Assembly: GCA_031265845.1 (NCBI GenBank)
Contig: JAISCC010000148.1
Location: 1 to 64,000 of the forward strand
Direction of reading: 5' to 3'
Origin: Treponema sp.
Lineage (GTDB): Bacteria > Spirochaetota > Spirochaetia > Treponematales > Breznakiellaceae
Length of the DNA: 64,000 bases
Below, in pieces: positions 1 to 64,000 of the stretch. The notes beneath the pieces were generated by a model. The model was not told the origin of the DNA. It searched no databases and worked only from the letters and a program-made list of their open reading frames with translations. The first letter of the stretch is position 1. Each line of letters begins with the position of its first letter. Position numbers and translations under genes: made by a program.

Positions 1-71
1 GTCAATGTCTCCGAACCTGGGGCTTACAGTGGCGGTAAACATAGCGTCATTGTACTAAAAATGGCGCCGCG

Positions 72-401
72 TTGCAAGGTTCAACCCGCGAAAAAGACGC
101 TGTAAAAAGCGTCAAAAATGAGAAAAAGTTGTTTCCTTGGGGAGAAGCGCGGGTTGAGAGGATATTGGAATCGGGAATTTATTCATTCTATAGGATTCCA
201 GAAGGAATTAGGCTTGGAATCATCGAAGGAAGCGTTCTGAACGCCGAATACGGCATAACCGCAAGAACAATTATCGCCAAGATTGACGGGAAGCCGGCGC
301 GGGAGATAAGCGACAGGGATATGTGGAATATGGATGTTTTTAGGGCGAGGAATTTCACAGTTCTTGAAGACGGCAGAGAGCGGACAATAGAATTCAAGTG
401 A
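72..401 (+). CDS. hypothetical protein, possible C-terminal PDZ-like module
   Basis: ORF of 109 aa followed by a strong hairpin; the region ...GLGIIEGSVLNAEYGITARTIIAKIDGKPAREISDRDMW... resembles a PDZ-type fold. Start uncertain. Confidence 0.4.
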   Translation: MQGSTREKDAVKSVKNEKKLFPWGEARVERILESGIYSFYRIPEGIRLGIIEGSVLNAEYGITARTIIAKIDGKPAREISDRDMWNMDVFRARNFTVLEDGRERTIEFK

Positions 402-415
402 AATATTGGATGTTT

Positions 416-470
416 GAGCTTGTTCCAAAACGCGAACTACGTTCGGGTTGGTTTTGAAACAAGCTCTTGG
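416..470 (+). terminator. hairpin GAGCTTGTTCCAAAAC...GTTTTGAAACAAGCTC
   Basis: 16-bp near-perfect inverted repeat just after the ORF stop; no clear U-tract, so possibly a repeat and not a terminator. Confidence 0.35.
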
Positions 471-1216
471 ATAAAATCGCCAATTCTTTATAAGTTAAGC
501 GTTTACGGCTTATGCAATTTTCTCCAGGGGTAGAAGGTTGTTCCAAAAACTGTCGCTCTGTGCGTTTTGGAACAGCCTCATTTGATAAAATTCGCTTGAC
601 TTTATCCTAGAAGTCTCTAATACTTGAAAAAGCGGGTGTGACTCGCTAACCATTCTGATGAGTTGTTCTTCATAAACGGAGGATGTAGCGCTGGCATCGG
701 CGGCGCTATCGGTAGCGGCAAAAATTATCGCTAAATAAAACACACTGCAATGGATAACAGCCTCAAACGCTTGTATGAGAATCAAGCGGATTCCCATACA
801 AGCCATAATTAGATTGGGGAGCGTCTCTCTAATTGGAATTCGAATCATCCGGCTCATCCGGCCACGCCGAAATGCCTGTCAAGAGTCTGATAAAGTCATT
901 TCTTAAGCCGATGTCGCTTACAGGGAAAGCGGGATGTCCATCTTTTGACCCGCCGTGTTTTTCAGTATGAAATTCACGGAAAAGCAACCCATCGGATGAT
1001 CCGCGTAGGTGAAGGCGGCTTGACTCCTTCCGAAAGGCGCAACGACGCGCCATGGAAAAGCTCATAGGGCGTCTCGTCAATGGTGTAGCGGCTTTGCCTT
1101 TGGCCAATGCAGGGTATATCATAATTAGACACGTGATGAGGTTTTAAATGCCAATCAGCCGGACATTTCCGTAAATTTTGACTCGCCTCCAAAGTCTGCT
1201 GTAGCGGCTTTATAAT

Positions 1217-1610
1217 TTACTGTAAAAAATACAGCTTATTCCCATACATCCAGCTTTCGATCTTTAAAAAATAGTGTTTGTCTTTTTCGCCAATCTCACG
1301 AACAACTCTGCATGGAACGCCAAGCGCGGCGACATTCGCGGGAATATCGTCCGTGACAACGCTTCCGGCTCCTATTGCGGAATTATCGCCTATTGTCACG
1401 CCCGGAAGTATCTGATCGCCGGAGCCAATCCACACGTTTCCGCCTATATGCGCCGGTATATACGTAATGGTTCTCGCGTAATACCGGCAATATAGGATGC
1501 CCTGACGTGGCGACGACGTTAGGCGCGATCATGCAATAATCGCCTGTAAATACACTCGTCATCGCTTCGCATATTTTTCTCCTTGTTGAGGATTTTTCAC
1601 AATTTTGGAA
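1217..1610 (-). pseudogene. LacA/NodL/Maa-type hexapeptide acetyltransferase, frameshifted remnant
   Basis: Minus-strand frames give [14 protein letters not shown] (ORF 1383..1688) and then, in another frame, [52 protein letters not shown] (ORF 1217..1435). The acetyltransferase C-terminus is split by a frameshift. Confidence 0.6.
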
Positions 1611-1861
1611 AAAGCCTCTGTTGAAAAATTGCACCCGCATGGATAGAAAAATGCCAAGCCCAATTATGTATGTTTCGTCTACAGACATGTTAGGCGAAAT
1701 AATTTTTGAATTTGCCGGAGAATTATAGTATGACTTATGAAGAAATCATTTTATTGAGAGAAAATTATTTAAAGACGAAATTTCGTATGAAAATGCGAAA
1801 AAATTATATTTCAAAGAAAATAAAAAAATTGGTATACAAATTACCAATCTTTACAAAAGTA

Positions 1862-2371
1862 TTAGTTCATGATATCGTCAAAAGTGTCTGACACCGTATC
1901 GTCTACTGTATCGTCTACTAAACCAGTTAGCCTGTGCAACCTGTGATATAAACTTCCAAACACCCACGCTCCGGCTCGCTCCACAAGCCCCGCCTTCACC
2001 GGATTCTCATCTATATACTCCCGCACCCGTAAGAAATCCGTTATTCCCTTGATTATCCGTGAATAAAATCGCTCCCCCCATACATGCCCTTTCCTGTTGT
2101 GATCTTTATTCCACGCCTTGGCGAAATTGCACTTTATCCATTGCATTATCTCCGATAAAGTCCCGCTCTTGCCCGGCTTTATCAAAAAATGGATGTGGTT
2201 TCCCATAATACAGAAATCCCATAAACGGAACTTGAACTTCCGTTTCGCCTTCTCGACGAAAGAGAGGAACAGCCTCTTGAATCGTGGCTCAAGAAGAGCC
2301 ATGTCGTCATGATCAATTTTCGACGTGACGTGATAGGTCGCTCCGTCGCGGAGCGTTCGCAAACTTCTCAT
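1862..2371 (-). CDS. REP-associated tyrosine transposase (RAYT, Y1_Tnp / TnpA_REP)
   Basis: HUH motif in GNHIHFLIKP; WGERFYSRII and YIDENPVKAGLV motifs typical of RAYTs. The 3' end of the ORF contains GTGTCAGACAC (minus strand). Confidence 0.85.
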   Translation of the reverse strand: MRSLRTLRDGATYHVTSKIDHDDMALLEPRFKRLFLSFVEKAKRKFKFRLWDFCIMGNHIHFLIKPGKSGTLSEIMQWIKCNFAKAWNKDHNRKGHVWGERFYSRIIKGITDFLRVREYIDENPVKAGLVERAGAWVFGSLYHRLHRLTGLVDDTVDDTVSDTFDDIMN

Positions 2372-2511
2372 ACTTATAATAACGGGATTGTCATGAGAAT
2401 TGCTTTGGTGTTAGACGCCGACTTGCCAAAAATGCTGAAAATATTTTGATGTCTGACACTGCCGACTCCCCGACTTATCGGGTCAAATTTAGATATCTGC
2501 TCCGGGGTTGT

Positions 2512-3540
2512 TCATTTTCCTTTCACATACAGCTTTCCCGCTTTGATATGCTCGTCAAATGTCTTTGAGAAATAATGCTTGCCCACATTCGGATCAACGA
2601 GCCTGAAAAAGAGGTGATCGCTTGTGACCGGGTTGAACGCCGCAGAGAGCGCGGTTAAGCCCGGAGCAGAAATGGGTCCGGGTGGCAACCCCTCCACTCT
2701 GTAGGTGTTGTACGGATTTTCAATTTCAGTATCCGTAGTACTGATGATTTCCGGGTGAGGTTTATGCTGAATTTCAGTGATGATGTACTCGACCGTGGCG
2801 CAGGATTGCAACGCCATGCCCACGGCAAGCCGGTTGTAAAACACGCCAGCCATGAGCGGGGCTTCTTCCGCAAGCCGGTATTCGCGCTCCACAATGGAGG
2901 CAAGCGTCACCTTTTCAAAAAGCTCTTCAGGGGTGAGGGACGCAACGTCAACAATGCTGGAGAGTCGTTTGAAAAAAGTCTCGGCCATGATCCGCACCAC
3001 ACGCTTCGCATTATAGTCTTCCTGAAACAAATACGTGTCTGGAAAGAGGTAGCCTTCAAAGGTTTTGGCGGGAATGTGAAAGGCTTCAAGAATTTCAGGA
3101 TTCAAGGCGGCTTCCATAAACGCTTCTTCCGTACAGACGCCCGTTTCGTCAAACAGGCGGGCGGTTTTGGCAAGCGTCGCGCCTTCGGGAACAGTAACTT
3201 TTATGAGCGGTTGCCGTCCGGTCTCCAGAATATTGTGTATTTCAAACTGGGTGGCGGGAAGCCGGATGGTATATGCGCCGGCTTTTATAACGTCTTTGTC
3301 GATTCTATTCACCACGTACCAAAAATGTCGGCTCTTGATGACACCCGCCTCCTCAAGCCTTCTCCCGATGGAACGGGACGTTTCTCCCTGTTCCACCTCG
3401 AAAAACGCCTCGCCTTGAGCGGAAGCGGGCGCTTTGTTGAGTTCCATCGCAACTATTATAACGGCTGTTCCCACAATAAGGGCGAAAACAACAACGAAAA
3501 CGTCAATGATTATGATGAGCTTTACAATATTTATCCGCAT
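2512..3540 (-). CDS. mltG: endolytic transglycosylase MltG (YceG-like)
   Basis: N-terminal TM; VEQGETSRSIGRRLEEAGVIKS; ASIVEREYRLAEEAPLMAGVFYNRL; YNTYRVEGLPPGPISAPG. Confidence 0.92.
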   Translation of the reverse strand: MRINIVKLIIIIDVFVVVFALIVGTAVIIVAMELNKAPASAQGEAFFEVEQGETSRSIGRRLEEAGVIKSRHFWYVVNRIDKDVIKAGAYTIRLPATQFEIHNILETGRQPLIKVTVPEGATLAKTARLFDETGVCTEEAFMEAALNPEILEAFHIPAKTFEGYLFPDTYLFQEDYNAKRVVRIMAETFFKRLSSIVDVASLTPEELFEKVTLASIVEREYRLAEEAPLMAGVFYNRLAVGMALQSCATVEYIITEIQHKPHPEIISTTDTEIENPYNTYRVEGLPPGPISAPGLTALSAAFNPVTSDHLFFRLVDPNVGKHYFSKTFDEHIKAGKLYVKGK

Positions 3541-3768
3541 TTATTTCCTGATGCCGCCTATAATTTCATTCATCAGACTTTCAGCTTCCTGAATGGAAAG
3601 ATTCCGGTACAGCGACTTTTCAATTCTCAAGAGAAAAGCCTGTTCCACAGGCGAAAGTCCGGTGGAGGCGGACGGAACATCTGATTCTATGCGCTTGAGT
3701 CTTATAAACAAGGCTCTCACTTCCTGCGGCGTTAAAGAAACAACGGGTTCAGTTGGGTTCGTCGTCAA
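3541..3768 (-). CDS. small hypothetical protein, overlapping or coupled to mltG and the YkgJ-like gene
   Basis: 75 aa ORF tightly packed between two convincing CDS on the same strand. Confidence 0.6.
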   Translation of the reverse strand: MTTNPTEPVVSLTPQEVRALFIRLKRIESDVPSASTGLSPVEQAFLLRIEKSLYRNLSIQEAESLMNEIIGGIRK

Positions 3769-4226
3769 CGGCTGCCCCGCCTTCTCTGGATAAGCCGCCG
3801 CGCCTTTCCTTGTTCCAACACGCCCGCTATTTCATCAAAGGAATGCAAGGCTCCTTGCCCCACGCCCGGACAGTCTTGCGCGGCGCGTTCCCATGCGTCG
3901 GCATCGGCGAGTGTCGAATCCCAAAAAGGAAAGGTTCTGCATTGCAGGGGTCTGCTTTCATATACCGAACAGCCGTCGTTCCAGAAAATACAGTCAAGAT
4001 TAGACTTTTCCTTCAAAGACAGGCGGTCTATGACTCCCAATGGAACCCATGTGCAGTAGAGACCTTCAACTTCATGCCGTGGGAGGTTGAGGGCTTTGAT
4101 GAGCAACGCCACGTCGTCCTCCGAGAGAAACACAAAACCACTCTCGTAACGGCAACACGCGGAGCAACGGGCGCAGGAAAATCGAAGCCCGTTTTGATAA
4201 AAAGGTTCTCTGGATTTGCTATGCAT
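3765..4226 (-). CDS. YkgJ-family cysteine cluster protein
   Basis: FSCARCSACCRYESGFVFLS...CIFWNDGCSVYESRPLQCRTFPFW: CxxC..C plus C-terminal Cys pattern. Confidence 0.85.
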   Translation of the reverse strand: MHSKSREPFYQNGLRFSCARCSACCRYESGFVFLSEDDVALLIKALNLPRHEVEGLYCTWVPLGVIDRLSLKEKSNLDCIFWNDGCSVYESRPLQCRTFPFWDSTLADADAWERAAQDCPGVGQGALHSFDEIAGVLEQGKARRLIQRRRGSR

Positions 4227-5139
4227 ATTTCTCCTCCGACTTGGCGACCGCCTCGGCTACTGCCGCAACAACCGCCTCGGCTACTGCCGCCGGATTTTCC
4301 TGCTGGGGCAAATGCCCTGCGTTGGGAATCAACAAGAATGGGGCGTCTTTCCGTATTGAACGGATAACCTCCGCAGTTTTCGGCGGCAGAATTGCGTCGT
4401 TCTCGCCCCATACAAGCGACACCTTGCCTTTGTAATCAGCCAACGCCTTTGTCAAAAACGCCGTTTTGGTTATATTGTACCATATTGCGCTTCGCATAGT
4501 GGCGAAATACGCCTTCTCCTGCTCCTCGCTTTCCACCCTTTCAATGACGCGCTTCCGCAGAAAAACGCGGTCATCTTCCGGCAGGCTTTTCAGATTGTGG
4601 TAATAGCCGAAAAGCGAATGATAGGCCGCGTCGTGATTCTTGCGGAATTGGCGGTACCAGTACGGGCCGTAAAACGGCAGCGCCTTGCCCACCAGGGACA
4701 ATGCGCCGCCCGTCGCAACAAGCGGCGCGCCTCCGTCAATGAGTATGAGCGCTTTAACCAGAGACGGCTTCTCTGCGGCGACGGCTTGAGCGATCACGCC
4801 GCCCAGAGAGTTGCCCGCAAGCGCCGCAGGTCCGATCATTTCGAGGAGGGAGGCAATGGCTTTAATATGCCGGTTGATGGTTATAATGCCGCCCGCCTTT
4901 GAACGCCCGAATCCGGGCAGGTCAGGCGCAAGCGTCCGGCAGGCGCTGTTCAGCAGCGGGATAAGATGCCGCCACGAGTCTGCTTCATCTCCCAGTCCGT
5001 GTATCAGAATGACGGGCGGCTTGGCGGTGTCGCCACTGGCGGCGCCAGAATCGTAGTAGAATATGCTGTCGCGCTTGTTTATTGTGAGCCATTTCACCTG
5101 ATTGAGCAACGCGGGATATGGCTGCATACGGATATCCAT
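4219..5139 (-). CDS. alpha/beta hydrolase
   Basis: VILIHGLGDEADSWRHLIPLL, AGNSLGG nucleophile elbow, LVWGENDAILPP, IPNAGHLPQQENP. Start set at MDIRMQPY inside the longer ORF. Confidence 0.85.
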   Translation of the reverse strand: MDIRMQPYPALLNQVKWLTINKRDSIFYYDSGAASGDTAKPPVILIHGLGDEADSWRHLIPLLNSACRTLAPDLPGFGRSKAGGIITINRHIKAIASLLEMIGPAALAGNSLGGVIAQAVAAEKPSLVKALILIDGGAPLVATGGALSLVGKALPFYGPYWYRQFRKNHDAAYHSLFGYYHNLKSLPEDDRVFLRKRVIERVESEEQEKAYFATMRSAIWYNITKTAFLTKALADYKGKVSLVWGENDAILPPKTAEVIRSIRKDAPFLLIPNAGHLPQQENPAAVAEAVVAAVAEAVAKSEEKYA

Positions 5140-5499
5140 ACCGGATATTGAATACGAAAAGACTTTGAATGTCAATAACCCGCAACGCCTCAAGAAAAGT
5201 GTTAGCGAAAATGTCCTATGCCTCAAAGAGAAAATGTCGCCTAAATTAAAACAAGGGCGCTCGAAGAAGGGCATCCGAATGGGGTTAGACATGGAAGAAA
5301 AACAGGCGGCAACAAAGGAAAAGGCCGGTTCGGGAAGTCCCGTCCAATGCGGTCGGCAGACCTGTAAAACTCAAGCCGGAAAAAAAGCGTCCGGCGAACC
5401 GCAAGCTGTTTGGTCGAACAAAAGAACGGATCGGTCGTCCGTGAATACGCCGGGCGTGGCCGACGGGAAGTCCTTGAGGAACAGGACTCCTGTCGGCTG

Positions 5500-5843
5500 T
5501 CCGCAAGCCGTCGGCTCCTCCGCTCAACTTCTTCACGCCCGCCGAAAAGCTCAAAAGCAAAACGCGGGCAGGCTCCAAAGAGATCGAGGTTTACGACGAG
5601 TCCAGTATCCCGTTCGGCAGACTCTCCGAGAATGCCGGGCTGCCGCAGGCGTATAAGGACACTCTCAATGTCCGATACGCCCTTTACAACCCGGTAGAAC
5701 TTCAACGGAATGTCAACAAGGCGATCCTGCGTCTGCGCCAGCGGCTCGCTGAGCCAAACCGTATTCAGACGCGGAACCATGAAAGGCTTCGGTACCATTT
5801 TCTAAATGAGGCGTCCTTGCCTTTTGGCGCCATTTCTATTTGA
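5500..5843 (+). pseudogene. IS481-like/integrase-core transposase C-terminal remnant
   Basis: Reading frame from ~5527 gives NFFTPAEKLKSKTRAGSKEIEVYDESSIPFGRLSENAGLPQAYKDTLNVRYALYNPVELQRNVNKAILRLRQRL, matching the conserved C-terminus of this family. The N-terminal part is missing or frameshifted. Ends near CATTTTCTAAATGAGGC...CCATTTCTATTTGAAG. Confidence 0.6.
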
Positions 5844-5887
5844 AGCATGTTGCAACTGTCCATTTGATCGTACGGTTGCATCGCAGG

Positions 5888-6808
5888 TTATTCTTCCCAG
5901 AGCCATGTGGAGAGGTATCGCTCGCCGGTGTCGGGTAGAACCGCGACAATGACTTTTCCCTTGTTTTCAGGACGCTTTGAAACAGCAAGCGCCGCTTCGA
6001 GCGCCGCGCCGGAAGATATGCCGACCAGGATGCCTTCTTTTTTTGCGAGAAGGCGGGCGGTGGCGCCGGCTTTCACCTCATCGGTTTTGTAGATTTCGTC
6101 TATGATTGCGGGATCGTAGACCTGGGGCTGGAAACCGGCGCCAATGCCTTGAATTTTGTGGGCGCCGGGCTGTCCTCCGGAAAGCACGGGCGAAGCCGCA
6201 GGTTCAACGGCAATGACCTTAACGGAAGGTTTCTTGGATTTAAGGTATTTGCCCGCGCCGGTGACGGTTCCGCCGGTTCCAACGCCGCCAATGAGAATGT
6301 CGATTGCGCCCTCGGTGTCGATCCAAATTTCGGGACCGGTTGTCGTTTCATGGATAGCGGGGTTCGCCGGATTGTTGAACTGCTGAGGAATGAACGAATT
6401 GGGTATGGATGCGGCAAGCTCTTCGGCTTTGGCGATGGCGCCTTTCATGCCTTTTGCGCCTTCGGTAAGCTCAAGCTCGGCTCCAAGCGCCTTGAGGAGT
6501 TTCCGGCGTTCAACGCTCATGGTCTCCGGCATGGTGAGAATAATCCGGTAGCCTTTCACCGCCGCGACAAACGCAAGCCCGATGCCGGTGTTGCCGCTCG
6601 TCGGTTCAATAAGCACAGTTCCGGGTTTTATTTTCCCTTCTTTTTCACCCACTTCAATCAAAGCGAGGGCTATACGATCTTTCACGCTGGAAAGCGGGTT
6701 GAAGTATTCAAGTTTTACATAAATTTCCGCTTCCCCTTCGTTGATCTTGCCTATCTTAACGATAGGAGTGTTTCCGATTAAATCGGTTATTCTTTCTACA
6801 CGCGCCAT
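5888..6808 (-). CDS. cysK: cysteine synthase A (O-acetylserine sulfhydrylase)
   Basis: [73 protein letters not shown]. Confidence 0.95.
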
Positions 6809-6831
6809 AATGGCCTCCTTATCAGATTGTA

Positions 6832-6853
6832 TAGATAATATTCATATTATCTA
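6832..6853. promoter_or_regulatory. perfect inverted repeat TAGATAATAT-TC-ATATTATCTA in the cysK promoter region
   Basis: 10-bp arms with a 2-bp spacer, 24 bp upstream of the cysK ATG; candidate operator. Confidence 0.65.
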
Positions 6854-7431
6854 CATAAGTTTAGTATACTATAACAACACCGCGAAAATTTGTCAATATG
6901 GTTTTGAACGAAAAAGACGAATAGTGAAATGAGCAAGCGGAGCCGCGCAGCAAACGCAATCTATATCAAAGATCCATGTCTCGTTGCATGGACGAATATA
7001 GAGATATATAAAAGAGAATAATCACGAAAACTTTAAGAAGAAGCCGTGACGCTTTTCCTTGTCTTTTTCCCACGCGCCGATGCCCTCTCTCCCCCCAGAA
7101 TGATCCCGCCTGCGAACGCCGTCAGCGGCGCCGCGAGCGTCAATCCGAATTATAGGTTTTGCTTCTGCCCATACCGAGTTTGTCAAAAAAACAGAATGTC
7201 AATACTATGTTAAAAAAGATACCGGAACGTTATACGGCATAATTTTAAAAAAGTGAATGAAAAAGAGAAGAAACTTGACGAAATGGACATTATAGCATAT
7301 AGTAGACTTATGAGATTATGAGACAACCCGATTGATTGTCTCATAAGTCCTGCAATTTCCCGCCTTGTGGCTGTGAAATTGCGGCTTTTAGTGAAATTTG
7401 TTCGGAGACTGAAGTTTCCAAGGAGATTGTT

Positions 7432-7875
7432 ATGACAAGCATTTTAGGATGTGTTTTTTTGGCAGTTGTTTCTTTTGTTGTTTTTGTTATCGGTTGTGGT
7501 GGCATGATACCATATATTTTTGATCCACTTGCAATAATGATCATGGTGTTCTTGCCATTTTTGTTTCAATGTATTTTTTATGGAAAATTTTTTGCAACCG
7601 CTTTTACGATTATTGGCAAAAAAGAAGAAAAAAAGGAAATATGGATTAAAGCTTATAATTTTTTCAAAAACTATGAACAATTTATATGGGTAATCGCGAT
7701 ATTGTTTTTACTTGCTCAGTTCGCCATTGATTTGATTTGGTTGGAAACCAGGGAGGGTTTAGGACCCCATATTAAATTTATGGCGAATTTAATAATTGTC
7801 GCGGGACTAATAGATTTAGCAATCGTGTTGCCATATAAAATATTAATAAAGAAACAGTTGACACAAATAGAATAA
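7432..7875 (+). CDS. small integral membrane protein, hypothetical
   Basis: SD AAGGAG upstream of ATG at 7432; several hydrophobic segments (MTSILGCVFLAVVSFVVFVIGCGGMIPYIF...). Confidence 0.6.
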   Translation: MTSILGCVFLAVVSFVVFVIGCGGMIPYIFDPLAIMIMVFLPFLFQCIFYGKFFATAFTIIGKKEEKKEIWIKAYNFFKNYEQFIWVIAILFLLAQFAIDLIWLETREGLGPHIKFMANLIIVAGLIDLAIVLPYKILIKKQLTQIE

Positions 7876-7892
7876 ACTATACTTTTGTGTTA

Positions 7893-8430
7893 AATCAATA
7901 ACCCCGGAGCAGAGCTTCGGGGCATGTTTCTCAAAAGAAGCTATGTGAATAGCTCTAATTGCCCGCTTTCATATTTTTTCTCATATTCCTCTTGATTGCG
8001 TCCTTGATTTCTTACATATCTCAATATTACTTGTTCATCTCCATGTTCTCCTACTGTTCCTACATAAACCCCCTCGTTCAGAATTCCCCTCCTCACAACG
8101 CTTTCTTTACTTCTGGATGTGATTAGAATATTTTCTTTGCGGTTATACTCTTGCCTGAATTATTCTTGCAGGGCTATATGTCGGCGCTGATTGCGCCAGA
8201 AAATGCGCATGATCTTTCTCGGCTCCTATTTCCAAAAATTTTATCTCATATCTCGCTTCCATCCCCTGGCATATTTCTATTAATTTTTCATCTACTTTCT
8301 CAGTTATTACTCCGTCTATACTTTGCTGGACATATTATTATGATACATTCACATTGCGTTTCATGAATTGACTCGCTCATCCTTCCGTCATCTGCTTTCT
8401 TTCAGCCGGAGCAACTCCGGGGTATTAAGC
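7893..8430 (-). mobile_element. degenerate IS200-like insertion sequence (frameshifted tnpA plus terminal hairpins)
   Basis: Minus-strand frames read ITEKVDEKLIEICQGMEARYEIKFLEIGAEKDHAHFLAQSAPTYSPARIIQ, then NRKENILITSRSKESVVRRGILNEGVYVGTVGEHGDEQVILRYVRNQGRNQEEYEKKYESGQLELFT*. This is IS200 TnpA with an HUH-like DHAHF. GC hairpins at both ends (CCCCGGAGCAGAGCTTCGGGG; CCGGAGCAACTCCGGGG). Confidence 0.75.
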
Positions 8431-8601
8431 CGTTTAAATTGTAATAAAAAGAAAAATTAGTTCGCATAAAGAACCGCTTGCGCTTCTCCGCTAAAGCGGA
8501 GAGAGTTTCGTTCGCCTTGCAACCCATTGTTGAGTTGCAAAAGCAATATCTAATCCGGGCTTCGCTACAACCAGAACGACAGCGGCGGCGACCCGCTGTT
8601 T

Positions 8602-9969
8602 TTAGAGTTCGGTTTGATCGGTATATTCGGGCAGCGTGACAGCAACCTGCGCTCCGCCTCCATCCCTGTTTTCAAGAACGATTGTCCCCTTTGCGGCTTC
8701 TATAAAACGTTTGCTGATGGAAAGTCCTATGCCGGTGCCGGTACTTTTAGTGGTATAGAATGGATCGAGGGCGCGTTTTATATCAGAAAAACCTCTTCCG
8801 CGATCAAAAATGGCGACGACAATGCGCTGTTGTCCGTTGAGGCGCGTTTTCTTCATGGTCGCGCCTATTTCCTGTTCGGGGCAGCCGGACTCAAGGGCGT
8901 TTCGGATGATGTTTTCAAGCGTTGAGCGGAAACGGTCGGGATCAATAAAAACCTCCCCGTCCTCCGCTTCGCAGACGATGTTTCTATTGCAAAGCCTCAT
9001 TGAAATTTCGGCGAGCAAATTGTAGACATGCACCGGCGCCGGATTGCCACGAGCTTCCCTAAGATAATCATTTACGCGGTAAATGAGGGAGGATATGCGA
9101 TCAATTTCTTCCTCAATGATCGAAAGCTCTTCTTCTCCATTTTCGCCGGCGTTGCCGCCGGAAGTTTTTAACTTGCGCAGAATGCCGGTTTGAAGGCGAA
9201 TCGCCAGCAACGGATTCTTGATTTCATGGGCAAGCGTACTTGCCGCGGTTCCAAGCACAACAAGATTCTGTTGCTCCTCAATGCGCTCGCGGTATCCCCG
9301 GTTCCGCAAGTAAAGATGACGGATATAAAACATCAAAACAAAAAAGACTATTTCACAAAAAGGAAACATAAACGCCGTGAGCGTTTGCGTCCGCCAATAC
9401 GCGGGATGAGTTATATCAATGTATATATATTTCCCCGTAATAGCGGGAAACCTATAGATTTGACGCTGGTGGTGGTTTTCCGGTCTTTCCCGCGCGGGCC
9501 GCGCGGGAACTGGCGGCGGCAAAAACCTTTCAATGTTTAGGATAAACGCGACCGAGCGTCCGCTTTTATTGGGGATGGTGTATCTGCCGAAACGGGTGGG
9601 ATTTTCTTTGCCCAATCCGGCTTCCGTATAAACATCCGGCGCTTTTCCCCATCGGTAGATCGCGGAAAGATTCGCGTCATATATGGCGAAACCCCGTATG
9701 CGCTCTGAAAGAATGGAGTTCGCTTCGATGGCTTCTCCAAATTCATCGTACTCCCGCAGGCTGGCGAAGAAAGCGTTGAGTATCCGCTCATTGTCATTGT
9801 CTCTGATGAGACGCGCCCTGTCCCTCATGGTCCATAGAACGAGCAAGGTCAGCGCGGATAGAAACAGCCACGCGAAAAGAGCCGCGATTAACGTCGTGCG
9901 CGAGGCGAGGCGGGGATTTTTTTGCCGCGCCGTATGCGGCACACGCGCTGCGCATGATTTATTCGCCAT
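8602..9969 (-). CDS. sensor histidine kinase
   Basis: HEIKNPLLAIRLQTGILRKL H-box, N-box ENIIRNALESG, G-box GTGIGLSISKRFIEAAKG; N-terminal TM and extracytoplasmic region. TAATG overlap with the upstream tolC-like gene. Confidence 0.9.
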   Translation of the reverse strand: MANKSCAARVPHTARQKNPRLASRTTLIAALFAWLFLSALTLLVLWTMRDRARLIRDNDNERILNAFFASLREYDEFGEAIEANSILSERIRGFAIYDANLSAIYRWGKAPDVYTEAGLGKENPTRFGRYTIPNKSGRSVAFILNIERFLPPPVPARPARERPENHHQRQIYRFPAITGKYIYIDITHPAYWRTQTLTAFMFPFCEIVFFVLMFYIRHLYLRNRGYRERIEEQQNLVVLGTAASTLAHEIKNPLLAIRLQTGILRKLKTSGGNAGENGEEELSIIEEEIDRISSLIYRVNDYLREARGNPAPVHVYNLLAEISMRLCNRNIVCEAEDGEVFIDPDRFRSTLENIIRNALESGCPEQEIGATMKKTRLNGQQRIVVAIFDRGRGFSDIKRALDPFYTTKSTGTGIGLSISKRFIEAAKGTIVLENRDGGGAQVAVTLPEYTDQTEL

Positions 9970-11381
9970 TATTCCGTATTATTCCATCCGGCCAATAAAA
10001 AGGCGATCACATCTTCATCACGCTCAAACGCTCCAAGGCTCCTGATTGTTGAGAGGGCGAGAAGAAACCCGTATTGCGCCTCAATGCATCTATTGAGACT
10101 GCTGTGCGCCTGATTTGAGGCGTCATAGTACTCAGACAGCGATTTTTGATACAACTGGTAGAGTTCCTGTATGTATTCAAAGTGTTTTTGCGCGTACTCA
10201 TAGGCGCGGCGCGAAGAGATGACTGTACCGGCCTGGAGGATAAGATCGAGGATCGCGCTCTGCATTTCTATTTGGATGGAAGAGACGGAGTCAAGATACT
10301 CAAGCCGCGTTCGCTCCTGTGAAAGCTTCTGTTTGTCAACCTTGTTTTTTATCACCCAGAAATCAAGCGGGATGGACACTTTGATAGAGAGGTTGCCCAC
10401 AAAAGGGGATGGCGCGTTTGATTTTCCATAGTGATAGTTGTAGTCCAGTCCGGTTGACATACTCGCGATGAGGCTTGGAAGATAATCCTTTGCCGCAAGC
10501 TCGACGCTTCTCTCAGCTTTCTGCAGGGAAATTCCTTCTTTTGCAAGGTTTGGATTGTTCGCCGCCATAATTTGCCACAGATGCAAGCATAGCGCGTTAA
10601 TAGCGTCTTCATCAAGATTTGTACAGTATGCAATCAGGCTTTCATGCTTGCCAAAGTCCACCGGCGCCAATACCGGCGTTTCCGCTATGCCGGCGATATT
10701 TTTCAGGTTCGCCATAGTTATGGCGAGGGTTCGCTCGGCTTGTTTCTTTGCCGTCGCCGCAGATTCCCTTTCAGACAACGCTTGCAGGTAATCGCCGTAC
10801 CGTATCATTTCATTTTCATACCGGATCTGACTAGCGGCGAGGCTTAGTTCCGCAGCCGCAAGCGCTGATTCGGCGGATTCAAGATTGGCTTGCGCTTTCA
10901 ATACCTCATAATAGGCGGAGTCGGTGTTGTTGAGAACAGCGTAATATTCCGCAAGCGCGTCTTTTCTCGCGCTTTCCGTGGACAAGGCGTTGATGGCTTT
11001 TAGAATTCGTGTTTTGCCGCCTTCATACAACGGCAGCGTCTCGCTTATTTCCAACGCGGCTCCGGCGGCAAGGCTATCAAGCGCCGGGCCGCCGCTGGCA
11101 TTCCATACATTCATTGACGTTGCGCCAGTGAGGGACAGGGAAGGCAGATACGTAAAATTATACGCTTTTTCATCAAGAAGTCCGCTCTCTATGGCAAGAT
11201 TGTAACGGGCGAGAGAGCGGGAATTGGCGAGAGCCAACATGCGGACATCCTCAAGCGAGAGACCCTCGTCCTTGCGGACATCCTCCTTACGCGCCGCGTC
11301 CGTGATAACATCTGAAAAAACAAACGTATGTATATGCAACAACATGCTGAACACCATGCAGAAACCTGCCATTTTTTTCAT
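9969..11381 (-). CDS. TolC-family outer membrane efflux protein
   Basis: Signal peptide, long helical regions typical of the TolC/OEP family, located in an efflux operon. Confidence 0.85.
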   Translation of the reverse strand: MKKMAGFCMVFSMLLHIHTFVFSDVITDAARKEDVRKDEGLSLEDVRMLALANSRSLARYNLAIESGLLDEKAYNFTYLPSLSLTGATSMNVWNASGGPALDSLAAGAALEISETLPLYEGGKTRILKAINALSTESARKDALAEYYAVLNNTDSAYYEVLKAQANLESAESALAAAELSLAASQIRYENEMIRYGDYLQALSERESAATAKKQAERTLAITMANLKNIAGIAETPVLAPVDFGKHESLIAYCTNLDEDAINALCLHLWQIMAANNPNLAKEGISLQKAERSVELAAKDYLPSLIASMSTGLDYNYHYGKSNAPSPFVGNLSIKVSIPLDFWVIKNKVDKQKLSQERTRLEYLDSVSSIQIEMQSAILDLILQAGTVISSRRAYEYAQKHFEYIQELYQLYQKSLSEYYDASNQAHSSLNRCIEAQYGFLLALSTIRSLGAFERDEDVIAFLLAGWNNTE

Positions 11382-11412
11382 TCTTTTTTCTCCTTTTCCC
11401 GATCATCCATAT

Positions 11413-12642
11413 TCATTCATACCGCAATGCGTCAATCGGGTTGCGGTTCGCCGCTTTTTGAGCCGGATAATAGCCGAATGTAATGCCGACAAAAGCAGCG
11501 AACAAGGCCGCCGTGATGACGACAAGCATATTGATTGACGTTGGGATTTCCATAAGCGCCAGCATCTTGCAGGCGATAAACGCCAGACTTATGCCGATGA
11601 CTCCCCCCAACAGGCTTAAAATGACAGCTTCCGATAGAAACTGGAAAAGGATGTCTCGCTTGCGCGCGCCGATTGCCATACGGACGCCGATTTCCCGCGT
11701 CCGTTCGCTGACAGACACCAACATGATGTTCATGATGCCGACGCCGCCCACGAGAAGCGACACGCCCGCGATGGCGGCGAGCAATGTGGTGAGGCTTTTC
11801 GATGTTTCAGACGCCATATCCAGCATATCAGATTGATTCATAATCTCAAAATCAGCCGCGTCCCGTTCGCTCAATGAATGCGTTTCCCGTAAAATCAATT
11901 CCGCCTCCTTTTGGGCCGCTTCCATATAATCCTTATGCGCCACGCTTATCGCTATTTGGTTGATGTTTTTGGTGTTGGTGAGTCTGGTCAACATGGTGTC
12001 AAGAGGAATCATAATCACGTCATCCTGATCATTGCCGTTTCCGGCCGCGCCCTTCTTTTCCAGTACGCCGATGACGGAAAATTGGGTTGACCCGATGCGG
12101 ATCCGCTTGCCGATTGGATCGTCGTTCCCAAAGAATGTCGCGGCGGCCGTCGCCCCCAGCGCCGCGACTTTGTTTCTCCGCTCCCCGTCAGCGTCGTCAA
12201 AGAAAACGCCCTGTTCGACATTCCAGTTTCTAATGACAAGATAATCCGGCTCCACCCCCATGACAGCGACAGACGCGCTTCCGTTGGCGGTGGAAGCGGT
12301 GAAACTCCGCTGGCTCACGCCAGAAACCGCGCGCGCGTACCCGGCTTCGCTTTTCACTTTTTCCGCGTCGTATCTGGTGATCTGGACGCGGCGCGGCAAG
12401 GTCTGCTGCCCCGGCGTCATGCGTATCCGGCGAGGCATGATTTGCAAAAGGTTCGTCCCCATAGCCGTAATCCGGCCTTCTATTTGTTTCTGCGCCCCTT
12501 CCCCGATTGCCACCATACTAATGACCGCCCCCACGCCGATGATGATTCCCAACGAGGTGAGAAAACTCTTCATGCGGTTGCGGAGTATGTTTCTGAAACA
12601 GGTGGACGCCAGTTCAATGATATTCACGCTCCGTCCCTCCAA
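11413..12642 (-). CDS. MacB-type ABC transporter permease
   Basis: FRNILRNRMKSFLTSLGIIIGVGAVISMVAIGEGAQKQIE and C-terminal GGVGIMNIMLVSVSERTREIGVRMAIGARKRDI. Confidence 0.93.
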   Translation of the reverse strand: MEGRSVNIIELASTCFRNILRNRMKSFLTSLGIIIGVGAVISMVAIGEGAQKQIEGRITAMGTNLLQIMPRRIRMTPGQQTLPRRVQITRYDAEKVKSEAGYARAVSGVSQRSFTASTANGSASVAVMGVEPDYLVIRNWNVEQGVFFDDADGERRNKVAALGATAAATFFGNDDPIGKRIRIGSTQFSVIGVLEKKGAAGNGNDQDDVIMIPLDTMLTRLTNTKNINQIAISVAHKDYMEAAQKEAELILRETHSLSERDAADFEIMNQSDMLDMASETSKSLTTLLAAIAGVSLLVGGVGIMNIMLVSVSERTREIGVRMAIGARKRDILFQFLSEAVILSLLGGVIGISLAFIACKMLALMEIPTSINMLVVITAALFAAFVGITFGYYPAQKAANRNPIDALRYE

Positions 12643-13363
12643 TTTGCCGCAAGTCTTTCGCCGCGCTCCGCCTGTTTTTTACCGGAATGTCTGACACCAC
12701 CGCGCCGTCCCTCAGAGTGACAATCCGTTTTGTGTATACAGCCAATTCCGGCTCGTGGGTTACCATAACAATCGTTTTCCCTCGCTCGTTCAGATTCTGA
12801 AACAACGCCATTATTTCAAGGGACATCTCGGAATCGAGGTTTCCGGTTGGCTCGTCAGCCAACATGAAGGCCGGGTCGTTCACCATGGCGCGGGCGATAG
12901 CCACCCGTTGTTGCTGCCCTCCGGACAATTGCGAAGGCACATGGGACATGCGCTCATCCAGCCCCACTTCTCTAAGGCATTTTTTAGCCCGTTCCTTTCG
13001 TTCTTTTTTCTTGTATATGCGATTATAAAACATGGGAAGCTCCACATTTTCAAGCGCCGTCGTTCTTGCGAGCAGGTTGAACGCCTGAAACACAAAACCG
13101 ATCTTTTGATTTCTGATAAAGGCGAAGGCGTCGGCGCTGGAAGTCGCGGTTTCGATTCCATCAAGCAGATATGATCCCGCGCTCGGCTTGTCAAGGCAGC
13201 CGAGGATGTTCATAAACGTTGATTTTCCCGAACCTGACGGGCCCATCACCGCCACAAATTCGCCTGCTTCCGCGAAAAAATCTACGCCCCGAAGCGCGTT
13301 TACGACCACCGATTCAAGCTTGTATATGCGCGTAACGCCCCGCAATTCAATGACAGCCATCAC
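12614..13363 (-). CDS. MacB/LolD-type ABC transporter ATP-binding protein
   Basis: Walker [10 protein letters not shown], signature [15 protein letters not shown], Walker [13 protein letters not shown]. Confidence 0.95.
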
Positions 13364-14742
13364 CGTATCCTCTCCCGGACTATGATTTGCTTTTCTTCCA
13401 GTTCCCGCTCATTTTCGCCTCTGGCCGGGATCGCTTCGGTGTAAGAGCCGTCGCTTGCCCCGGCTTGAACCATGACGCAGGCGAGCGCGCCGTTTTCGTC
13501 CATAAACCAAAGCGCCTTCATCTGCTCTGATGGCTGGCGCCCGCCTGTTTGGGCGCCGCCGGTTCCGCCGGACCCGGCGGCGTTTTGTTGACGGATGGCG
13601 CCCCTGCCCGGCATACCCGGCGGCATGGGCCCGCCGCTCTGCATAAGCCCTGTCAGTCCGTTCCGCTGGCTTTGATTAAGAGCTTGAGCGGATTGATCGC
13701 CCGAATCGGCTTGCGTTTGCCGACGGCGCTCTAGCGCCAGCGCTTTCTGCTCTTCGCTCATGCCGGAAATAGTCGCGTTAAAAATCATGTCGCTTATCTC
13801 CGCCGCCGAAAGGCTGGCAGGCTGATAGCGCAAAGCCGCGTTTGGAACAAGCAAAATGTTCTCCTTTCTTTCTTCAATAAATTCGACCGAACACGTCATG
13901 CCCGGCAGCAGCGACCCGTCTTTATTTTCAACGCTTATCACAATAGCATAGGAAACAACGCTGTCCTGGACTGAAGGCATAAGCCGTTTGCTCTCAACCG
14001 AGCCGGAAAAATTCTTGCCCGGAAGGCTTTCAAGCGTAAAACGAACCTCCTGTCCTTCATGAATAGACGCGATGTCCAATTCTCCAACCCACGACATTAT
14101 GCGCATTTCTTCAAGATTTTCCGCCAAAGTGAAAATCGCCGATGAATTGCCGCTTGAGCTGTCAACCACAGTGTCCCCTTCGTTGATCGCTCGTTCCAGC
14201 ACTATTCCGTCAATGGGCGACGTGATATAAGCGTACTGGTTGATTTCTGTTTCTATGCTTCGTAAATTTGATTCGGCGACCGAAAGATCGGCTTTTTGAA
14301 TGTCAAGGGTTGTCTTGCCGCTTTTTAACTCATATTCTGAAATCAGATTCTTTTCGGCAAGTCTTTCTAAATTCTGATAGTTGATCAATTGCAAATTGTA
14401 GTTCGCTCTGGCTTTCAGCGCCTGCGCGGCTTGTTGCTCCCGTTGCAGTTTGAGCATGTCCGTATTGAGTTCGGCGAGTATTTGTCCTTTGCGAACGCTG
14501 TCGTTGTAATCAACAAAGACCCGCTCCACTTTGCCGCTCATGCGGGGTAGCGCTTTTATCGTTGCGACAGGCTCAAGCGTTCCGCTGGAGGATACGGTTT
14601 TTTCTATGACCCCTCGCCTTATGGCCGCATATTCATACGCTATGGTTCCGCTCCGCGTCTTGCCGAATTGGTTTAGTATGGGCGCGCAGGTTCCAAACAA
14701 GAGGGCGATGGAGCAAAGGGACAACGCTTTTATAGATTTCAT
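13360..14742 (-). CDS. MacA/HlyD-type periplasmic adaptor (membrane fusion protein)
   Basis: MKSIKALSLCSIALLFGTCAP lipoprotein-like start; SGTLEPVATIKALPRMSGKVERVFVDYNDSVRKGQILAELN. The longer 14922 start lies in the repeat array and is rejected. Confidence 0.88.
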   Translation of the reverse strand: MKSIKALSLCSIALLFGTCAPILNQFGKTRSGTIAYEYAAIRRGVIEKTVSSSGTLEPVATIKALPRMSGKVERVFVDYNDSVRKGQILAELNTDMLKLQREQQAAQALKARANYNLQLINYQNLERLAEKNLISEYELKSGKTTLDIQKADLSVAESNLRSIETEINQYAYITSPIDGIVLERAINEGDTVVDSSSGNSSAIFTLAENLEEMRIMSWVGELDIASIHEGQEVRFTLESLPGKNFSGSVESKRLMPSVQDSVVSYAIVISVENKDGSLLPGMTCSVEFIEERKENILLVPNAALRYQPASLSAAEISDMIFNATISGMSEEQKALALERRRQTQADSGDQSAQALNQSQRNGLTGLMQSGGPMPPGMPGRGAIRQQNAAGSGGTGGAQTGGRQPSEQMKALWFMDENGALACVMVQAGASDGSYTEAIPARGENERELEEKQIIVRERIR

Positions 14743-14784
14743 ATATACTATATATGCAAGATATGTTCCAATCAATCGCTTTTT

Positions 14785-15628
14785 GGCATACATTTGAAGT
14801 GTTTGATGTGAAGGTGTCAGACACTTTTGGCACACGTTTGAAGTGAGGAGTGAAAGTGTCAGACACTTTTTGGACACACGTTTGAAGTGAAGGAGTGAAA
14901 GTGTCAGACACTTTTTTGGCATACATTTGAAGTGTTTGATGTGAAGGCGTCAGTCGCTTTTTTAGCATACGTTTGAAGTGAAAGTGTCAGACATTTTTTG
15001 GAATATACGTTTGAAGTGAAGGTGTCAGACACTTTTTGGGCATACGTTTTTACATATTTGAAGTGAAAGTGTCAGACACTTTTTTGGCATACATTTGAAG
15101 TGTTTGATGTGAAGGCGTCAGTCGCTTTTTTAGCATACGTTTGAAGTGAAGGCGTCGTCAGACACTTTTTTGGGCACACGTTTGAAGTGAAGGAGTGAAA
15201 GTGTCAGACATTTTTTGGAATATACGTTTGAAGTGAAGGTGTCAAACACTTTTTGGGCACATATTTGAAGTGAAGGCGTCTGACACTTTTTTAGCATACG
15301 TTTGAAGTGAAGGTGTCGTCAGACACTTTTTGGGCACACGTTTGAGGAAGGAATGAAGGTGTCAGACATTTTTTGGAATATACGTTTGAAGTGAAGGTGT
15401 CAGACACTTTTTTGGGCACACGTTTGAGAGGAATGAAGATGTCTGACACTTTTTTAGCATACGTTTGAAGTGAAGGAGTGAAGGTGTCAGACACTTTTTG
15501 GAATACATTTGAAGGAAGGAGTGAAGGCGTCAGACACTTTTTGGACACACATTTGAGGCATACATTTGAAGTGAAGGCGTCAGACACTTTTTGGCGCATA
15601 TTTGAAGTGATGAAGGCGTCAATAGTTG
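14785..15628. repeat. ~20-unit tandem array, ~37-47 bp units: TTTGAAGTGAAGG(AGTGAAAG)GTGTCAGACACTTTTTTGGNCAYACG
   Basis: Direct reading: GTGTCAGACAC palindrome followed by a T-run and a TTTGAAGTGAAGG spacer repeated ~20 times with variants, including a repeated higher-order block (~14910-14985 and ~15075-15150). Confidence 0.95.
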
Positions 15629-15659
15629 TCTATAGAGCCTTTCCCAAAGAGAAACAAAC

Positions 15660-15769
15660 CTTCACTCCCGCAGGGGTCTAGTCTGCGCCCTTGCGGGGTC
15701 TAGACCGAACCCCTCTGGGGTCTAACCTCCACCCCGCAAGGGTCTGGACTGAACCCCGCCGGGAAGCTG
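15660..15769. repeat. 22-bp tandem array (5 units), consensus ~ACYGAACCCCGCNGGGGTCTAG
   Basis: Five exact-period 22-nt units, each with an internal CCCC-N3/4-GGGG dyad, ending 3 bp from the stop of the adjacent HU-like gene. Confidence 0.9.
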
Positions 15770-15772
15770 TTG

Positions 15773-16531
15773 TTAGGGGGTGATGACGGCAAGCTGGGGG
15801 GTGAACGTGATGACGCGGGGTTCTTTGAGGGAAGAGCCGCCGTGCGTGTACTGGGTGACGACTTCCAGCGTGTACGCCCCGGCGCTCAGAGCGGGAATGA
15901 CGCCGATGAGTTTTGAGGCCGCGTTTTCCGCCAGATGTCCGGAAACTTTGACCCGTTGCGAAGGGTCGGCGGCGGACGCGAAGTACACGCCCACCTCCGG
16001 GTTGTCCCCCGCCACCTTGATCTTGTGGCCCGACACGCTGAACTGTCCGCCGGGGGTCAAGATTTCGTTCACTGATTCGGTGGCGATGTCGATGAACTCG
16101 TCGATGTAGCCGGAGGAGTCGGCCAGCCCCTCTATGTCCACGACGACGCGCTCGGCTAAGGCGCGGAGAGGGGCGCGGGTGCGGAAGCGGAAGGTCACCG
16201 GATGTTTGCCCGCGTCGCGCCCCTCCGTAACTTTGTCGAATGTGCCGCCCACGTTGGGATGCACCGAGAAGTAGCCCGCGTTGACCGCGAAGCCGTCGCA
16301 GAGCTGGTAGGCGGTCTCGTTAAAGAACTGGCGGACGCACTCCACAAGGTCGTCGTAATTGCCGGTGAAGCCGCCCCGGTTCTTGAGAGCGGCGCAGACA
16401 TCCTCGACACTAAGGGTCGCCTCGTTGTTCGTGCGGGCGATGTACGCGCCCTCCACTTTGGGGAGGTAGTTTGGATAGAGTTTCACCCGTATGCGGTGCA
16501 AAACTTCGTTGACGTTGTTTACGATTGCCAT
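15773..16531 (-). CDS. HU-like DNA-binding domain plus DUF4469-like (Ig-fold) protein, paralog A
   Basis: C-terminal FSVSGHKIKVAGDNPEVGVYFAS...LIGVIPALSAGAYTLEVVTQYTHGG shared with the ORFs at 39757 and 52015; SD AGGAG before ATG. Confidence 0.75.
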   Translation of the reverse strand: MAIVNNVNEVLHRIRVKLYPNYLPKVEGAYIARTNNEATLSVEDVCAALKNRGGFTGNYDDLVECVRQFFNETAYQLCDGFAVNAGYFSVHPNVGGTFDKVTEGRDAGKHPVTFRFRTRAPLRALAERVVVDIEGLADSSGYIDEFIDIATESVNEILTPGGQFSVSGHKIKVAGDNPEVGVYFASAADPSQRVKVSGHLAENAASKLIGVIPALSAGAYTLEVVTQYTHGGSSLKEPRVITFTPQLAVITP

Positions 16532-16645
16532 GGTAATTTCTCCTATTAATATATAAAAATAAAACGCGACAGACAGCAGGCGGGCGCGGGCCCTTAACCG
16601 CTGTCTGCCGCATCTTCACGCTAAAAAACGCCGTCGCGTTACCGG

Positions 16646-17554
16646 TTAGTTATCCCAACCAACGGTCTTTTCCGTTAGGTCATAGGGATATTGTTGAACG
16701 ATAAATCTGCCGTTTGTTAGGGAGGCGCGATAGTCGTCTGCGGTGTTATAATAACCGGTGTAATCACCGCTCATCGACTCAAAGTATTGAACGTTGGTCT
16801 TGCCGTCAATTTCAGCCGGTTTAAGATACACCAATTTTATTTGGGCATTCCATGCGTATGTTCCAGTCGCGCTATTGCTGTGGCTATCGGTGTAGGTATA
16901 GCCTGCGCCAGAAAAAACATACGTGCTGGCCGATCCATTAAAGGTTTGCCCGTCCAGTTCATTCGCGCCGTTGTTTGACGGCAATTCTTCTGACATGAGC
17001 AGGGCCGCTCCTTCTGCGGCAAAAATATAAGCGAATATTGTATTGGCAAACGCTTCATTCACCCTATAATCAATATATGCGGACATGCTTGAAAAGCCCA
17101 TGCCGGCAAGCTCTTGGTCTAACGCAGCTTGCCCATTTTTTGCTTTGAATTTATCAATCTCCTCTTGAAAGGCGCTTCTGTACCCTGTCCTATCCAGCAA
17201 GGCGCCATAGCCGGAGTAGTCTTCCAACAAAATAGCAATTTTAGCCGGTTTGAAAACCACCTTTTTTGATGAATCATCCCACGAATAGCTTCCGTTTTCA
17301 ATTTCGGTGTAGGTGTATTTCCCGTTGCCGTCGTATACATAGTCCCCATCTTCGTCAGTTGTTGGCGTAGATTTCTTATAAGTTCCGCTTTCGGCAAATT
17401 CAATTTTTTGGCTATACATAAAATACGTTTTGCCGCTCAATTCGTTTTCCCCTACATTGCCATCGCCGCCGCCGTCATCGCCGCAACCCGTCAAAACCAA
17501 TCCGAATGTCAGCAGAATAGCCGCCATTCCCGTAAAAAACACTCTCTTTTTCAT
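16646..17554 (-). CDS. secreted lipoprotein, hypothetical
   Basis: MKKRVFFTGMAAILLTFGLVLTGCGDDGGGDG lipobox; GGAGG upstream of ATG at 17554. Confidence 0.8.
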   Translation of the reverse strand: MKKRVFFTGMAAILLTFGLVLTGCGDDGGGDGNVGENELSGKTYFMYSQKIEFAESGTYKKSTPTTDEDGDYVYDGNGKYTYTEIENGSYSWDDSSKKVVFKPAKIAILLEDYSGYGALLDRTGYRSAFQEEIDKFKAKNGQAALDQELAGMGFSSMSAYIDYRVNEAFANTIFAYIFAAEGAALLMSEELPSNNGANELDGQTFNGSASTYVFSGAGYTYTDSHSNSATGTYAWNAQIKLVYLKPAEIDGKTNVQYFESMSGDYTGYYNTADDYRASLTNGRFIVQQYPYDLTEKTVGWDN

Positions 17555-17635
17555 AACTGTCCTCCTGAATGCAAGAGGCCTCCACGCATTGCAATTCCGC
17601 CTGAAACGGCGTAAACTGGCGATGCGTGTAGCGCG

Positions 17636-17690
17636 ACCCAAAGCCGGCTCGTTCCGCCAAGAATACCGCCGGCTTTGGGTTCCTCTTTTT
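17636..17690. promoter_or_regulatory. 13-bp stem hairpin in the 5' leader of the lipoprotein gene (ACCCAAAGCCGGC...GCCGGCTTTGGGT)
   Basis: Perfect inverted repeat in the leader; on the plus strand it is followed by CCTCTTTTTT. Confidence 0.6.
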
Positions 17691-18013
17691 TACTATAACC
17701 GCTATGCGGTCAAACCGCCCGTACGGGCAAGGTTCCTGTGTTAAAGCGGGAGCGAGTCCCGCGCGGGAGCGGCTCACGCATCCCGTCGCTCTCCAAATGG
17801 CGCGTATCTGCGGAGCGTCCGCTTGCGTCCGCAACCAGCCGGCCATTTCTATTCATTTCTATACGGCGTTGGTTTGCGGCGCATGAGTTCAAAGGGATTT
17901 TCAAGACATCCGCCGACGTTGCCACGCCTGTTATGGGAGAGAAAAATGCGCCCGCGCTTCGCGCATATAAAAAATGTCGCTCTTTGCAATATAAGACGCA
18001 GTTTAAAAAATAT

Positions 18014-18028
18014 GGGGGGGGGGGGGGG
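18014..18028 (-). repeat. 15-nt G (minus-strand C15) homopolymer, locus A
   Basis: Direct count: 7+8 G residues. Confidence 0.95.
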
Positions 18029-18120
18029 CGTACCGAATCGCGCCGCCGCGTCATCGCCCAACAGCTTGTTCACTTTTTTATCTACGCTCCTTTTGAAGGT
18101 TTTTGATGTTTGCAAAAACA

Positions 18121-18150
18121 ATTATATACGTTATTACCGCCATGTGTCAA
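18121..18150 (-). promoter_or_regulatory. sigma70-like promoter TTGACA-N18-TATAAT reading into the locus A C15 tract
   Basis: Minus strand TTGACAcatggcggtaataacgtaTATAAT. Confidence 0.6.
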
Positions 18151-18623
18151 CATCCTTGTGAAATAAATGAGAAAAAAGTGTGAATGTAGGCTGTCAGGAA
18201 GTTGACAAGAACGCTACGAAGCCCATAATCGAGCGCATGGGGGGCGATGCGAGGCGGATTGAGTCGCAAAGATGTAAAATATGCCCTCATGGGTAAATTT
18301 TTTATACTCATCTGACACTTTTTTACCCATGAAGACAAAACAGGATAGTTTAGACGGAAAGCGAAAAGACAGACGCGGCTCACAATTCCGCCAATGTGAA
18401 TGGCCCCGGCTTTCACTATGCGACAACACTCTCTCTTAAATCATGGGCGTCACTTTTTGCGAAACCGCGTTGCAGTCAGGGACGAGACTTTGAAACAAAG
18501 CCTTTTCGCCGCTTGGCAGGTTTGCGGACTGCTAGACGATCCCGCATGGATTTTGTATCATAGCTTGAATCCGGCTCGGCGGCCGGAGTAAAACACACGA
18601 CAGAACAAAGAAAAGGAGCGTAT

Positions 18624-19817
18624 ATGATACCCATGAAAACGCCAATCGTTGAGATTGACGGGGATGAAATGACGCGGATATTGTGGGCTTTGATAAAGGA
18701 CAAGCTCATAAAGCCGTTTGTTGATTTGAAAACCGAATATTACGATTTGGGGCTTAAAAACCGCGACAGTACAGAGGATAGGGTGACTTCCGAATCCGCG
18801 TATGCGATTAAGCGGCTTGGGGTTGGCGTGAAATGCGCCACCATTACGTCAAACAAGGCGCGGAAGGCTGAATATGGACTAAAACATCTGTACCCAAGCC
18901 CCAACGCCACGATTCGGGCTATTCTTGACGGTACGGTTTTTCGCAAGCCCATAGCGGTCTCATGCGTCAAACCGTCGGTTTCCACATGGGAAAAACCCAT
19001 TGTCATTGGACGCCACGCCTACGGCGATGTGTACAAGAGCGCGGAACTGCTGATTCCCGGTCCCGGCAAGGTCGAGCTTGTGTATACGGTCGGAGACGAG
19101 AGCGAGACGCGGATATTGGTCGCGGATATGAAGGGTCCCGGAGTGGTGCAGGGTATGCACAACACCGATGAATCGATCATGAATTTTGCGCGCTCCTGTT
19201 TCCTCTACGCGATTGATGAAAAGCTTCCGGTGTGGTTCGCCGCAAAAGACACGATTTCCAAAATCTATGACGGCAGGTTTAAAGAGCTTTTCAGCGAGGT
19301 GTACGAAACCGAATTCAAGACAGCGTGTGAGGCTGCCGGCGTACGCTATTTCTACACCTTGATTGACGACGCCGTGGCGCGGGTGGTTAAGGGCGAAGGC
19401 GGCTTTCTCTGGGCGTGCAAAAACTATGACGGCGATGTGATGAGCGACATGATCGCAAGCGCGTCCGGCAGTCTCGCCATGATGACAAGCGTACTGGTGT
19501 CCCCTTCCGGCGCGGTTGAGTATGAAGCGGCGCACGGCACGGTGCAACAGCATTACTATAAATACCTGAAAGGCGAAAAAACAAGCACCAATCCGGTTGC
19601 GCTCATCTTTGCGTGGACAGGGGCGCTCGCAAAACGCGGAGAATTGGATGGTACGCCGGAACTGGCCGCATTTGCGAGAAAGCTTGAACACGCGGTTTTG
19701 GAAACCATCGAAGAAGGCGGCATGACCGGCGATCTCGCCCGCCTCGCAAACCCCGCTCCCGCGCAAACGCTCACTTCCTGGGAATTCATGGACGCCATCG
19801 CGAAACGGCTCGCGTGA
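18624..19817 (+). CDS. icd: isocitrate dehydrogenase (NADP+), eukaryotic-like type
   Basis: TPIVEIDGDEMTRILWALIKDKLI...YYDLGLKNRDSTEDRVT...YEAAHGTVQQHYYKYLKGEKTSTNPVALIFAWTGAL. Start at 18624 or 18633. Confidence 0.95.
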   Translation: MIPMKTPIVEIDGDEMTRILWALIKDKLIKPFVDLKTEYYDLGLKNRDSTEDRVTSESAYAIKRLGVGVKCATITSNKARKAEYGLKHLYPSPNATIRAILDGTVFRKPIAVSCVKPSVSTWEKPIVIGRHAYGDVYKSAELLIPGPGKVELVYTVGDESETRILVADMKGPGVVQGMHNTDESIMNFARSCFLYAIDEKLPVWFAAKDTISKIYDGRFKELFSEVYETEFKTACEAAGVRYFYTLIDDAVARVVKGEGGFLWACKNYDGDVMSDMIASASGSLAMMTSVLVSPSGAVEYEAAHGTVQQHYYKYLKGEKTSTNPVALIFAWTGALAKRGELDGTPELAAFARKLEHAVLETIEEGGMTGDLARLANPAPAQTLTSWEFMDAIAKRLA

Positions 19818-21184
19818 TGTTTGATCATATTCTCGGACAACCCGCAACCGCCCAACTCGCCGCTGATTTTGAACAGGGAAGATTGCCGCCGAGCATCCTG
19901 CTTGCGGGCCCGGCGGCGTCCGGCAAAGGCACGACCGCGTTGGAACTGGCGCGCGTGTTTTCGTGCGCCGGACGAATATCCGCCGGACATTCGTCCGCAG
20001 GCGCTGACTGCGATTGTCCCTCCTGCGCCAGGCACCGCCTGCTCTCTCACCCGGACTTGCTGTGCCTTGGCTCGCGGGATTTTTCTGCGGAGATCGCCGG
20101 AGCCGCCGACGCTTTCGCGCGCGCGGTGGATGCCGGGCGTGAAATGGAGGCGCGGGAAAGAACGTTTATACTGTCCATAAAAAAGCTGCTTGCGCGTTTT
20201 GCGGTTGTTTTATGGGAAGATGATCCGAAATTCGGCAAATTGACCAATTTGATCCTCGCCCTTGAGGAAGATGTGGAGGAAATCAGCGCTCTCAAAAAAA
20301 GCGGCGCGGAAGCCGCGCGGAAACGGTGCGCGGCGATCCTTAAAGACGCGGTGAAACTCGAAGCCGAGGGCATTGCGGATGCGATACCCATCAACCAGAT
20401 ACGCAGGGCTGCGGCGTGGGCGCATCTTGCGCCCAGCGGCACGCGCAAAACCATGATCATTGAAAACGCGGACCGTATGCAGGAAGGGGCGCGGAATTCT
20501 CTGCTGAAAATACTGGAAGAGCCGCCGGCGGCGGTTTCAATCATACTCGCCACCTGCCATGAGCAAGCCTTGCTGCCGACCATTCTCTCCCGCGTACGCC
20601 CGTATCGCTTTGTACAGCGTCCGCTGGAAACCGAAGCCGAGGTGATGCGGCGCGTGTTCGGAGCGCGGGAACCGGACTATGAAAAAGATGCAAAAGGCGC
20701 AAAAGACGGCGGACTCTCCATTACGGCGCATCTCAAAACATTTCTGCCCGTCACGGATGAAACATTGCGCCCTCTGGCGGCGTATCTTGCGGCTTCGGTC
20801 GCTATGACAACGGCGTTGAGTCTGCGCCGTCCGGCCTCGGCGCTACCCTGGGAACTGGTGGCGCTCGGCAAGTACGCCGCGCCTATTGCGGAAGCTGCGG
20901 GGTTAGGCAGGCCCGTCAAAAACATGCAGGTCTTGATTGAAAAGCTGCTTGCGTCTACCGGCAATTTTGAAATGCGGGGGCTTTTCTCCCGTTTTTTGCA
21001 GATACTGCTCGCGCTTGTCGGCGAAAGCTGCGCGACAAGATTTTCGCCCGCATATCTTGATATATGGCGCGACTGCGCGGCGGAAGCTGGCGCGTCTCTC
21101 TATTACAACCAAAAGCCCGCCGCGACGCTCAATCGTCTGACAATCGAAGCGCGGCGAGCTATGACCGCGCTCTGGCGCGTGTGA
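19817..21184 (+). CDS. DNA polymerase III delta'/gamma-tau-like clamp-loader subunit
   Basis: ILGQPATAQLAADFEQGRLPPSILLAGPAASGKGTTALELARVFSC...MIIENADRMQEGARNSLLKILEEPPAAVSIILATCHEQALLPTILSRVRPYRF. Overlaps the icd stop. Confidence 0.85.
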   Translation: MFDHILGQPATAQLAADFEQGRLPPSILLAGPAASGKGTTALELARVFSCAGRISAGHSSAGADCDCPSCARHRLLSHPDLLCLGSRDFSAEIAGAADAFARAVDAGREMEARERTFILSIKKLLARFAVVLWEDDPKFGKLTNLILALEEDVEEISALKKSGAEAARKRCAAILKDAVKLEAEGIADAIPINQIRRAAAWAHLAPSGTRKTMIIENADRMQEGARNSLLKILEEPPAAVSIILATCHEQALLPTILSRVRPYRFVQRPLETEAEVMRRVFGAREPDYEKDAKGAKDGGLSITAHLKTFLPVTDETLRPLAAYLAASVAMTTALSLRRPASALPWELVALGKYAAPIAEAAGLGRPVKNMQVLIEKLLASTGNFEMRGLFSRFLQILLALVGESCATRFSPAYLDIWRDCAAEAGASLYYNQKPAATLNRLTIEARRAMTALWRV

Positions 21185-21603
21185 ATGAGCTTCCACGCGG
21201 CAAGATCAGACTTTGCGATGAATATCCCCACTCTGAATGGCGAGGCGTTTTGCCCGCGTCATGCCCGCATCCCGGTATATGCGAGGTTCTGATCCGCACT
21301 GCGTATGCGGGCATGAAAACCGTGCGAAACCGTTTTTTATCTTTGCTATGATAATATAAATGTCATTAAACGATACAAAAACAGTGTCAACCACGCTCCC
21401 AAGACATTTCCTCGACCAGACGCGAACGCCGCTTCCCTGCCAGAACCGCGCCGATCTATATAAAATTTTTATGAAACGCAGTAGATGCCCCTCCTTTTCA
21501 CATACCCCTCCTTATCCGTCCACCCTCAAGAACATCGTCTTTCCTTCTTACCAAGGCATACGCTTTGTTTTTGAACGCTTCGCCGCCGCCTGACACTCCA
21601 AAT

Positions 21604-22332
21604 TTAACGGGCCAGCCTTCTTTTTTCCAAAATAAAGATAACAGCGATAATTATCATTGCAAACAATAACGCGCTAATTACGAAAGACCTAAAAAAATAA
21701 CCATACAGAATTTCCCCGGTGATTATTGCTGAAATAGAACTTATTGCGAGTTTTATAACAAATTTATCTAACTTGTCATTAAGTTTTCCAAACTTGACAA
21801 GAAACGCCGACACTGCTATAAAACCAGTTGACGCCCCGAGCCATTTTAACGCTTCTACGACTCCTTCAATCAGCCAACCCCATTGGTTGGCAAGCGCCAA
21901 TGAGTAGAAAAACATCTGAATAAAGACGGGAGAAATCAAAAGCAGCCATCCAAGAATGGAATACATTCCTTTTTTAGTGTTATTTGAAATGATATATGCC
22001 AAGACAAAAGCGATTGCCATAACCAAAACACCCAATGGACACCAGAAAAACCACTTGAGAGGAAGACTCGACGGCTGTACAAAAACCGTAGCGGCGCATC
22101 CATATAAAACAACAATGGACGCCGCACCTTTTGGGTGTCTGACAATGGCAATCATCAAATTAAGCGACAGATATATGAACATTGCGCTCGAAATGGACAA
22201 CCCTATATCTATTCCTCTGTGTACATGATAATCGGTCTCTTGCTGTAAATAAACCATGACAACGCTATACAACTCGCAAAATGTCAAAGCTATATTAAAT
22301 TGAACGCCGAGTCTTAATAAAAATGCGCGCAT
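21604..22332 (-). CDS. multi-pass membrane protein, hypothetical
   Basis: 242 aa ORF with several hydrophobic helices. Confidence 0.55.
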   Translation of the reverse strand: MRAFLLRLGVQFNIALTFCELYSVVMVYLQQETDYHVHRGIDIGLSISSAMFIYLSLNLMIAIVRHPKGAASIVVLYGCAATVFVQPSSLPLKWFFWCPLGVLVMAIAFVLAYIISNNTKKGMYSILGWLLLISPVFIQMFFYSLALANQWGWLIEGVVEALKWLGASTGFIAVSAFLVKFGKLNDKLDKFVIKLAISSISAIITGEILYGYFFRSFVISALLFAMIIIAVIFILEKRRLAR

Positions 22333-22533
22333 CTAATGCGCCCATAATCCATACATAGTTAATAAAAACCCGTGCGAATATGCGGACTCCATTATTTTAC
22401 CCCCATAAAATCGCCAACTCCGCCGTTCCTATCGGCGTGTTGTCTATAACTCTGTTTTCATCAAGACGATCCATTCTCTCCTCCGATCCGTCAGGAAATT
22501 TCACCTCAATGTTTTAATCCAAAACAAGCGGGG

Positions 22534-22863
22534 TCACTCCCGGATATTCATATCGCCATTCCGCTCGATTCCAACACTCATAGCGCGGTCTTTACGCCAC
22601 GGATGAAACAACGCCTCGTCTGGAGTGTTATATATGCCATGTATAATTATAAATGGCATTGGCGTAAGATGTGAACTCCACCGATATGCCATTATTTTCT
22701 TCGCTTCTGTGCTGTCCTTGTAAAAGAAGCGCTTATAAAAATAAGAATAATTCAGAATGTCTTCTTTTGCAAGCGTCGCCTCATTAAACTCCGCTGTCAA
22801 TTTCGCCAATTCAAACGCGCCTTTCGGAGCGTTGGAAACGACAAAATGTTCGATTTTCATCAT
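22534..22863 (-). CDS. hypothetical protein
   Basis: 109 aa ORF with plausible codon usage; could be a remnant. Confidence 0.35.
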   Translation of the reverse strand: MMKIEHFVVSNAPKGAFELAKLTAEFNEATLAKEDILNYSYFYKRFFYKDSTEAKKIMAYRWSSHLTPMPFIIIHGIYNTPDEALFHPWRKDRAMSVGIERNGDMNIRE

Positions 22864-23444
22864 GCCGCCTTGAATGTCCTCTTTCGCGCCCTTTATTTAT
22901 TTTATATGCGGCGCGCCGCCATCTCTTCCGCAGGCGACGCATAGCGTGAGTACAATTAGATATAATGTTTTTTGTAAAGCGGACATTAGAACTCTCTTCC
23001 TTTAATTTCATAGCTGCACGTCATCTTCGTGAAGACGGCTTGCGGATAATCTTTAAGGAGGTTGCGGGTGCGGTTTCGGGCGATGCGCTTCGGTTTACAG
23101 CGGCTTCGCCCGTCGGCAAGGCGGCGCGGTCAAAGAGATTCTGCTTGACCGAAGCGTCAAATCTAATAGATAAAAAATATGTGATAAACATTCTCTATTA
23201 CTCCTTGCCGGGCGCCTTGTAGTCAAAAAGCGCGGCTCACATAGCCTTCCTCCGCAGTCAACGTTCCAGCCCGCGCGGAATATTCTCTGCCGCTAGGTTT
23301 TTTCCCCTATTTTCCGCGCATTGTTTCTATGGCAATATACAACTTGTTATTTATAAAAAATGTAAAGCATGCGTTTTTCAAACGCCAATCGGGTTTTGAA
23401 AAAACGCGCGCGACAAGACCTATTAACCTATCATACAGAGGAGG

Positions 23445-26339
23445 ATGGATGTCTTGATGTGGAAAAGGCATAAAGAGACGCTGATTACCATAGGCATTAT
23501 TGCCGCGTTGCTGGCGGTTTTTCTTGCGACCCGAAGCAGAATTGTGGATTATAGCGCCAAATATACGGGCTTTGATTTGACAACGAGCGAATCAGGCAGG
23601 CAAAACACCTACGCAAAATATCTGGATCGCTACGCGCGCTATGCGGGCGCGACGTTGGGCGCGAGAGACATTCCGGTTGATATTTTTTCTTATACTGCGG
23701 CGGAAGGCGTGTCGGAGCTTGTCAATTTCGAGGGAGAGGCGCGAGCGCTGAGAACAGAGGAAAATGGATTCGTTGAATACAGCGTTTTCGTCGGGAAGTC
23801 AGGATTGTACAACATCTATCTTGAATATTTTCCTGTTGAGGCGCGTGGCATTCCCATTGAGCGAAGCCTCTTGATTAACGGCGAAACGCCCTTTTTGGGC
23901 GCGGAGCAACTCGCGTTCCAGAGGGTGTGGGGCGATGCGCTCACAGGTGTAAAAACCGACAACCAGGGCAATGAAATCAGGCCCTCGCAGATTGAAAAAC
24001 CGCGCTGGGAAAAGGCGTATCTTAAAGATTACATGGGTTATTTTACCATCCCCTACCAGTTTTACTTTAACGCGGGCGACAACGCCATCCGGTTTGAAGG
24101 CATAAACGAGCCTCTGGTGATCCGCAAGATACGCGTGACGGGCGTTGCGGTTACGCCGGCGTATGCGGACTACATAAAAGAAATCAATGCCGGTAGATTT
24201 CAGAGCGCCAATCAAACGTTTGTGGAAAAGATACAGGGCGAAACCGCGTTGTACCGCTCCGATCCCTCCCTTTACGCGGTGTACGACCGGTCTTCCGGCG
24301 CGACCGAACCGGCGAGCGTCGCAAAAATCAAGCTGAACATGATTGGCGGCCAGAGTTGGCGCGTTTCCGGCCAGTGGATCGAATGGGAAATTGAGGCGCC
24401 GGAAGACGGCGTGTACCGCATTTCCGTCAAGGCGCGGCAGAACTACAACCGGGGCTTCGTATCAAACCGCACCCTGCTGATTGACGGTGAAATCCCCTGT
24501 GAGGAAGTCGCGGCTATCCCATTCAAGTATGACAACAAGTGGAGGCTGATTACATTCAAGGACAAAGACGGAAACGATCTGTATTTCCCCCTCGCCAAAG
24601 GCAAGCATACAATCAGGTTTGACATAACGCTTGGGGAATTGGGCGGCATGTTGAATGTTATGGAAGAAAGCGTGTTCCGCCTCAACGAAATGTACCGTAA
24701 AATTCTGGTCTTGACCGGTCCGGAGCCTGATCCCTACCGTGATTACCGCGTGGATTACGTGTATCCAGATGTCATTGCGGCAATGGCGAAGGAAAGTAAA
24801 ATTCTGTACAAACTGGTTGACGATCTGACTGTCTATTCGGGCGAGCGCGGCTCTCAGGCCGCTTCGGCGCTTACTTTGGCGCGGCAACTTGAACTGTTTG
24901 TGAAAAAACCGCATAAAATCCCGCAGATGCTCATAAACTTCAAAGGCAATATAAGCGGGCTGGGCGACAGCTTAAACGGCCTCGCCCAATCGCAGCTTGA
25001 CATAGATTATCTGGTGGTAAGCGCGAAGGATGCGAAACTGCCGGTTGTCCATGAAAATTTCTTTGTAGCCGCAATGCACGAACTGCGGTCGTTTTTCGTG
25101 TCGTTTTTTGTCGACTACAATAATCTCGGCGATGTACACAGAGGCGAAGATGTTGTCGATGTGTGGATGTTAAGCGGACGCGACCAAAGTACGATTCTGA
25201 AAGCGATGATTGACGACACGTTCACGCCCCTGACAGGCATTAAGATAAATGTCAAGCTCGTCGCCCCTGACGCGGTTATGCCCGCCGTTGTCGCGGGAAC
25301 TGGTCCTGACGCGGCGCTCTCAATACCGCAAGCCGATCCGGTGAACTACGCGATCCGCAGCGCGGCTATGGATCTGTCGCGGTTCGAGGGCTTTGACCAA
25401 ATGAAAGCCGAGTTCTATGACAGCGTATTTGTGCCGCTTCGCTACAGCGGCGGCACGTATGGTTTGCCGGAGGCGCAGTACTTCAATGTCATGTTCTACC
25501 GCACGGACATTATGGCAGAGCTTGGCGTTGATCCCCCTGAGACATGGGAAGACTTGATAAACATACTGCCGGTCATTCAGAAAAGCAACATGAATGTGGG
25601 CATTCCATCTGTGGCGACGACAAGCGATTTCTCGAACTTCCTCGCCCAGCTTTACCAGCGGCATGGAACGCTTTACAACGAGGAGGGCTCAAGAACCTTG
25701 CTTGACAGTGAAATATCAGTTGACGCCTTTGACGCATACACGAAGTTCTTCACCCATTACAAAGCGCCCACGGTCTATGACTTTGTGAACCGCTTCCGCA
25801 CCGGGGAAATGCCCCTTGGATTTGCGGATTACACGACGTTCAACACGCTGGAAGTGTTCGCGCCGGAAATCCGCGGATTGTGGGATTTCGGGCTTATGCC
25901 CGGCAGGAGGCAGCCCAACGGCGAGATTGACCGTTCCGCGCCTACCGGTTCGGTCGCCTCAATGATCTTCTCCAACGCGAAGAATCCGGAAAGCGCGTGG
26001 GAGTTCTTGAAGTGGTGGGTGAGCGCGGATACGCAGGTGCGGTTCGGACGCGAGCTTGAGAGCGTCATGGGCGCGGCGGCGCGTTATCCGACCGGAAACA
26101 TCAAAGCCTTCCAGCGGCTTTCATGGGGTTCCCGCGAAATGGCGGTTTTAAGCGAACAGCGTTCGTGGACGGTCGGCACCCCGGAAGTGCCGGGCGGTTA
26201 TTACGTCAACCGGCATATAGTAAACGCGGTGCGCCGCGTACTGAACGAAGGCGAGGACACCCGTGAAACCCTGCTTGATTACAGCCGCACCATAAATGAC
26301 GAGTTGATAAAAAAACGAAAGGAATTCGGGCTTGAGTAG
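23445..26339 (+). CDS. large extracellular solute-binding protein (carbohydrate ABC importer, fused N-terminal carbohydrate-binding-like region)
   Basis: N-terminal TM; C-terminal SBP_bac_1-like region (DVWMLSGRDQSTILKAMIDDTFTPLTGIKINVKLV...YGLPEAQYFNVMFYRTDIMAELGVDPPETWEDLINILPVIQ). First gene of the ABC block. Confidence 0.85.
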   Translation: MDVLMWKRHKETLITIGIIAALLAVFLATRSRIVDYSAKYTGFDLTTSESGRQNTYAKYLDRYARYAGATLGARDIPVDIFSYTAAEGVSELVNFEGEARALRTEENGFVEYSVFVGKSGLYNIYLEYFPVEARGIPIERSLLINGETPFLGAEQLAFQRVWGDALTGVKTDNQGNEIRPSQIEKPRWEKAYLKDYMGYFTIPYQFYFNAGDNAIRFEGINEPLVIRKIRVTGVAVTPAYADYIKEINAGRFQSANQTFVEKIQGETALYRSDPSLYAVYDRSSGATEPASVAKIKLNMIGGQSWRVSGQWIEWEIEAPEDGVYRISVKARQNYNRGFVSNRTLLIDGEIPCEEVAAIPFKYDNKWRLITFKDKDGNDLYFPLAKGKHTIRFDITLGELGGMLNVMEESVFRLNEMYRKILVLTGPEPDPYRDYRVDYVYPDVIAAMAKESKILYKLVDDLTVYSGERGSQAASALTLARQLELFVKKPHKIPQMLINFKGNISGLGDSLNGLAQSQLDIDYLVVSAKDAKLPVVHENFFVAAMHELRSFFVSFFVDYNNLGDVHRGEDVVDVWMLSGRDQSTILKAMIDDTFTPLTGIKINVKLVAPDAVMPAVVAGTGPDAALSIPQADPVNYAIRSAAMDLSRFEGFDQMKAEFYDSVFVPLRYSGGTYGLPEAQYFNVMFYRTDIMAELGVDPPETWEDLINILPVIQKSNMNVGIPSVATTSDFSNFLAQLYQRHGTLYNEEGSRTLLDSEISVDAFDAYTKFFTHYKAPTVYDFVNRFRTGEMPLGFADYTTFNTLEVFAPEIRGLWDFGLMPGRRQPNGEIDRSAPTGSVASMIFSNAKNPESAWEFLKWWVSADTQVRFGRELESVMGAAARYPTGNIKAFQRLSWGSREMAVLSEQRSWTVGTPEVPGGYYVNRHIVNAVRRVLNEGEDTRETLLDYSRTINDELIKKRKEFGLE

Positions 26340-26361
26340 AGCCGTCAAGGAGAGATGATAA

Positions 26362-27294
26362 ATGAGTTTTAAATCTTATGTGGCAAAGAGAAAAAACCGG
26401 TTCAGCGAGCTTCTGCAACAAATCGGGAGGGCCAAGACATGTTATCTTTTTTTATTGCCGTATGCGGTTGTATTCGCGCTTTTTGTTGTGGCGCCGCTGA
26501 TTGTTTCGATTTTTTACAGTTTCACGTATTACAACATCCTTGAAACGCCCAAGTTTATTGGACTGCGCAACTACATCAACCTGCTTTTGGGCGACGATGT
26601 ATTTCTAACTGCGGTGAAAAACACGTTTATACTCGCCGCAATCACAGGTCCAATCGGCTATCTCGCGTCCTTCCTGTTCGCGTGGTTCATCTACGAATTG
26701 CCGCGCTACATTCGCGCGTTTGTAACGCTGATCTTCTATGCGCCCTCCATTTCAGGATCCGTGTACATAATTTGGGCGATTATTTTTTCCGGCGACGCCT
26801 ACGGCTACATAAACGGGTTGCTGATGCAGATCGGCATAATCGATCAACCGGTGTTGTGGCTGACGGATCCAAACTATATGATGCCGGTTATGATCGTCGT
26901 CGTCCTGTGGATGAGTTTGGGTACGGGCTTTCTGGCGTTTATCGCGGGGCTTTCCACCATTGACGAAAGTCAGTACGAGGCGGGCATCATGGATGGCATA
27001 ACGAATCGCTGGCAGGAACTGTGGTACATCACCCTGCCGAACATGAAAGGCATGTTGCTGTTCGGCGCGGTCATGGCAATCACCCAGTCCTTCGGCATCG
27101 CGGATGTAACGACCGCGTTGTGCGGTTTCCCTAGCACCGACTACGCGGTGCATACGGTGGTAAACCATCTTGTGGACTACGGTTCAATCCGGTTTGAAAT
27201 GGGGTACGCTTCCGCCATCGCAACGTTGCTGTTTCTCGCCATGATTTTGTGCAATAAAGCGGTTCAGAAGATGTTGAGCCGGGTCGGAACTTGA
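26362..27294 (+). CDS. carbohydrate ABC transporter permease (MalF/UgpA type)
   Basis: LFLLPYAVVFALFVVAPLIVSIFYSFTYY; EAGIMDGITNRWQELWYITLPNMKGMLLF EAA loop. Confidence 0.92.
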   Translation: MSFKSYVAKRKNRFSELLQQIGRAKTCYLFLLPYAVVFALFVVAPLIVSIFYSFTYYNILETPKFIGLRNYINLLLGDDVFLTAVKNTFILAAITGPIGYLASFLFAWFIYELPRYIRAFVTLIFYAPSISGSVYIIWAIIFSGDAYGYINGLLMQIGIIDQPVLWLTDPNYMMPVMIVVVLWMSLGTGFLAFIAGLSTIDESQYEAGIMDGITNRWQELWYITLPNMKGMLLFGAVMAITQSFGIADVTTALCGFPSTDYAVHTVVNHLVDYGSIRFEMGYASAIATLLFLAMILCNKAVQKMLSRVGT

Positions 27295-27304
27295 GGGAGA
27301 GGAA

Positions 27305-28192
27305 ATGGTGAAAAAGGCTCCTAAGAAAAAATTAATGAAAAAGCTGCATAACAGAAGACCAAACCGGTCTCTGGGAGGCGATATCTTTATCGGCGTCATC
27401 CTTACGATTTTCGGGTTGTTTTTCGCGTATCCACTTCTGTACGCGATCAACAACGCTTTCAAACCGCTGAACGAGATATTCCTGTTTCCACCCAAGTTGT
27501 TTGTTCAACAGCCCACCATGAACAACTTCCAGGATCTGTTCATCATAATGAGCAAATCCTGGGTGACATTCTCGCGGTACATATTCAACACCGTGTTCAT
27601 CACCTTCGGCGGGACGCTCGGACTTGTCATCCTCGCTTCAATGGGCGCGTTTGTTGTCTCAAAGTACGTGTTTCCGGGCGGCAAGCTATTCTTCTCTCTC
27701 GTCATTACCACGCTTATGTTTTCCGGTTATGTAACGGCGATTCCAAATTATTTGATTATGACGAGGCTCGGTTGGGTGGACACGTACCTCGCGGTCATTA
27801 TTCCCGCGTTTGCCATGCCTATGGGCTTCTTCCTGTTAAAGCAGTTTATTGACACCATACCGAACACGCTCATTGAGGCGGCGAAAGTCGACGGCGCGGG
27901 CGAGGCGCGGATATTCGCGCAAATCATCATGCCGATGATTAAACCGGCATGGCTGACGGTTATGATCTTTTCCGTTCAGAACCTTTGGAACGCCCGCGCC
28001 TCCAATTTCATCTATTCTGAGCAGTTGAAGACCCTGCCCTACGCGCTGGGGCAGATTATCACCGCAGGCGTGGCGAGAGCCGGCGTCGGCGCTGCGGTCA
28101 CCTTGTTTGTTATGATCGTTCCTCTGGTTCTGTTCATTTTGTGCCAGAGCAATGTTCTTCAAACGATGGCGAATTCCGGCATCAAGGAGTAA
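27305..28192 (+). CDS. carbohydrate ABC transporter permease (MalG/UgpE type)
   Basis: EAAKVDGAGEARIFAQIIMPMIKPAWLTVMIF EAA loop. Confidence 0.92.
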   Translation: MVKKAPKKKLMKKLHNRRPNRSLGGDIFIGVILTIFGLFFAYPLLYAINNAFKPLNEIFLFPPKLFVQQPTMNNFQDLFIIMSKSWVTFSRYIFNTVFITFGGTLGLVILASMGAFVVSKYVFPGGKLFFSLVITTLMFSGYVTAIPNYLIMTRLGWVDTYLAVIIPAFAMPMGFFLLKQFIDTIPNTLIEAAKVDGAGEARIFAQIIMPMIKPAWLTVMIFSVQNLWNARASNFIYSEQLKTLPYALGQIITAGVARAGVGAAVTLFVMIVPLVLFILCQSNVLQTMANSGIKE

Positions 28193-28206
28193 GGAGGGAC
28201 ACCGAT

Positions 28207-29775
28207 ATGAAGTTTCCATTATTTTCAAAATTGTTGGATGCGTCAAAAATGCATGAGGCGTTGGCGGCGGAGCCGTTAGCGGAGCTATTGGGTCAGCCAG
28301 AGCCGTTCTCTTTATGCGACGCCACAAGAATCGTGATTGCGCTCGGTTTTATCCTGCTTTTTGCGCCGCTTGCATCTCCCCTCTTCGCGGACGTGGCGAC
28401 GAACTATTCGTACAACTACGACTACTGGAACGAACAGGTCGTTTCGCCCGATCCGTACCATGTGAGCGCCTATTTTGTGGGAGATGATTTTGGCGTCGGG
28501 AATTTCCGCGATCCCCAGGGCTTGTTTATTAAAGACAACCGCATCTACATCTGCGATTCCGGCAACAACCGGATCGTGCAGCTTGAGGTGAAACCGGACG
28601 GCTCCTATGATCTTGCACGGATCATCAATTCGTTCTGGATTGGCGAAGAGGAGAGCGCGTTCAATTACCCGTCCGATCTGTTTGAAACTACGGAAGGCGA
28701 GCTTTTTATCTGCGATACGAACAACCACAGGGTCGTCCGGCTTGACAAGGACGCGAACTACATCGCTTCAATAATAAAACCGGTTGATGAAAGTTTTGAC
28801 GCGAATGTGGAATTCCTTCCGACGAAATTAATCGTTGATCATGCGGGGCGCATATTCCTGCAAGCGAGGAACGTCAACAAGGGGCTTATGGAATTTGACA
28901 AAAACGGCGTTTTTGTGGGGTTCATGGGGGCGAATAAGGTGTGGGTCAACCCTGTCGACTATATATGGAAGTTGATTTCCACTCAGGCGCAACGAGCGCG
29001 GATGGATCTGTTCATCCCCACGGAATATAACAACCTCTGCCTTGACAACGACGGCTTCATCTACGTGACAAACAGCAGCAGTTGGTACATAGCCTCAATA
29101 CGCAGGCTTAACGCAATGGGGCAGGACATTCTGATACGGAACGGGTACGAAGACCCGGTGGGCGATCTTTCGTTCGGCAACGCGGGCGGTGTCAGCGGGT
29201 CGTCCAAGTTTATTGATGTGGCGGCGCTGGACAACGACAGTTACGCCTGCATTGACCGTACTCGTGGACGCATTTTCATGTACGACTTTCAGGGAAACCT
29301 GCTGTATGCATTCGGCGGACTCGGCAATTATAAAGGTTACTTTTTGCTTCCGGTCGCCATTGACAAAATGGGCTATTCGATCTTCGCGCTTGATTCACGC
29401 GCCGCGACGCTCACCCGATTCGACTTGACTACGTACGGCTTGCTCATCAATGAGGCGTTGGATGAATATAAGGCGGGGCGGTATGAAGTGTCTGCGGAGA
29501 AATGGGAACAGGTGCTGAAAATGAACGGCAATTACGACCTCGCGTACATCGGCATTGGCCGCGCCGCGCTTCGGCAGGGCGACTATGTGAAGGCGATGGA
29601 ATACTACAAGTTGAAGCGGGACGATAAGGGCTATGGCAAAGCGTTTCAGTTTTACCGCAAACAATGGATGGAAGAAAATTTGTGGAAAATACTCCTTGTC
29701 CTTGCCATTGCCATTATTGTTCCCAAATTGGTTAAAAGCATACTGAAATTCCGCAAGGAGGTCATGGAAGAATGA
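28207..29775 (+). CDS. NHL-repeat protein with C-terminal TPR and TM segment
   Basis: Repeated NHL-like blades (FRDPQGLFIKDNRIYICDSGNNRIVQLEV; NYPSDLFETTEGELFICDTNNHRVVRLDK), TPR near the C-terminus. Confidence 0.8.
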   Translation: MKFPLFSKLLDASKMHEALAAEPLAELLGQPEPFSLCDATRIVIALGFILLFAPLASPLFADVATNYSYNYDYWNEQVVSPDPYHVSAYFVGDDFGVGNFRDPQGLFIKDNRIYICDSGNNRIVQLEVKPDGSYDLARIINSFWIGEEESAFNYPSDLFETTEGELFICDTNNHRVVRLDKDANYIASIIKPVDESFDANVEFLPTKLIVDHAGRIFLQARNVNKGLMEFDKNGVFVGFMGANKVWVNPVDYIWKLISTQAQRARMDLFIPTEYNNLCLDNDGFIYVTNSSSWYIASIRRLNAMGQDILIRNGYEDPVGDLSFGNAGGVSGSSKFIDVAALDNDSYACIDRTRGRIFMYDFQGNLLYAFGGLGNYKGYFLLPVAIDKMGYSIFALDSRAATLTRFDLTTYGLLINEALDEYKAGRYEVSAEKWEQVLKMNGNYDLAYIGIGRAALRQGDYVKAMEYYKLKRDDKGYGKAFQFYRKQWMEENLWKILLVLAIAIIVPKLVKSILKFRKEVMEE

Positions 29776-30440
29776 ATGGAGCGATTCAACTCATAATGGA
29801 CAAGCCAAAATGGGCGCGTTTGGGGACAACACTCAAATACGCGCTATATGTTATAACGCATCCATTTGACGGGTTTTGGGATTTGACGCATGAAAAACGG
29901 GGTTCTCTTGCGGCTGCAAATGTTATCACTGTGGTGATGGTGTTGGTTGAAGTGTTGCGTCTCACCTTAACCAATTTTCAGTTTGTTTCTATAAATATGG
30001 AATATTTTAACGTCATCACTGTGGCGCTCCGTATCCTTCTGCCGCTTTTCTTGTGGACGGTCGCGAATTGGAGCCTTACGACTTTGATGGACGGCAAAGG
30101 TCACCTGCTTGAAATCTATATGGCGACGGCGTACGCATTCACCCCGTACATTATTATCAATGCGGCTATGATAGCGCTAAGCCAGTTTATTACAGCACAG
30201 GAAGGCTCCGTCTATTACGTCTTAACCAGCTTTGCGCTTGTGTGGTCGGTTCTGCTGGTGTTGGCGGCGATGATGATGGTTCATAGCTACAGCGCCGCGA
30301 AAGCGATTCTTTCCAGTCTGCTTTCTATAATAGCGATGGGCGTTATGGTGTTTATCTTTCTTATGTTTTTTAGTCTTATTAGCGATGCGATAGCCTATTT
30401 CATATCGCTGTACAAAGAAATTGCTTTCAGGCTGACGTAG
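29772..30440 (+). CDS. Yip1-like multi-pass membrane protein
   Basis: Hydrophobic ORF (ATTLKYALYVITHPFDGFWDLTHEKRGSLAAANVI...) in a conserved position between the NHL and DUF5696-like genes. Confidence 0.75.
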   Translation: MNGAIQLIMDKPKWARLGTTLKYALYVITHPFDGFWDLTHEKRGSLAAANVITVVMVLVEVLRLTLTNFQFVSINMEYFNVITVALRILLPLFLWTVANWSLTTLMDGKGHLLEIYMATAYAFTPYIIINAAMIALSQFITAQEGSVYYVLTSFALVWSVLLVLAAMMMVHSYSAAKAILSSLLSIIAMGVMVFIFLMFFSLISDAIAYFISLYKEIAFRLT

Positions 30441-30449
30441 GAGAGGGAC

Positions 30450-33020
30450 ATGAAAAAGAATTTAACGCCGGTTTTGCAACCGGTTTTACGGGTTTTGCTG
30501 GCGTTTGCCATAGTGGGAGCGGTTTTCATTTCAATCTCCTGCAACAAGGTGAAAACGGAAGACAGAAGGATCCAGTGGTACGAATGGGACGGCAATGAAC
30601 AAGAAGTGACGCTCCAAAACAATCAGCTTGAACTGCGTTTTTTCCCAAAAACCACTGGCTTCGCGCTGACGGACAAAACCACCGGAACGGTATGGCATTC
30701 CACTCCGGAAGACGCGGGAAGCGATCCCATCGCGGACGGCTTGACGAAACAGATATTGCAATCGCAATTTACATTGGTTTACTCGGATGACGCGGGCGTG
30801 GGTGTAACATTGCCGAATTCCAGATACAGCATTGAAAAAGGCATGTTTGAATACGCTGTGGTTGACGGCGGGCTTGAGGTGAGCTATACGGTCGGCAATG
30901 TGGCGCGTGTTTTCTACATTCCAAAAGCGATTCGGGAAGCGCGCTTCGTTGATTTCCTTGAAAAAATGGAGAAATCGGATCGTGACAAGGTTGAAGGAAG
31001 CTACCGTCTGTACGACATCAACAGACTTCGCGCCAATGACAACAAAGACGCGCTTCTTGCGTCGTACCCGGATTTAGAAGATGAAAAGGTGTACGTGCTG
31101 AGGGACACCACGCAGGATTTTATGAAGGCGCAAATTGACGACCTGCTCGCCTCGGTTGGGTATACAATAGAAGATTACGAGGAAGACGCCGTACGGTACA
31201 ACGCGTCGGCTGAGCCTGAAAGACCCGTGTTTAACGTAACCATCCGCTACGAATTAGATGGCAACGCTCTTGTGGTGAGCGTTCCGTTTGACAAATTGGC
31301 GTTTAGGCCTTCATTCCCTATAACTCAATTGAGCCTTTTGCCGTATTTCGGCGCGGGCGGCGTTCAGGACGAGGGGTATCTGCTTGTGCCGGACGGAAGC
31401 GGCGCGCTTATCAATTTCAACAATGGCAAACAGGGTCAGCTTGCGTACAACAACTACGTGTACGGCTGGGATGCGGGCATGTTCCGTGAAGCGATCATCC
31501 ACGACAACAAGGGGCCGTTTCCGGCGTTCGGCGTCCAGAAAAACGGCGCCGCGCTTCTGTGCGTGATCGAAGAAGGCGCTTCTTACGCAAGCGTCAGGGC
31601 GGATGTTTCCGGCAGAAGCAGCTCCTATAACAACGTATACGGACAGTACGCCGTCATACACGGAGCGAGTCTGGATATTTCGGCGAAATCCGACAAAGCC
31701 GTGTACATGTACCAGACGCAACTTCCGGCAGGCGAGCGGATCGTTCAGCGGTACATACTCTGCGCTGAAGACTCGTATGCCGGAATGGCGAAAGAATTCA
31801 GAAAGCGCCTGCTTGCGAAAGAGAAAGGGCTAAACAACGAAATCGATGGCGGCGCGCCTGTCGCGGTGGAGATCATTGGCGCGGTGAACAAGACTCAGCA
31901 TCGAGTTGGCGTTCCTTTTGACCTGCCGTTAAAGCTCACTTCATACGAAGAAGCGGAAGGAATGGTGGAAGATTTCGCCGCTTTCGGCTGGAAAAACGTG
32001 AACGTCAAGATGATCGGCTGGTTTAACGGTAGCGTCGAGCATTCGGTTCCGTCGAATGTTCGCCTGATTTCCGAATTGGGCGGCAAAAATACATTCATAC
32101 GCCTTGTTTCCACAGCGCGTGACTTTGGCTTCAAATTATACGCCGAGTCCGATTTCCTCCATATGTACGACAACAGCCCTTTTGACACGTTCAGCCTGTA
32201 TACGGACGCGGCGCGGTACGTCACCCGCAAGCGGATAGAAAGCTATCCCTACAGCTTCGTCTGGTTCGGCGAGCGGAAAAATTGGGGCAAGATCAATTAT
32301 ATGGCGACGCCTCTTTATATGAAAGAACTCATCCAGAACTTTAGGGAGAAAACCGGAAAATTGGGCGTAACAAACATCGCGTTCAGAACAATCGGCGCGA
32401 AACTCGGCGGCGATTACTATGAGAAACGGTTTGTAAGCCGCGAGGCGTCCATGAACATGCAAAAGGAGACGCTTGCCGAATTAAAAGGAAAGGGGAGGGG
32501 AGTCCTCGTGAATACGGGCTTTCTGTACACCGCGCCGTACGCTGATTTCATCACTGATGTCCCGCTTGTGGATCAGGCGTTTGGCATCACCGACGTATCG
32601 GTGCCTTTCTATCAAATCGTTCTGCATGGGCTTGTACCCTTTGCCGGGCGGGCGATCAATCTCGCCGAGGATTACCGGCTCAATTTGCTGAAATCCATTG
32701 AGGGAGGCGCCGGTTTGTACTTCAGTTTTATGACTGAGGACAGCGCCATTCTTCAGGAAACAAAATTCAGACAATTTTACGCCAATGAGTACGGAAAATG
32801 GGTGGGCGATGCAAACGCCATCTATCAGCGGTTTGCGCGTGATTTTGATGGGTTGTTCAATCAAAAGATTGACAACCACGAAATACTCGCGCCGAATATA
32901 ACGCTGACCGTATATGAGAATGGAACCAAGGTTCTGGTGAACGCAAGCAAAACGAGTTGCAACTATGAAGGCAAAAACATAGCCTCGTATGATTATGCGG
33001 TAATAAAGCAGGAGGAATAG
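30450..33020 (+). CDS. DUF5696-like lipoprotein
   Basis: Lipobox ISISCNK; FFPKTTGFALTDKTTGTVWHSTPEDAGSDP...; located with paired ABC permeases. Confidence 0.75.
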   Translation: MKKNLTPVLQPVLRVLLAFAIVGAVFISISCNKVKTEDRRIQWYEWDGNEQEVTLQNNQLELRFFPKTTGFALTDKTTGTVWHSTPEDAGSDPIADGLTKQILQSQFTLVYSDDAGVGVTLPNSRYSIEKGMFEYAVVDGGLEVSYTVGNVARVFYIPKAIREARFVDFLEKMEKSDRDKVEGSYRLYDINRLRANDNKDALLASYPDLEDEKVYVLRDTTQDFMKAQIDDLLASVGYTIEDYEEDAVRYNASAEPERPVFNVTIRYELDGNALVVSVPFDKLAFRPSFPITQLSLLPYFGAGGVQDEGYLLVPDGSGALINFNNGKQGQLAYNNYVYGWDAGMFREAIIHDNKGPFPAFGVQKNGAALLCVIEEGASYASVRADVSGRSSSYNNVYGQYAVIHGASLDISAKSDKAVYMYQTQLPAGERIVQRYILCAEDSYAGMAKEFRKRLLAKEKGLNNEIDGGAPVAVEIIGAVNKTQHRVGVPFDLPLKLTSYEEAEGMVEDFAAFGWKNVNVKMIGWFNGSVEHSVPSNVRLISELGGKNTFIRLVSTARDFGFKLYAESDFLHMYDNSPFDTFSLYTDAARYVTRKRIESYPYSFVWFGERKNWGKINYMATPLYMKELIQNFREKTGKLGVTNIAFRTIGAKLGGDYYEKRFVSREASMNMQKETLAELKGKGRGVLVNTGFLYTAPYADFITDVPLVDQAFGITDVSVPFYQIVLHGLVPFAGRAINLAEDYRLNLLKSIEGGAGLYFSFMTEDSAILQETKFRQFYANEYGKWVGDANAIYQRFARDFDGLFNQKIDNHEILAPNITLTVYENGTKVLVNASKTSCNYEGKNIASYDYAVIKQEE

Positions 33021-33021
33021 T

Positions 33022-33945
33022 ATGGAGAGAAATAATCTGACGCTTGAAACCAAAAACGCTATAGCGGGCTATCTTTTCATATTGCCGTTTCTTATTGGAT
33101 TCTTGGCGTTTATGGTGTTTCCTATTATAGAGTCGGTGAGGATGATATTCAGCGATGTCAGAATCGACACGGTGAAGCAGGGGTTTTCCATGACCTTTAC
33201 GGGCTTGGCAAACCTGAACAAGGTCTTTTTTATTGACGCGGAATTCAACCGCATGTTGGTTGAAGAATTGGGGCGCATGGTGCTGATTGTGCCGGCGGAA
33301 CTCATTTTCAGCCTTTTTGTCGCGTTGATTCTGAATCAGGAGTTTAAGGCGAGGGGATTTGTACGCGCGGTTTTCTTCCTACCGGTTATTCTGTCATCGG
33401 GCATTATGATTGGACTTGAGACGAACAATACGCTTTTAAACGGCATGGCTGAAATGATACGGGACGGCAATACGATGAAGGCGTCTGTCACTAGCGTGCT
33501 TGAGGATATCCTTGTCGTTTCCGAAGGGTCCGGAGACAACGCGGTGGCCGATTTTATGGGCTATATTTTCGCGGTCGTCAATCAGGTTTACGATATTGCG
33601 ATGGCGTCCGGCATACAGATCATCATCTTCCTGTCAGCGTTGCAGTCAATCTCGCCAAGCGTGTATGAAGCGGCGGATATTGAAGGCGCGACTAAATGGG
33701 AAAGTTTCTGGAAAGTGACATTTCCCATGGTAAGCCCGTTGATACTGGTCAATATCATCTACAGCGTGGTGGATTATTTCATAAGAACGGACAATACGAT
33801 AATGACAAAAATACGTACAACACTTATGCAACGTCTGGAATACGGCTTTGCGACGGCGATGGCGTGGGTATACTTCCTGGCTGTCATCATCATTCTCGGC
33901 GTCGTGGCGTTTGTCATTTCAAAGAAGGTGTACTACTATGAATAA
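33022..33945 (+). CDS. carbohydrate ABC transporter permease
   Basis: AGYLFILPFLIGFLAFMVFPIIESVRMIFSDV; EAADIEGATKWESFWKVTFPMVSPLILVN. Confidence 0.92.
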   Translation: MERNNLTLETKNAIAGYLFILPFLIGFLAFMVFPIIESVRMIFSDVRIDTVKQGFSMTFTGLANLNKVFFIDAEFNRMLVEELGRMVLIVPAELIFSLFVALILNQEFKARGFVRAVFFLPVILSSGIMIGLETNNTLLNGMAEMIRDGNTMKASVTSVLEDILVVSEGSGDNAVADFMGYIFAVVNQVYDIAMASGIQIIIFLSALQSISPSVYEAADIEGATKWESFWKVTFPMVSPLILVNIIYSVVDYFIRTDNTIMTKIRTTLMQRLEYGFATAMAWVYFLAVIIILGVVAFVISKKVYYYE

Positions 33946-34945
33946 TATATTGGAAAAAATCGAGCGGTTTTTGGAGCAAAACCGCGCTTCAAAAGGAATC
34001 CTTCTTAAAAAGAAGACAGGAGACGTTTTATTCAAAGCATGCCGCGCCTTATTGCTGTTCGGGCTTTGTTTTCTTATCCTACAGCCGCTTTTAGACAAAT
34101 TGAGCATATCCTTTATGGCGCGGCAGGACCTGTACGACCCGACTGTAATAAGCATACCACGGCACTTCACGCTGGAGAATTTCGGGTTGGCGAGTCAATT
34201 GATGAACTTTTTTCCCTCGCTTCTCAGGACGCTTATTCTGGTTGTCGTCAGCGCGACGTTGCAAATCGCCGCATGTACGCTCGCGGGCTATGGATTTGCG
34301 CGTTTCAAATTTCCCCTGAAAAATTTCTGGTTCACCTGCGTCATGCTTATCATTGTAGTGCCGCCACAGACAATAATGGCGCCTCTGTACCTGAATTTCC
34401 GGTTTTTCGACATATTCGGACTTATCCGTGGGTTGACCGGCAAACCGATTAACATGTTGAACAGCGTAGCGGGGTATTTGTTGCTGTCAGTGACGGGCAT
34501 GGGCTTAAAGAGCGGCTTGTATATCTTTATGCTCAGGCAGTTCTTCCGCAGTATGCCGAAAGAACTTGAAGAAGCCGCGTTTATAGACGGATGCGGCAGG
34601 CTCAGGACGTTTGGCGAGATTATTCTCCCCGATGCCGCGCCTATGGTTACGTCGTGTTTTTTATTCTCCTTCGTATGGCAATGGACGGATTCATTTTACT
34701 CCGGACTTTTCCTGACGACGTATAGGGTGCTTGCCGCCCAGCTTGGCGCGGTTTCCGACCGTCTGCGCGAATGGTGGGAGCAAAGCGTCGGTTATGCAAG
34801 CGGCGCCTTGCCGCCAGTCGGGTATATGCAGGCGATCATCGCCACCGGCATGTTGATGAGCCTTATACCGCTTATAATCCTGTACCTTCTAGCCCAAAAA
34901 GCGTTTGTTCAGAGTTTGAGCCGGACGGGTATTACGGGCATGTAG
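33938..34945 (+). CDS. carbohydrate ABC transporter permease
   Basis: MNNILEKIERFLEQ start; ELEEAAFIDGCGRLRTFGEIILPDAAPMVTSCFLFSF EAA loop. Confidence 0.9.
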   Translation: MNNILEKIERFLEQNRASKGILLKKKTGDVLFKACRALLLFGLCFLILQPLLDKLSISFMARQDLYDPTVISIPRHFTLENFGLASQLMNFFPSLLRTLILVVVSATLQIAACTLAGYGFARFKFPLKNFWFTCVMLIIVVPPQTIMAPLYLNFRFFDIFGLIRGLTGKPINMLNSVAGYLLLSVTGMGLKSGLYIFMLRQFFRSMPKELEEAAFIDGCGRLRTFGEIILPDAAPMVTSCFLFSFVWQWTDSFYSGLFLTTYRVLAAQLGAVSDRLREWWEQSVGYASGALPPVGYMQAIIATGMLMSLIPLIILYLLAQKAFVQSLSRTGITGM

Positions 34946-35201
34946 TCTGGATGCGGGAAATTTCACCGAAATTTCCCGCCGTATTAATGAGGCTTTTTCA
35001 AAACTAGTCAAGACAGAAGCGAGCCTTCGTTCAAACCAATGCAACGTTTAAGATGCCGCGCCGAACCGCAGGTTCGCGTTTGTTGGGCGGAGGCTCATTA
35101 TAAAGGAAAATATCGCTTTAGGGTGATTTTTTCATACTTAGGGAAAAAACCGGATGGTTTTTTTATAAATCGCTTTTATTGTAGATAGTCAGGAGGAAGA
35201 T

Positions 35202-36605
35202 ATGTCAAGAAAAGCAAAACAAATTGGTGTTGTGTTGCTCTCACTTATGATTGCGGTAGTATTTATGGGATGTCAGAAGAAGACGGCTGCTGGCGAAGCG
35301 GCTGCCCCGGTTGCGCAAGTCGCGGAGCGCGATCTCGGCGGTTTGGAAGTCGTCTTCGGCAACTGGTGGGCTGATTACGATACAGCCACTTACGAGCCGA
35401 CTGACCCCTCTGCTGAAAGGACGCTTGAATGGCGCAAGGAAATTCAGGAAAAGTACAACTTCAAGATGAGCGAAGCGAATGTAACCACATGGGAACTTAT
35501 GATGGAAGAAAGCGCGTCCTCCATTATGACGGGCGCGCCTTTTGCGCAAATTATTCAACTCCAGCCGAACTGGGCGATGGCGCTGTATGGGCAAAAATTG
35601 CTTGCGCCCTTGAATGTGCCGAGCGTTGATTTTAACCAGGATAAACCCATACAATGGAATAGATCGGTTAGGGACGCCTTTAATTTCAATGGAAATACGT
35701 ATGCCATGTCCATTGGGTATGGTGGGTCGCTACATGGCGGCGGCGTGTTTTATAATAAACGGCTCTTTGAAGAAGCCGGTTTAGACCCGAATCTGCCCTA
35801 TGATTTGCAAAAGTCAGGAGAATGGACATGGGAAAAATTCCGCGAGATTTGCGAAAAAGTGCAACGCGATGTTGACAACGACGGTGTGATTGACGTGTAT
35901 GCCATGGCATCAATATCTACCGATGCGCTGGATTTTATCATTGCCAGCAACGGCGCCCGCATCGTTGACAAAGATTCCAGCGGCAAATTTGTCCTCGCCA
36001 CCAACAGGCCCGAATTTCTTGAAGCGCTTCAGTTCTCTTGCCAGTTGTTCCTGGACGGCTATATCAGAACCCAGCGCGCTGACGAGAACTGGAACTATTT
36101 CGAGCCGCTGTTCCATGACGGGAAGATAGCCATGCGTATAGCTCAACAGTACGTCGCCTCACAACTTGCTGAGATGCAGGATGACTGGGGATTTGTACTG
36201 TTTCCCAAGGGCCCAAGACTTTCCGACTACCTGTTCAGCCAGGATGAAAACGTATGTATCATTCCCTCGACCTATACGCCGGAAGAGGTTGACAATATCA
36301 TGTTCGCCTATAAGTTGTGGCAGACTCCCGCTCCGGGGAACGATGATGATAATGCGTGGAAAGCCTCCCAGTACAATATATACCGCGACACCCGCGCCGT
36401 TGATGAAACGGGCGCTATGATTCGTGATCCCCAATACAGCATCTTCAAATATGAAAACCTGCTGAGTGGTTTTACCAACAACGCGAGAGGCCAAATGGCG
36501 TGGGAGATGTGGGTTGACGGCGTAGCCCAGAACCCGGCGCAACTCATTGAGCGAGTCACCCCGTCATGGCAAGCCATTGTTGAAGACGCCAATGCGGAAA
36601 TGTAA
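35202..36605 (+). CDS. extracellular solute-binding lipoprotein
   Basis: MSRKAKQIGVVLLSLMIAVVFMGCQKK lipobox; SBP_bac_1-like body; follows a permease pair. Confidence 0.9.
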   Translation: MSRKAKQIGVVLLSLMIAVVFMGCQKKTAAGEAAAPVAQVAERDLGGLEVVFGNWWADYDTATYEPTDPSAERTLEWRKEIQEKYNFKMSEANVTTWELMMEESASSIMTGAPFAQIIQLQPNWAMALYGQKLLAPLNVPSVDFNQDKPIQWNRSVRDAFNFNGNTYAMSIGYGGSLHGGGVFYNKRLFEEAGLDPNLPYDLQKSGEWTWEKFREICEKVQRDVDNDGVIDVYAMASISTDALDFIIASNGARIVDKDSSGKFVLATNRPEFLEALQFSCQLFLDGYIRTQRADENWNYFEPLFHDGKIAMRIAQQYVASQLAEMQDDWGFVLFPKGPRLSDYLFSQDENVCIIPSTYTPEEVDNIMFAYKLWQTPAPGNDDDNAWKASQYNIYRDTRAVDETGAMIRDPQYSIFKYENLLSGFTNNARGQMAWEMWVDGVAQNPAQLIERVTPSWQAIVEDANAEM

Positions 36606-36629
36606 GTCATAACCTATGCAAGAGTGATA

Positions 36630-36663
36630 CATGCCCCGTCGCATTGCGGCGGGGTTTTTTATT
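36630..36663 (+). terminator. rho-independent terminator
   Basis: CCCCGTCGCATTGCGGCGGGGTTTTTT just after the SBP stop. Confidence 0.85.
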
Positions 36664-36669
36664 CGCAGT

Positions 36670-36953
36670 GGAGTCTAATTCGGGGAATAATGATGATAAT
36701 GTGTGGAAAGCCGCCCAGTACAACACCTGCCACGACTCCCTCGCGCCGTTGATGAAACGATCTCTGTGATTCGTGATCCCATATACAGTGGCTTCAGCTA
36801 CGAACAACTGCTTGGCGGGTTTGACAACAACGCGAGAGGTCACATGGCATGGAGCATGTCGGTTGACGGCGCAGCCCAGAATCCGGCGCGATGTATTAAG
36901 CAAGTCGTCCCTGCATGGCAAGCCATTGTTGAAGACGACAAGGCGAGATACTA
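36670..36953 (+). pseudogene. diverged duplicate of the 3' end of the upstream SBP gene
   Basis: Matches ~36327-36605: IRDPIYSGFSYEQLLGGFDNNARGHMAWSMSVDGAAQNPARCIKQVVPAWQAIVEDDKARY versus IRDPQYSIFKYENLLSGFTNNARGQMAWEMWVDGVAQNPAQLIERVTPSWQAIVEDANAEM. Confidence 0.85.
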
Positions 36954-36997
36954 AACGAGATGCTAATACGTCGTAACCGTTATAACCCCTGCAAGAG

Positions 36998-37042
36998 GGA
37001 TTGCGGCGCCCCGCCGCTTTCCTGCGGCGGGGTTTTTCGTCC
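36998..37042 (+). terminator. second terminator after the SBP fragment
   Basis: GCCCCGCCGCTTTCCTGCGGCGGGGTTTTTC. Confidence 0.8.
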
Positions 37043-37186
37043 CTGTTCCAGATCGTCCCGCTTAATTGATTGAGGCAAGACTGTCCAATCCCAGATCGCC
37101 GCCGACAAGCGCATTCCTGTGTATGGTCTGCGCTACCATCCGGTAGTGAGCCGGGATTGGCCTGCCGGCAAACGGTATGGCGCCGC

Positions 37187-39373
37187 TCATGGTTCTGCGG
37201 AGACATCCCCGATGTCAAGGACTATGCCGCTTATCGGCTGATTGGTTACCGAATTGGTGGCGGCGGGGCTAAAGGTTTTAGTGGTGAAAAGCTGGTTAGA
37301 GCCGGAAGCGTCAAAGCCGTACACTCGGAAGCTCACCGCTCCTCCCTGCTGGGCGGGTATGGTCAGGGACCACGGAGCGTTGTCAGCTGGCGAATAAAGG
37401 ATCCGCTGGTTATCGATAAGATTGGTTCCGTCGGCCTGTATGCTTACGAGCGGTATACGCTGTCCGTCGTCATGTACCGTTATGGTTCCGCTCAAAGTGA
37501 CGGAGGCGAGGCTCACCGAACCAACATCGCCTATGTTCAGATTTCCGCCCGACAGATCGCCTGCCGCAAACTCCTTGTGACTGCTTATCAGGTACCGAGG
37601 GTATTGGCTGTCGCCGGAACCAATGAACAGCCTAAAGGTGCCGAAGTGCAGCGTTCCAGTTTGCAACGCGGAGAGGAACGGTTGGGTAAAGGGAATTGAG
37701 AACGAGCCGGAGCCGGAGCCGTCATACGCTACATCGTAGTACGAACTCCGCCCGTCTACATAGCCACCATCTCCTTCCGGGATGTAATAAGGCGCGAGGA
37801 TGCGCACATCCGGTTTTGGATTGGGGATTTCGGTCAGGGTGACGCTGCCGGTTATGTAGCCTTGCGCCGGGTCCGGTTCAAGCGTCTTGAAGTCCGAAAA
37901 AGCCAGGGTAACGCTGTCGCCGTCGAAAGACTTCGCACTTGTGGTGATATGCCAGTCGAAGTTGGTGTCGGATGCAATCCCAAGCGCCACATGCCACGAG
38001 CCGGTTCCCGACCACGCGATCCCGTCGCTGAAATGTGTCAAGCGCAGGGTCGCCGCGCCGCCCTGTAGTATTCCTTGCCCTCCAATGGCATCTCCGCCCG
38101 ATATGACTTCCGCTATCTTCACCTTCGCCTCCGCTTCCGATGAGCCAAGGATGGCAACAACGCTGCCGTCCGGCGCGGATACGCCGGTAATGACAACGGT
38201 CTTCGCCTTTGTTCCCGCTTGCTTCGCATTATTGAATGCAGTTATCGCCGCCGCCAACACGGTATACGCGGCATCCCACCCGGTGTCCGCCGCCGTCCCC
38301 GCCGCTTCAATCGCCGCGTTGAACGTGTCCATAGCGGACTGCGAAACCCAGTACACGCTGGACAACTGATCCGTTCCATCCGCGCTGATTGCGACATCCG
38401 TCTTCGCGACGTTTGCGCTTGCGATCAGGGCGGTCAATTCCGCCTCGCTAAAGCCTGTGGTTTTCGTCCCGTCCGTCTTGATGGCGCCCGTGAAGGCGGC
38501 AATTGCGCCGGTCAACGCCTCCACTGCGGATGCCGCCTGTTTCGCAGTCGCTGCGCCGTTGTTGTTTACGCCCCGCGCCGCGTCAATCGCCGCATTGAAC
38601 GTGTTCATACCAGACTGCGAGACATACTTCACGCCCGCCGGCGCATCCGCTGCGGAAGCGCCGATCAGTACGCCGGCTTTAGCCTGTTCCGCCTCGGCGA
38701 TCTTAGCCGCCAGCGCGGTCTTGTCAACAGGATCGGGCGTATCGTCGCGGCGTCCCGCCCGCTTCGCATTATTAAACGCGATTATCGCCGCCGCCAGCGC
38801 GGTATACGCGGCGTCCCGCCCGGCGTCCGCCGTTGTCCTCGCCGCGTCAATCGCCGCGTTGAACGTGTCCATAGCGGCCTGCGAAACCCAGTACACGCTG
38901 GACGGCTGATCCGTTCCATCCGCGCTGATTACGACGCCCGTTTTCGCGGTAGTCGCGATGGCGATCAGGACGGTCAATTCCGCCTCGCTAAAGCCTGTGG
39001 ATTTCGTCCCGTCCGTCTTGACGGTACTATTGAAGGCGGCAATCGCGCTGGTCAACGCCTCCACCGCAGACGCCGCCTGTTCCGCAGTCGCCGCGCCGTT
39101 GTTGTTTACGACCCGCGCCGCCTCAATCGCCGCGACAAATGTGTCCATAGCGGCCTGCGAGACATACTTCACGCCCGCCGCCATCTCCTCTGCGGAAGCG
39201 CCGGTCAGTACGCCGGCTTTAGCCTGCTCCGCCTCGGCGATCTTCGCCGCCAGCGCGGTCTTGTCAACAGGATCGGGTGTATCACTATTGCCCAAGTCGC
39301 ATCCGGCAAGCGACAGCCCGAATGCCAGCGTTGCACCGAGCATTCCCAATCTACATCGTGTGGATAACCTCAT
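37187..39373 (-). CDS. surface lipoprotein with tandem FIVAR-like modules
   Basis: MRLSTRCRLGMLGATLAFGLSLAGCD lipobox; repeated DKTALAAKIAEAEQAKAGVL.GASA....GVKYVSQ..M.TF.AAI.AAR modules; AGGAGG SD before ATG at 39373. Confidence 0.85.
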   Translation of the reverse strand: MRLSTRCRLGMLGATLAFGLSLAGCDLGNSDTPDPVDKTALAAKIAEAEQAKAGVLTGASAEEMAAGVKYVSQAAMDTFVAAIEAARVVNNNGAATAEQAASAVEALTSAIAAFNSTVKTDGTKSTGFSEAELTVLIAIATTAKTGVVISADGTDQPSSVYWVSQAAMDTFNAAIDAARTTADAGRDAAYTALAAAIIAFNNAKRAGRRDDTPDPVDKTALAAKIAEAEQAKAGVLIGASAADAPAGVKYVSQSGMNTFNAAIDAARGVNNNGAATAKQAASAVEALTGAIAAFTGAIKTDGTKTTGFSEAELTALIASANVAKTDVAISADGTDQLSSVYWVSQSAMDTFNAAIEAAGTAADTGWDAAYTVLAAAITAFNNAKQAGTKAKTVVITGVSAPDGSVVAILGSSEAEAKVKIAEVISGGDAIGGQGILQGGAATLRLTHFSDGIAWSGTGSWHVALGIASDTNFDWHITTSAKSFDGDSVTLAFSDFKTLEPDPAQGYITGSVTLTEIPNPKPDVRILAPYYIPEGDGGYVDGRSSYYDVAYDGSGSGSFSIPFTQPFLSALQTGTLHFGTFRLFIGSGDSQYPRYLISSHKEFAAGDLSGGNLNIGDVGSVSLASVTLSGTITVHDDGQRIPLVSIQADGTNLIDNQRILYSPADNAPWSLTIPAQQGGAVSFRVYGFDASGSNQLFTTKTFSPAATNSVTNQPISGIVLDIGDVSAEP
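38221..39300 (-). repeat. two tandem 540-bp (180-codon) intragenic repeats
   Basis: GCTTCGCATTATT... at 38221 and 38761 start highly similar 540-bp units ending in GTCAACAGGATCGGG[C/T]GTATC. Confidence 0.9.
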
Positions 39374-39655
39374 AGTCATCCTCCTCTTTGTATCACGCCG
39401 CCGCCGCCCTTGCTGGGCGCGGCGGCGCGTTTTACAGCCGCCCGTACGGGCGGCCTATCAAAAAAGAGGGCCGAATGAGGCGCATTCCAACGATCCCTTT
39501 GCAAAAGAACGCCGGTTAGGTATACTTATACCGCGCCTTTAGGCGCGCCACATTCGGTTGCGCCCCGCTTCCGGCATTGTTCCTGCCAAAGACCTAACCG
39601 GTCGCGGGGCTTCCTCTTATATGCCTTGTCGCCATAGGCTTCGCGTCTTGCAAGC

Positions 39656-39770
39656 GCCTCGCAACTATGACGGCTAAACTCTCGACGCTACGCTTACGAA
39701 TGTCTCGAAACTACGCTTGCGAGAGTCTCGATACTACGCTTTCGAGGATTTCGACGCTACACTTGATCCG
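39656..39770. repeat. 23-bp tandem array (4-5 units), consensus ~GTCTCGANRCTACGCTTNCGAGA
   Basis: Units at 39656, 39679, 39702, 39725, 39748 with exact 23-nt spacing and TCTCG...CGAGA dyads; overlaps the stop of the adjacent HU-like gene. Confidence 0.88.
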
Positions 39771-40479
39771 TCGGCACCGTCAATGCCACGCTGAACTCCG
39801 CGATGTGCGGCTTCTTGACCTCCGTCCCGCTTCCCGAATACTGCGTGACAAGCCTCAACGTCCACTCCCCGGCGGCCAGAGCCGGTATCATCACGATCAC
39901 TTCCGACGGCTTGTTCTCCACCATGTCCGTTATGTCCACCTTCACTTCGCTTCCGTCCGCTCCCTTGAAGTACACCCCCACAGACGGATCGTCCCCCGTA
40001 ATCTTGAGCTTGCTTCCATAGATGCGGAGCGGGCGCCCGGGCGTGAGCAGATTGTTCGCCGAGCCGCTTTTCACGTCCGTTACCGACGCGATGAACGCGC
40101 CCGTCTGTCCGGGCTGAACCTTCCTGGTCTTCACCTGATCCTCGACGCTCCGCAGACTCGCGCCCTCGCTCAAGTGTATCTTGACGCGATGCCGTTTTGG
40201 GTCGAAACTGTCCTCAGCGCCTGAGAACACGCCCTGGACGCTGGGATAGGCGTTAAAGAGATCGGTCGTAACGGCCTCGCCATCCGCGAGCATGGCGTAA
40301 ATGACCTGCTTTTCCGCCTCAAGCACGGAAAGCACGTCGCTGCGGGTGAGACCCGCGCCTGTTTGCAGGATGCGGTCGATGACCGCCAATTGATTGCGGG
40401 ATATGACATTGACCGTTTTGGCGCGCATGTCGTCCGGATTGGTTGTAAGCTCGTTAAGCTCCAAACTATACTCAAGCAT
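39757..40479 (-). CDS. HU-like + DUF4469-like protein, paralog B
   Basis: MLEYSLELNELTTNPDDMRAKTV...LRIYGSKLKITGDDPSVGVYFKG...EVIVMIPALAAGEWTLRLVTQYSGSG; AAGGAGG SD before ATG at 40479. Confidence 0.75.
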   Translation of the reverse strand: MLEYSLELNELTTNPDDMRAKTVNVISRNQLAVIDRILQTGAGLTRSDVLSVLEAEKQVIYAMLADGEAVTTDLFNAYPSVQGVFSGAEDSFDPKRHRVKIHLSEGASLRSVEDQVKTRKVQPGQTGAFIASVTDVKSGSANNLLTPGRPLRIYGSKLKITGDDPSVGVYFKGADGSEVKVDITDMVENKPSEVIVMIPALAAGEWTLRLVTQYSGSGTEVKKPHIAEFSVALTVPTDQV

Positions 40480-40567
40480 AAAGCCTCCTTGTGAATGAGA
40501 GAAAAGATAAAGAGACATACGATAGATAGTGGGAAAACAGGGGAAAAGGCGGGTTGCGTCAGCGAGT

Positions 40568-40582
40568 GGGGGGGGGGGGGGG
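40568..40582 (-). repeat. 15-nt G (minus-strand C15) homopolymer, locus B
   Basis: Direct count: 3+10+2 G residues. Confidence 0.95.
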
Positions 40583-40667
40583 CATCCGCGATGCCGGAAG
40601 CCCGCCGCTTTGCGTGAGAGCCACCGCAATATGTTTCAAAAGAACAACTCGTTTCATACTGAAAGAG

Positions 40668-40696
40668 AGTATAAACGCTGATGCGCCTTTTGTCAA
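40668..40696 (-). promoter_or_regulatory. sigma70-like promoter TTGACA-N17-TATACT reading into the locus B C15 tract
   Basis: Minus strand TTGACAaaaggcgcatcagcgttTATACT. Confidence 0.7.
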
Positions 40697-40804
40697 GGGG
40701 GACGCGCCCACAGGCGATTGACAAGGGAAAATTGTAGCGTTCAAAATAACGAGCCTGTTTCAAAGCGCGAGGCTATGGATCTGTTGGGAGCTTTCTCCAT
40801 TAAG

Positions 40805-41045
40805 CCCGTGTCTGACACCTTTGTTCTAAAGCGGCTCTTTTTTCCCGCAGAGCAGGGCGGCTCGTTAAGCCTGTGTCTGACGCTATTTTGTTCTAATTCC
40901 ATACCCTGCCGCAAGTACAAAGCCTGTGTCTGACACCTTATTCCCGCAGAGCAGGGCGGCTCGTTAAGCCTGTGTCTGACGCCATTTTGCGCTAATTCTA
41001 TACCCTGCCACAAGCGCCTAGCTCGTGTCTGACACCTTTGTTCTA
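40805..41045. repeat. five GTGTCTGACRCC copies, including two ~90-bp direct repeats
   Basis: TTCCCGCAGAGCAGGGCGGCTCGTTAAGCCTGTGTCTGACGCYATTTTG...ATACCCTGCC appears twice (~40850 and ~40940). Confidence 0.9.
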
Positions 41046-41176
41046 ACGGCTTTGTAAAGAAAGACATTCGCATTTGCCGACCTTGGCCGCGTTCCTGTGG
41101 AACGGTCATATACAACGCCCGTCGCGTCAACCCTTGACAGTATTCCACTCTCATTCTATACTCTCGACCCAGATAT

Positions 41177-42025
41177 ATGATTACCACTACTACAAAAGAC
41201 GCTCATCGCGCCGTACGCCGCGTTTTTGTCATGGCAATAGTCAACTGCAATAGCGACTCTTTTTACCCGCAAAGCAGGGCGGCTGACACTGAGGCGGCGG
41301 TGGAAAAGGCGTTGCGCGCTGTGGAGGATGGCGCGGACATCATTGACATCGGCGGAGAATCGACAAGACCCGGCGCAGCGTATATAGACGCGGAAGAGGA
41401 GGGCAGACGGGTGCTGCCGGTCATTCAGGGAATCAGACGCTGGTCTAATGCGCCCATATCGGTGGACACGCGGAAAGCTGCGGTTGCGGAGGCGGCGCTG
41501 GAAGCCGGGGCGGACATCATCAACGACATTTCCGCGCTGGAAGATGATCCCGACATGGGAAGGGTCTGCGCGGCGCATCGCGCGAAAGTCATTCTTATGC
41601 ACAAGAAAGGCTCGCCTGAAACCATGCAAAATGGCCCGTTCTACCATGACGTTGTCGCCGAGGTCGCCGCTTACTTGCAAGACGCGGCGCAGAAGGCTTT
41701 GGACGCGGGTGTTGCGCGGGAAAACATCATACTGGATCCGGGCGTTGGGTTTGGAAAGCGTCTGGAAGACAATACGGCGCTCATCAGGCGCCTTGCAACA
41801 ATCCGCGCTTTAGGCTATCCTGTGCTGGTGGGGCTTTCGCGGAAGACCTTCATTGGAGAACTGACCGGAAGGGGCGTAGAGCATAGGCTCGCCGGCTCCC
41901 TTGCGGCTAACGCTGCCGCCATTATTGCCGGAGCGGATATCATCAGGGTACACGATGTTAAAGAATCGGTTGACATGGTAAAGGTGTTGAATGGAGTGGT
42001 TGCAGAAACTCTCGGCAATGTATGA
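41177..42025 (+). CDS. folP: dihydropteroate synthase
   Basis: VMAIVNCNSDSFYPQSR, DGADIIDIGGESTRPGA, ISVDTRKAAVAEAAL, ILDPGVGFGKR, LVGLSRKTFIGELTGR. Confidence 0.93.
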   Translation: MITTTTKDAHRAVRRVFVMAIVNCNSDSFYPQSRAADTEAAVEKALRAVEDGADIIDIGGESTRPGAAYIDAEEEGRRVLPVIQGIRRWSNAPISVDTRKAAVAEAALEAGADIINDISALEDDPDMGRVCAAHRAKVILMHKKGSPETMQNGPFYHDVVAEVAAYLQDAAQKALDAGVARENIILDPGVGFGKRLEDNTALIRRLATIRALGYPVLVGLSRKTFIGELTGRGVEHRLAGSLAANAAAIIAGADIIRVHDVKESVDMVKVLNGVVAETLGNV

Positions 42026-42863
42026 TGTGATACGTCCGGCGCTGGATATAACGATCCTCGCGTCGCTTCTGTACCTGACGTATGGACTCTTGGTGAAAAC
42101 GCAAGCCGTACAAATGATAAAGGGCGCGGGTTTCCTCGCCTTGGTGTATGGACTGGCGACCTTGCTGAAACTCTCCACGCTGGTGTGGATACTCAAAGCG
42201 CTGGCTCCCGGACTGCTCATCGCGGTCGCCATTGTGTTTCAGCCTGAATTGCGCAAGATTATCCTCCGGCTTGGGCAAAGCGAGTTTTTCAGACCGAACG
42301 CCAAGCCGAATCCGGGTCATCTGGAAGCTGTCATCACGGCTGCGGAAATTCTTTCCCAAAAACGGCGCGGCGTGCTTGTCGTGTTTCCCCGAAAAATCAA
42401 CATCAAGAACATCATTGATACGGGCACAAAGCTCAACGCGGAAATTTCTTCAAGCCTTATCGTCGCCATTTTTGAGTTTGACGGGCCCCTCCACGATGGG
42501 GCCATGATCATTCAAAATGAGCGGATCGCGGCGGCCGGATGCTTTCTTCCCCTGTCCGAGCAACAGGACATCAAAAAAAGTTTCGGCACCCGCCATAGGG
42601 CGTCGTTGGGCATGTCCGAGCAATCGGACGCGGTGATTCTGGTTGTCTCCGAAGAGACCGGGGCTATCAGCCTCGCTTTTGACGGAAAACTGTACTACGA
42701 TCTTTCGCCCGCAGAGTCCACCCGAAAGCTACAGGATCTGCTTGAGCATGGAAAACGCAGCGCTGGTATTGGAGAGACAAGCGTGGACGCCGGTGATACA
42801 AACTTGTTTGCAAACGGCTCGTTTGACAGCGTTAATTTGGAAGCCGCTCCGTTCAAGAAGTAA
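41991..42863 (+). CDS. cdaA: diadenylate cyclase CdaA (DAC domain); start could be 42018
   Basis: Three N-terminal TMs, FQPELRKIILRLG, FDGPLHDGAMIIQNERI, TRHRASLGMSEQSDAVILVVSEETGAISLA. Confidence 0.93.
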   Translation: MEWLQKLSAMYDVIRPALDITILASLLYLTYGLLVKTQAVQMIKGAGFLALVYGLATLLKLSTLVWILKALAPGLLIAVAIVFQPELRKIILRLGQSEFFRPNAKPNPGHLEAVITAAEILSQKRRGVLVVFPRKINIKNIIDTGTKLNAEISSSLIVAIFEFDGPLHDGAMIIQNERIAAAGCFLPLSEQQDIKKSFGTRHRASLGMSEQSDAVILVVSEETGAISLAFDGKLYYDLSPAESTRKLQDLLEHGKRSAGIGETSVDAGDTNLFANGSFDSVNLEAAPFKK

Positions 42864-42877
42864 GAGAGGCATCTGTT

Positions 42878-43885
42878 ATGAAAACACTGGATTATAGAAA
42901 AATGCTCTTGAAAATCGCCGAAAACTGGACCGCAAAGGCGCTATCCGTTGTTTTGGCGATTCTGTTGTTTGCGTTTCACAAGGCGTCTTCAATGGAGGAG
43001 CGTTTTTTTTCAGCGCCGTTGCGTCTGGAAATTGACGGAAGCTATACGCCTTCCAGCCCGTATGAGCAGACGATCCGTGTGGGACTGCGCGGGGAAGCGA
43101 ACAGCGTCTACCCTATTCTGGAAGATGACATTATCGCGTACATTGATCTTAAAGGAAAAACCAAAGGCACGTACCGCATTCCGGTACAGATACGGAAAAA
43201 GGGAACCGCTTTGGGTGTTGAGCCTCTTGAAATAAAGGTTGAGCCTGGGGAAATATCGTTGACCATAGATCATAAGGCGAGCAAAACCGTGCAACTCAAA
43301 ACAAATGTCAGGGGCAGCTTGCGCGACGGCTACCAGCTTGCGGGCTGGAGTCTTACGCCGGAACAAGCCGTTGTCGATGGTCCTGCGGATGTGATCGCAA
43401 ATATTTCAGAGCTTTTCACCGAAGACGTAGAGATTGACGATCATGATTCGGATTTTTCCGTTGTGGTGAACATTTTGAATCACGAACCGCTTGCCATACT
43501 AAGGGGCGGTGCGACTGTGGAATTCAAGGGCGTTGTGCAGGAAATTCTTTCACAGAAAACCTATGAAAACATCCCCATTATCCTGAAAAATCTGGATTCC
43601 GCCCGCTGGACGGCAATCTTGAACATTGAGAATGGAAGCGTCTCCGTTGAGGGCAGGCAACGCGATCTCGACCGGTATACGGCGCTTGACGCATTCAGCG
43701 TAGATTGCGCGGGAGTTCAGGAAGCGGGGTCTTTTTCCTTGCCGGTTGATGTGAATGTACCCGTATATCTCAGCGCTACGGCAAGCGCGCCCAAAATGGT
43801 TGTCGTTACGGCGCAGATTGCGGAACCATCCGCCGCTGGTGAGACCGGCGGACAGTCCGGCGATGAGGGGGAAATGGCGCCCTGA
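42878..43885 (+). CDS. cdaR: YbbR-domain protein (CdaR-like)
   Basis: N-terminal TM, YbbR-like repeats, directly downstream of cdaA. Confidence 0.82.
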   Translation: MKTLDYRKMLLKIAENWTAKALSVVLAILLFAFHKASSMEERFFSAPLRLEIDGSYTPSSPYEQTIRVGLRGEANSVYPILEDDIIAYIDLKGKTKGTYRIPVQIRKKGTALGVEPLEIKVEPGEISLTIDHKASKTVQLKTNVRGSLRDGYQLAGWSLTPEQAVVDGPADVIANISELFTEDVEIDDHDSDFSVVVNILNHEPLAILRGGATVEFKGVVQEILSQKTYENIPIILKNLDSARWTAILNIENGSVSVEGRQRDLDRYTALDAFSVDCAGVQEAGSFSLPVDVNVPVYLSATASAPKMVVVTAQIAEPSAAGETGGQSGDEGEMAP

Positions 43886-43975
43886 TAGCCCAGCAACCCT
43901 AATGCGCACACCCGGTTGTGAAGTTCGGTTCTAACCCCAACTAACCAAGCGGGGCGCGCTAGTGTGCGGGAAAGG

Positions 43976-45970
43976 TCAGCGCAAGGTTCTCAACAAAGCG
44001 CGTAATTCCGGATCCGCCGCAGGCGACTGATCCGTACGTGGAGGCGAAGCGGCGTCCTGCGTTTCCGGCGACAACAACACCTCGTCTCCGTCGGCAATCC
44101 GGTCAAAAAAGCCGATGCGGGTAAGCGTACCGGACGCGACTTCTTCATCAACAACGGTAATGACCAGCTTGCCGACCACATCTTCCGGCGAGTAGAGGAT
44201 TCCTACGCCTTCATTTTTGATGACGGGCTGCTTCTTTTTCACCACATCGTAGGTTGCTCCGGCTCTCACTCCGTCCGCCTTTCCCTTGTCAATGAATCCC
44301 TGCCCCTGTTTATGCTGAAGCAGTACGCCCCGGAACGGCAAAGACGCGCTTAATTGTTCGGTGATTCCCCGTGATGCGTTCCGCAGTTTTTCCGCGCCGG
44401 TGCGGTAGGAGGAAAAAACGCCGGCGGGGGATCCGGTGCGGGCCACAAAAAATTCGCCCTTAACCGATATATCCCGCTCATTTTCATTTACCGATATGAT
44501 GAGAAAATAATCCGCGCCGGCTGAACGCGCTTCCCTAAAAGCCGCTGAAAAAGATGGCTGCCTCAATTCAATGTTCATGGGAATGATGTTTCTGTCGTGG
44601 ATCATAAAGTCTTTTATATAAGAAGCGGTGAGGGCACCCGCGTCCGCGTGGTAAAAACTCGACTGGGAGACAACCGAGAAGATAGCGACGTTCCAATGGC
44701 GGCTGACGCTTGACGCGGGGTCAACGCCCCATTGCCGGTGAAGCGCGTCGGCTAAGAGCGCGTCATAGGCTTCCATCGCGTCGTCCACGGTTTTGTCTGC
44801 GGCGCCGAGTTGTTGCATGAAGCGCAATTCATCAACATAGCGAGCCGGGTAGCCTTGCAACTTGAGAATCTCGGCGTATTCCTTTCTGGCTGGCGCGTAC
44901 GGATTGATGCGGAGTCCGCGGCGGTATTCAAAAAGCGCCTGATCCGACAGGTTGGCGGCTCTGTAATCGCGGGCGCGGTTGAAATGGTAGTCCGCCCAAC
45001 GGACGCGCGCCGGGTCTTCGAGGGTGGTGTCGGCTATAAGCCTCTCTTCCAGCGCAATGCGGATAAATTCATCGCTTTGGTCGATGGCGAGCGCGTTTAT
45101 AAAAATGTTTCTGGCATCGCCCTTGCGTCCAAGCTGGGCGTACGACATGCCTTTGAGATACCACGCGCTTAAATTCCCTTGGTTAAACGCGATTGCCTCA
45201 TCAGCAAGACGCGCCGCCTCTTCGTATCTGCCTGTTCTGTAGCGGAGGTTCGCAAGAAGAGAACGCGCCGGATCAAATCCGGGTTTATAGAAAAGGGATT
45301 TCTCCGCGTACGCTATTGCGGAATTGACTCTTCCCGCCTCCGCGTCGAGGTAAGCCGCGTAGTAGTAGACTCGGTAATCGTCCGGGTGCTGAAGGAGGGC
45401 GCGTTCTATGTAGGACTTCGCCTGCTCCGTATTGCCGAGCGAGCCTTGCACAAGCGCAAGGGAGACGAGAAGGCGCCGGTCGTCCGGGTAGCGGCGGACT
45501 GCTTCCTGGTAGCGCTGAACCGCGTCCCCTGCGTGGCCGCGGGCGATGTCAAGCTCAGAAGCGGCGAACAGCGCTTCTTTGTTGTAGGGTTCGCGGGAAA
45601 GCGTCTCGGCGATCACCTGGGAAGCCGCGTCGAGCCGCCCCAGCGCGATGAGGATAAAGGCTTCAAGGTTGGCAAGGGCCATGTTTCCTCTCGCAAAGAC
45701 GCGAGCCTTCCGCGCCCACGCGAGGGCTTCGTCAAATTCGCCTAAATTGTAGTAACACTCGGCGAGTGCGGCGGTGGCTTCCACATGGGCGGGGCTGAGG
45801 CGCAGACATTCAAGCAGGGCTTCCGACGCGGAGTACCAATCTTCCTCCACCATGAAAGCGCGTCCCTGATTGTAGTATGAGGTCACGCTTGCGGGCGCTT
45901 GCGCGGCTTGCGCATAGAGAACGCTGGCGGTTGTAGATAGTATTATTATAAGGATGATCCGGTATTTCAT
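43976..45970 (-). CDS. TPR-repeat exported protein
   Basis: Signal peptide and many TPR motifs (AEGYYNLGEFDEALAWARKA-type repeats). Confidence 0.85.
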   Translation of the reverse strand: MKYRIILIIILSTTASVLYAQAAQAPASVTSYYNQGRAFMVEEDWYSASEALLECLRLSPAHVEATAALAECYYNLGEFDEALAWARKARVFARGNMALANLEAFILIALGRLDAASQVIAETLSREPYNKEALFAASELDIARGHAGDAVQRYQEAVRRYPDDRRLLVSLALVQGSLGNTEQAKSYIERALLQHPDDYRVYYYAAYLDAEAGRVNSAIAYAEKSLFYKPGFDPARSLLANLRYRTGRYEEAARLADEAIAFNQGNLSAWYLKGMSYAQLGRKGDARNIFINALAIDQSDEFIRIALEERLIADTTLEDPARVRWADYHFNRARDYRAANLSDQALFEYRRGLRINPYAPARKEYAEILKLQGYPARYVDELRFMQQLGAADKTVDDAMEAYDALLADALHRQWGVDPASSVSRHWNVAIFSVVSQSSFYHADAGALTASYIKDFMIHDRNIIPMNIELRQPSFSAAFREARSAGADYFLIISVNENERDISVKGEFFVARTGSPAGVFSSYRTGAEKLRNASRGITEQLSASLPFRGVLLQHKQGQGFIDKGKADGVRAGATYDVVKKKQPVIKNEGVGILYSPEDVVGKLVITVVDEEVASGTLTRIGFFDRIADGDEVLLSPETQDAASPPRTDQSPAADPELRALLRTLR

Positions 45971-45972
45971 TT

Positions 45973-46737
45973 TTACTCCTCATTTTCACGCTTCACCACG
46001 ATCTTTACCTTCTGGATTTTGTAGCCTTCCATTTCCTGAATGATGAAGTCACAACCATTATACACGGTCTTTTCATATTTAACAGGAATTTTACCAAAAA
46101 GATCGAAAACAAAGCCTCCCAATGTGTCGAAATCATCAATCGGAAGGTCGATGTTGATCTCTTCCGCGAGGTCTTCAAGGTTGACGCGGGCGTCACAGAG
46201 GTAAACGCTCTCGTTTATTTTGACTATGTTCTCGGTTTCATTGTCGAACTCGTCCTGAATGTCTCCGACGATCTCCTCAAGGATGTCTTCCATGCTCACA
46301 ATGCCGGAAACGCCGCCATACTCATCGACTACAATCGCAATATGCACTCGTTTGCGCCTGAGTTCCCGAAAAAGCTCGTCAATGCGTTTTGGCTCAGGCA
46401 CGAAAAACGGTGTGCGGAGCAGTTTTTGAATGTCGAATTCCTGATTCTTGACAAGGCAGGTAAGAACATCCTTCGCATAAAGGATGCCGATAACGTTGTC
46501 TATGGTCTCTTCGTATACCGGAAAACGGGAATGTCCGCTTTCTGTAATTGCGGCGAGAATTTCATCTCTCGGCGCGCTTGCGTGAATAAAAACCGTGTCA
46601 ATGCGCGGCGCCATGATTTCTTTCGCCGTGGTGCCGGAGAGTTCTATGATGCCCCGTATCATTTCTTTCTGCTCATTTTCAAGAGCGTTGAAGGTTTTTT
46701 GTGTTATTTCAATGTCTTTTTTGAAAAAAGGTTTCAT
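45973..46737 (-). CDS. hemolysin/CorC-family CBS-domain protein (TlyC-like)
   Basis: IMAPRIDTVFIHA, SRFPVYEETIDNVIGILYAKDVL, IAIVVDEYGGVSGIVSMEDILEEIVGDIQDEFD. Confidence 0.9.
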   Translation of the reverse strand: MKPFFKKDIEITQKTFNALENEQKEMIRGIIELSGTTAKEIMAPRIDTVFIHASAPRDEILAAITESGHSRFPVYEETIDNVIGILYAKDVLTCLVKNQEFDIQKLLRTPFFVPEPKRIDELFRELRRKRVHIAIVVDEYGGVSGIVSMEDILEEIVGDIQDEFDNETENIVKINESVYLCDARVNLEDLAEEINIDLPIDDFDTLGGFVFDLFGKIPVKYEKTVYNGCDFIIQEMEGYKIQKVKIVVKRENEE

Positions 46738-46745
46738 TTTTTCTC

Positions 46746-47399
46746 TTAGCGTCCGCCGAGCGCTTTTCGCGCCCGCTCAGCCCCGCGCCGCGCGTCGGTT
46801 AGCTGCGGGTTAATTGACAGAGCCTTTTCGTAAGCCGAAATCGCGTTGGCGTAGTCCCCCGCGCTCTCGCGGGCGTAGGCGAGGCGGGCGAGCCATTCCG
46901 CATTTTTCGGCTGCCAGTGAACTGCGGTTGTCAGGGCTATGTCCGCCGAACGGAACTTGCCGAGCCTGATGTACAATTCGCCCATAAAGAAGTAAACCTG
47001 ATCGATGTATCCCCCGTCCGGCGCGTAATTGACGTATTCCTGAAAGAAGCGCAGGGCGTCCTGATTTCTACCCTGATAATAGTTGGTTTCCCCAAGAATT
47101 TCGATGATCCGCGGGTCGTACCGGCTGACATTGCGTCCTGCTGTCGCATAGGTATGAGCTTCTTCGTATCTGCCTAACCGTATGAGGCTCCACGCCGCGA
47201 CGACATGGGCGTCGATGTTGTTGGCGTTGCCAGCTAATTCTTCCTGACAAATGCTCACCGCTTTTTCGTAGTTGCCCGTACGGTATTCAACAACCGCATC
47301 CGGTTTTGTCTGGGCGTTTTGGGGAAAAAGTCTGAACGCGGAAAGCAGGAAAATGCATACACTGATACACCTCATGCAACGGCGCGTACGGGACAGGTT
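46746..47399 (-). CDS. TPR-repeat exported protein
   Basis: MNLSRTRRCMRCISVCIFLLSAF signal; TPR motifs. Confidence 0.78.
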   Translation of the reverse strand, partial: NLSRTRRCMRCISVCIFLLSAFRLFPQNAQTKPDAVVEYRTGNYEKAVSICQEELAGNANNIDAHVVAAWSLIRLGRYEEAHTYATAGRNVSRYDPRIIEILGETNYYQGRNQDALRFFQEYVNYAPDGGYIDQVYFFMGELYIRLGKFRSADIALTTAVHWQPKNAEWLARLAYARESAGDYANAISAYEKALSINPQLTDARRGAERARKALGGR

Positions 47400-47788
47400 C
47401 ATAGTTTGGGCGCGGTTTCTTGAACAGAAGGAGAGGGGCTTGCGGTCATGGAACAGCGTCCGTTGAACAAAGCTCCCGATTCCAGACAAATTTCCGTGGT
47501 GATGATGTTTCCTTGCAACTTGCCCGTTAACGTGATGTGGACTTTCTCCGATGCGTTCACGTTGCCTTTGACAGTTCCTCGTATGACAACACGGGGCGCG
47601 GTGATATCCGCGTCCACAACCGCCTCTTCATCGACAACAAGGAGGCTGGTCGAAAGTATCTCTCCGGTAATTTTACCGCGCACCAAAAAGGGTCTTTCGA
47701 GCCTTGCCGTTCCTGAGAAATCTATATCATTAGATAATATAACATCAAAGTCACTTTCATCCAGCGTTTCATTGCGGGACTCCGTCAT
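47399..47788 (-). CDS. bactofilin (polymer-forming cytoskeletal protein)
   Basis: GKITGEILSTSLLVVDEEAVVDADITAPRVVIRGTVKGNVNASEKVHITLTGKLQGNIITTEICLESGALFNGRCSM. Confidence 0.82.
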   Translation of the reverse strand: MTESRNETLDESDFDVILSNDIDFSGTARLERPFLVRGKITGEILSTSLLVVDEEAVVDADITAPRVVIRGTVKGNVNASEKVHITLTGKLQGNIITTEICLESGALFNGRCSMTASPSPSVQETAPKL

Positions 47789-47941
47789 TATTTCATAGCC
47801 TCCATTTTTTCAAGTTAAACCAACAAGTTTACCGAAAAAGTCTACCAATGCGCCTCGTATTTGTCAAGAGGGTCTTTCAAATAGAACGCTTGTCATAGAA
47901 AAAACGCTATAATAACCGGTGATTTCTGCCGATAGAATAGT

Positions 47942-49300
47942 ATGACTTTTATTCTTATTCTAGCGCTTGTTGTTATTCTTGTAGCGGCGGTTTGCGTCAT
48001 ATTTGCCGGACGTGTTTTAAGAGGAGGAGATGGAAATTCCACTGGCACCAACAACGCTAAATTGAAAGAAGCGAACAAGAAACTCGCCCAAAACCCCAAA
48101 GACGCGGAAGCTCTTCTTGTGGTGGCGGACCATTTTTATACGCAAGGCAGTTGGGAAGAAGCGTATAGGACATATACAACGCTTGCCGAAGTTGGCGGCA
48201 GCAGTGATGAATTTACCGTATACTGCCGTTACGGCATCTGCGCTCTCAAACTTGGCTTGGTTGACAACGCATACAAAGGGCTTACGGTCGCCCGTTCTCT
48301 GCGGCAAAACGATTTTGATGTCAATTTCAGTCTTGGCATTATTGAATTTCAGAAAAAGAACTACGAGAAAGCGGTGCAACTGCTTCAAAACGCTCGCGTT
48401 GTCAATCCCGAAGACGCCGCGACTTTGCGTTGCCTTGGACATGCTTTTTTCAAATTGAACAGGTATAAGGAAGCCATGACATTTATCCGTCAGGCGATGG
48501 ATATTGCGCCGGACGATAAGGAATCCCTCTTTGTTTTGGGCGAGTGCTACTTTGAGGCGAATCAGGTGGAGCAGGCGCTAAAAATTTTCACGCACCTGCG
48601 TCCGGATCCGGTTATGGGATCAAACGCATGCTTGCTCTCCGGCGCCATTCATTTGAACGTGCATAATTACGATAAGGCGATAGAAAATTTTGAGATCGGC
48701 TTGAAGCATGAGAATATCAGCCCCGATATAGCGCTAGACTTACGGTATAGATTAGCCACGACGTACTTAAAACGGAACGATATTGGGAAGGCGTTGCCGT
48801 TGCTCAAACAAATACAGACGAGTAATCCGGGGTACAAAGACGTACCCGCGTTGATAAGCCGGTATCAGGAGCTGAACGCGAATAAAAACCTCCAAATCTT
48901 CCTTATGGGAAGTCAGGCGGATTTTGTCGCCCTTTGCAGAAAAAGCGTAATAAGCTATTATCAGCGGGCAAAGGTGAAGATATCCAGTATAACCGTAACA
49001 AAGAACGATTGGGCGGATATAAACGCGGAAATTGACACCCCAAAATGGTCAGACGTGGTCGCATTCAGGTTCGTCAGAAGCCAGGGTACCGTGGGGGAGC
49101 TTGTCGTGCGGGATTTTCACTCTCATCTCAAGGAAGTCAAGGCGGGCAAGGGCATCTGTTTCACGATGGGGACGTTCAGTGATGAAGCCAAACGTTTCAC
49201 CGAAGCCCGTCTCATTGACCTTATTGAAAAAGACCGCTTCACCGCCATACTGAATGCGGCCAGCGCGGGTGCCGGTGGCGCTCAGAAAAAATCGAAATAA
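47942..49300 (+). CDS. membrane-anchored TPR protein; possible periplasmic flagellar collar-type protein (tentative)
   Basis: N-terminal TM and multiple TPRs typical of a conserved spirochaete protein; functional assignment is inference. Confidence 0.7.
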   Translation: MTFILILALVVILVAAVCVIFAGRVLRGGDGNSTGTNNAKLKEANKKLAQNPKDAEALLVVADHFYTQGSWEEAYRTYTTLAEVGGSSDEFTVYCRYGICALKLGLVDNAYKGLTVARSLRQNDFDVNFSLGIIEFQKKNYEKAVQLLQNARVVNPEDAATLRCLGHAFFKLNRYKEAMTFIRQAMDIAPDDKESLFVLGECYFEANQVEQALKIFTHLRPDPVMGSNACLLSGAIHLNVHNYDKAIENFEIGLKHENISPDIALDLRYRLATTYLKRNDIGKALPLLKQIQTSNPGYKDVPALISRYQELNANKNLQIFLMGSQADFVALCRKSVISYYQRAKVKISSITVTKNDWADINAEIDTPKWSDVVAFRFVRSQGTVGELVVRDFHSHLKEVKAGKGICFTMGTFSDEAKRFTEARLIDLIEKDRFTAILNAASAGAGGAQKKSK

Positions 49301-49998
49301 TCGGGAAGCGGACTTGAAACATCGATCTCAAAAGCGCCGCCGCTCTTTGAGATCGCCGCAGCCGGAATGATCAACCGTGAAGCGTGCAGAAGCAGGCGTT
49401 TGACGCCGAAACGCTTGCGGAGCCGCTTGTTCAGCTTGAAATCGCCGTACTTGTCATCGCCGGCTATGGGATTGCCGATGCCGGCAAGGTGGCGTCTGAT
49501 TTGATGCATACGCCCCGTACCAAGCTCAATTTCCAAGAGCGAAAACAATTCTTCACTGTTCTCAATGGCAACGCGCCGCTCATTGATTTTTTTGTAGCGC
49601 GTTTCCGCAGTTTTCCACGCGCCTTTCACCTCAAGATCGAGCCTGATGCCGCCCGCCTCCGGCGCTGGCGTTCCCTTGCAGAGGGCAAGGTAGCGCTTGA
49701 TGACGCCGCCGCCGGCGCCGCGATCTTCGGCGGAGAAAAGCCCGCCGAAAAAGGACGCGGCTTCGCGGTTTTTTGCGACGAGGATGACGCCGGACGTGTC
49801 TTTGTCAAGCCGGTGAACCAGCAACGGACGTTGTGGAAATTCCGCCGTCAGGATGGAGTCAAGCGAGGCTCCGACTCCCTTCCCGCCCTGCGCCGCAAGC
49901 CCCGCCGGTTTGTCAAGCGCCATGCATTCGTCATTTTCAAAAAGAACCGGTATGCCGCGGATTGCGGCGCCGCAGTCTGCGGTGCGTTTGCTATTCAA
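49282..49998 (-). CDS. RluA-family pseudouridine synthase
   Basis: RPLLVHRLDKDTSGVILVAKN and C-terminal GRMHQIRRHLAGIGNPIAGDDKYG. Confidence 0.9.
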   Translation of the reverse strand: MNSKRTADCGAAIRGIPVLFENDECMALDKPAGLAAQGGKGVGASLDSILTAEFPQRPLLVHRLDKDTSGVILVAKNREAASFFGGLFSAEDRGAGGGVIKRYLALCKGTPAPEAGGIRLDLEVKGAWKTAETRYKKINERRVAIENSEELFSLLEIELGTGRMHQIRRHLAGIGNPIAGDDKYGDFKLNKRLRKRFGVKRLLLHASRLIIPAAAISKSGGAFEIDVSSPLPDYFDFF

Positions 49999-51148
49999 CT
50001 GATCCCAGCCTTTTCAGCGATTTTTCCGCAATGGAAGCCAAGAGCGCGGACGCCGTACCCAGCGCCGCCGGATTTGCGGCAAACCGCGAATTATGCGCGG
50101 GTTCCGGGCTGGCGACGCCTATGTTCCAGAACACCCCGCGAATGCGTTCCAGATAGAAAGCGAAGTCCTCTCCTCCCATAGTCGGGTTGCTTGGTCCCGT
50201 CTTAAACCCCAGTTCCTGAGCCGTTCGCTTCACAAATTCAACCAGTTCGGCGTCGTTGTTTACGGCGGGCGCGTTGAGTTCGCAATGAAAATCAATAGAT
50301 ACGCCGCAGGTCGCTTCAACGCCCTTGCACACACATTCAAGCCGTCCCTTTATAGCGTTGAATTGTTCCTTGCCAAAAGCGCGGATCGTGCCTTCCGCAA
50401 AGGCGTCTTCCGGTATGACGTTCCACGTATTGCCCGCCTCGACATGGGTGAAGCTCAGCGCCACGGGGTCAAAAGGGTTGGTCTGCCGGCTTGCAATGGT
50501 TTGAGCCGCGCCTACGATCTGGCTGAGCGCGACTATTGGGTCGCGGCACTCGTGCGGGTGGGCCGCGTGTCCGCCCTTCCCGTGTATATGGATGGCGAAC
50601 GATCCCACTGCGGCGTACACCGCGCCCGGGCTGACCCCGATCATGGATACCGGCATATCGGGCGCGGTATGCAGCCCATATATCTCCGCCACGTCGTCAA
50701 GCGCGCCGGAAGCCAGCACAGAAATCGCGCCATTTACCGTTTCCTCGGCAGGCTGAAAGACGAGCTTGACGGCGCCCATGAGACGGCTCTCCCGCTGTTT
50801 CAGGATCGCGGCCGCGCCTATCATGCTTGTCAGGTGAAAATCGTGTCCGCAGGCGTGCATACAGCCATTCTTCGAGGCGTAGTCAAGACCGGTCGCTTCG
50901 GCGATGGGCAGGGCGTCAATATCGCACCGCAGAGCGACAACCGTTTCGCCGCCGCCGACGAGCGCGACCAGTCCGGTTTTAAGCCCCGTGTCAAGGATTT
51001 TCACACCGGCGTCCTTCAGAATATCCCGTATGTGGGCGGTCGTTTCCCATTCATGGTGTCCGAGTTCGGGATGGCTGTGGAACCATTTGAAATGCGTTGC
51101 AAGCGTTTCCTGTAGAGCGGAAAATTCCATCGCTGTTTCTTCATCCAT
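49991..51148 (-). CDS. M20 amidohydrolase / aminoacylase
   Basis: HSHPELGHHEWETT, NGCMHACGHDFHLTSMIGAAAIL, FQPAEET, PTMGGEDFAFYLE. Confidence 0.92.
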   Translation of the reverse strand: MDEETAMEFSALQETLATHFKWFHSHPELGHHEWETTAHIRDILKDAGVKILDTGLKTGLVALVGGGETVVALRCDIDALPIAEATGLDYASKNGCMHACGHDFHLTSMIGAAAILKQRESRLMGAVKLVFQPAEETVNGAISVLASGALDDVAEIYGLHTAPDMPVSMIGVSPGAVYAAVGSFAIHIHGKGGHAAHPHECRDPIVALSQIVGAAQTIASRQTNPFDPVALSFTHVEAGNTWNVIPEDAFAEGTIRAFGKEQFNAIKGRLECVCKGVEATCGVSIDFHCELNAPAVNNDAELVEFVKRTAQELGFKTGPSNPTMGGEDFAFYLERIRGVFWNIGVASPEPAHNSRFAANPAALGTASALLASIAEKSLKRLGSVE

Positions 51149-51293
51149 ATTTTGGCACACTCTTGATATTTCCTCTTTTTTGTAAAATCCAGGCGCAAGC
51201 CGGACTTGCCGGGGCGGACGAGCCGCTCTTTTTTCCACTTGCTTTCTTTACTAATATACCGTATTATTTTTATAAATAAAAGAGGTTTTTATT

Positions 51294-51725
51294 ATGAGAA
51301 TTTCAACAAAAGGCCGCTATTCGCTTGAAGCCTTGCTTTATATGGCGTTGCTTCCGGAAGGGACGTACGCGAGCACCAGATCCATTGCGGAAAACACCGG
51401 CATGTCGGACGGCTACTTGGAACAGCTTTTCATTCCCTTGCGCAAGGCGGGGATTGTATGCGGAGTGCGCGGATCGCAGGGCGGTTACTTTCCGGGCAAG
51501 GCGGCTGACGAAATAATGGTGGGCGAGGTGCTTCGCACGGTGGAAGGGTCTATGGAGCCGGTTGACTGCGTTCATTCAAAAATATGCCCCAGGCAGAACG
51601 CCTGTCTTTCACGGCATACGTGGAGCGAACTGTACACGGAAATAAACAAGTGTATTGACACGATCAGCTTGCAGGACCTTGTTGACGCTTATAAAACCAT
51701 GGACAAGGATGAGTATTGCATATAA
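51294..51725 (+). CDS. Rrf2-family transcriptional regulator
   Basis: MRISTKGRYSLEALLYMALL...SIAENTGMSDGYLEQLFIPLRKAGIVCGVRGSQGGY. Confidence 0.92.
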   Translation: MRISTKGRYSLEALLYMALLPEGTYASTRSIAENTGMSDGYLEQLFIPLRKAGIVCGVRGSQGGYFPGKAADEIMVGEVLRTVEGSMEPVDCVHSKICPRQNACLSRHTWSELYTEINKCIDTISLQDLVDAYKTMDKDEYCI

Positions 51726-51754
51726 GGATCGCAGCCTGCGGCTGTTTCCTAGCG

Positions 51755-51938
51755 CCTTGACGTAACGTTGCGTCTCGCCTCGTTACCGCCCAGTAACGCG
51801 CCGCGTTATAGGACAGAGTCGCGGCGCGTTATAGGACAGAGTCGCGGCGCGATCAAGGACAGGATCGAGATGCGATCAAGAGTGGAGTCGCGGCGCGATC
51901 AAGAGCGGGATCACGACGCGATCAAAGAGAGCCTCTTC
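51755..51938. repeat. 23-bp tandem array (~8 units), consensus ~GCGCGATCAAGGACAGAGTCGCG
   Basis: Units at 51755, 51778, 51801, 51824, 51847, 51870, 51893, 51916, exact 23-nt spacing; two units near-identical (GCGCGTTATAGGACAGAGTCGCG). Confidence 0.88.
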
Positions 51939-52014
51939 CGCCAGTCTTGGAGGTTTGCGAAGCGAAACTCCACGCTCACTAGAGCGGATCAGCCGCTTTA
52001 GCGAGCCTTCATGT

Positions 52015-52752
52015 TCATTCCACGACAACAGCGAGGGGCAGGGCGTAGGTTATGGCGCGGGGGTCTTGCACCAGCGTTTTTGCGCTGGAGAAGCGGGTTA
52101 TGATCTTGAGCGTATACGAGCCTGCGGCAAGCGCCGGGACGCGGACTATCAGCTTCTTGGGCAGGTTCTCCGTTATCTTGTGCGTAACCGGATGTTCCAC
52201 GCCGGACTCGTCAACAAAGAATACGCCCAAGCCGCTCTCGTCTTCCGGCGCTATCTTTATCTTGTCTCCGGTTATCAAAATGTCTTCGTCCGGCGTTATC
52301 GCGCCGTCCGTCCTGCCTGTGGCGATGTCCGTGACCAGGGCGATGTAGCCCGCGCCCTCCTTTTCGCCCAAGACCTCAACGCCCACGGTTTCGAGCGCGG
52401 CGCGCATGTCAGCGGTGAGGCTCGCGTCGACGCCCAGTTTGTGGACTTTGGGGTCGAAGGCGCGGGAGGCGCCGAGCCACGCGCCGCTCACGCGGGGGGA
52501 CATGCGGACGCAGCCGTCCTGAACTGCGGTTCCCTGCAACAGGGACTTTCGGACGATCTCGTCGCGGGCCGTGAGGATGCTCATGATGGTTTCGAGGCGG
52601 AGTTCCGAGCGCTCGGCGACGACGCGGGCCGCGATGTCCTTGTTGTGGATGGTGGAGCCGGCGGTGGAGACTTCGGCGACGAAGTCGTTTTCAATGTCTT
52701 TGGTGAGGCGGTTTGGCGTGAGCCAGACCTTCCAATAGGTTTCTTTTGCCAT
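52015..52752 (-). CDS. HU-like + DUF4469-like protein, paralog C
   Basis: MAKETYWKVWLTPNRLTKDIENDFVAEVSTAGSTIHNKDIAARVVAERSELRLETIMSIL...LITGDKIKIAPEDESGLGVFFVDESG...KLIVRVPALAAGSYTLKIITRFSS; SD AAGGAAGG before ATG. Confidence 0.82.
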   Translation of the reverse strand: MAKETYWKVWLTPNRLTKDIENDFVAEVSTAGSTIHNKDIAARVVAERSELRLETIMSILTARDEIVRKSLLQGTAVQDGCVRMSPRVSGAWLGASRAFDPKVHKLGVDASLTADMRAALETVGVEVLGEKEGAGYIALVTDIATGRTDGAITPDEDILITGDKIKIAPEDESGLGVFFVDESGVEHPVTHKITENLPKKLIVRVPALAAGSYTLKIITRFSSAKTLVQDPRAITYALPLAVVVE

Positions 52753-52951
52753 AATTTCCTTCCTTAAGTAAGATATAAAATAACGGAGGGGGCTTGCGCC
52801 CCTCCGGGATGAACTGAATAACGGGGCGGTGTCAGACACCCGCCAGCCGTTTGCGTTTACCAACAAAATTTGGCGCCAGGCGCCCTTGCGCTTATCCAGA
52901 TAAATGGCGGGGCCTGTCCCCGCCTTCACACATACCGCCTACCCTCGCGGC

Positions 52952-53389
52952 TTAAAACTTTCGCACGGTACGAGTATATTCGGCGTAGTCGTAAGAGTGG
53001 TCGTAGAAGTAAGAGAGGTTGCTATTTACGCCTCCATTCGCAAGACGGACGTAATATGAGCGACCGTCGCTGTCTTTTTCTGAAGACAAGTAGTAGTCTT
53101 TAGGGTAATCATCATCATGGTCAAAATCACCCATACCCTTCTTGTACAGGTTATCGCTCATCCATTTGAGTTCCTGTACGGAAGGTACATACCAGTCTTC
53201 ATAACCGCCGAAATTGGCATATCCATCTTTGGGGGCGCATTCCAGATAACGCCAGCCGTCCGAATACTCGCCTTTGTCATAGAACACATAGCCGCCCGCA
53301 GGCCCCGGCACGCCGCCTTCCAGCACGATTGTTGGGCAGGAACACAGCAGAAGCGCGAATGGCAATACGCCGTAATAGTATGCTTTCAT
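52952..53389 (-). CDS. DUF1566-like secreted lipoprotein
   Basis: MKAYYYGVLPFALLLCSCP lipobox; GPAGGYVFYDKGEYSDGWRYLECAP...WYVPSVQELKWM. Confidence 0.75.
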   Translation of the reverse strand: MKAYYYGVLPFALLLCSCPTIVLEGGVPGPAGGYVFYDKGEYSDGWRYLECAPKDGYANFGGYEDWYVPSVQELKWMSDNLYKKGMGDFDHDDDYPKDYYLSSEKDSDGRSYYVRLANGGVNSNLSYFYDHSYDYAEYTRTVRKF

Positions 53390-53558
53390 AATAATTCTCC
53401 TTTATTCGCAACGGGGACTCATGCCACGCCCTTTAGGGCGGTTTGGCAGCGCCAACAAAAATGGCGGCAGCCCCCGCTGGCATATAATTTCTTTACAGAA
53501 CAATCCTCGTAAACAACGCGGCGCTTGCAAGCCGCCGCGCCATTCAGTGCGGGGAGGT

Positions 53559-55063
53559 TCATTTGACTTTTCCAAACCTATAGATCAAGTTTATGGATCC
53601 TTTGTGATTAACCCCTTTGAAATCTGTCCGCACTGAATAACTCACATCAATGGCGTTGATGAGCAAAAAGCCCGCGGCGGCATTAAAGGTGTGAGCCACC
53701 GCGCGATTGTCATAGTCGCCGAACCTGTAATCGGCTATCATGCAACCGTAACCAACTCCGATGTGGAACCCGAACTTGCTACCAAGTTCCCTATGGCTAT
53801 CATCGAAAGGTATAAACGCGCTTGCCCGTATATAGGGGTAGTATGAGTTATAGGACAAGTCTTTGATATAATCGGCGTTGCTAAGAAAGCCGAAGTCGCA
53901 ACCCAGATCAACATAGGCGGCAGCAACAATGGGTATAGTTATATTCGGGCTCAGGGTCAAACGCGGCGTTAGAAAAGTGGAGCCAAAAGCGGAGCCTATG
54001 CTCAAGCCCGCGCTCCAGTATGACAAAGGATAACCCTTCTTTAGTACATTCCCTATAGCCCGCTTAACATCCTCCCTTTTCCGCCGCGCCTCCTCCTTTT
54101 TCCGCGCCGCTTCCTTTGCCGCCGCCCGCTTTTCCACAGCCTTGTCTTGTCCGGTAAGTTTCAGCGCAAGCTCTTCCATTATTGCCAAGCCGTCCTCAAG
54201 GCTTTGATAATTAACCGAATCCCCGGCTTCCTGTATTCCGGTTTCAAGATTGACAACCGCCGCGTTGAACATGGCGCGGGCGCCCAGCCGCCGCGCCGTT
54301 ACAGACAGCGCGAGCCGCGGGTTGCCCGCCTTCCCTATAGCGGGCAGGTACTCGTCCGCCGTATCGCCGTTAAACTGATTGCCGTACTCTTCCAGCACCT
54401 GCTCAAGGCTCTTGGTGCGCGGATACACCGCGTATGCGCCGCTCTGTATCAGGTGTACCGCCAGTATCTGCGCCAGCGCGTCCGCCTCGCGGCTGTCCGC
54501 CCCTTCCGCCAGTTGCACCGGCGGAAGCGCGAGCAGGGGCAGTTTCGACGTGTCCTTCTTGACCGCCTCGGCGATGTTCCGCGCCATGGCGGGCAGCTTG
54601 CCGTCTATCTCCTCGATAGTCCGGTAGGTCTCGATGCCTCCGGCTATCTGCTGGAGGTTTTTCATGCGCAGTATGGCGATGATCAGCAGGTTCTGATCGC
54701 CTAGTGTGGTGATGGTTCCCGCGACCACGTAGTCCGCGCTGAGATGCTTTCCGAGCGCCGCGATGGTGTCAGGGTCGGTCATGCCGGACTCCATCTGGAA
54801 GCCCCGCTCGTTGCGTATGGCGCGGGTGATGCTGGTGCGCGGCACCGGGCTGAAAACGGCGGTCAGGTCTTTCTGAAAGGAGAAGAGTTCGGCGATGGTC
54901 TCTCCGTCTTCACCTTGGGCTCCGGTGAAGGGGAGGATGGCGAGCGTGTCTTTCGCCTGCGCGTTCGCGGCGGAGCTTAGAGCGAAAAGAAGGAGGAGGA
55001 GATTACAGAGAAACCGCCCCGTGCGGGGGGGGGGGGGGGCAAACCGGAAACTGTTTTATACAT
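53559..55063 (-). CDS. phase-variable candidate: exported CsgG/LpoB-like + C-terminal outer-membrane-type protein; frame interrupted at C15
   Basis: AAAGGAGG SD + ATG at 55063, 8 codons, C15 (55025-55039), then out of frame with TGRFLCNLLLLLFALSSAANAQAKDTLAILPFTGAQGEDGETIAELFSFQKDL...; caller ORF is 53559..54845. C-terminus ends ...GSINLIYRFGKVK. Confidence 0.8.
55025..55039 (-). repeat. 15-nt G (minus-strand C15) homopolymer within the 5' coding region, locus C
   Basis: Direct count: 6+9 G residues. Confidence 0.95.
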
Positions 55064-55181
55064 AAAAAGCCTCCTTTGGAGGGGTTGTTAAAATGCGCCT
55101 CGCTACGGAGGCGGCTTCTTTGCAGAAGCGGCGTTTCTGGAAGCTACACTGGAAGCTGCGCTTCTTTACGAAAGCGTTCAT

Positions 55182-55210
55182 AGCATAGCATAATTTGCCG
55201 CGTGTTTCAA
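55182..55210 (-). promoter_or_regulatory. sigma70-like promoter TTGAAA-N17-TATGCT upstream of the locus C C15 gene
   Basis: Minus strand TTGAAAcacgcggcaaattatgcTATGCT. Confidence 0.55.
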
Positions 55211-55270
55211 GGCTTGGCTATACCACTCATGCGTTTGCCTCGCATGAGCGGACGCTTTGCGTCCGCCGCT

Positions 55271-55909
55271 TCACCACTGCTTTGGCGCAAAGCCGTCCGG
55301 CGGCGGAGCGAGACGAACCGTTTCGCCGCTCAGCTCAAGCACATAAAAGCCGCTTTCATAGGCGTATCGCTGGACATCGCCGTCGACAACGCCGCCCGCC
55401 ATCGCCCCCAACAGCTTTTTGCCCGCCACTTCCGCTGGAGGATATTTCCGTATAAGCTCCATTCGTTTCAGATGGTCGCTCACATCTTCTTTCTTATTGA
55501 GTTCGCGCTTGACCTCAACCGCCATCGCCACACCGGTGTTGGAAAGCAAGATGTCTATGTCCGTCATGACGCGATTTTTCTCATCGAATATCGGCATCCG
55601 CTGGTACGCCCGTTTAAGGTTATACTCCGGAAATTTCTCCCAGAGGCGGGCGGCGATCAGGGTCTCGATCAGCTCTCCCAGCGACCGGTTCAAACCGCCG
55701 ACGTTTTGGCTCACCCGCTCAACCGTTTTCCTTAAGTTTTCAGTCTCTCTGGCATTCTTGTCTAACTGCCGGTCGGTTTCTGCCTGCCGTAAAGCGGTTT
55801 CCTTGACTATACGGTCGGTTTCCTTCAACATGGCCCAAATTTCGTCAGCCGCAGTTTTCCACTCCGGCAACAACTGTGTCGTCTCCATAATGACCTCCAC
55901 CTTAACCAT
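55271..55909 (-). CDS. DUF3782-like / PD-(D/E)XK-type coiled-coil protein
   Basis: TDRQLDKNARETENLRKTVERVSQNVGGLNRSLGELIETLIAARLWEKFPEY...DIDILLSNTGVAMAVEVKREL. The D..EVK pattern is nuclease-like. Confidence 0.65.
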   Translation of the reverse strand: MVKVEVIMETTQLLPEWKTAADEIWAMLKETDRIVKETALRQAETDRQLDKNARETENLRKTVERVSQNVGGLNRSLGELIETLIAARLWEKFPEYNLKRAYQRMPIFDEKNRVMTDIDILLSNTGVAMAVEVKRELNKKEDVSDHLKRMELIRKYPPAEVAGKKLLGAMAGGVVDGDVQRYAYESGFYVLELSGETVRLAPPPDGFAPKQW

Positions 55910-56201
55910 ACGTCATTTCCGGCCGTTTGTAAAGGGCGCGTTCTTTTGACAGGGATGACGCCCTCCGCCGCTGGCGCAATTATAGCATAAGCCAAGAAAA
56001 ATTGCGGGTCACTTTTAACGTGGAGCGGCGCGGTGTCAGACACTCATCGAACGGCGGGGCGCTTGGCGCTCCTGTCGCGGTGTCAGACGCTCATCGAATG
56101 AACCATGACGGGCGAACTCACGAGCCATTCGGCTCTGGAGCCTCCAGCTCTGGAGCCGTCCGGCTCCTTGACAATTCCCGCCTTCCCGTCTATAGTTATG
56201 T

Positions 56202-59018
56202 ATGCTTCCTCTTTATCTTATTGATTCATACGCTCTTATCTATCGTTCTTATTTCGCCTTTTTGAAACGCCCTTTGAGAAACACTTCGGGTAAAAACGTC
56301 TCCGTCCTGTTCGGTTTTGCCCGCGCGCTTGCCGGACTTTTGAACAACGGTGCTCCGGCGGCCGACGAGTGGGAAAAGCCGCTTGAAACCCCGCAAAAAC
56401 CGCGTCTGCTTGCCGCTGTTTTCGATCCGAAAGGCAAGACGTTCAGGCACGAATTGTACGCCGAATACAAGGCGAACAGGCAGAAAGCGCCGGAAGACCT
56501 TCACGCGCAAGTGCCGCTTGTGGAAGAATTTTTGGCGGCCCTCAACATCCCCATACTGCGGGCGGACGGGTTTGAAGCCGATGATGTCATTGCGACGTTG
56601 GTGAAGAAATGCCGCGCTGAAAAGCGCCAGTGTTACATACTTTCCAGCGACAAGGACCTGTTGCAACTCGTGGGAGACGGTGTGTATGAACTGCGTTCGT
56701 CAAAAACAGTCGGCGAGATATGGGATTTGATCGGCGCCCGCGAGGTGAAAGCCGAATGGGGCGTGCCTCCGGCAAAAATGCTCGACTTGTTGTCCCTTAC
56801 CGGCGACTCTTCGGACAATGTGCCCGGCGTGAAAGGCATAGGCGAAAAAGGCGCGGTCAAACTCATGGCGCGGTACGGATCCCTTGAGGAGATTTTCAAT
56901 AACATCGCGGGCATTGAAGGCGCAATCGGCAAGAAACTCGCGGAAGGAAAGGAAAGCGCGTGGTTTTCAAGAACGCTTGTCGCGCTGAAAGACGATGTGC
57001 CGCTTCCCGTGTCCGCGATTGACGAGCTTTCGATAGAAAACATGCGCGGGAGCGCGGGCGCCGCTATCCTCGTTCGTGAAAATTGCCGTGAAACTGCGGA
57101 ACTATTCAACGCTGCCGCCATCTCTTCCAACTCCTTTTCCTCCCAAGAAAAAGGCGCCCAAACCGCGCCGCCGCTGGCGTCGGCGTTGGATGCGGCGTTG
57201 GACGCTTCCGATGAAAAGTTGCTTGGCGAAGGAACGTACCGTACCGTACTGGATATTGAGGAACTGCGCGTCCTGCTTGATGAAGCGCACAAGCGGTCGC
57301 TTGTGGCGTTTGATTTTGAAACCGATTCTCTTGACGCATGGAATGCGACTCCGGTGGGCGTTTCCCTTTCTTTCTCACTCAAAGAGGCAGTGTATGTGCC
57401 GGTCGCTTCGCACGGCATGGGCAGTCCTTTCATTGATCCGGAACTGGTGCGTTCCGCCATAAAACCCCTGTTTGAAGACCCGGGCATGACCATCGTCGCC
57501 CATAACGCAAAGTACGATTACGAGGTGTCGCGCCGCTGGGGGATTGACCGCTGGCAATGCAATATCTGGGACACCATGATCGCGGCGTGGCTCAACGAGC
57601 CTGATCGCGCCGGATTCTCCCTTGATTCGCTTGCAGGCTATTATTTTAACTATACGCCTATTCTTTACAAGGACATTGTGCCGAAAGACGAGACATTCGC
57701 GTTCGTTCCGCTTGATCTTGCGACCCGCTATTCGGCGGAAGACGCGGATCTCTGTTTCCGTTTGAAGACGCTTCTTGAGAAAAAGTTGCGGAGCGCCGAA
57801 TTGCTCCCGCTTTTCCAGAACCTCGAAATGCCCTTGCTCCCGATTCTTGCGGAAATGGAGGGCGAGGGCATTATGATTGAAAAGCAGGCGCTTGTGGATT
57901 ATGGGGACGAATTGACTGACGCGCTCGAAGACTTGGAAGCCCGCATTTTCGCGCTGGTTGGGCATGATTTTAATATTCTTTCCACGCAACAGCTTCAAAA
58001 AGTGCTTTTTGAGGAACGGGGGTTGAAGCCCGGCAAGAAAACCAAGACCGGCTATTCCACCGATATGGTGGTTCTGGAAGAGCTTGCCCGCATCGATCCG
58101 GCGCCGGCTATGGTGTTACGGCACCGCACCCTCTCGCGGCTCAAGTCCACCTATGTTGACTCGCTTGGTTCCCAAGCCGATGCGGAAGGCCGCGTGCACA
58201 CCAGTTTTCTCCAAACCGGCACCGTAACCGGACGGCTTTCGAGCAAAGATCCCAATCTCCAGAACATACCGATTCGGGACGAAGAAGGCCGCCGCATACG
58301 GGAAGCCTTTATCGCAAAAGACGGGCGTCTCCTCATTTCCGCAGATTACAGCCAGATTGAACTCGTGGTGCTGGCGCATCTGTCCGAAGACCCCGCCCTC
58401 ATCTCGGCGTTCTGTGACGGCAAAGACGTTCATGCGCGCACCGCAAGCCTCATCTTCGGCGTTGACGAGGATGCCGTCCTGCCGGAACAGCGTCGTGTCG
58501 CCAAGATCATCAACTTTGGGGTGATGTATGGCATGAGCGCGTTTAGGCTCAGCAATGAGCTTGGCATAAGCCGCCATGAGGCCGCGGCGTTCATCGAAGC
58601 CTATTTCAGAACCTATTCCGGCATCAACAGCCTTATTGAGCGCCTCGTCAAGCAATGCGAGAAGACTGGTTTCGCCTCGACTCTTTTGGGCAGAAGACGG
58701 TTCATACCGGCGATCAACTCAACGAACAAGACCGAAAAAGCTGCGGCCGAGCGGATCGCGGTGAACACCCCGATCCAAGGCTCCGCCGCGGACATAGTGA
58801 AAACCGCCATGCTGAACGTTGACAAAGCCCTTGCCGCAACTCATAGCAGCGCAAAACTTCTGTTGCAGGTGCATGATGAACTCATCCTTGAAGTCCCCGA
58901 AGATGACGCGGAAAAAGCTGCGGCGCTCGTACGGGAACACATGGAAAACACGATCTCACTGAGAGTTCCGCTGAGGGTCAGCGTGGAGATCGGCAAACGC
59001 TGGGGAGATTTTCATTAA
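56202..59018 (+). CDS. polA: DNA polymerase I
   Basis: 5' nuclease, 3'-5' exo-like (VAFDFETDSLDAW) and polymerase motifs (LLISADYSQIELVVLAHLSED, RRVAKIINFGVMYGMSAFRLS, LLLQVHDELILEVPE). Confidence 0.97.
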   Translation: MLPLYLIDSYALIYRSYFAFLKRPLRNTSGKNVSVLFGFARALAGLLNNGAPAADEWEKPLETPQKPRLLAAVFDPKGKTFRHELYAEYKANRQKAPEDLHAQVPLVEEFLAALNIPILRADGFEADDVIATLVKKCRAEKRQCYILSSDKDLLQLVGDGVYELRSSKTVGEIWDLIGAREVKAEWGVPPAKMLDLLSLTGDSSDNVPGVKGIGEKGAVKLMARYGSLEEIFNNIAGIEGAIGKKLAEGKESAWFSRTLVALKDDVPLPVSAIDELSIENMRGSAGAAILVRENCRETAELFNAAAISSNSFSSQEKGAQTAPPLASALDAALDASDEKLLGEGTYRTVLDIEELRVLLDEAHKRSLVAFDFETDSLDAWNATPVGVSLSFSLKEAVYVPVASHGMGSPFIDPELVRSAIKPLFEDPGMTIVAHNAKYDYEVSRRWGIDRWQCNIWDTMIAAWLNEPDRAGFSLDSLAGYYFNYTPILYKDIVPKDETFAFVPLDLATRYSAEDADLCFRLKTLLEKKLRSAELLPLFQNLEMPLLPILAEMEGEGIMIEKQALVDYGDELTDALEDLEARIFALVGHDFNILSTQQLQKVLFEERGLKPGKKTKTGYSTDMVVLEELARIDPAPAMVLRHRTLSRLKSTYVDSLGSQADAEGRVHTSFLQTGTVTGRLSSKDPNLQNIPIRDEEGRRIREAFIAKDGRLLISADYSQIELVVLAHLSEDPALISAFCDGKDVHARTASLIFGVDEDAVLPEQRRVAKIINFGVMYGMSAFRLSNELGISRHEAAAFIEAYFRTYSGINSLIERLVKQCEKTGFASTLLGRRRFIPAINSTNKTEKAAAERIAVNTPIQGSAADIVKTAMLNVDKALAATHSSAKLLLQVHDELILEVPEDDAEKAAALVREHMENTISLRVPLRVSVEIGKRWGDFH

Positions 59019-59023
59019 ACGCC

Positions 59024-59626
59024 ATGCTTATCGGTTTAACCGGACTGTATTGTGCGGGGAAGAATTACATCGCCTCATTGCTTGAAGAACAGGGGTTTCC
59101 CGCGCTTGATGTTGACAAGCTGGGACACGAGGCGATCCGCCGGGAACGGGATGCGATAACCACGCGTTTCGGCGCGGATGTGTTGGGAAAGGAAAGCGGA
59201 GAAATAGACCGGAGGCTGCTGGGCGAAAAAGTCTTTGGGAGTCCGCCTGAACTGGCGGCGCTTGAAGCCATCGTCCATCCTACGGCAAATGCGATCACCA
59301 GCGAATGGATCGCGGCGCAGGGTGGAAAAACCTGTGTCATCAACGCGGCGTTGCTCCATAAGTCAATCGCGTTTGACCGTCTCGATGCCATTGTCATTGT
59401 CAAGGCGGGGCTTGCGACGCGGCTCGTCCGCGCTAGAAAACGGGATCGGCTGCCGTGGCTCGAGCTTATAAAACGCTTTCGTTGCCAGAGCGGTTTTTCG
59501 TCTCACTATGTACAAAAAAATGCCGATAATAGAAAAGTCAATATATACATAATCAATAACACTGCCGGAAGAAATGTTCGAAAGCAACTGGATCGCGTGG
59601 TTCAGGCTTTTATAAAGGATAGATAG
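59024..59626 (+). CDS. coaE: dephospho-CoA kinase
   Basis: MLIGLTGLYCAGKNYIASLLEEQGFPALDVDKLGHEAI...VIVKAGLATRLVRARKRD. Confidence 0.88.
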   Translation: MLIGLTGLYCAGKNYIASLLEEQGFPALDVDKLGHEAIRRERDAITTRFGADVLGKESGEIDRRLLGEKVFGSPPELAALEAIVHPTANAITSEWIAAQGGKTCVINAALLHKSIAFDRLDAIVIVKAGLATRLVRARKRDRLPWLELIKRFRCQSGFSSHYVQKNADNRKVNIYIINNTAGRNVRKQLDRVVQAFIKDR

Positions 59627-60439
59627 ATGGAAAAGAAAAAAATACTGTTCATATCGGTGATCATTGGTCTCTTTTTATTCATTGCGATAGCGCTTCCTCT
59701 ATCGCTTCTTTCGTCTAAAGACAACGCGTTGGCCGCAGTCCCGCCTGCGGTCTCCGGTGTTCCCAAGCCGGAAGACACGCCTGCGGATCGCCCGGCTTCT
59801 ATGGATGTACGGGATGCGATTGTCAATCCGGCGGCTGAGCAGGCGCCGTCTGCGTCATCCGGAGGCCAGAATGTTGTTATCAACAACTACGATGCGTCTG
59901 GCGCTGTGGTTTCCGAAAGCAGATCCGCGCTTAATGAAGGGGAAACGGTAACGATTACCGTCGTACCTGCGGCGCCCGCCGCCCAAACGCCTGACGCAAC
60001 CCAAGCGCCGACGCCGCCCGCGTCTTCCCCGGCTCCAGCCGCATCACAGAGCGAGCAAAGCGCACAAAGCGTCCGCAGTACAGCCCCACCCGCACAGCCG
60101 AAACCTCCGGCAAGACCCGCAACAAAACCTGCGGCGCAACCCGCCGCGAAACCAGTGGCAAGCCCCGTGAAACCGCCAGCTTTTTCTGGCAAGTACAACT
60201 ACTGGATACAAACAGGTTCCTTTGCCACAAAGCCGCGCGCCGAAAACGTTCAAATAGCCCTTAAAGATAAGGGCATTTCCTCAAAAATTGAGTCGGCGGT
60301 CGTGAAAGGGAATAGTGTATACCGCGTCCGCACCGGTCCCTATACAACACATAATGAAGCGACCTACTGGTTGAAGCTCATCAAATCCATTGATATGGAG
60401 GGGCTTGATGAAAGCTGGATCGATCAGGTCTCCAAGTGA
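59627..60439 (+). CDS. SPOR-domain membrane protein
   Basis: N-terminal TM, Pro/Ala-rich linker, C-terminal YWIQTGSFATKPRAENVQIALKDKGISSKIESAVVKGNSVYRVRTGPYTTHNEA. Confidence 0.85.
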   Translation: MEKKKILFISVIIGLFLFIAIALPLSLLSSKDNALAAVPPAVSGVPKPEDTPADRPASMDVRDAIVNPAAEQAPSASSGGQNVVINNYDASGAVVSESRSALNEGETVTITVVPAAPAAQTPDATQAPTPPASSPAPAASQSEQSAQSVRSTAPPAQPKPPARPATKPAAQPAAKPVASPVKPPAFSGKYNYWIQTGSFATKPRAENVQIALKDKGISSKIESAVVKGNSVYRVRTGPYTTHNEATYWLKLIKSIDMEGLDESWIDQVSK

Positions 60440-60539
60440 GTTGTCGCGGCGCCTGATGAACCGTTCGCCAGAAACAAAAAAATGGCGCCGACATTGAAGA
60501 CACGCCGTCCGTCCAACGTCGGCGCCTGAAATAACTTTC

Positions 60540-61241
60540 TTACACTACTTCCAGTACCAACAAGGTCTTGGGATCGAGTTTTAGCGTCGCGGAAGACGGG
60601 GTGTACACATTTCTATCCTTGGATACGGAAAGCTCTATGTGGGAAAGCTTTTGCTCAAGCGTAATGATCACATCAATGATGTCAACATAATCTTTGATCA
60701 CAAGCGGGATTTTCCGGTTGTCATACACGCCTTCGGGCGCCGAGCAACTGTACCACACGGAAAGGTCAAGCTCAGACCCAAATTGCTTGATCGCCCTGAA
60801 AAAACCGGCGTCCGTAAGCGAGAAGTCAAGCCCGTCTATGATGAGGGCTTCGGCTTTGAAACCGCCTTCAACGATTAAGGAACGCAAGCTCTTCAATATC
60901 TGTTCGCGCGTCATGCCTTCTTGGTTGAAGTTCATCAACACCCTGTTTCTAACAAGGCTGTTTTTCACTTCATTTGCGTGTTCAAGACTCTTTTTTTTGG
61001 TGAATTCGTCAAAAATATCTTCGTACCATGAAAGAACATGGTCTACGTGCCTGACAAACGATACGTGGATGACTTTATGCGATTGCAACAGTTTATATAA
61101 GGCGATCTGCACCAGAACGGAGGTCTTGCCAATACCGTTAGGCGCCGCAATGACGCCGGTTTCCCCGCCCTTCAAGCCCCCATGAATAGATTGCTCAAAA
61201 ATCCGTATGGGGCTGCGCCGTATCAAATCTTCTATAGTCAT
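60540..61241 (-). CDS. RecA/KaiC-like P-loop ATPase, conserved hypothetical
   Basis: [30 protein letters not shown] Walker [10 protein letters not shown] Walker B-like. Confidence 0.75.
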
Positions 61242-63325
61242 TTCTGCTCCTTCTTCCGCTTTTCTTCATATTCCTTGATGAGCGCATCAGAAATACTTGC
61301 CGGAACCTTCCCGTATTTCTCAAATTCCATAGAGAATTCAGCCTTGCCTTGGGTCATGCCCCGCAATGCGGGCGAGTAACCGAACATTTCACTCAACGGC
61401 ACTTCGGCTTCAACGCGGGAATTTATTCCATCTTCGGTGGACGAAACTATTATACCACGCCTTTGATTGATTGAGGCGAAAATATTTCCCTGAAATTCCG
61501 TCGGCCCTTCAACGGCAACCCGCATGATCGGTTCAAGGATGCAGGGCTTCGCCTTGGCGTACGCCTCATGGAACCCTCCGATTGCCGCCAACTGGAACGC
61601 GATGTCCGAAGAGTCCACCGGATGGGATTGACCGTCGTTGATGAGGCAGCGCACGTTGACGATGGGGAAGCCGATAAGCGACCCTTTCTGAATCGCATGA
61701 CGGAACCCTTTGTCGCAACTTGGAATGTATTCCGTGGGAATCGCGCCGCCCTTGATGTTGTCCACAAACTCATAGTCGATCTCGCAGGGTTCCATGTAGC
61801 CGGCCACACGGCCATATTGTCCTGAACCGCCGGTTTGTTTTTTGTGGGTGTAGTTGAATTCCGCCCGCACGGTGATGGCTTCACGGTACGCGACCTGCGG
61901 CATACCGGTTTCAACCTCGCAACTGTATTCACGTTTCATACGGGTGATGTACACGTCAAGGTGAAGCTCGCCCATGCCTTTGATGATGGTCTGATTCGAT
62001 TCAGGGTCCACGAGGGTCTGAAACGTGGGATCTTCTTTTGTGAACCGGTTGAGCGCCTTCGCCATTTGATCCGCTGATTTCTTGTCTTTCGGCGTAATGG
62101 CAAGCGATATGACGGGTTCCGGCACGTACATTGAAGACATGGCGTAATTGAGTCCGCCGCCGCAAAACGTGTCGCCGGACGCGCACTCAATGCCGAAAAG
62201 CGCCACGATGTCGCCCGGAACGCCCTCGCTGATGTCTTCCATTGTATTGGCGTGCATACGCACCAAGCGCCCTACCTTGAACCGCTTGCGCGCGCGAGTA
62301 TTCATAAGCTCATCGCCTTTTTTGAGTTCGCCTTGATAGATGCGTACATAGGTGAGTTGTCCGTATTTGCCATCTTCCAGTTTGAATCCAAGCGCGACCG
62401 TGGGTTTTTTTGCGTCCGCCGCCAGTTCCACGTGATCTTCGTTGTTGTCGATGTCAAGCGCGTAATTCTTCACCTCCGTGGGATTCGGCAGATAATACGT
62501 AACGCCGTCAAGCAGGGGCTGGACGCCCTTGTTTTTGTACGCTGACCCGACCATCACCGGCACCAGCTTCTCCGCCAGCGTTCCCTTGCGGATAGCCGTA
62601 CGGATGATGTTTTCGGATATAACCCCGCCTTCCATCAGCAGTTCCATGAGCGTATCGTCGAACATGGAAACCGCGTCAAGCATTTCCTCGCGGCGCTTCT
62701 CGACATCCGCCTTGAGGTGCGCCGGAATTTCCGCGATCCGCACGATTTCGCCTCTGTCGCCGTCAAAGTACAGGGCTTTTTGGGTTACAAGATCAACCAC
62801 GCCTTCAAGTTTGTCTTCAAGACCAATGGGGATTTGGATCATAACCGCGTTAAGCCCCAGTTTTTCCCGCAACTGATTTTTCACCTTGAAAGGGTTCGCG
62901 CCCGCTCGGTCGCATTTATTCACAAAGGCGATGCGCGGGACATGGTAGCGCTTGAGCTGCCTATCCACCGTGATGGACTGGGATTGAACGCCGCCCACCG
63001 CGCACAGCACGAGAATCGCGCCGTCCAGAACGCGCAAAGAACGCTCGACTTCAATGGTAAAGTCAACGTGTCCGGGCGTATCGATCAAATTGATGGTGTG
63101 TTCTTTCCATTCCACCTGAGTCGCGGCGCTCTGAATGGTGATGCCGCGCTCCCGCTCAATGTCCATGGAATCCATGGTCGCGCCCGCTCCGTCCTTGCCC
63201 CGCACTTCGCGGATGATATGGATTTTATTACTGTAGAACAAAATACGTTCAGAAAGCGTCGTCTTTCCTGAGTCAATGTGCGCGCTGATTCCGATGTTCC
63301 GCATCTTACAGATGTCGATGCTCAT
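61238..63325 (-). CDS. fusA: elongation factor G
   Basis: [61 protein letters not shown]; full-length EF-G domains. Confidence 0.96.
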
Positions 63326-63789
63326 AACATAACTCTCCTCAAATTCCTATGTTCAAATTGTATTGGGCAAAACTAAACGCCGTACCACGTCGTCTGTTTT
63401 GCATATAGCGTTAAAATATAGCGCTATTTGCAAAAAAAATCAAGATATGGTTTGCTGGCAATGTAATAAAGGCGCTTCTGGAAATCCCGGTTGGGTTCCC
63501 GGCGGCGTCAGGCTACGAAAACCTCTGAAACCTGTCGAACCGCAGGTTCGCAACCGCAGGTTCGCGTTTTTAGAGGTTCCCATAAAAGGCTTTTTCAAAT
63601 CTCTTTGACAGGCTCTGGGAGTGAAGAGCGATGGCGCGGAAGGCGAGCCGCTGTGCGAGTTGGACAACCGCTTTTTGATCGCCATTTTATGTGTGAGGAG
63701 GCGTGAGGACAAAACGGCCTCCTCATGCGTTTCATGCTGGCATTTCTTGCTTTTTTATGCTATACTGGAAGGCAAGCTAGGGGGTGGAC

Positions 63790-64000
63790 ATGGAGGTAGT
63801 GACAGCGGAACAGGCCGTCGAGTGGGGCAAAAGCCTGAGTTTTGAAAAAGTCTGGGCGGCTTTGATGGAAGACCGCGAGCAGATGCGGAAGACCGATGAG
63901 CGGATGCGGAAAACTGACGAGCAGATAGCCGAAACCAGCAGAATAGTAGCTGAAACCAGCAGAAAAGTCGACGAATTGTCGAAAAATGTCGGCGGGCTTA
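63790..64000 (+). CDS. DUF3782-like coiled-coil protein, truncated by window end; paralog of 55271..55909
   Basis: MEVVTAEQAVEWGKSLSFEKVWAALMEDREQMRKTDERMRKTDEQIAETSRIVAETSRKVDELSKNVGGL...; KNVGGL is shared with QNVGGL in the 55271 ORF. Confidence 0.65.
   Translation, partial: MEVVTAEQAVEWGKSLSFEKVWAALMEDREQMRKTDERMRKTDEQIAETSRIVAETSRKVDELSKNVGGL

Follow-up and report, generated by a model that had tools for sequence, protein, structure and literature searches.

A run of 15 cytosines lies just inside the start of a gene for a predicted exported protein in the 64,000-nucleotide stretch of Treponema sp. DNA analyzed here (the window), and as assembled it puts the start codon out of frame with the remainder of that gene. 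The question is whether the locus is a switch set by tract length, a gene silenced for good, a site of programmed slippage, or an error of the assembly.

Reading frames at the C-tract

The locus comprises the following parts.

55182-55210, minus strand: predicted sigma-70-type promoter TTGAAA-N17-TATGCT, 147-119 nt 5′ of the ATG (sequence prediction)
55070-55077, minus strand: Shine-Dalgarno sequence AAAGGAGG, with a CTTTTT spacer to the ATG (from sequence)
55040-55063, minus strand: first eight codons, counting the start codon: ATG TAT AAA ACA GTT TCC GGT TTG
55025-55039, minus strand: proposed switch, a C15 homopolymer that is out of frame at 15 and in frame at 13, 16 or 19
54954-55025, minus strand: signal peptide RTGRFLCNLLLLLFALSSAANAQA, reached only in the n = 1 mod 3 frame
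54156-54953, minus strand: two LpoB/CsgG/TolB-N-like alpha/beta domains (residues 25-290 of P0001, the frame downstream of the tract)
53568-54020, minus strand: C-terminal 8-stranded outer-membrane beta-barrel (residues 336-486; from the structure model and Foldseek)
53559-55024, minus strand: intact ORF of the exported protein, from the tract to the stop codon

Read on the minus strand from 55077, the locus runs AAAGGAGG CTTTTT ATG TAT AAA ACA GTT TCC GGT TTG C15 GCACGGGGCGG, confirming a sequence-only reading that had placed a C15 eight codons into the gene, behind this ribosome-binding site (RBS) and ATG. The run occupies 55039-55025 and starts 24 nt into the ORF, after codon eight, and therefore covers codons 9-13. 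That reading had also claimed a stop about 28 codons into the ATG frame at 15 Cs, and entry into the signal peptide frame at 13 or 16 Cs; both claims were reproduced on recomputation: at n = 15 the frame encodes 28 residues (MYKTVSGLPPPPPARGGFSVISSSFFSL*), and at n = 13, 16 or 19 it passes via RTGRFLCNLLLLLFALSSAANAQA into an ORF of 500, 501 or 502 aa, respectively. At n = 14 and n = 17 the ATG frame ends at 19-20 residues. No in-frame ATG, GTG or TTG was found between the tract and the signal peptide, the next start being a GTG at 54845, beyond the signal peptide. A codon that reads ATG in the tract-less copy L033 is replaced by ACG, GTG or ATA in tract-bearing copies.

The window contains exactly three C/G runs of 15 (18014-18028, 40568-40582, and 55025-55039), with all its remaining C/G runs being 1-6 long and none 7-14. 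As a first-order Markov model predicts about 5e-5 runs of at least 15 per window, three such runs are not attributable to chance. The Shine-Dalgarno sequence is enclosed by a perfect palindrome, CCTCC-AAA-GGAGG (55070-55082; -6.4 kcal/mol alone), which is followed by CTTTTT and may modulate translation. In the related genome G002 (contig C48), a C10 run stands in place of the left palindrome arm.

The encoded protein

P0001 has a signal peptide, modeled as an N-terminal helix, and is matched by Pfam LpoB (3.7e-06; 27.3 bits, over the 22.3 cut-off), while the CsgG profile scores 20.0 bits, slightly under its 20.8 cut-off. The structure model (mean pLDDT 71) starts with the N-terminal helix, continues through two alpha/beta domains and a long helix, and ends in eight strands; its barrel part is weak (pLDDT about 40-60). 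Foldseek matched the barrel to the 8-strand outer-membrane barrels NspA, OmpA, OprF, OmpX, and Ail (E 7e-06 to 8e-04) and the N-terminal domains to LpoB, GNA1162, and TolB. Since the signal peptide, Pfam match, model and Foldseek matches agree, the earlier description of the product as an exported outer-membrane-type protein is well founded; its putative role is at the cell surface. Its N-terminal domains resemble the LpoB/CsgG/GNA1162 family both by Pfam LpoB and by fold; P0001 differs from that family in carrying the domain twice in succession, joined to an 8-strand barrel at the C terminus. About ten further members in the genome have the first ~300 residues in common with P0001, and most of these paralogs carry a different C-terminal module in place of the barrel. 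One paralog (G000:C78:2608-3555, L034) has a 5′ end, MAKETYWKVWLTPNRLTKDIENDFVAEVST, that by eye resembles the starts of HU/DUF4469 genes and is fused to a signal peptide, an apparent exchange of 5′ ends between families.

The same cassette in a paralog and in other species

Besides this locus, the cassette of promoter, RBS, ATG and tract is present in three intact copies, one in a paralog in the same genome and two in other species of the genus. The paralog (C78:4211-5686; 77% identical protein) has the same RBS and start with C14, out of frame. When the RBS-ATG region was used for a pattern search, three other species of the genus proved to have the cassette: in G002 (C48) with C16, out of frame; in G006 (C46) with C14, also out of frame; and in G003 (C222) without a tract and in frame, where the product past the signal peptide is a different protein. 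The neighbor of the tract-bearing paralog (C78:7410-8360) has an identical RBS and ATG, and is likewise tract-less and in frame. Thus the tract occupies a homologous position in three species at lengths of C15, C14, C16, and C14, all four assembled copies being out of frame (chance about 0.2) and both tract-less copies in frame. The first eight codons are kept in the C78 paralog and in G002. What the sequence-only reading had offered as inference, that the tract is used as a switch in this gene family, thereby gains comparative support, the cassette recurring in the paralog and two other species with tract lengths of 14, 15, and 16 overall and the two tract-less copies being in frame.

A TTGNAA-N17-TATNNT motif lies at -117 to -147 of the ATG in all seven copies with enough upstream sequence (four in this genome, including this locus, and three in other species). 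Because this conserved promoter, although a prediction only, lies upstream of the RBS and tract, the tract should be both transcribed and translated. Over 481 codons compared between this gene and the tract-bearing C78 paralog, both out of frame, there was no further disruption and dN/dS was 0.38, which argues against decay of the gene and shows an otherwise intact gene under purifying selection.

Tracts across the genome and family

The genome is a fragmented 3.57 Mb draft of 171 contigs, a type of assembly in which exact homopolymer lengths are uncertain. It contains 179 C/G runs of at least 10, of which 112 are interior (no contig end within 150 bp) and sharply peaked at 15. Among the runs that were read, 89 measure 15, followed by 14 (35), 16 (17), and 13 (11), while lengths of 9-12 are very scarce. 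Runs of at least 10 number 37-179 in each of the 12 genomes of the genus, compared with 0-156 in other genera of the family and 0-15 in other families of the order; G047, the only 1.1 Mb genome searched, has 15 vs. the 179 here. By gene calls from a simple codon-usage script, which are approximate, 37 of the 112 interior tracts fall inside genes vs. about 82% expected, a depletion, and for 65 of the 75 intergenic tracts the gene that follows on the C side is encoded on the C strand (P about 5e-11).

Genes interrupted by tracts include those for a GH18 protein, UDP-galactopyranose mutase, an epimerase, a PRD/HTH regulator, a type ISP restriction enzyme and a caspase-like protein, among others. 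Three of these tracts share their position across species, with lengths of G15/G16/G15 in the mutase, G14/G15 in the epimerase and C15/C15 in the HTH regulator, and orthologues without a tract occur in other species. By the script, about 18 intragenic tracts are clear cases; roughly 7 of them keep the frame and 11 break it, a split close to the 1:2 that free switching would give. As the tract recurs in relatives and at more than 100 other sites in the genome, we consider the locus to sit within an unusually large phasome, that is, a large conserved set of putative on/off switches.

Flanks of the tracts in this genome have T at -2 in 54% of cases and T directly after the tract in 3%, after which Y, R and T are favored. 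Position-specific enrichment of a -10 signal beside tracts was weak genome-wide and occurred on both flanks. The minus-strand C15 at 40568-40582 of the window lies about 75-90 nt 5′ of the start of a gene that by resemblance is of an HU-like DNA-binding/DUF4469 type; among the 55 genes that lie downstream of intergenic tracts, 5 carry DUF4469, and a C15 at L099:520 has a similar upstream region.

Alternative explanations

One alternative is that the C15 is unreal, or its length meaningless, as a product of sequencing or assembly. Within 150 bp of 57 of the 342 contig ends there is a C/G run of at least 10 (1.6 expected), several of these end-of-contig runs are plainly artefactual and some ends are degenerate poly-G or poly-C; two contigs (G000:C26 and G002:C204) break at the tract of this very cassette, and the assembled length is possibly off by at least one. 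Such breaks could reflect length heterogeneity, failure of poly-G sequencing, or both. Against an artefact, however, interior tracts join the two halves of single conserved genes (GH18, UDP-galactopyranose mutase, regulator), recur at like positions in other species, follow the gene strand in their orientation, and are absent altogether from some genomes of the same family (G020 and G033, with zero tracts), so that we regard this explanation as very improbable.

Only slightly less remote is a permanently silenced paralog, left OFF by an expansion of its tract. It would account for all four assembled copies being out of frame and for the existence of intact in-frame paralogs, yet it is difficult to reconcile with the 481 undisrupted codons, their dN/dS, and the conservation of promoter, RBS and N-terminus across species. 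We hold it equally improbable that RNA polymerase or ribosomes slip on the C15 in a programmed manner, giving constant low expression from unchanged DNA. Long homopolymers can favor slippage during transcription, as CCC codons can favor frameshifting by ribosomes; the lengths C15, C14, C16, and C14, however, keep no single register, the lengths required differ among copies, and a conserved frameshift signal was not noticed.

A conserved, length-variable tract ahead of a gene under selection is what is predicted of a contingency locus and not of a dead gene, and we conclude that this is probably a translational contingency (phase-variation) locus (probability roughly 0.8). Slipped-strand mispairing at replication would alter the tract by about one base. 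At n = 1 mod 3 (13, 16 or 19), ribosomes from the RBS and ATG would pass through the prolines into the signal peptide, yielding an exported protein of ~500 aa whose LpoB/CsgG-like domains would be periplasmic and whose barrel would lie in the outer membrane, whereas at other lengths translation would end within some 30 codons, without an exported product. The assembled C15 would then be the OFF state, and we infer that tract length changes in the living population and thereby switches expression. Loss of MutS as a cause of slippage was rejected, as MutS1 is present in the genome.

Relation to known systems

The closest counterparts of the proposed contingency locus are the translational contingency loci of Neisseria, Campylobacter and Helicobacter, in which, as here, a G/C tract lies early in a surface-protein gene and a change of one base in either direction flips the frame. 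In contrast to those loci, the present one belongs to a metagenomic Treponema-related spirochaete, not a described pathogen, its length variation is putative, and the tracts of this genome peak tightly at 15. Many such loci per genome are on record for N. meningitidis, with 115 varying genes (PMC5084427), and such tracts in coding genes have been proposed as a general mechanism (PMC2831843). In T. pallidum, the tpr genes, TP0126 and tprL have 7-11 Gs at the promoter, just 5′ of the transcription start, which alter transcription and for which phase variation has been proposed (PMC7864442). The analogy drawn earlier with tpr stands in part: in both cases a G/C homopolymer is tied to treponeme outer-membrane protein genes, but there it is a promoter tract, while here it is a run of C on the coding strand, inside the ORF, that alters the frame. 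A tpr-like promoter tract was not supported, the C15 being about 145 bp downstream of the conserved predicted promoter and 24 nt inside the ORF.

The nearest named relative, Treponema sp. MAG Cd354_bin125, we take to be a termite-gut metagenome bin, the host being our assumption. Our search of the literature, which was not exhaustive, found none on phase variation in termite-gut treponemes. The poly-G/C contingency mechanism is known; apparently new are the organism, the scale, and a possible variant with leader ORFs, and it is the size and conservation of the tract set that are surprising. Simple-sequence phase variation on a massive scale has been described chiefly in mucosal pathogens, where the usual explanation is immune evasion. 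More than 100 conserved switch-like tracts in probable insect-gut symbionts would call for another driver, for which phage predation, protist attachment and niche bet-hedging are candidates; the targets seen are outer-membrane proteins, chemotaxis receptors, a type ISP restriction enzyme, a chitinase and sugar regulators. A practical consequence is that automated annotation of such MAGs will miss or truncate switched genes.

Leader ORFs at intergenic tracts

Where an intergenic tract has a C-strand gene downstream (65 cases), a short ORF led by a strong RBS spans it on the C strand in 27 (a count that takes in this locus and its paralog), compared with 5 on the other strand and 15% at control positions. 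One register ends at most 20 nt from the next start codon in 11 of 24 testable leaders (2.8 expected from shuffles; partly non-independent, owing to the related leaders L088/L110/L214, L117/L153 and L150/L151/L220), and in 6 of the 24 one register fuses in frame with the next gene (1.6 expected). Conservation of the leader peptides was not found, substitutions being spread evenly over codon positions and indels not being multiples of three. It is conceivable, though on balance doubtful, that the genus has a very large phasome in which many seemingly intergenic C-tracts lie inside short strong-RBS leader ORFs and vary expression by translational coupling, with one of the three registers taking ribosomes up to the next gene's start codon, or fusing in frame with that gene. 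As the leader peptides are unconserved and several leaders are homologous, we treat this coupling as a lead and not as a result. To our knowledge, a switchable leader peptide with translational coupling is not a described class.

The minus-strand C15 at 18014-18028 of the window lies inside a short RBS-led leader ORF that begins at a GTG 15 codons ahead of the tract, and similar leaders (MNK/VNK...) precede the tracts at L097, L199, L103, and L110. In this genome the open register of leaders (L081-L220) often stops within -20 to +20 of the next start, with ATGA overlaps. The assembled length of leader and 5′-coding tracts is most often one base short of the open register, n+1 opening about 11 of 18, and the modal open length is 16 vs. 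a modal assembled length of 15; this one-base shortfall could reflect either mostly-OFF populations or an undercount of length.
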